In this document: positions 1-21,447 of the stretch, piece by piece | How positions within the stretch are numbered: position 1 is the stretch's first letter | How the letters are laid out: every line of letters starts with the position of its first letter | Virus record (IMG/VR): IMGVR_UViG_3300047089_000149 | Location: 1 to 21,447 of that record | Length of the DNA: 21,447 bases | DNA from: a virus | Direction: 5' to 3' (one strand) | Notes under the pieces: model-generated | The model's input: only the letters and a program-made list of their open reading frames with translations | What the model was told of the DNA's origin: nothing | Database searches by the model: none | Position numbers and translations under genes: made by a program

Positions 1-2
1 CG

Positions 3-203
3 GCTTCACTGATCTATCACCTGTCGGCCACGGAGCGGCTGCTGCCGCAGATTGTCAGCTATCAGATGCCAATCAATTACCCGGCGCTGGCCTTGGCCAA
101 CCGCATCTACGGTGATGCCTCGCGCAGTGATGAGCTGGTTGCGGAGAATAAGACGGTGCATCCGGCATTCATGCAACGCGACATCATTGCGTTAAGCACA
201 TGA
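3..203 (+). CDS. DNA circularization protein (Mu gpN-like), C-terminal end only
   Basis: An open frame enters from the left edge and ends in TGA at 201-203, giving the last 66 residues of a protein. The run LANRIYGDASRSDELVAENK followed by a His-Pro-Ala-Phe stretch matches what I recall of the C-terminus of Mu gpN/phage DNA circularization proteins, which carry a conserved L-x-G-D-x-x-R-x-D-E pattern and an N-x-x-x-H-P-x-F motif. These proteins belong to the myovirus tail/baseplate hub set. Its stop overlaps the next start by ATGA, so the two are translationally coupled. In Mu, gpP (gp44) and gp45 lie between N and gp46; here they do not. The family call is from memory of the motif, with no alignment. 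Confidence 0.6.
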   Translation, partial: ASLIYHLSATERLLPQIVSYQMPINYPALALANRIYGDASRSDELVAENKTVHPAFMQRDIIALST

Positions 204-694
204 GTGATATTCGCATCATCAATGTCACCAACCTTAATGGCATCTGGGCCGATTGGCTGCTCAAGCCGAATGGTGCCCTGGATGAAAGCCAGGAGCTGGT
301 CAACGTCGCCAAGGTGGCGCTGCTGACGCATGCCCTGGCTGACCCGAGTGACATCCTACCCGATCCCGACAGCACCGACCGGCGCGGCTGGTGGGGTGAT
401 CTTGAGGCGGATGCACTTTGGGATGGCTGGCCGATTGGCTGCAAGCTGTGGCTATTGGAGCGCGCCAAGATCACGCCAGCTGAGGCGCGCGAAGGCTCAA
501 CTTTGGTCCGCGCCGAACAGTATTGCCAGATTGCCTTGCAGCCGATGATCGACATTGGGCTGTGCACAGCCTTCACTGTCAATGCCACGCGCGGCAGTCT
601 TGAGCGCATTGATGTGGCCATCGTGGTCTATCGTGGCCCGCTGCCGCAGATTGAGTTGCGCTTTCAAAACCTCTGGCTCGGGATCGAGAATTAA
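200..694 (+). CDS. Mu gp46-like baseplate protein (phage GP46 family)
   Basis: This 164-residue protein has the GP46-family hallmark DRRGWWGD (residues 60-67) after an acidic segment, and normal family length. In Mu-like phages gp46 is a baseplate wedge component, possibly the counterpart of T4 gp25/P2 gpW, acting in the contractile-tail baseplate. The ATG overlaps the upstream stop (ATGA). The next gene is the gp47/J-like baseplate protein, then gp48, the canonical Mu order. No odd features. Well supported by motif and synteny. Confidence 0.9.
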   Translation: MSDIRIINVTNLNGIWADWLLKPNGALDESQELVNVAKVALLTHALADPSDILPDPDSTDRRGWWGDLEADALWDGWPIGCKLWLLERAKITPAEAREGSTLVRAEQYCQIALQPMIDIGLCTAFTVNATRGSLERIDVAIVVYRGPLPQIELRFQNLWLGIEN

Positions 695-697
695 AAC

Positions 698-1768
698 ATG
701 CCGTGGTCAACACCATCGCTGAGTGATGTTCGCCAGACCGTGCGCGGGGAAATCACCACGGCCCTGGGGCGTGCCACGTTTGTTGGCAACAGCGTCCTGC
801 GTGTCATGGCTGATGCCACGGCAGCACTGACGCATCTGGTGTTGCGCTACATTGATTGGCTGTCTCTGCAGCTCCTGCCCGACACTGCCGAAACTGAATG
901 GCTGGACCGGCACGGTGATATTTGGCTGGTCAATGCCGATGGCACCACAGGACGCAAGGCCGCTGCCACTGCTGCAGGCTCAGTGACCATGACCGGGACA
1001 CCGGGGATTGTCGTCCCAACCGCAACGCAATTGTCCGATGGTGCGACAACCTACCAGACCACGGCCGACATCACGCTGGGCACAACTCCGGTGGCTGCTG
1101 ATGTTCGTGCCATTGACCCAGGAGCGGCCGGAAACCATGATGCCGGGTATTCACTGGATTTTGTTGCTGCACTGCCAGGTGTTGATGGCTCGGCCATCGT
1201 GGTCCAATTGGTCGGCGGGGCTGATGCCGAAACTGACAATGAACTGCGCCAGCGCATCCTGCGCCGCATTCAAAATCCGCCGATGGGTGGCTCCGAGGCC
1301 GACTATGAGCAGTGGGCGCTGGCAGTCAATGGTGTGACGCGCGCCTGGGCTGCACCTGAGCAGGGTGTTGGCACCATCACGGTGCGCTTCCTGATGGATG
1401 ACCTGCGCGCCAGTGATGATGGCTGGCCGACGCCGGATGACATCATTGCGGTTGATACCTACATCGAGACAAAGCGCCCGGTGACGGTGAAGGATTGCTA
1501 TGTGCTGGCACCGATCAAGGAATTCATTGACATCACCATTGCCAATCTCATCCCTGACCAAGCAGAAACGCGGGCACAAATCGAACAAAGCATTCGTGAC
1601 ATGCTGTTCGCCCAGGCTGCGCCAGGGCAGACCATCTATGCTTCATGGGTGAGCTACGCGATTATGAACGCCCCCAGCGTTCAGTCATTCAATCTTGTGA
1701 CCACTGCTGATTATGTGATGCCGTCGCTCGGGCACATGGCGGTGCTGGAAACAATCTTATTCGAGTGA
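698..1768 (+). CDS. Baseplate J-like protein (Mu gp47 family)
   Basis: The 356-residue protein has the Baseplate_J pattern: an N-terminal helical part (about 1-90), a central domain rich in G, T and A with GxxxxAGNxxxG-type segments (about 95-200), the motif GGADAETDNELRQRIL near residues 173-188, and a C-terminal domain ending in a short beta segment. Baseplate_J/gp47 proteins form the wedge ring around the hub of contractile tails. The ATG lies three bases after the gp46 stop, and the gene is followed at four bases by the gp48-like gene, so all three belong to one late transcript. Length and synteny fit the family. Confidence 0.92.
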   Translation: MPWSTPSLSDVRQTVRGEITTALGRATFVGNSVLRVMADATAALTHLVLRYIDWLSLQLLPDTAETEWLDRHGDIWLVNADGTTGRKAAATAAGSVTMTGTPGIVVPTATQLSDGATTYQTTADITLGTTPVAADVRAIDPGAAGNHDAGYSLDFVAALPGVDGSAIVVQLVGGADAETDNELRQRILRRIQNPPMGGSEADYEQWALAVNGVTRAWAAPEQGVGTITVRFLMDDLRASDDGWPTPDDIIAVDTYIETKRPVTVKDCYVLAPIKEFIDITIANLIPDQAETRAQIEQSIRDMLFAQAAPGQTIYASWVSYAIMNAPSVQSFNLVTTADYVMPSLGHMAVLETILFE

Positions 1769-1772
1769 TGGC

Positions 1773-2543
1773 ATGAGCGACCGGCATCTGCGCAGGTCAG
1801 GCTCCGATTACCTGCAAGCCTTTCTGGCATTGCTGCCGCAGGGGCAGGCCTGGCCGCGCCATTTCGACAGCCTGCTGGTCAAGGTTTGCAAAGGGCTGTG
1901 CGAATTTTGGGGTTTCGTTGACAGCCGTGCGGCCGATTTGCTCGAGCGCGAGAGTGATCCGCGCCAGACGATAGAGCTGCTGCCGGATTTTGAACGCAAT
2001 TTTGGTCTGCCTGATCCCTGCTACACCGCGCCGCAGAGCATTGATGAGCGCCACCTCGCGCTGATCATGCGCATGACCATGCTGGGTGCGCAGTCGCGCG
2101 AGTTCTTTATCGGTGTGGCTGCACAGATTGGCTACACCATCAGCATCACTGAATATCGCACCTTCGTGGTCGGCCTTGATCATGTCGGTGATGCGCGTGT
2201 GTACGGCGATCTGCCGCCCGACCCGATGCGCAATGAATGGGGTGTGCCCATCATGGGGGCCGTGGGCGATGCCCCGGTGGCCGATGGTGAGCTGAGCGAA
2301 TGGCCTTACTACGGGCTCGGTCCTGATACGAACCGCTTTTATTGGACCGTGCATGTTGCCTCAGCAAAGTTGACCTGGTTTCGCTGCGCCAGCGGCCAGA
2401 CCGGTGTTGATCCGCACTTGCGCATTGGCTTGGCTGACGATCTGGAATGTCTGCTCAACCGCTGGAAGCCTGCACACACGCACATCATCTTTGACTATTC
2501 CGGCTTGAGCAATCCTGGCGATCCGATGGCCGGGACACCCTAA
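1773..2543 (+). CDS. YmfQ/DUF2313 tail protein (Mu gp48-like)
   Basis: The 256-residue protein opens with a pattern typical of gp48/YmfQ proteins: YLQAFLALLPQGQAW at residues 13-27, where LLPxGxAW is the family signature, followed by D-P-R-x-T-x-E-L-L-P-D-F-E. Proteins of this family sit at the periphery of Mu-type baseplates and bridge to tail fibres. The C-terminal region holds an R-W-K-P-A-H-T segment that is also characteristic. It lies four bases after gp47 and before the fibre genes, as expected. No strong Shine-Dalgarno is visible, so translation is probably coupled to gp47. Confidence 0.88.
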   Translation: MSDRHLRRSGSDYLQAFLALLPQGQAWPRHFDSLLVKVCKGLCEFWGFVDSRAADLLERESDPRQTIELLPDFERNFGLPDPCYTAPQSIDERHLALIMRMTMLGAQSREFFIGVAAQIGYTISITEYRTFVVGLDHVGDARVYGDLPPDPMRNEWGVPIMGAVGDAPVADGELSEWPYYGLGPDTNRFYWTVHVASAKLTWFRCASGQTGVDPHLRIGLADDLECLLNRWKPAHTHIIFDYSGLSNPGDPMAGTP

Positions 2544-2616
2544 GCACTCAACTTTCTTTTGGTCTGGAAACCTCGGGCTGCTGTCACCGGCTGTCCTAGA
2601 GAGAGGAATTGCGTCG

Positions 2617-3906
2617 ATGAAATACGAGCAGCCTTATGGCGTGTCTGATCCCAACGCCAGTTACATCAACGGCAATCCATCGACCGGCACGATGGGGTCA
2701 ATCCCGCCCGCCGCCTCCATCGAAAACCCGCAACGCGAGATCGTCAACACCATTACCGACGCTGGCATTGCCGCGACCGACGCCGACCTGCACCAGCTGG
2801 CCAAGGCGATCCAGAGCGGTCAGTTAAATTTTAAGCACGACACCGGCACCGCCAATGCCTACGCGACAAGCCTGGTGCCAAACCCTGGCAGTTATTTCGA
2901 GGGGCTTAGCGTCATTCTCAAGGTCGGCAACCTGAATACCGGTGCAAGCGTCCTCAACATCAACTCAATTGGCAATGCGCCTATCGTGCGCGCTGACGGC
3001 TCGCCGCTGACCGGTGGTGAATTGATCGGCGGCCAGTATGTACTGTTTCTATTTGATGGCACCAGTTGGCGCATGGTGTGGGCCACGTCTGGCAGCATCG
3101 CTGGCATGCCGGTGTGGCTCACCAAGACAACCGATTTTTATGTCAACGGCACCACCGGCAATGATGCCTGGGATGGCACGTCAGCAACATTCGTCAGCGG
3201 GAAAAAAGGACCGTTCCAGACGCTGCAGCGCGCTGCGAATGAATACCCGAAATACAATCTCAACGGCTACATGATCAACATCCATGTTGCCGGGGGCACC
3301 TATGCCAAGGTGAGCTGCGGTCCCGCCAACGGCTCAGGGCAGGTTAATTGGGTCGGCAATCCAGCATCACCAACAACCGTTGCCATCAATGCCGCATCCG
3401 GCTCGGCCGTCATCATTGGCTTGGCTGGTCCGCCAATGCAGTTCGATGGCTTTACTCTCACATCGGGCGTGGCGATCCCCGGTGACCCCGGCTTCGGCAT
3501 CTGGGTGGTGCAGGGCGCACAGGTCATCACGGTCAATCTGACCTTTGGTGCAGCCTACACGGCGCATATTGGTTGCTCGGAAGCAACGCTGACGATTGAC
3601 GGCGCGATCAACATCAATGGTGTTTCACAAATTTGCCTCGACTGTGATGGTGGCCGCATCATTCTCAATGCAGTCACACTGCCAGTATTCAACTTCAATA
3701 TCGGCATGACCTACGCGGCGGGCTTTGTGAATGCCAGCAATGTCGGCCGCGTCGTCGGGCCAGGTGTGTTCAACGGCATCGCCAATGTCGGCGGGCCGAA
3801 ATACTTCATCACGGGCAACGGCATTCTCAACACATTTGGACAGGGCGTGGCGGCCTGGCCGGGCAATCAACCTGGTGTTCTCAGCACTGGCGGTCAGGCG
3901 TTCTGA
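2617..3906 (+). CDS. Tail fibre with predicted parallel beta-helix
   Basis: This is a 429-residue adhesin-type protein. Residues 1-70 hold a fibre N-terminus (GSIPPAASIENPQREIVNTI) of the type that attaches to the baseplate. About 75-160 are a small beta domain. From about residue 165 there is DFYVNGTTGNDAWDGTS followed by GPFQTLQRA, a common entry to right-handed parallel beta-helix fibres, and the rest is rich in short V/I-x-G/N turns. It probably contacts the host surface; no depolymerase catalytic residues can be assigned. A GAGAGG ribosome-binding site lies about 12 bases upstream. The preceding 73-base gap shows no clear terminator or promoter. Confidence 0.8.
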   Translation: MKYEQPYGVSDPNASYINGNPSTGTMGSIPPAASIENPQREIVNTITDAGIAATDADLHQLAKAIQSGQLNFKHDTGTANAYATSLVPNPGSYFEGLSVILKVGNLNTGASVLNINSIGNAPIVRADGSPLTGGELIGGQYVLFLFDGTSWRMVWATSGSIAGMPVWLTKTTDFYVNGTTGNDAWDGTSATFVSGKKGPFQTLQRAANEYPKYNLNGYMINIHVAGGTYAKVSCGPANGSGQVNWVGNPASPTTVAINAASGSAVIIGLAGPPMQFDGFTLTSGVAIPGDPGFGIWVVQGAQVITVNLTFGAAYTAHIGCSEATLTIDGAININGVSQICLDCDGGRIILNAVTLPVFNFNIGMTYAAGFVNASNVGRVVGPGVFNGIANVGGPKYFITGNGILNTFGQGVAAWPGNQPGVLSTGGQAF

Positions 3907-3927
3907 TTTAACGGAAAGGGGAAGCAC

Positions 3928-4485
3928 ATGCCTGCAGGATACAACCCAAGCGACTGGTACTGGATCATCGGCGGCAGTGCCACCGATGTTTGGTCGAGTG
4001 CGCGCGCCATGTCGGTGCCGATTGCCGATGCAACCTACACCGATTGGATGAATGCCGGAAATACAGCGACAGCCATTGCATCGCTGACGGAATTATATGC
4101 GGTGTTGGCGCAGCAGTTTCCTGCAGGCAGCCTGCCGACTTACAATCCCGACGCGCGCTCCCGCAAGGCAACCGGTGGGGTCATCATAACGAGCATAAGC
4201 CCGATCGCATTCATGAGTGATCCGGTCTCACGCAACACGCTCGCCAATGCCGACAGTTTTGCGAAGGCAAATCCAGGTCACATCACCGATTGGAAATTAT
4301 CTGACGGCAGTTTTATCAAACTGAATGAAGCGCAACTTGCTACGGCGTTGAACGATATGGCGACGTTCGTGCAATCCTGTTTCACCAAGGAAAGCGACAA
4401 CCTCACCGCGATCAATGGTGGCACCATCACGACCATTGCACAGATTGATGCCGCCTTTGCCGCCATCTCCAACGTCTTTCCCTAG
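3928..4485 (+). CDS. DUF4376-domain tail fibre-associated protein
   Basis: The 185-residue product begins with a Trp-rich segment (SDWYWIIGG, residues 8-16). Its C-terminal half fits the DUF4376 pattern found next to phage tail fibres: DARSRKATGGVIITSISPI, then a Trp-Lys-x-x-D-G segment, VQSCFTKE near residue 150, and INGGTITTIAQIDAAF near the end. Proteins with this domain occur among fibre genes of proteobacterial phages; their exact role (fibre tip or assembly) is not established. AAAGGGG 6-12 bases upstream is a good ribosome-binding site. The next gene starts two bases after the stop. Confidence 0.75.
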   Translation: MPAGYNPSDWYWIIGGSATDVWSSARAMSVPIADATYTDWMNAGNTATAIASLTELYAVLAQQFPAGSLPTYNPDARSRKATGGVIITSISPIAFMSDPVSRNTLANADSFAKANPGHITDWKLSDGSFIKLNEAQLATALNDMATFVQSCFTKESDNLTAINGGTITTIAQIDAAFAAISNVFP

Positions 4486-4487
4486 TC

Positions 4488-4835
4488 ATGGCCACCGTCA
4501 ATATCACCGTCGAAAACGATGCTGATTTCTACCGCACGTTTCAGTATGTCATGTCATCATCAAACACGCCCATCGACATGACCGGTGCATCCCTGGAAAT
4601 GATGTTGCGCCGGCACGCCGAGGATGCCGAGGCCTTGCTGCGCCTCGGCACTGATACCGGCGAGATCGTGCTGACCGATCCGCCCAATGGTCTGTTCACA
4701 GTGATGATCAAACAGGATGCGCTCGAACGTCTCGGGCTGGGCAGCTTTGATCATTCCAACATCATGACGCTGGGCGGCCTCAAGACAAAAATCTGGAATG
4801 GTACGTTGATCAATAATGCAGGGCCGACACGATGA
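4488..4835 (+). CDS. Small fibre-cluster protein, unknown function
   Basis: The 115-residue protein opens [19 protein letters not shown] and continues with a [13 protein letters not shown] strand-turn-strand pattern. This looks like the small beta-sandwich proteins encoded between fibre genes (BppU-like N-termini of phage receptor-binding baseplates), a resemblance I judge by eye only. It contains no catalytic motif or membrane segment. It starts two bases after the DUF4376 gene, and its stop overlaps the start of the collagen-like fibre by ATGA, so a structural link to that fibre is likely. Confidence 0.65.
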
Positions 4836-6412
4836 GCAGCGTCGAAGTCAGCACCTCCTATGACGTTGACATTGCCGCCCCGCTGCCGCCCGTTGTGGTG
4901 TTGTCACCGGATGATGTGGAAACCATCATCACTGGTGAGCAAGGGCCGCCTGGTCCTCCCGGCACTCCTGGTGGGCCAGCAGGACCGCAAGGCCCACCAG
5001 GGGCACAAGGCCCACCAGGCGTCCCTGGGCCTGATGGTGCACAAGGACCGAAGGGCAGCACCGGCGCGCCTGGCCCAGCCGGTGCAACAGGGCCGACCGG
5101 ATCACAGGGCATCCCAGGGCCGCAGGGCATCGCAGGCCCAACAGGTCCACAGGGCACAACCGGGCCACCAGGGCCTACCGGCGCGACGGGGGCCGACAGC
5201 ACTGTGCCAGGGCCGACAGGTCCGCAGGGTGCAACAGGCCCGCAAGGACCAGCAGGACCAGCAGGCACTGCAACCGTTGTTTGTTCTGACACGCCGCCCG
5301 CTGGTGCGGCTGATAATTCACTCTGGTGGGAGAGCGACAGCGGCCTGCTCTATACCCGCTACAATGATGGCACCTCGACGCAATGGGTGCTGGTGACGCC
5401 GCAGCCTGATTTGTCGGCGTTCGTCCTTGAAGCACCAAAAGATGTAAACACCTACGGGCGCAAGAACGCTGGCTGGAATGCGGTCGTCAGCAAGGCTGGC
5501 GATACCATGAGTGGCCCGCTGGTCATCAGTGATTTGACGACGCCGACGCTCAAGCTGAATAAGACCTCGACCGGCAATGCCACCATCAACGGAACGATGA
5601 GTGATGTGTTGCGATGGGCATTGGTCCTCGGCAATCAAGGCGTGGAAGCCGGAAGTAGTGCCGGAAGCGATTTTGCAATCAATTCCTACACCGATGCCGG
5701 TGCACTAATTGGCGCGGCCATGACGATTACTCGCTCAAACTTAAAGGTGACTTTCGGCGGCGGCTTAGTGAACGGTGGCAACATAGAAAGCCCCGGCGTG
5801 GTGTATGGGAATGGATTTGCCCTGCAATCACCGGCTGGTGTCGTCCTCAACGGCAATGCTGCTGCGAGCAATATCTACTTTGACAATCCGTCTGGCTCAT
5901 ACTTGCAATATTCGCGAGGCAATGGAAATTATTATTTTGCCGTCAACGGCACCATCGGCTGCTGGCTGTTGTGGAGCGGTGTCATTGGCATCCAGGTCAG
6001 CGGTGCCGCCGCAAAACCGGGCGGCGGGCCTTGGGTTGATAGTTCGGACATTCGCATCAAGACCGTGATTGCTGACTACACCACCGGACTCGATGCAGTC
6101 GCAAACCTGCATCCGGTTACTTTCATCTATAAGGGCAACGACACACGCGAGCCGCCAGAGGATGTGAAAGCGCCTGCGCCTTATCCGAACAGTCATCATC
6201 ATCAGGCGGCACTTGATCAGAAGCAGTTTCATGGTCTGGTCGCGCAAGAGGTTGAGACAATCTTTCCTGAAATGGTGACAAAGCGCGATGGCTACATTGA
6301 TGGCAAGCCGGTGACTGACTTGCGTGACCTCGACACCGGGCCATTGATCTTCGCGCTCATCAATGCCGTCAAGGAATTGAAAGCGCGCATCGAAACGCTG
6401 GAAGGTGCCTGA
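4832..6412 (+). CDS. Collagen-like tail fibre with C-terminal S74 autoprocessing chaperone
   Basis: The 526-residue protein has three parts. Residues 1-34 are a short leader. Residues 35-147 are an almost unbroken Gly-X-Y collagen-like repeat (about 36 triplets, many GPP, GPQ and GPT) with two register breaks, one extra Gly at 47/48 and a four-residue STVP insert at 123-126. The middle is a beta-rich shaft. Residues about 403-526 form a peptidase S74 intramolecular chaperone: SSDIRIK holds the presumed Ser405/Lys410 self-cleavage dyad, followed by [17 protein letters not shown] and [16 protein letters not shown], then a C-terminal coiled-coil stretch. S74 domains trimerise fibres and are then cut off. 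The protein is therefore a trimeric fibre. Confidence 0.88.
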
Positions 6413-6414
6413 GC

Positions 6415-7632
6415 ATGGCACTGGATTTCCCATCAGCACCAACCGTTGGCCAGAAATATCCGCAGCCGCCTGTCAGTGGCATGCCGGTCTATACCTGGGA
6501 TGGTGAGAAATGGACCACCATTGGCGGCACACTGGACACTGGTGGAGCTGGCACGGCACTGCCACTGGTCAACGCAACACCCGCCCTGGTTGGCAGCTCA
6601 ACCAAGTATGCGCGTGAGGACCACGTTCACCCAACCGATCTGTCGCGAGCGGTGTTCGACGCGCTGGCCTATAACAGCATCGTCATCAACGGCGGGATGC
6701 AGGTCAGTCAGGAACTTGGCGGTGGCGGCAGGACAACGAACGGCTTTATCTGTGACGGCTGGCGGCTCAACTGGAACGGCACGATGGCCGGAACGGCGGC
6801 GCAAAGCGCGGCGGCAATCTTTCCCGGCTTTACGCACTGTCTCGCCCTGTCGATCAGCACGGCGGAAGCGGTGCTTGCAGCGGGCGAGTATGCGCAAATC
6901 ATGCAGTTCATAGAAGGCTGGCGCATTGCGCGGCTGGCGTGGGGCACGGCCAATGCTAAACCGATCACCATCGGTTTTTGGACTGCGCATCATCGTACCG
7001 GGCTGTGGAGCGGTTCGGTGCGCAATGGCGGCAGTGCGCGCTCCTATGTATTTACTTACACGCAGGCCGCCGCTGATGTGGCGCAATACAACACCGTCAC
7101 CATCCCCGGCGATACAACAGGGACATGGCCAACCGACACCACGGCTGGAATGATCCTGACCTTTGCGGTGGCGTCAGGGGCGACCTACATCGCACCGGCA
7201 GCCAACACTTGGTACGGCGCGAACTACATGGCCGCGCCGGGACAGGTGAACGGCGTGGGCGCAACCTCAGATGTTTTCCGCCTGACCGGTGTAGTTATGT
7301 TGCCGGGAACGGAAGCGCCAAGCGCATCGCGGTCGGCATTGCTCATGCGGCCCTTTGATCAGGAATTGACAACCTGCAAACGCTACTGGAACCGGATGCA
7401 AAGCCTGATTGTCTCCGGTTACAGCCCGAACGCCCTCTACACCTATCACGCCTTTACCTTCCCCGAGATGCGGGCGATCCCGACACTGGCGTGTACAGTC
7501 ACCAGCAATAATTCGACGGGTGGACCTACTTTTACTACGGTCAATGTCAACACCTGTTTTTGCAACGTGCAGAACTACGGAGCGGCGGATTACTATTCGA
7601 TTTTCGGCATCACGCTGGATGCGAGGCTGTGA
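6415..7632 (+). CDS. Second tail fibre / receptor-binding protein
   Basis: This 405-residue protein has an N-terminal Trp-containing module ([13 protein letters not shown], residues 26-38), a linker with DHVHPTD, then [17 protein letters not shown] and a long beta-rich domain. Near residue 310 it has [18 protein letters not shown]. The F-D-Q-E-L-x-x-C-x-R-Y motif is common at the end of phage tail-fibre and carbohydrate-binding-like proteins in Rhizobiales and other Proteobacteria. It probably recognises the host surface. Start supported by GGAAGGTG upstream; it lies two bases after the collagen-like fibre stop. Confidence 0.75.
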
Positions 7633-7886
7633 TGGCAGAATACAAACTGACAACGACTGATCTTATTATCCGCACCAGCGATGGTGCCTACATTCCTCCG
7701 GACCCGGCGAACAGGGACCGCGCTGAGTATGAGCAATGGCTGGCTGATGGTGGTGCGCCTGATCCCTATGTGCCACCCGAAGTGCCGCCGGAAATATCAA
7801 CGCAGACAACCGTGCTGGCCGATCACGAGCAGAGGATTCGCGCGCTTGAGGAAATGACACAGCAGCCGAAGCGCAAACAGAAATGA
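7632..7886 (+). CDS. Small fibre-accessory protein
   Basis: The ATG overlaps the fibre stop (TGATG) and gives 84 residues; a longer in-frame extension upstream lies inside the fibre gene and is not used. The segment [30 protein letters not shown] (residues 11-40) followed by a proline-rich linker and a short charged helix is a pattern I recognise from small genes placed right after tail fibres. Those genes are often read as fibre-assembly or accessory proteins. No enzymatic motif. Function is inferred from position only. Confidence 0.7.
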
Positions 7887-8191
7887 TGGCCATTAGATTG
7901 ATCGCCATGGGTGTGCTGGTATTCATTGTCAGCGCCGCGTTTTACGGTGCCAGCTCCGCGCCCCCTGTCGTGCCAACATGCGTCACCGATGAGGACCGCG
8001 TTCACATCCGCGCGCAGGTGCTTTCAGCAGTTGATGATGCATTCAGGGACAACGTGAAACACCTGTTCGCTGGCTGGCTCAAGGATCCGCACCAGCAGCC
8101 TGAGCGTGCGGCTGCCGGTCTGCAAAGTTCTGTTGTCGCCTACCAACGCGCCCGCGCCGACGCGCTGAAATGGTCGCCAGCATCCTGCTAA
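7883..8191 (+). CDS. Membrane-anchored small protein of the lysis region
   Basis: The 102-residue product has one N-terminal hydrophobic stretch (about residues 5-25), then Pro-Pro and a single Cys at 33, and a helical C-terminal part likely exposed to the periplasm. ATGATG offers two starts; the first overlaps the previous stop. There is no lipobox at a standard position and only one membrane segment, so it is not an ordinary class I or II holin. Its place directly before the endolysin suggests a lysis accessory (spanin- or pinholin-like), but this rests on position alone. Confidence 0.6.
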
Positions 8192-8204
8192 GGAAGGACC
8201 GCAA

Positions 8205-9161
8205 ATGATGCTCAGCCTCAAAGGCAAGGTGTCGCATTTCGGCGGCCCTAACGATGATGGCGTGGCACCCGATGAAGGCCTGGCCTTCATCAGTGCGGTT
8301 GACCAGGCACCGCATCTATTCCTGTCCTACCAGCCGGAAGGCACCACCGGCCTGGCGCGCAGGCTCAACCCCGAGACGTTCTACATCGCCTGTCGTTGGG
8401 ACTATGATGAAACCCCTGCCTACATGCTGCTTGAGGAAATGGCCCTGGTGCATGCACCAAAAACAGGGCGTTCACTCAAGTTATATCCGGCCGATTGGGG
8501 GCCGCATCAGGACACCGATCGCGTGGCGGATATTTCTCCTGGTGCCATGCAGGCCCTGGGCATCACCACCGACGATGAGGTGGTAGTCGAATTTCCATTC
8601 ACCTCGCGCGGCACCATTGCATCGGCTGGGTATGGGCGCGTCGTCATTTCATCCGGTCACGGCAAGTATGTACGCGGTGCATGCGGCATCCTTGATGAGG
8701 TGGATGAGGCGCGCAAAGTGGTTGAGCGTCTGGCCGATGAGCTGCGCGATCGCGGCGTTGAGGTTAAAACATTTCACGACGACACCAGCCACAGCCAGAA
8801 CGAAAACCTCAACACCATCGTGGACTATCACAATTCGCAGACGCGCGAGCTGGATGTGTCCGTGCATTTCAATGCCTACATCGAAACCACCAGCCCGATG
8901 GGCAGCGAATGTCTTTATGTGACGCAGAGTGCATTGGCTGATCATGTGTCTGCCGCCCTGGCCGCCTGCGGCTTCATCAACCGCGGCGCAAAAAAGCGCA
9001 CCGATTTATTCTTCCTCAACCAGACGACTGGCCCAGCCATCTTGATTGAAATCTGTTTCGTTGACAGCTCAGCCGATGCTGCTGTCTATGAGGATCAATT
9101 CGAGGCCATCTGTGAAGCCATCGCTGGTGTGCTGGGTGGTGTGCAGGCTGTGGCTGCATGA
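8205..9161 (+). CDS. Endolysin: N-acetylmuramoyl-L-alanine amidase with N-terminal double-psi beta-barrel-like domain
   Basis: Residues 145-310 form an Amidase_3 domain with the zinc ligands in order: His152 in SSGHG, Glu165 in DEVDE, His221 in SVHFNA and the catalytic Glu282 in IEICFVD. This enzyme class cuts the amide bond between MurNAc and the peptide stem. Residues 1-135 form a separate domain with PADWGPHQDTDRVADISPG and ALGITTDDEVVV, the look of an RlpA-like double-psi beta-barrel, probably for cell-wall binding. There is no signal peptide, so export depends on a holin. GGAAGG precedes the ATG. It is the last late gene before the terminator. Confidence 0.88.
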   Translation: MMLSLKGKVSHFGGPNDDGVAPDEGLAFISAVDQAPHLFLSYQPEGTTGLARRLNPETFYIACRWDYDETPAYMLLEEMALVHAPKTGRSLKLYPADWGPHQDTDRVADISPGAMQALGITTDDEVVVEFPFTSRGTIASAGYGRVVISSGHGKYVRGACGILDEVDEARKVVERLADELRDRGVEVKTFHDDTSHSQNENLNTIVDYHNSQTRELDVSVHFNAYIETTSPMGSECLYVTQSALADHVSAALAACGFINRGAKKRTDLFFLNQTTGPAILIEICFVDSSADAAVYEDQFEAICEAIAGVLGGVQAVAA

Positions 9162-9170
9162 AATAGAATT

Positions 9171-9227
9171 GTCCAGCTGCTCGCACCTCCGGCCTGGACA
9201 GTAGGCGGCCTGCGCCTTAGCGAGCAG
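9171..9227 (+). other. Structured 3' untranslated RNA, pseudoknot-capable
   Basis: Two perfect inverted repeats interleave: GTCCAG (9171-9176) with CTGGAC (9194-9199), and CTGCTCGC (9177-9184) with GCGAGCAG (9220-9227). A further hairpin, AGGCG-GCCTG-CGCCT, sits at 9203-9217. The 5' arm of the second stem starts right after that of the first, so both can form together only as an H-type pseudoknot. The element lies between the endolysin stop and the terminator. It could protect the late mRNA 3' end, be a small RNA, or be part of a DNA site such as attP. Confidence 0.45.
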
Positions 9228-9254
9228 GCATTTCGTACATGGGTGAAACAACTT

Positions 9255-9289
9255 GGCCCGCCCAGGGAAACCTGGGCGGGCCTTTTTTT
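9255..9289 (+). terminator. Rho-independent terminator of the late operon
   Basis: A perfect 12-bp GC-rich stem (GGCCCGCCCAGG at 9255-9266, CCTGGGCGGGCC at 9271-9282) closes on a GAAA tetraloop and is followed by seven T. It stands 94 bases after the endolysin stop and just before the 3' end of the convergent integrase transcript. On the other strand the preceding bases are not T-rich, so it works best for the rightward late transcript. Confidence 0.95.
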
Positions 9290-9310
9290 ATTGCAGCCGT
9301 GTCTGAGCTG

Positions 9311-9475
9311 CTATTGCATTTTGTCAATCAGGAAGGCCGAGGCCAGCATGACCATGCCGCCGATCCACAGCAGCAGGATGCAAGGCACCACGGTCAGCGG
9401 TGTCGTATAGGCCAGGGTGGCAGCTCCACAGACAAAGAAGCCAAGGAAACCCCATAGCGCGAAAAGTATTTTCAT
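9311..9475 (-). CDS. Small two-helix membrane protein downstream of integrase
   Basis: This 54-codon gene begins at an ATG that overlaps the integrase stop (TGATG on the minus strand), so it is translationally coupled to int. The product has two hydrophobic helices (about residues 3-24 and 28-50) joined by a short TTPLTVVP turn, with Lys at both ends. There is no known motif. It is the last gene of the leftward operon and is convergent with the endolysin. It could be a holin-like or superinfection-exclusion-type peptide, but nothing in the sequence decides this. The hydrophobic pattern and stop/start overlap support a real gene. Confidence 0.65.
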   Translation of the reverse strand: MKILFALWGFLGFFVCGAATLAYTTPLTVVPCILLLWIGGMVMLASAFLIDKMQ

Positions 9476-10797
9476 CACGCCACCTGCCTGAGCTGGACCA
9501 CATTGCTGCTGGTGTCTTTATCGCGCAGCTCATCCAGCCTGGTTGACCAGTGGGCCATCATCTTGACGCGGATTTCCCATTGGCGATCCAGGCCGTCCTG
9601 GATGTCCTTGCCTGACATGATGGCATCAGCAGCAGCCATGCGGTTATAGGTTTTGCGAACCACATCCTCATCACCATGCGCCAGCTGCATTTCGATCAGA
9701 TCAGATGGCCAGCGATATTCACCGTTGAGCAGAGTGGAGGCGGTTGACCTAAAGCCATGGGCACAGTGCACTGCACCACCATAGCCAAGCTGCTGCAGAG
9801 CACGGTTGAGTGTCTTGGGCGTCATCGGCTTGTTGGCAGTGGTGAACACATACTGGCCAGCACCAGTGAGCGGCCTGACCAGCTCAAGGATGGCCAACAC
9901 CTGGGCAGACAGCGGCACTCGGTGAAAGGTGCCCGGCTTCATCATGCGGGCCATCTTCATCTTGTGGCGCGGGATGCTCCATGTGCTGCCATCAATCTCA
10001 CTCCACTCCATGGCTGCCACATTGGCAGGCCTCTGGAAGGTGCGCGCCAGCACCTCAAGTGCAGCAGCCACCAGCATGCGCCCATCGTATCCACGGATGT
10101 GCCGCATCAATCCGCCAACCTGGCTGGATGAAATGATGGCAGGCAGCGGCTCAGGCTTCCTGGGCGGCAGCTTGAAGCACTTAATCTCGGCCGGGTTGTC
10201 GCTGCAGTATTTATTGGGAACGGCATACTCAAACACTTCGCGCAACATGCCGCGCAGCTGGCGCGCCTTGGCATTATGGCCTTCACCATTGGCAATCTTC
10301 AGCAGGGCCTGTTGCACATCACCAATGCTGATGTCGGCAATCAGTTGTTGGCCGAACAGGTCAATGAGCTGGTCGCGTTTGGTGGCATCCATGTCCCTGG
10401 TTTTTTCAGTGCGGTTGGTGTCGCCTTCGCGGAAGGCTGCAAACCATTCCATGATGACGGACTCGAAAGTGCGCTTGGCGCGGATTGCTGCCTTTTCTTT
10501 TTTGCGCTCCAGGATGGGGTCTTTCCCAGCAGCAACCTGCTGATGAGCTGCCATTGATTTTTCACGCGCCAGGCCCAGGCCAGTCTTGGGATAGATGCCC
10601 AGGGACATGCGGGTGCGCTGGCCTGTCACCGGGCTGGTGAAGCGGAAGCGCCAGCAGCCAGTTTTGCCTTCGGTGATTTCCAGGGCCAGGTTGTCACTGT
10701 CATGCTTTTGTGAAACCTGGTTTTCATTGCCTGCCTCATCGGTGACGATAAAGTAACCGTTGGTGATGGCCTTTTTGATTTCCGGGTCGGTCAACAT
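9475..10797 (-). CDS. int: Tyrosine-family integrase (P4 type)
   Basis: The protein of 440 residues has the DUF4102-like N-terminal domain (about 14-100, including SLGIYPKTGLGLAREK), a core-binding domain (about 108-200) and a C-terminal catalytic domain. The catalytic set is visible: Arg256 in FQRP, a Lys near 279-281, His347-x-x-Arg350 in HGFRSTAST, His374 in LAHG and the nucleophile Tyr384 in KTYNR. It carries out site-specific integration and, with an excisionase, excision. I chose the ATG at 10797 because AAAGGA lies 7 bases upstream; an in-frame extension to 10872 has no such site. It is in the leftward operon with an excisionase-like gene upstream. Confidence 0.93.
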   Translation of the reverse strand: MLTDPEIKKAITNGYFIVTDEAGNENQVSQKHDSDNLALEITEGKTGCWRFRFTSPVTGQRTRMSLGIYPKTGLGLAREKSMAAHQQVAAGKDPILERKKEKAAIRAKRTFESVIMEWFAAFREGDTNRTEKTRDMDATKRDQLIDLFGQQLIADISIGDVQQALLKIANGEGHNAKARQLRGMLREVFEYAVPNKYCSDNPAEIKCFKLPPRKPEPLPAIISSSQVGGLMRHIRGYDGRMLVAAALEVLARTFQRPANVAAMEWSEIDGSTWSIPRHKMKMARMMKPGTFHRVPLSAQVLAILELVRPLTGAGQYVFTTANKPMTPKTLNRALQQLGYGGAVHCAHGFRSTASTLLNGEYRWPSDLIEMQLAHGDEDVVRKTYNRMAAADAIMSGKDIQDGLDRQWEIRVKMMAHWSTRLDELRDKDTSSNVVQLRQVA

Positions 10798-10828
10798 TTC
10801 TTTTCCTTTGTTTTTTAAGATGTACCAT

Positions 10829-10846
10829 TGGGTGACAATTTGGGTG
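10829..10846 (+). repeat. TTGGGTG direct repeat, possible integrase arm-type site
   Basis: TTGGGTG occurs at 10829-10835 and again at 10840-10846, one helical turn apart, 32 bases upstream of the integrase start. Short direct repeats near int are often arm-binding sites, but a 7-base repeat can arise by chance. Confidence 0.2.
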
Positions 10847-11005
10847 TCGGTGCTTGAGACAAGCAGACACAACCAGGAACAGGCATAGAGCGTGGACCGC
10901 TGGGAGAGAAGCGGTGCGGTGAGTGGGAGTTAATAAGATGCAGTCAGAGAGGGTGTGTCCGCCACTGGGGGTAAAGCAGACAAAATGACTTAACGCATTG
11001 TCGTG

Positions 11006-11176
11006 CTATCGTTTTTCCAGATTGGCGATTGGCCATGGTCCTCGCCCTGTACCATTAACAGAGGGGTCAAAATATATTTTACTGTTAACGGGGAACGCTG
11101 CATGAAGGTGCAAATCAACCCGAAAAGGCCACCCAATGCGAACCCGTTTTTCTGTCGATATTCTCACCCAGGGCAT
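11006..11176 (-). CDS. Possible 56-residue protein, unknown
   Basis: A 56-codon frame starts at ATG 11176, ten bases after the previous stop, with AGGTGG five bases before it, and ends in TAG. The product is basic and lacks any motif or membrane segment. Its spacing fits the leftward operon, and it would fill part of an otherwise long gap before int. Against it, the composition is unremarkable and an open frame also exists on the other strand. I rate it as possible only. Confidence 0.3.
   Translation of the reverse strand: MPWVRISTEKRVRIGWPFRVDLHLHAAFPVNSKIYFDPSVNGTGRGPWPIANLEKR
11055..11088. promoter_or_regulatory. A+T-rich dyad, possible protein-binding site
   Basis: TTAACAG (11055-11061) is repeated in inverted form as CTGTTAA (11082-11088), around a spacer that contains the perfect palindrome AAAATATATTTT (11069-11080). 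The nested symmetry and low G+C against a G+C-rich background suggest a bound site (operator, integrase/IHF-type site or promoter). It would lie inside the doubtful 56-residue frame. Confidence 0.3.
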
Positions 11177-11185
11177 GGATGCCAC

Positions 11186-11398
11186 CTACCGGATCAAATC
11201 CTCCGGTTGTCGGTTAAGGGCCATTAAGGCGCGGTCGCCTCGGAATTCTTGAATTGCATCCTCAAGCATCGTCAGGGCCTCATTGATCTTGTCGGCTATC
11301 AGATGCTTGTCGGCTTCGTCGGCTAAAATGTGAGCATCACGCAAGGCGCTGCATGTTGCCTCGCAAACGTCTTTGGGAATTTCTAACATGGATGGCAT
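11186..11398 (-). CDS. Small acidic helical protein, unknown
   Basis: The start at 11398 is set by a perfect AGGAGG six bases upstream; a longer in-frame version would overlap the previous gene fully and is rejected. The 70-residue product is mostly helical and acidic (LADEADKHLIADKINEALTM, residues 25-44), with two Cys near residues 12 and 16. No family recognised. It follows the 94-residue gene by 16 bases in the leftward operon. Confidence 0.65.
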   Translation of the reverse strand: MPSMLEIPKDVCEATCSALRDAHILADEADKHLIADKINEALTMLEDAIQEFRGDRALMALNRQPEDLIR

Positions 11399-11414
11399 CA
11401 AATCCTCCTGTGCG

Positions 11415-11699
11415 TCATTTCGCGGCGGCAAATGCGGGAGGACCGGCAAACCGTGTTTGCGTTTCCATGTCTCTCGGCCCTCCCTCCATAAAGCCCTCGT
11501 TATCCAGAGGGCGCGGAATTTCACTATGCGGCGGCAGGCGCGCCTTATCCCTCTTTTGCTTTCGTTGAATCCGTTTGGCTTCGTCCAAAATGACATTGGC
11601 CTCTTGGTGCCGTCGCAGCCATTGGACAGATTTAGACTTTTCGTATGCCGCCCCGGTTATGCGAAGTCGCATCTCAAGATATTCTATTATCTTATCCAT
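11415..11699 (-). CDS. Small basic protein, unknown
   Basis: This 94-residue frame begins with an amphipathic helix (DKIIEYLEMRLRITGAAYEK, residues 2-21), followed by a charged KRIQRKQKRDKAR segment and a Pro/Gly-rich tail likely to be unstructured. A GGGGA ribosome-binding site stands six bases before the ATG. It lies 21 bases after the excisionase-like gene, and its end carries the AGGAGG of the next gene. A second frame covers half of it but lacks an own start signal there. No function can be proposed. Confidence 0.55.
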   Translation of the reverse strand: MDKIIEYLEMRLRITGAAYEKSKSVQWLRRHQEANVILDEAKRIQRKQKRDKARLPPHSEIPRPLDNEGFMEGGPRDMETQTRFAGPPAFAAAK

Positions 11700-11720
11700 C
11701 GGTCGTCCCCATTGCGGCGG

Positions 11721-11987
11721 TCAACGTCTAGCCTGCAGCCTGATCTCAGGCAGCGAATTGTGGTCGGCGTCCATCGTATTCAAATCAATCAGGGTGCGCC
11801 GGCCGTCCTTGTAAGCTTTGATGCGCCCGGCCTTCACTTTGCGATAGAGCGTGGCCGGACTCATGTGACCATAGCGGCATGCCTCTTTGATTTCGACCAG
11901 GCGGCGCACTCCTGGTGGCTTGTCGAATAGTCTGACCTTTTCCAGCTCCATCTTGCGCGGTGGCTTGCGCAGTCGGCGGCGTGTCAT
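11721..11987 (-). CDS. Excisionase-like MerR-fold DNA-binding protein
   Basis: The 88-residue protein has a winged-helix segment: a helix with EIKEACRYGHMSPATLYRKV (residues 32-51), then KAGRIKAYKDGRRTLIDL (53-70), the helix-turn-helix plus wing of the excisionase/MerR-like family. A protein of this kind, encoded in the same operon as int, would steer the integrase toward excision. The start at 11987 follows GGAGG by eight bases and comes four bases after the previous stop; an alternative ATG at 12005 also has GAGAGGA. Between this gene and int there are two or three small genes, a looser arrangement than in lambda. Confidence 0.65.
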   Translation of the reverse strand: MTRRRLRKPPRKMELEKVRLFDKPPGVRRLVEIKEACRYGHMSPATLYRKVKAGRIKAYKDGRRTLIDLNTMDADHNSLPEIRLQARR

Positions 11988-11991
11988 GTCA

Positions 11992-12207
11992 TCAACCTCC
12001 AACATCAGCGGTCCTCTCTTTTTTCCTTTCGCGCTGGGTCTGCAGCTGTATGAGAGTATCCAGCACGGCGCGTATGCGGTTCATGTGATACTCGGCAACC
12101 GACACGCGCATTTTGCCCATGCGGATTTGACCAGGATAAACCCGCATGCGCAGGGCAATCTCGCGCTCGACTTCCTCGATCTGCTCGCGCAATGAAAAGT
12201 CGGTCAT
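11992..12207 (-). CDS. Small charged coiled-coil-like phage protein
   Basis: The ATG at 12207 overlaps the stop of the 52-residue gene (ATGA), giving 71 residues; a TTG five codons upstream is less likely. The pattern EEVEREIALRMRVYPGQIRM (residues 11-30), followed by MNRIRAVLDTLIQLQ, is one I recognise from small phage proteins of Proteobacteria with a helix, an R-x-YPxxVxxGxM turn and a second helix. No biochemical role is known to me. The end of the gene contains the GGAGG for the excisionase-like gene. Confidence 0.7.
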   Translation of the reverse strand: MTDFSLREQIEEVEREIALRMRVYPGQIRMGKMRVSVAEYHMNRIRAVLDTLIQLQTQRERKKERTADVGG

Positions 12208-12362
12208 GCTTCGCCTCGCCAAATCGCATCGAGTCGTTTCAGGTCGTGTTCATTGGGATGGCCAAGGCCGATGCCAAGATTGCCCCACTCGCGCGCCCAT
12301 TTATGAACGCGCCAACTCAGCCACAGCCAGCGAACGTGTCGGACGACCGGCCAGCGTTTCAT
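12204..12362 (-). CDS. Small Trp-rich basic protein
   Basis: This 52-codon frame joins its neighbours by ATGA overlaps at both ends (with the 150-residue gene at 12359-12362 and the 71-residue gene at 12204-12207), strong evidence that it is translated. The product is rich in Trp and Arg (RHVRWLWLSWRVHKWAREWG, residues 8-27), then has a G-x-G-x-G-H-P segment and a C-terminal helix with DLKRLDAIWRGE. It looks like a membrane-surface or nucleic-acid-binding peptide, but no family can be named with certainty. Confidence 0.65.
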   Translation of the reverse strand: MKRWPVVRHVRWLWLSWRVHKWAREWGNLGIGLGHPNEHDLKRLDAIWRGEA

Positions 12363-12811
12363 GCCGCGATCTGCTTCCCGTTCTTGACCTTGCGCCGCAC
12401 CGGCAGCGGAATTTCAAAATGATCCAGCTGCGCGCGCAGGCTTGAAAAGAGCGCGCGACAATCGGAGACCTCCTGGCGCAATGCCTCGCATGTTGATTGC
12501 AAGGTGCAAAGATTGTTGCGCGCCTCGGCCAGCTCCAGCTTCAAATTCTCTATGGTGCGGTTGCGCGCCTCGATGCCGAGCGTGGCTTCGGTCAGCATCA
12601 CCTCAAGCTGCTGGCGCTGCTGCTCAAATTGGTCATACAGCACAGCAGCCTTGATCATCGCTTCGCGCTTTTCATCACCCTTGATCGAATGACTGCGGCC
12701 GCCATCATCAAAGGGGTCAGGCCCGGCAGGCTCACCTGGCTTCGGCTCAGGCTTTTGCTGCACCGGAATTTTTGCAACCTCGGGCACGTCGAATGTTTCG
12801 GTTTCAGTCAT
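12359..12811 (-). CDS. Coiled-coil protein, unknown
   Basis: GGAGG seven bases before the ATG at 12811 fixes the start (150 residues); a 72-residue in-frame extension overlaps the neighbouring gene and is not used. Residues 1-45 are acidic and Pro-rich. From about 55 to 125 there is a long heptad-like helix (LYDQFEQQRQQLEVML, then a second run with NRTIENLKLELAEARNNL). The last 25 residues are basic (VRRKVKNGK). The layout suggests a rod with a DNA- or membrane-facing tail, but no family is recognised. It lies in the leftward operon. Confidence 0.65.
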   Translation of the reverse strand: MTETETFDVPEVAKIPVQQKPEPKPGEPAGPDPFDDGGRSHSIKGDEKREAMIKAAVLYDQFEQQRQQLEVMLTEATLGIEARNRTIENLKLELAEARNNLCTLQSTCEALRQEVSDCRALFSSLRAQLDHFEIPLPVRRKVKNGKQIAA

Positions 12812-12824
12812 CAGGTTTCCTCCA

Positions 12825-13052
12825 TCATCGTCTGATCTGATAATCATGCTGCAGCAATGTGCGCAGCGTTGCGGCAGCTGCCAGCGCATTGAGCAGCGCG
12901 GCATAGTTCTCGGCATAACCGACCATGCCAAAGCGGCCCCTGGTTGGGTTGCCGTAATGCCACTGAATGAACCCATCCAAATCAGCAACAAGCCGTGCAG
13001 TGCGCCTTGCCTCGCGCTGTAGGTCACGTTTGGTGACTTGTTTGTATCTCAC
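12825..13052 (-). CDS. Small helical protein, unknown (GTG start)
   Basis: The GTG at 13052 overlaps the previous stop (GTGA) and gives 75 residues: a basic helix (KRDLQREARRTARLVADLDG), then a Trp/Tyr/Gly-rich stretch (FIQWHYGNPTRGRFGMVGY) and an Ala-rich helix. An AGGT sequence lies a few bases upstream. No motif recognised. Gene order and overlap support that it is real. Confidence 0.6.
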   Translation of the reverse strand: MRYKQVTKRDLQREARRTARLVADLDGFIQWHYGNPTRGRFGMVGYAENYAALLNALAAAATLRTLLQHDYQIRR

Positions 13053-13567
13053 CTGACCTGCTCATCCATTTCATTGAATTGCTGTGCAGCCACCACCGTC
13101 ATCGGTTCAATAATCAAAATTGGCGCGTCGATGACGTTGCTGCCAGGCCAACGGTGGTCGATGACGGTGATAATCACCGGCGGCTCAAGTGCAGCCACAG
13201 CATCAAAGCCGCGTGGATACCAATGCACCGCGGCGAGCAAATCTACGGTCTTGCGAGACTTACGATCCCGGCAGTCCGCAAGACCTGACACACCAGTGTC
13301 AGCCGGGCTAGACCTCTGGCATGTGTTCACGGTGGCATCGCGAATTGGCAGGCGATCTGCCTTGCGTGTTCGTGCGCGGCCACCAGCCTGGTTATCCCAG
13401 CAGTGATGCAGCGTGTGCCAGTACAGGTGCGCCCTGGGGAATTGTGCCCTGGCCTCAGCTCGCGTCATGCAGCTCGGTGATCCATGTGCAGCGATGATGG
13501 CAATGATGAGGATGGCGACGGCCGCGAACACAGCCAGGATTGCCAATGCCATGGGCTGCTTGATCAT
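13049..13567 (-). CDS. Membrane-anchored periplasmic protein, unknown
   Basis: The 172-residue product has an N-terminal hydrophobic helix (about residues 7-27), then a likely periplasmic domain starting SPSCMTRAEARAQFPRAHLY and continuing WHTLHHCWDN. I have seen this Cys-containing pattern (T-x-x-E-A-R-x-x-x-x-x-x-HLYWH...CWDN) in short secreted proteins of Rhizobiales, where the role is unknown. The last 60 residues are strongly hydrophobic beta-like (IITVIDHRWPG). The start overlaps the previous stop (TGATG). A membrane protein in an early operon could act in superinfection exclusion, but this is a guess. Confidence 0.65.
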   Translation of the reverse strand: MIKQPMALAILAVFAAVAILIIAIIAAHGSPSCMTRAEARAQFPRAHLYWHTLHHCWDNQAGGRARTRKADRLPIRDATVNTCQRSSPADTGVSGLADCRDRKSRKTVDLLAAVHWYPRGFDAVAALEPPVIITVIDHRWPGSNVIDAPILIIEPMTVVAAQQFNEMDEQVR

Positions 13568-13749
13568 CAGTGCACCGTGTCACTTCGCTGATGCTCGCGG
13601 TTGGTCTCACGAATAGAGGCCGCAAAATTCCGCAAGGCCTGGGCACCGGTTAGTGTGCTGCCGCTGGCTTCCAGGCTGGCCGCACACACCTCGGCTGTGT
13701 TGGCGATGGCATCAGTGACCATGTGAACGATGTGTTCGATTTCTTTCAT
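13567..13749 (-). CDS. Small helical protein, unknown
   Basis: This 60-codon gene encodes a mostly helical acidic product (EIEHIVHMVTDAIANTAEVC, residues 3-22) with a short GSTLTGAQALRNFAASIRE second helix. No ribosome-binding site is obvious; instead the ATG overlaps the stop of a 24-codon frame (ATGA), and its own stop overlaps the next start (TGATG). Translation may depend on the upstream small frame. Confidence 0.55.
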   Translation of the reverse strand: MKEIEHIVHMVTDAIANTAEVCAASLEASGSTLTGAQALRNFAASIRETNREHQRSDTVH

Positions 13750-13820
13750 GGCCGACCCAATAGGAAGCCCGCTGGTGAGTTTAACGAGGTGCCCGAAGGG
13801 AATGCATCAACGAATATCAT
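13746..13820 (-). CDS. Possible 24-codon leader peptide
   Basis: A short frame starts at ATG 13820 and stops at TGA overlapping the ATG of the 60-residue gene. The peptide begins MIFVDAFPSGTSL. AAGGGA lies about nine bases before its ATG, inside one arm of a perfect hairpin whose other arm is codons 6-10 of the same frame. This could couple or regulate translation of the downstream gene. Evidence is positional only. Confidence 0.25.
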   Translation of the reverse strand: MIFVDAFPSGTSLNSPAGFLLGRP

Positions 13821-13840
13821 TGAGGAATTTCCCTTCGGGC
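13791..13840 (-). other. Long hairpin in the leftward operon
   Basis: GCCCGAAGGGAA (13791-13802) and TTCCCTTCGGGC (13829-13840) are perfect 12-base inverted arms around a 26-base loop, in the only gap of about 100 bases within this part of the leftward operon. No T-run follows on the minus strand, so it is not a classic terminator; it may be an attenuator, an mRNA processing site or a translation control element. Confidence 0.6.
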
Positions 13841-13852
13841 CAATTTTGTAGA

Positions 13853-14110
13853 TCACGATGCAGCGGTCGGCATGGTGACGTTTTGCGGCTCACCCGCCGC
13901 CTGCTCTGCAGCATCGCGCGCTGAAAAGCTGTCATCGTCGCCGGTAATGATCGCCGTCGCGCGATTGATGCGCTCAAAATATTCGGACTCTGCCCTTCTC
14001 ATTTGTGCAAGGTAAATCTCGCGTGCACGCTCAACTGCGTCGAGATGCGCGCGGATGGTTGATGTCATGCCTTTGAGTACCTTTGATGCTTTGACAACCG
14101 CTGTATTCAT
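13853..14110 (-). CDS. Small helical protein, unknown
   Basis: GGAGG five bases before the ATG supports the start; the gene overlaps the end of the upstream gene by four bases. The 85-residue product is largely one long charged helix (IRAHLDAVERAREIYLAQMR, residues 19-38, continuing RRAESEYFERINRA), then a flexible tail. No family recognised. It is the last gene before the hairpin. Confidence 0.65.
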   Translation of the reverse strand: MNTAVVKASKVLKGMTSTIRAHLDAVERAREIYLAQMRRAESEYFERINRATAIITGDDDSFSARDAAEQAAGEPQNVTMPTAAS

Positions 14111-14700
14111 ACAAACCTCCTAGTTGCGGCGAACTCTTTCAATTCATGGCGGACGGTATTGAGGCGCGTCATCGCGTCTCTTGACCCTCCGGCATCAGGG
14201 TGAAGGCGCGTCGCCAAAGCGCGATAACCCAAGTCGATAAGCTGTGCTGCCATGTCGCGGTGAAGTTTGATTTCGTCGTCGCGGGATTGTCGTTCGTCGG
14301 CCAAGCGTGTGACGTTGACCTTGTCGACACCATCGAACAGGGCCTTTAATTTGTTTGTCTTGGTGACAGACTTGATGGTGCGTGGTTCACGGCCAAGCGC
14401 ACGGTCAATTGTCTGGCCAGCCAGACGATTGGAACCGGCAGGTTCATCAGCTATGCGGGCCAGTCGCATGTATTCGTTCGCTGTGCTGCGGCCTAGGTGA
14501 AAATTATCTTTCAGCCAGCGCGCCCAAGAACCCCAAGGCACCTGGTCGCTGTCCTTCACCTCATTGAGTATTCTTCCGGCTTTGACGTAATGCTCCATGC
14601 CAGCCTCGTTGCCAGCGATCAGTTCCTCCTTGATCAACGGCACCAGAACCTTGAGCGGCCGGGAAATCTGCTTGCTGCTGGTACGCACTGCGACGTTCAT
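14107..14700 (-). CDS. DUF3102-like protein with C-terminal HPD (J-domain-like) segment
   Basis: Residues 20-85 fit DUF3102: a long helix (LIKEELIAGNEAGMEHYVKA), then a G-x-x-L/I-x-E-x-K turn, WGSWARWLKDNFHLGRSTAN and EYMRLARIAD, a pattern found in phage and plasmid DNA-binding-like proteins. Residues 153-187 read LIDLGYRALATRLHPDAGGS followed by RDAMTRLNTVRHEL. The Tyr-x-x-Leu-Ala helix, the His167-Pro-Asp169 loop and the second helix with a Leu-Asn motif are what a J-domain shows. J-domains stimulate Hsp70 (DnaK), so it may recruit the host chaperone to DNA. The start at 14700 has CGGAG eight bases upstream; longer frames lack a site. Confidence 0.65.
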   Translation of the reverse strand: MNVAVRTSSKQISRPLKVLVPLIKEELIAGNEAGMEHYVKAGRILNEVKDSDQVPWGSWARWLKDNFHLGRSTANEYMRLARIADEPAGSNRLAGQTIDRALGREPRTIKSVTKTNKLKALFDGVDKVNVTRLADERQSRDDEIKLHRDMAAQLIDLGYRALATRLHPDAGGSRDAMTRLNTVRHELKEFAATRRFV

Positions 14701-14713
14701 GTGATTTGCTCCG

Positions 14714-15208
14714 TTATTTAATTCTGACCGCCAGCGTGTCCTCGGCATTGCTCAAGGTGGCACCTGGCACTGGCTTGAACTGGCTCAGCTCATCTTTGAT
14801 TTTCGTTCTATTCGGCTCGCGCTTGATCCTGCAAAACTCATCAGGAATTTGCGCCTCATCAACAATGATCACCTTGGGCACACCGAGACGCACTGACAGA
14901 GTGCATTCAGGAATTTCCAATTTCTTGAGGTGTGCTGTCTGCAGAAGCTTGAGCATCAGGTCGCGGATGGCTTCATCACGCCGATCAAAGCGCGACTGAC
15001 GCTGCCGCCAGTTGTCGATCAAGGTGTCGATCGCGGCCGCCGTCGCAGTAGCCTGCTGCCGGGCTGTTTCCAGCCTGCGCAAAAACTCAACCAGGTCGGT
15101 TGAGCCTTCGATCATGTCGGTGCGCAGCACCTCATCATCAGCCAGCTCAGGATAGGAAACGAGCAGGCTTTCGATCTGGTGCTTGATGGCAGCAGGGTCG
15201 AGGCGCAT
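14714..15208 (-). CDS. Gp157-family protein (siphovirus Gp157)
   Basis: The 164-residue protein matches the Gp157 layout. There is a long N-terminal helix ending in AAAIDTLIDNWRQRQSRFDR, then RRDEAIRDLMLKLLQTAHLK. A beta region follows with KLEIPECTLSVRLG, KVIIVDEAQIPDEFCRIKRE and PNRTKIKDELSQFKPVPGA, and the C-terminus has a T-L-x-V-R segment. Gp157 proteins sit beside phage recombinase genes; one member was linked to phage resistance in Streptococcus thermophilus. A DNA-processing role is likely but not proven. The start overlaps the stop of the annealing-protein gene (TGATG). Confidence 0.85.
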   Translation of the reverse strand: MRLDPAAIKHQIESLLVSYPELADDEVLRTDMIEGSTDLVEFLRRLETARQQATATAAAIDTLIDNWRQRQSRFDRRDEAIRDLMLKLLQTAHLKKLEIPECTLSVRLGVPKVIIVDEAQIPDEFCRIKREPNRTKIKDELSQFKPVPGATLSNAEDTLAVRIK

Positions 15209-15987
15209 CAGTCTTGAACCTCATCGGATTGATGGATGGCATCCAGCAGCTTTTTATGTTCGGTCGGCTCAGCCTTGCGCATGGCCTCAAGCGTGGTTCG
15301 GTTAGCCTGCAGCCAGGGGCCGCGCTCGCCATTGGCGCGGATCATGGTCAGGAGCTCGATGCTCCAGGTGTGCCAATCATCCGATCCATCAGCCAGCTTC
15401 GGCACTGCAAAGGCATGTGCCGGAACATCAGTCGCCGTGAGTGGTGTGACCTGTTCATCAGGCTTTTCTTCGGGAGGGTAAAGCCGGGTTGGTTGCCTTC
15501 TCTCGGGAACGCGGGGTGCATCATCACCTTCGCTGTCGAGAAACCCGAGTCCGCAAATTGAAAGCGTGACCCGGCGCTTGGCTTTGGTCACAGCTTTAAG
15601 AATTAAATTAGCAACGGCTTCACCACCACGCAGCTGACCAAGCGTGACGACACCGACATCCTCATCCGTGCGGCCGGTGTCGTCTTTCGCCCTCGCATGG
15701 ACAGTGTAAAGGCCATCAGCACTCAAATCCTGGCTGACAATTTCAAGCGAGATGCCGTGGATTTTGCGCAGCTGCTCGGCACAGGATTTGTTCGGATAGA
15801 GCACCAGCTTTCCGTTGAGATACAAATAATCGAATGGCTTGGTGAGCGGATTTAAGCCGACCATCTTGCAAACTGCATCGTGGTATTCCAGCTTTTGTTG
15901 CTCAGTCAGCTTCGACAGATCACCCTTGAACAGAGCGGCATTGATGGCCGGGATGCTGTCGTCAGCCTTTTTCGCTGGGATGCTCAT
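15208..15987 (-). CDS. Probable single-strand annealing recombinase (RecT/Bet-like)
   Basis: The 259-residue protein has the core seen in many phage annealing proteins: EYHDAVCKMVGLNPLTKPFD with YLYLNGKLVLYPNKSCAEQL (residues 34-73), a beta region with an acidic G-R-T-D-x-D-x-G-V-V motif, and EAVANLILKAVTKAKRRVTL followed by SICGLGFLD (about 123-151). The K-A-x-T-K-A-K-R-R helix is typical. C-terminal residues 155-259 are a Pro-rich linker and a helical tail. Such proteins anneal complementary strands in phage recombination and replication. Neighbouring Gp157 supports this. No partner exonuclease is seen in the window. It overlaps both neighbours (ATGA, TGATG). Confidence 0.6.
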   Translation of the reverse strand: MSIPAKKADDSIPAINAALFKGDLSKLTEQQKLEYHDAVCKMVGLNPLTKPFDYLYLNGKLVLYPNKSCAEQLRKIHGISLEIVSQDLSADGLYTVHARAKDDTGRTDEDVGVVTLGQLRGGEAVANLILKAVTKAKRRVTLSICGLGFLDSEGDDAPRVPERRQPTRLYPPEEKPDEQVTPLTATDVPAHAFAVPKLADGSDDWHTWSIELLTMIRANGERGPWLQANRTTLEAMRKAEPTEHKKLLDAIHQSDEVQD

Positions 15988-16256
15988 GGTGTCTCCGTGA
16001 TGAGGATGATTTCACCGAAGGCGGCGTAGCAGCCGTGGCCGATGGAGTGCGGGCCACGCCAGCTGCTGCCAAAATTGGCTCCGTGCTGCTCAAGTTCGGC
16101 CACTAGGCTGGCGATATAGTCCTGCACATCCTGGCTGCGGCTGCCGTAAAGTCGATATTCGGTGCAGTTAGGTCTGGATGCACTGGCCTTGCGCTCAACG
16201 CGCACCGCTGGCCTTCTGTGGGCATCCAGGTTGATGATGTGGTCGGCCACTGTCAT
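15984..16256 (-). CDS. Small protein, first gene of the leftward operon, unknown
   Basis: GGGAGA seven bases before the ATG at 16256 marks the start (90 residues); an in-frame TTG five codons upstream would use no site. The sequence has a basic middle (RRPAVRVERKASASRPN), then TEYRLYGSRSQDVQDYIASL and SSWRGPHSIGHGCYAAFGEI. No family recognised. It is the promoter-proximal gene of the leftward operon, 30 bases from the -10, and overlaps the annealing-protein start by ATGA. Confidence 0.65.
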   Translation of the reverse strand: MTVADHIINLDAHRRPAVRVERKASASRPNCTEYRLYGSRSQDVQDYIASLVAELEQHGANFGSSWRGPHSIGHGCYAAFGEIILITETP

Positions 16257-16284
16257 GGGTCTGTCTCCCAAATGGCATGGCCTA

Positions 16285-16314
16285 ATTATAAGTCCAAGAA
16301 GTTTTGACTAGCAA
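16285..16314 (-). promoter_or_regulatory. Leftward early promoter (PL-like)
   Basis: On the minus strand a perfect TATAAT -10 (16285-16290) stands 18 bases from TTGCTA (16309-16314), a 4/6 match to the -35 consensus. It drives the leftward operon beginning at 16256. A 19-bp dyad operator fills the spacer exactly, so a bound regulator would block RNA polymerase. Confidence 0.75.
16291..16309. promoter_or_regulatory. Operator site A (in leftward promoter spacer)
   Basis: AGTCCAA-GAAGT-TTTGACT: two 7-base arms in inverted order around five bases, with one mismatch between arms. It is the best copy of a motif found four times in the immunity region and nowhere else I could see in full form. Confidence 0.7.
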
Positions 16315-16321
16315 GGCGGAG

Positions 16322-16340
16322 AGGCCAAAATTCTTGTCCT
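16322..16340. promoter_or_regulatory. Operator site D (upstream of the leftward promoter)
   Basis: AGGCCAA-AATTC-TTGTCCT has the same 7-5-7 dyad layout and a degenerate match to site A. Its centre is 31 bases (about three helical turns) from that of A, a spacing suited to cooperative binding. It overlaps TTGTCC, a possible -35 for a rightward promoter with TATAAA at 16360-16365. Confidence 0.5.
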
Positions 16341-16431
16341 CCACTTTTAGCTTGCAGGCTATAAAAATTGTGTCAGAATTTTACCAACGCCAACGGGACG
16401 GAAACGCTGGGGAGCGTATTCACTAACAAAG

Positions 16432-16448
16432 CCTCTCTGAAAGAGAGG
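16432..16448 (+). promoter_or_regulatory. Hairpin covering the ribosome-binding site of the 118-residue frame
   Basis: CCTCTCT (16432-16438), loop GAA, AGAGAGG (16442-16448) form a perfect 7-bp stem. The 3' arm is the only ribosome-binding site for the ATG at 16453, so in mRNA it would be hidden unless opened. Confidence 0.45.
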
Positions 16449-16452
16449 ATGC

Positions 16453-16809
16453 ATGCCGTTTAACTCTGCGGAAATGCAGGCGATTTTTGAAATTTTGCAC
16501 GAACTAGAGGCAGCAGCGCCTGGCCTGCTGGCCCTTGTCCAAACTACCGAAACACCATTGGCAAAAGGACTGCAGCCTGGTGTTGAGCATTTGGCTTATC
16601 TGACGCGCTGGTGGTTTGGCGGAGAGTTGTCCCCACAAGTCACAGGCGGCGCTTCCGCCTCTTCACGGCTTTCGAAGCGGGGCCGTTCGGGGTCGGGCCA
16701 TCCAGTTCGCCCAATTTCTTCGCCAAATCCAAAGGCAGGTGCGTATGGTAGCCGAAATAAAGCCAATCGCTCGTCAGGCCGTGCACCTTCTCGCACAGTA
16801 AAAAGATGA
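16453..16809 (+). CDS. Possible small protein of the immunity region, unknown
   Basis: The frame gives 118 residues. Residues 6-60 look like a real protein (AEMQAIFEILHELEAAAPGL, then HLAYLTRWWFGG). From about residue 63 it runs antisense to the 3' half of the repressor gene and becomes a low-complexity Ser/Arg/Gly tail, a sign of shadow coding. AGAGAGG precedes the ATG by four bases but lies within a hairpin. It could be a regulated immunity-region gene or a chance frame; convergent overlap of 170 bases with the repressor argues for caution. Confidence 0.35.
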   Translation: MPFNSAEMQAIFEILHELEAAAPGLLALVQTTETPLAKGLQPGVEHLAYLTRWWFGGELSPQVTGGASASSRLSKRGRSGSGHPVRPISSPNPKAGAYGSRNKANRSSGRAPSRTVKR

Positions 16810-16993
16810 TCTCGCGCGGTAACGGATACCCGCGTTCGTAATTGTTCCAGCGCGCCTTGGAAAGCCCGAGAAACCTGGCGAAAGCTGCTGCCTGGGGGAA
16901 ACCCAGGGCAAGGCGCAGGCGCTTCAAGCGCTCTGCAGTGGGGTCAGGGGCCCTGTGCCCTGGGTTCATGACGGCATACCAAGTCTTCTTCAT
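16640..16993 (-). CDS. XRE-family phage repressor (short, cI-like)
   Basis: The 117-residue protein has one XRE helix-turn-helix: TAERLKRLRLALGFPQAAAF (residues 19-38), ARFLGLSKARWNNYERGYPL with the recognition helix, and a stabilising SDWLYFG at 75-81. A basic tail ends KRRKRRL. No LexA-like S24 peptidase part is present, so RecA-stimulated self-cleavage is not expected, unlike lambda cI. It sits between two outward early promoters and has a Cro-like gene divergent from it, the normal arrangement of an immunity region. No ribosome-binding site precedes the ATG, so the transcript may be leaderless. Confidence 0.75.
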   Translation of the reverse strand: MKKTWYAVMNPGHRAPDPTAERLKRLRLALGFPQAAAFARFLGLSKARWNNYERGYPLPREIIFLLCEKVHGLTSDWLYFGYHTHLPLDLAKKLGELDGPTPNGPASKAVKRRKRRL

Positions 16994-17016
16994 GTTGAGC
17001 AGACTAGCATTTTGCC

Positions 17017-17039
17017 TTTACTGGTAAACTTATTTTTAC
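17017..17039. promoter_or_regulatory. TTTAC/GTAAA half-site cluster upstream of the repressor
   Basis: TTTAC at 17017-17021, GTAAA at 17024-17028 and TTTAC at 17035-17039 form one tight dyad (TTTACTGGTAAA) and a second looser one. They lie 24-46 bases before the repressor ATG, over its expected promoter, and differ in sequence from the AGTCCAA operators. They could be the target of the Cro-like protein. Confidence 0.45.
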
Positions 17040-17044
17040 ACAAG

Positions 17045-17063
17045 TCTCCAAGGATTTTGGACT
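17045..17063. promoter_or_regulatory. Operator site B (upstream of the rightward promoter)
   Basis: TCTCCAA-GGATT-TTGGACT; the inner TCCAA-N5... TTGGA core is a perfect dyad. It matches 12 of 14 arm positions of the AGTCCAA-N5-TTKGACT consensus and ends two bases before the rightward -35, so bound protein could stop polymerase or contact it. Confidence 0.6.
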
Positions 17064-17064
17064 A

Positions 17065-17093
17065 TTGATCGTCCAAATGTTTTTGACTATTAT
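17065..17093 (+). promoter_or_regulatory. Rightward early promoter (PR-like)
   Basis: TTGATC (17065-17070) and TATTAT (17088-17093, 5/6 match) are 17 bases apart. Transcription would start at about 17100-17103, which is the ATG of the cro-like gene, so the message probably has no leader. Operator C fills the spacer. Confidence 0.7.
17070..17088. promoter_or_regulatory. Operator site C (in rightward promoter spacer)
   Basis: CGTCCAA-ATGTT-TTTGACT differs from site A in one arm base. It lies in the -35/-10 spacer just as A does in the leftward promoter; its centre is 25 bases from that of site B. Confidence 0.7.
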
Positions 17094-17102
17094 CGCGGCC
17101 GC

Positions 17103-17441
17103 ATGACCGGTCGCACCCTCACAACCACCACAGCAGTGATTGATGCCCTGGGCGGCAACCAAGCCGTCCAGGCGCTCACTGGTGCTGCCTCAAGGCAGAC
17201 TGTTTCCAACTGGCGCAGGTTCAAGGCTTTCCCGAGCAATACGCATGCCGTGCTGTCAGCGGCTCTGATCGCCATCGGCAAGGAAGCCCCGCGCGAATTG
17301 TGGGGCCAGGTTGGACCAAAACGCATGCGCCAGCTCAAGCACATGGGCCTGCGCATTGGCCCGCGTTCCAAGCCACGCAAGCGAAAGCAAGTATCGCGTT
17401 CGAAAGATGCAGCGCGTGAGGGGGCGCGCTCGTCGGTGTGA
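17103..17441 (+). CDS. Cro-like helix-turn-helix regulator
   Basis: The 112-residue protein has a Cro-type helix-turn-helix in its first 60 residues: AVIDALGGNQAVQALTG, then a turn and SRQTVSNWRRFKAFPSNT, where G-G-x-x-x-V-x-x-L and V-x-x-W are characteristic of YdaS/Cro-like proteins. A basic C-terminal tail follows (KPRKRKQVSRSK). It is the first gene of the rightward operon and diverges from the XRE repressor. Its ATG is at the predicted transcription start, with no room for a Shine-Dalgarno. It probably competes with the repressor at the early operators. Confidence 0.8.
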   Translation: MTGRTLTTTTAVIDALGGNQAVQALTGAASRQTVSNWRRFKAFPSNTHAVLSAALIAIGKEAPRELWGQVGPKRMRQLKHMGLRIGPRSKPRKRKQVSRSKDAAREGARSSV

Positions 17442-17495
17442 GTTGCGTCTGCGTTGCGTTTGTTTGTTCACCAGCGAAAGGGCGGGTCCGCGCTC

Positions 17496-18017
17496 ATGGC
17501 ATCACTGCCACCAACCAGCACCCCTGCTGATGGGCATGGCCCGCCCCGAACATCACGCAACAAACGCTGGCCTTGTGACCTGCTGCAAAGCTTCCTGGCG
17601 CTGTGGAATGAAAACAAACTATCGGCTTCGCAAATGGCAGGGCGTCTCGGCATTTCACGCGGTGCAGTCCTGGGCAAAGCGCATCGCCTCGGCCTGACCA
17701 CACACCGCAAGGTCAGGCAGGCAAAGCCGCGCAAGCCATTGCCACTGACCTACCGGCCGCTGAAAACCCTGCCGCCAGTGATGCCGATCATGGATGAGCC
17801 AGCACCAGCATCACCGGAGTTCCTGGGGCTGTCCCTGCTTGAGCTGAAGGCATCAAGCTGCCGGTATCCGCATGGTGAGGCTGCACCGTTTTTCTTCTGC
17901 GGCCAGCCTCAGCAGGATGGCTCATCGTATTGCCCGTACCACCACCGACTGACCCATCACGCCCTATCAGCTCACCGGCCACTGACTGACTACATCCCGC
18001 GCGGGGTCAATCCATGA
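17496..18017 (+). CDS. gcrA: GcrA-family cell-cycle regulator, phage-borne
   Basis: The protein of 173 residues has the GcrA signature: a helix-turn-helix with FLALWNENKLSASQMAGRLG (residues 33-52) and ISRGAVLGKAHRLGL (53-67), a Pro/Lys-rich linker, then LSLLELKASSCRYPHG and PFFFCGQPQQDGSSYCPYHH (about 112-150) with Cys and His at the usual places. In Caulobacter GcrA binds sigma-70 polymerase at CcrM-methylated GANTC promoters. This one has about 24 extra N-terminal residues, and the ATG at 17496 is the best start (the frame opens at a TTG at 17454). As second gene after cro it could redirect host transcription or time replication. Confidence 0.85.
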   Translation: MASLPPTSTPADGHGPPRTSRNKRWPCDLLQSFLALWNENKLSASQMAGRLGISRGAVLGKAHRLGLTTHRKVRQAKPRKPLPLTYRPLKTLPPVMPIMDEPAPASPEFLGLSLLELKASSCRYPHGEAAPFFFCGQPQQDGSSYCPYHHRLTHHALSAHRPLTDYIPRGVNP

Positions 18018-18346
18018 CCCAGCAGCTCGATATGTTCCCGCCGCGCACCAGGACGCGCCGAACGGATCCTGAAACCTCACGCAAGGCTGCTGAGCAGGCC
18101 CAGCCGAAAATGACCGAGCGGCGCAGGATCGTGCTGCGCCATTTCCTGCAGTTCACGGCAATGACCGACCTGGATTTGCAAGGCCTGTGCAGTAACCACG
18201 GCTCAACCTACCGCACCCGCCGTTCTGAGCTCGAAAAGATGGGCTACATCGCGGACAGCGGCCGGCGCATCGAGCAGCGCGGCAGCAACCGCATTGTCTG
18301 GAAGATCACACCAGAAGGCATCAAAGCAGCCAGGGTGTTGTGCTGA
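18014..18346 (+). CDS. Winged-helix DNA-binding protein
   Basis: The 110-residue protein has RRTDPETSRKAAEQAQPKMT (residues 14-33), a motif often seen in small phage replication-region proteins. A winged helix follows: RIVLRHFLQFTAMTDLDLQG, STYRTRRSELEKMGYIADSG with the recognition helix, and RIVWKITPEG as wing. It probably binds DNA; the target is unknown. The start overlaps the GcrA stop (ATGA) and the stop overlaps the DUF1376 start (TGATG). Confidence 0.75.
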   Translation: MTQQLDMFPPRTRTRRTDPETSRKAAEQAQPKMTERRRIVLRHFLQFTAMTDLDLQGLCSNHGSTYRTRRSELEKMGYIADSGRRIEQRGSNRIVWKITPEGIKAARVLC

Positions 18347-18675
18347 TGGGCACGATGAAATGGTACAAACGTGACCCGCGCGCAGCTCTCACTGGCATGC
18401 AGGGCATGACGCTAGAGGAACGCGGTGCCTATAACACCATCCTCGATATTCTCTACATGCATGATGGCTCAGTGCCGGATAAGCCAGCTTCAGTCTGTAA
18501 ATGGCTTGGCACCAACGCACGCGGCTGGAAGCGCATTCGCGCTCGGCTGCTTGAGCTGAAAAAACTCTATGTGCTGGCGGGCAATATCCGCAATGAACGC
18601 GCCGACCGGGAAATCCGATATGCGCATGCGAAGGCTGCAGAACGAGCGCGCAAGAAACTGCGGCTGGTGGAATAG
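18346..18675 (+). CDS. DUF1376-family replication-region protein, shortened
   Basis: The 109-residue frame has the DUF1376 pattern: KWYKRDPRAALTGMQGMTLE (residues 4-23), ERGAYNTILDILYMHDGSVP, then KWLGTNARGWKRIRARLLEL. The family is encoded in phage and prophage replication regions, often beside a helicase loader. The frame ends at a TAG after KKLRLVE. The Lys-Phe-Gly-Glu-Thr-rich tail that commonly follows in such proteins is present just downstream, in another frame (see 18676-18865), so this copy may be a frame-broken version. ATG at 18346 overlaps the previous stop; GTG at 18340 is possible. Confidence 0.7.
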   Translation: MGTMKWYKRDPRAALTGMQGMTLEERGAYNTILDILYMHDGSVPDKPASVCKWLGTNARGWKRIRARLLELKKLYVLAGNIRNERADREIRYAHAKAAERARKKLRLVE

Positions 18676-18865
18676 GGCAAAGTTTGGCGAAACTTTGGGT
18701 GAAACAACGCCAAACCTTTTTGCCAAGTCATTGAAAATAAACACACCGAACCTTACCGCGATGTACAGACTATAGATTAAAGAAAGAAAGCTAAGCGCAA
18801 AGTTCGTGCCAACTCTTGAAGGGGCAACCAAGGAAAGCGGGGATAACTCATGGAGATACCACACC
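18676..18865 (+). other. Noncoding stretch with hairpin and out-of-frame DUF1376-like tail
   Basis: These 190 bases lie between the DUF1376 gene and the next gene. CAAAGTTT-GGCG-AAACTTTG (18678-18697) is a perfect 8-bp hairpin without a following T-run. In the frame of 18677-18775 the sequence reads RAKFGETLGETTPNLFAKSL, close to the repetitive C-terminal tails of DUF1376 proteins. The rest is A-rich with no clear gene. A promoter cannot be assigned. Confidence 0.5.
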
Positions 18866-19222
18866 ATGCAACCAGTGACCCCAAACCTGATCGAGAAAGC
18901 CAAGCTGCTGCGCGCCAATCATCTGTCCTGGCGCAGCATTGCCATGCGCCTGGATGTTTCTGAATGGCACATCCATTGCGCAGTGGAGCCCGCGTTTCGG
19001 GAATTTCGTAGGAACCGTGTGCGAAATCCGCCGAAAGACAAACGAGTGACCGTCAACAGTGCCGTTGGCCATGAGGTGCGGTTTCGCAATCACCGGCCAC
19101 CGGATGAGGTTTTGCGCGAAGCGGAAGAGGCCCACGAATTGCGGCTGAAGCGTTCACCAACAGACGAGCTGCTCGGTGATCCGCTGCCAGGCCGCAGCGC
19201 ATTGGATCAGAAGAAAGGTTGA
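18866..19222 (+). CDS. Small DNA-binding-like protein, unknown
   Basis: The ATG at 18866 (118 residues) is preceded by GGAG ten bases upstream; an in-frame GTG extension to 18806 is less likely. Residues 8-45 hold a helix-turn-helix-like segment: IEKAKLLRANHLSWRSIAMR followed by LDVSEWHIHCAVEPAFREF, with the S-W-x-x-I-A turn of Hin/resolvase-type folds. The C-terminal half is charged (DEVLREAEEAHELRLKR). No family can be named. Confidence 0.6.
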   Translation: MQPVTPNLIEKAKLLRANHLSWRSIAMRLDVSEWHIHCAVEPAFREFRRNRVRNPPKDKRVTVNSAVGHEVRFRNHRPPDEVLREAEEAHELRLKRSPTDELLGDPLPGRSALDQKKG

Positions 19223-19224
19223 CT

Positions 19225-19755
19225 ATGGCGCGGCTCTTCACGGGTGCTGAGGTCTTGGATGATTGGCATCCACTTGACCAGGTTGAGGCCCCTGAATTTA
19301 TCCCACATCAATGGACAGGTCCGCATGTGGCACTGCGGCTGACGGAGGCCTGGCGCATCCACTCCAAAATGCCGTGGTGCTCACCCTATCCGCGCGCGTT
19401 CGGCCGCTGGTGGCCGCCGTATCGGGTCGAATGGACTGATTTACTGGCCATGCTCGGTGGTGGCGAACTCGAGGAATTGCAACGCGAGGCCAACCGCACC
19501 CGCGTTCTGCCATCAGCTCAGGAAATATCCCGCATGGAGCTGGTGATTGATTGGCCGATGGATTACCTGGCCGAGCCGCGTCATGTCCTGATCGTCCATG
19601 TCTGCGCGCGGGTGGCATCCTTCGATGGCGACCTGGCCAGGGAAATCAAGCGGCGCAACTACGGTGGTGATGCTGAGCAATGGCAGCAGCTCAACTGGCA
19701 ATTCTGCGACAGCATCGCTGACCAGCTCATCGGCCGGCGCATCATGGTGTTTTGA
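19225..19755 (+). CDS. Unknown Trp-rich protein of the early operon
   Basis: AAAGG six bases before ATG 19225 sets the start (176 residues). The first half is rich in Trp and Pro (MPWCSPYPRAFGRWWPPYRV); the second half has DWPMDYLAEPRHVLIVHVCA, then an E-I-K-R-R-N-Y-G-G turn and QQLNWQFCDSIADQLI, a helix pattern resembling DNA-binding regulators. Comparison with DUF6362-type phage proteins crossed my mind but is not firm. Function unknown. Confidence 0.6.
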   Translation: MARLFTGAEVLDDWHPLDQVEAPEFIPHQWTGPHVALRLTEAWRIHSKMPWCSPYPRAFGRWWPPYRVEWTDLLAMLGGGELEELQREANRTRVLPSAQEISRMELVIDWPMDYLAEPRHVLIVHVCARVASFDGDLAREIKRRNYGGDAEQWQQLNWQFCDSIADQLIGRRIMVF

Positions 19756-19781
19756 TCTAAAGTCAAAAACGGAGGGGACCG

Positions 19782-20096
19782 ATGGCGAAGCGAACGAAGA
19801 AAAGGGCAAAGCAGAGAGTACGGCGCAGGGACTCGGCGGACCTAAAGAGACAGATAGCACTTGCGGATAGGCTCATTGACATAGAGCAAGCACTTAATAG
19901 CGCGAAGTTGCGGCTAAATCGGATCGAAACCGTCCTGGCTCCTGAGCTGACCAAGCTGCTCGATTTGCAGCCACCAGTAAGGGCCGAAGTGTTTCACAGG
20001 AAACAATCGGAACCTGACACACCTGAAACCGTCGCGGAGAAAGCGAAGCAGGCGCGCGACGTGATGACGAAAGCTGCTGACGCCCTTGGCGGTTGA
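19782..20096 (+). CDS. Small basic coiled-coil protein, unknown
   Basis: A strong GGAGGGG lies five bases before the ATG. The 104-residue product opens with a very basic segment (KRTKKRAKQRVRRR) that could bind nucleic acid. A coiled-coil helix follows (DLKRQIALADRLIDIEQALN then SAKLRLNRIETVLAPEL), with a final Lys/Ala-rich helix. Its end overlaps the next start by 11 bases. No family recognised. Confidence 0.65.
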   Translation: MAKRTKKRAKQRVRRRDSADLKRQIALADRLIDIEQALNSAKLRLNRIETVLAPELTKLLDLQPPVRAEVFHRKQSEPDTPETVAEKAKQARDVMTKAADALGG

Positions 20097-20748
20097 GAAT
20101 GTCAGCACCGCGGCGAAAACCTATCTCTCGGCCATCGGTGCGGTTGCAATCTTTGTCTGCACTGACAAAGGCAAACCGATCAACATCGGTGTGGCGCGCG
20201 ATCTGGACAAGGCGCTGCGCCACTTGCGAAAAATTATCGCGCCAACTGCAGCGATTGATTGGGCGGCCTGGGGAATGAACTATGCCAAGCTGGCGGAAAT
20301 CGCCCAGCTGCGTGACCTGCTCTATGACTATCAGGCTGATGGTCCTGCCAGATTAGTGCCGGTGGATGAGCTGGCCATCCGCATCAGCATGATGGCAGCT
20401 TCGCATGGTGTGGTGCTGACACCACACAGCCGCGCCCTGGAACGCGCCGAAACCTATGCCGGATATTTGGATAAGGCGCTGGAAGGCATGCAGCGCAACG
20501 GCACATTTGCCGCCTTCAACCAGGCCTACAAGGAACATCGCTTGGCACTACTCAAGGTGAAAGAGCCGGTGCAGCCGTATTGGGCTGTGATGGCTGAATT
20601 GCGCGCGGTGATCATCCGCAGCCTGGTCAATGACCCGAGAAATCGACTTGTGCCATCCAGCATGCTGGTTGAAATCCGCCAGGCATTTCCGTGGTTTACG
20701 AAGCCACCACTGATCCGCATGCGCAAGCACAAGCGCAAGGGCAATTGA
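20086..20748 (+). CDS. Unknown protein with possible degenerate GIY-YIG-like N-terminus (TTG start)
   Basis: No ATG exists in frame until well inside, so the TTG at 20086 (220 residues) is the likely start, coupled to the previous gene. Residues 12-48 read AIGAVAIFVCTDKGKPINIG followed by VARDLDKALRHLRK. This recalls the beta-strand plus K/N-I-G-x-x-x-D-x-x-x-R-L pattern of GIY-YIG/T5orf172 domains, but catalytic residues are not clear. The rest is helical and ends basic (RMRKHKRKG). It precedes the HNH gene, perhaps as another nuclease-like protein. Assignment is tentative. Confidence 0.6.
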   Translation: MAVENVSTAAKTYLSAIGAVAIFVCTDKGKPINIGVARDLDKALRHLRKIIAPTAAIDWAAWGMNYAKLAEIAQLRDLLYDYQADGPARLVPVDELAIRISMMAASHGVVLTPHSRALERAETYAGYLDKALEGMQRNGTFAAFNQAYKEHRLALLKVKEPVQPYWAVMAELRAVIIRSLVNDPRNRLVPSSMLVEIRQAFPWFTKPPLIRMRKHKRKGN

Positions 20749-20780
20749 CAACACACTGCAAATCACACATTCCTACGCGC

Positions 20781-20816
20781 GTGAATTTTTCAGGGCGAAG
20801 CTTGCCTGAAATTCAC
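20781..20816 (+). other. Hairpin before the HNH gene
   Basis: GTGAATTT..CAGG (20781-20794, with a two-T bulge) pairs with CCTG AAATTCAC (20805-20816) around a ten-base loop. It lies between the early operon's last gene and HNH, without a T-run, so it could be an mRNA processing or antitermination-type element or a DNA site at the early/late boundary. Confidence 0.45.
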
Positions 20817-20836
20817 TTCCACAAATAACGGGTTGC

Positions 20837-21160
20837 ATGATGGCTGCTTACGCTTACGGGCGCGAGCCTTGCCCTTGGTATGGCAAGATGCGCTGGCGGC
20901 GCATGGCCAAAGCACAATTGCGCGAACATCCTCTGTGCGTGATGTGCCTGCAGCGTGGTCAAGTTATCCCTGCCACAGTGGCTGACCATGTTGAGCCACA
21001 TCGTGGTGATGAGCATGCCTTCTGGTTTGGCAAGCTGCAGTCATTGTGCGTGCCATGCCACAACCATCACAAACGCTTTGAGGAAATGCGCGGTTACACC
21101 ACTGACATTGATGCCAGCGGTTGGCCTACTGATCCACGTCACCCAGCAAACAGGAGCTAA
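20837..21160 (+). CDS. HNH endonuclease
   Basis: The 107-residue protein has a complete HNH core: Cys34-x-x-Cys37 (PLCVMC), Asp50-His51 (ADHVEPHRG) with a further His55, LQSLCVPCHNHHK with Cys71-x-x-Cys74-His75, and Asn/His at 76-78. The four Cys form the structural zinc site; His51 and the C-terminal His bind the catalytic metal. Phage HNH proteins of this size are encoded next to the terminase genes and help cleave and package DNA at cos. The gene is followed by a small membrane protein and then the window edge. ATGATG gives two nearly equal starts. Confidence 0.88.
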   Translation: MMAAYAYGREPCPWYGKMRWRRMAKAQLREHPLCVMCLQRGQVIPATVADHVEPHRGDEHAFWFGKLQSLCVPCHNHHKRFEEMRGYTTDIDASGWPTDPRHPANRS

Positions 21161-21164
21161 CACC

Positions 21165-21398
21165 ATGAGCCTGTCAGGCGTTCTCTTGGGCGTGATCAAC
21201 ATCGCCATCTACATCGCCATCCTTGTTCTGATTGGATTGATCATCGTTTGGTTTTCTGAATGGCTTGGCTTTGCCATTCCGCAACAAATACAGCGTGTGT
21301 ACATGGTCATCGTGGCACTGATTGCCTTGTACATGATCGTTGCATTGCTGTTCGGACTGCCATCACCAGGCTTCATCAAGCTGGGTGCCATCCACTAA
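21165..21398 (+). CDS. Small two-helix membrane protein near the packaging genes
   Basis: CAGGAG eight bases upstream fixes the ATG at 21165 (77 residues); the longer frame upstream overlaps HNH in another frame. Two long hydrophobic helices are evident: about residues 5-36 (INIAIYIAILVLIGLIIVWF) and about 45-64 (YMVIVALIALYMIVALLFGL), with a short QQIQR loop. No catalytic or known holin motif. Small membrane proteins beside HNH genes occur in phages; holin or host-membrane functions are possible. Confidence 0.7.
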   Translation: MSLSGVLLGVINIAIYIAILVLIGLIIVWFSEWLGFAIPQQIQRVYMVIVALIALYMIVALLFGLPSPGFIKLGAIH

Positions 21399-21447
21399 GC
21401 CAGCCAGGGGGGCGGGCAAATCTAAAAGGGGAGCCTGGACTACCGAG
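21399..21447. other. Window end, G-rich segment after HNH
   Basis: After the membrane-protein stop the sequence runs through GGGGGGCGGGCAAATCTAAA and ends in CTGGACTACCGAG. Similar G-rich runs between HNH and terminase genes mark the cos/packaging region or the terminase start in many phages. Too short to decide here. Confidence 0.35.

Follow-up and report, generated by a model that had tools for sequence, protein, structure and literature searches.

How a single protein might silence two early operons that run away from each other is the question raised by a 21,447-nucleotide stretch of viral DNA (IMG/VR record IMGVR_UViG_3300047089_000149, hereafter the window), in which four similar dyads, designated A to D, lie on either side of a gene encoding an XRE-family repressor. 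A first-pass annotation of this DNA had proposed that one repressor could switch off both operons. The sites themselves, their presence in related phages and their association with repressors that carry a lysine at position 28 support that reading, and suggest that the region governs the immunity (lysis-lysogeny decision) of a temperate tailed phage, in which one repressor acting on A-D would silence both early operons; we put the probability of this reading at about 0.86. The features discussed are listed in Table 1.

Table 1. Features of the proposed immunity region and of the integrase-side block (window coordinates; promoters are predicted)
Feature	Positions	Strand	Description
Conserved integrase-side block	10860-11100		candidate attP or integrase control region
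AT-rich dyad in this block	11065-11083		weak motif copy, GGTCAAAATATATTTTACT
Weak relative of the leader dyad	11078-11089		TTTACTGTTAAC; adjoins the AT-rich dyad
Sipho_Gp157 / Mu Gam-like end-protection protein	14714-15208	-	leftward operon; family match
First gene of leftward early operon	15984-16256	-	90 aa from ATG at 16256; Shine-Dalgarno-like GGGAGA
PL (leftward promoter)	16285-16314	-	-35 TTGCTA 16314-16309, N18, -10 TATAAT 16290-16285
Operator A	16291-16309		AGTCCAAGAAGTTTTGACT; occupies 18-bp spacer of PL
Operator B	16322-16340		AGGCCAAAATTCTTGTCCT; 7 bp upstream of PL -35
Hairpin CCTCTC-loop-GAGAGG	16432-16448		directly before the rightward ORF
Rightward ORF between PL and repressor	16453-16809	+	overlaps repressor 3' end antisense
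XRE (HTH_3) repressor, 117 aa	16640-16993	-	recognition helix SKARWNNYERG
Repressor gene leader	16994-17044	-	near-invariant; contains the leader dyad
Leader dyad TTTAC-TG-GTAAA	17017-17028		TTTACTGGTAAA
Operator C	17045-17063		TCTCCAAGGATTTTGGACT; 1 bp upstream of PR -35, between PR and repressor leader
PR (rightward promoter)	17065-17093	+	-35 TTGATC 17065-17070, N17, -10 TATTAT 17088-17093
Operator D	17070-17088		CGTCCAAATGTTTTTGACT; occupies 17-bp spacer of PR
Cro-like DNA-binding protein, 112 aa	17103-17441	+	carph-isopro-type HTH, helix ASRQTVSNWRR
GcrA-like cell-cycle regulator homolog	17454-18017	+	second gene of rightward early operon; family match

The integrase gene lies past the leftward operon, and genes for baseplate J and an amidase were found in the first 9 kb of the window. 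A homolog of GcrA suggests an alphaproteobacterial host, and the host of this temperate tailed phage is probably an alphaproteobacterium. Family matches of the Cro-like protein, to carph-isopro and phrog_8008, were weak. Rfam and tRNA scans gave no matches.

The existence of the four dyads was confirmed, and chance does not account for them. The motif AGTCCAA-N5-TTKGACT had been assigned to all four positions, and the coordinates were correct; the literal motif is found only at A, the sites D, C and B departing from it by one, two and three mismatches, respectively. Centre-to-centre spacing is 31 bp between A and B on the left and 25 bp between C and D on the right. An equal frequency of the motif elsewhere, which the annotation had named as grounds for giving up the operators, was not observed: A-D are the four best matches in the 21.4-kb window and its only places where 11 or more of the 14 positions agree with the symmetric form AGTCCAA-N5-TTGGACT. 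Dinucleotide shuffling of the 0.8-kb region produced four sites with at least 10 of 14 matches in one of 2000 shuffles. When up to three mismatches were allowed across the whole window, 10 strand-matches were counted against a mean of 2.07, a number reached in none of 100 shuffles.

The two predicted promoters, proposed earlier as TTGCTA-N18-TATAAT leftward and TTGATC-N17-TATTAT rightward, are correct as sequences and represent two of the three promoter-like matches in 1 kb, where 0.4 would be expected. Each had been said to hold a copy of the motif in its spacer. This is so for A in PL, with B upstream of the PL -35, and on the right the labels C and D had apparently been exchanged, if letters follow coordinates: the dyad at 17070-17088 fills the PR spacer and that at 17045-17063 lies upstream. 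Only 9 nt separate the PR -10 from the ATG of the Cro-like gene, and its mRNA is therefore probably leaderless. The promoter of the repressor gene itself is presumably located within the leader.

Two related contigs were compared with the window, one (G001) encoding a repressor 98% identical and the other (G002) a repressor 89% identical to that of the window; the Cro-like protein of G002 showed 74% identity over the aligned part. All four operators are present in both, operator A being identical in each, and operator B forms a perfect dyad in G002 (CGGCCAA-TTATC-TTGGCCG). Between the window and G002 the arms were changed at 2 of 48 positions (twelve arm positions at each of four sites), compared with 9 of 20 positions in the 5-bp spacers (Fisher p=1.3e-4). 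The sites are thus not lost where the repressor helix is kept, an outcome that had also been listed as a possible objection: relatives with the helix (SKGRWNNFERG in G002) retain all four, with arms conserved over spacers. The promoters are kept in G002 as TTGCAA-N18-TATAAT (PL) and TTGAAA-N17-TATTAT (PR). Among 385 alphaproteobacterial genomes, relatives of the repressor had 31-45% identity over the HTH and other residues at position 28, and the P0001 search of genome contigs returned no relatives.

Three further elements in and near this region were noted in the same comparison. One is the rightward ORF at 16453-16809, which remains open in the same frame and at nearly the same length in the relatives (118, 118 and 121 aa) and varies most at third positions; a search for family matches to it found none. 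The stem of the hairpin preceding it is kept and the loop altered in G002, and on the minus strand this hairpin could act as terminator of the repressor transcript. Upstream of the integrase gene, a block of about 240 bp is strongly conserved in the three phages. It includes the only other weak motif copy common to all three, which was considered as a fifth site and rejected as a separate footprint because the whole block is conserved; this copy is more likely part of an attachment or integrase control region.

The occurrence of the operator outside this phage group was assessed by scanning viral and genome collections with the pattern TTG-N3-GTCMAA-N5-TTKGACT-WWWWW, which places the operator within a promoter spacer. 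The pattern matched 12 viral contigs, two of which belong to the present phage group, and 33 genome contigs. Matches with the symmetric core GTCCAA-N5-TTGGAC adjoined XRE genes in seven of eight viral and seven of seven genome contigs (14/15 together), and relaxed matches did so in one of two viral and none of 26 genome contigs (1/28 together), a division into symmetric and relaxed that was chosen after the result was seen. The 15 XRE-adjoining contigs represent approximately seven repressor clades, assigned by eye and mostly from Firmicutes. Many loci had additional copies of the motif, which in tandem arrays are spaced by about 27-40 bp; some 20 of these lay within 700 bp of the sites (21 kb), compared with six in the remaining 93 kb of the loci. 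The bare palindrome AGTCCAA-N5-TTGGACT gave mostly chance matches in viral contigs, with one of 113 adjoining an XRE gene, and the motif is therefore uninformative without its promoter context. A strict two-site pattern was also discarded: it matched two contigs, against one with a control pattern, and one of its matches (L146) proved to be a direct repeat where a primase-like gene ends.

The window repressor matched PF01381 (HTH_3) at 24.8 bits, with a cut-off of 23. An AlphaFold2 model built from three sequences was confident over the HTH only (pLDDT of 80-89 for the block of residues 21-70), and in it helix 3 begins at K46. The nearest PDB folds identified by Foldseek were 434 repressor, P22 c2 and 434 Cro, all weak matches with E values of at least 0.018; nothing was found below an E value of 0.001. 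The predicted domain, an HTH_3 unit of five helices with helix 3 as the recognition helix, agrees with the DNA-binding fold of 434 and P22 c2. A LexA-like peptidase or self-cleavage domain was looked for in the 117 residues and the HTH alone was found; we have therefore not classed the protein as a CI-type cleavable repressor, and the phage is unlikely to be induced through RecA-stimulated self-cleavage. The self-cleavage domain is likewise missing from other small repressors, for example P2 C.

Position 28, in 434 numbering, corresponds to K46 of this protein. The window repressor has K28, A29 and N33, and K28 is shared by the nearest repressor-type XRE at each of the XRE-adjoining operator sites, usually as K-Q or K-T at positions 28-29 and with S, N, A or E at position 33. 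Among 99 background XRE domains, drawn from a single Firmicutes family (40 genomes) in a way that favours high-scoring HTH_3 proteins, four had K28 and 73 had R28. None of these four K28 proteins had an operator match at one mismatch or fewer, and the repressors of Sinorhizobium phage Aussie and Rhodobacter phage RcWaterboi combine K28 and S29 with no AGTCCAA operator, so that K28 alone does not predict the operator. At several unrelated phage or prophage loci (L019, L020, L022, L024, L025 and L155), K28 is found in both divergent XRE proteins, the repressor and its Cro-like partner, which would be expected of two proteins reading the same operators.

The half-sites of the 434 operator (ACAA) and of the P22 operator (TTAA) are about as far from the centre of the dyad as those considered here. 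The present half-site, CCAA or CAAA, has AA in common with them and differs in the outer two bases, which is in line with a lysine reading a guanine on the opposite strand. The base read by K28, which opens helix 3, is probably the guanine of the outer C:G pairs. We consider the chances about even that AGTCCAA-N5-TTGGACT defines a specificity class that recurs in unrelated phages from both Proteobacteria and Firmicutes, with lysine 28 and the residues at 29 and 33 reading the operator, such that the helix alone would predict operator and immunity group.

According to the proposed mechanism, the XRE repressor would dimerise and set one recognition helix on each arm (AGTCCAA and TTKGACT) of every 19-bp operator. 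Repressor bound at A and D, inside the -35/-10 spacers, would exclude RNA polymerase from PL and PR, and both early operons would as a consequence be silent in the lysogen. Sites B and C may serve cooperativity or set the level of the repressor itself; that both are imperfect counts against the scheme. The Cro-like protein, as the first PR product, is probably a competitor for the same sites. Its use of A-D is an assumption, since it has a different type of HTH and an arginine at the matching place.

An alternative assignment of the dyads was considered, in which they are bound mainly by the Cro-like protein or a host regulator, the XRE repressor having its target elsewhere, for instance at TTTACTGGTAAA in its leader. 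The helix of the Cro-like protein (ASRQTVSNWRR) does not vary among the relatives, including G002 where the whole protein is 74% identical, and the leader differs from that of G002 at only 2 of 51 positions, as this assignment would lead one to expect. However, there is a single copy of TTTACTGGTAAA and PL lacks it, so that this dyad cannot account for the silencing of both operons. The same operator in unrelated phages, moreover, adjoins XRE repressors sharing residue 28, and among the listed neighbours at those sites there is no relative of the window's Cro-like protein. We regard this alternative as unlikely. That the dyads are incidental products of sigma-70 promoter constraint and AT-richness is highly improbable: two of the four overlap promoters and all are AT-rich in a contig of 57% GC, but B and C do not overlap the hexamers, the arms are conserved while the central five bases vary, and the shuffles described above hardly ever yielded four sites.

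Repression of both operons by the XRE protein through A-D thus remains the preferred reading, and as judged from sequence the PL-repressor-PR architecture is that of a textbook lambda-style, ordinary and well-supported phage immunity region. As in lambda and 434, the repressor gene lies between two outward early promoters, the operators overlap both and are similar to each other, and a divergent cro-like gene is the first on the right, here a gene with weak family matches and a carph-isopro HTH. Two sites are present per side, compared with three in lambda and 434. The operator is 19 bp in length and odd-centred, with the core CCAA-N5-TTGG, unlike the ACAA-N6-TTGT of the 434 operator, and unlike these phages the window encodes a 117-aa repressor in which no cleavage domain was seen and an extra rightward ORF over the 3' end of the repressor gene.

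The nearest annotated phage repressors were those of Rhizobium phage RR1-B, Sinorhizobium phage Aussie, Rhodobacter phage RcWaterboi and Bradyrhizobium phage ppBeUSDA76-1, with 34-38% identity over the HTH and genes that, as here, diverge from the early genes. The AGTCCAA operator was sought at the repressor regions of these four phages and was absent; they have other recognition-helix residues and other dyads. Rhizobium phage 16-3 is an alphaproteobacterial temperate phage whose C repressor acts at operators at the early promoters with CAA/TTG-type half-sites; these are of the form ACAA-N4/6-TTGT, unlike the operator described here. A further comparison is offered by the repressor of phage 933W, the key lysines of which appear in our alignment to fall at helix positions 29 and 33, not 28. 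This is a 434-type repressor with an odd-length dyad, for which recognition-helix lysines were modelled to contact half-site guanines, and its operator, of 15 bp, has a half-site unlike that of the 19-bp operator here (PMC3317979).

A search for the operator sequence in the open-access literature found nothing relevant, and as far as that literature shows this particular operator is undescribed; that it recurs together with one common helix residue is a modest generalisation. No member of this uncultured phage group has been characterised, and the analysis provides for it a concrete operator sequence with four sites and two predicted promoters. It also illustrates that operators can be validated from sequence, by arms kept over spacers and by the same operator turning up next to repressors whose helices match. 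Recurring in approximately seven separate repressor clades, the pairing of one operator with one helix residue would amount to a small, testable protein-DNA code for the prediction of phage immunity groups.
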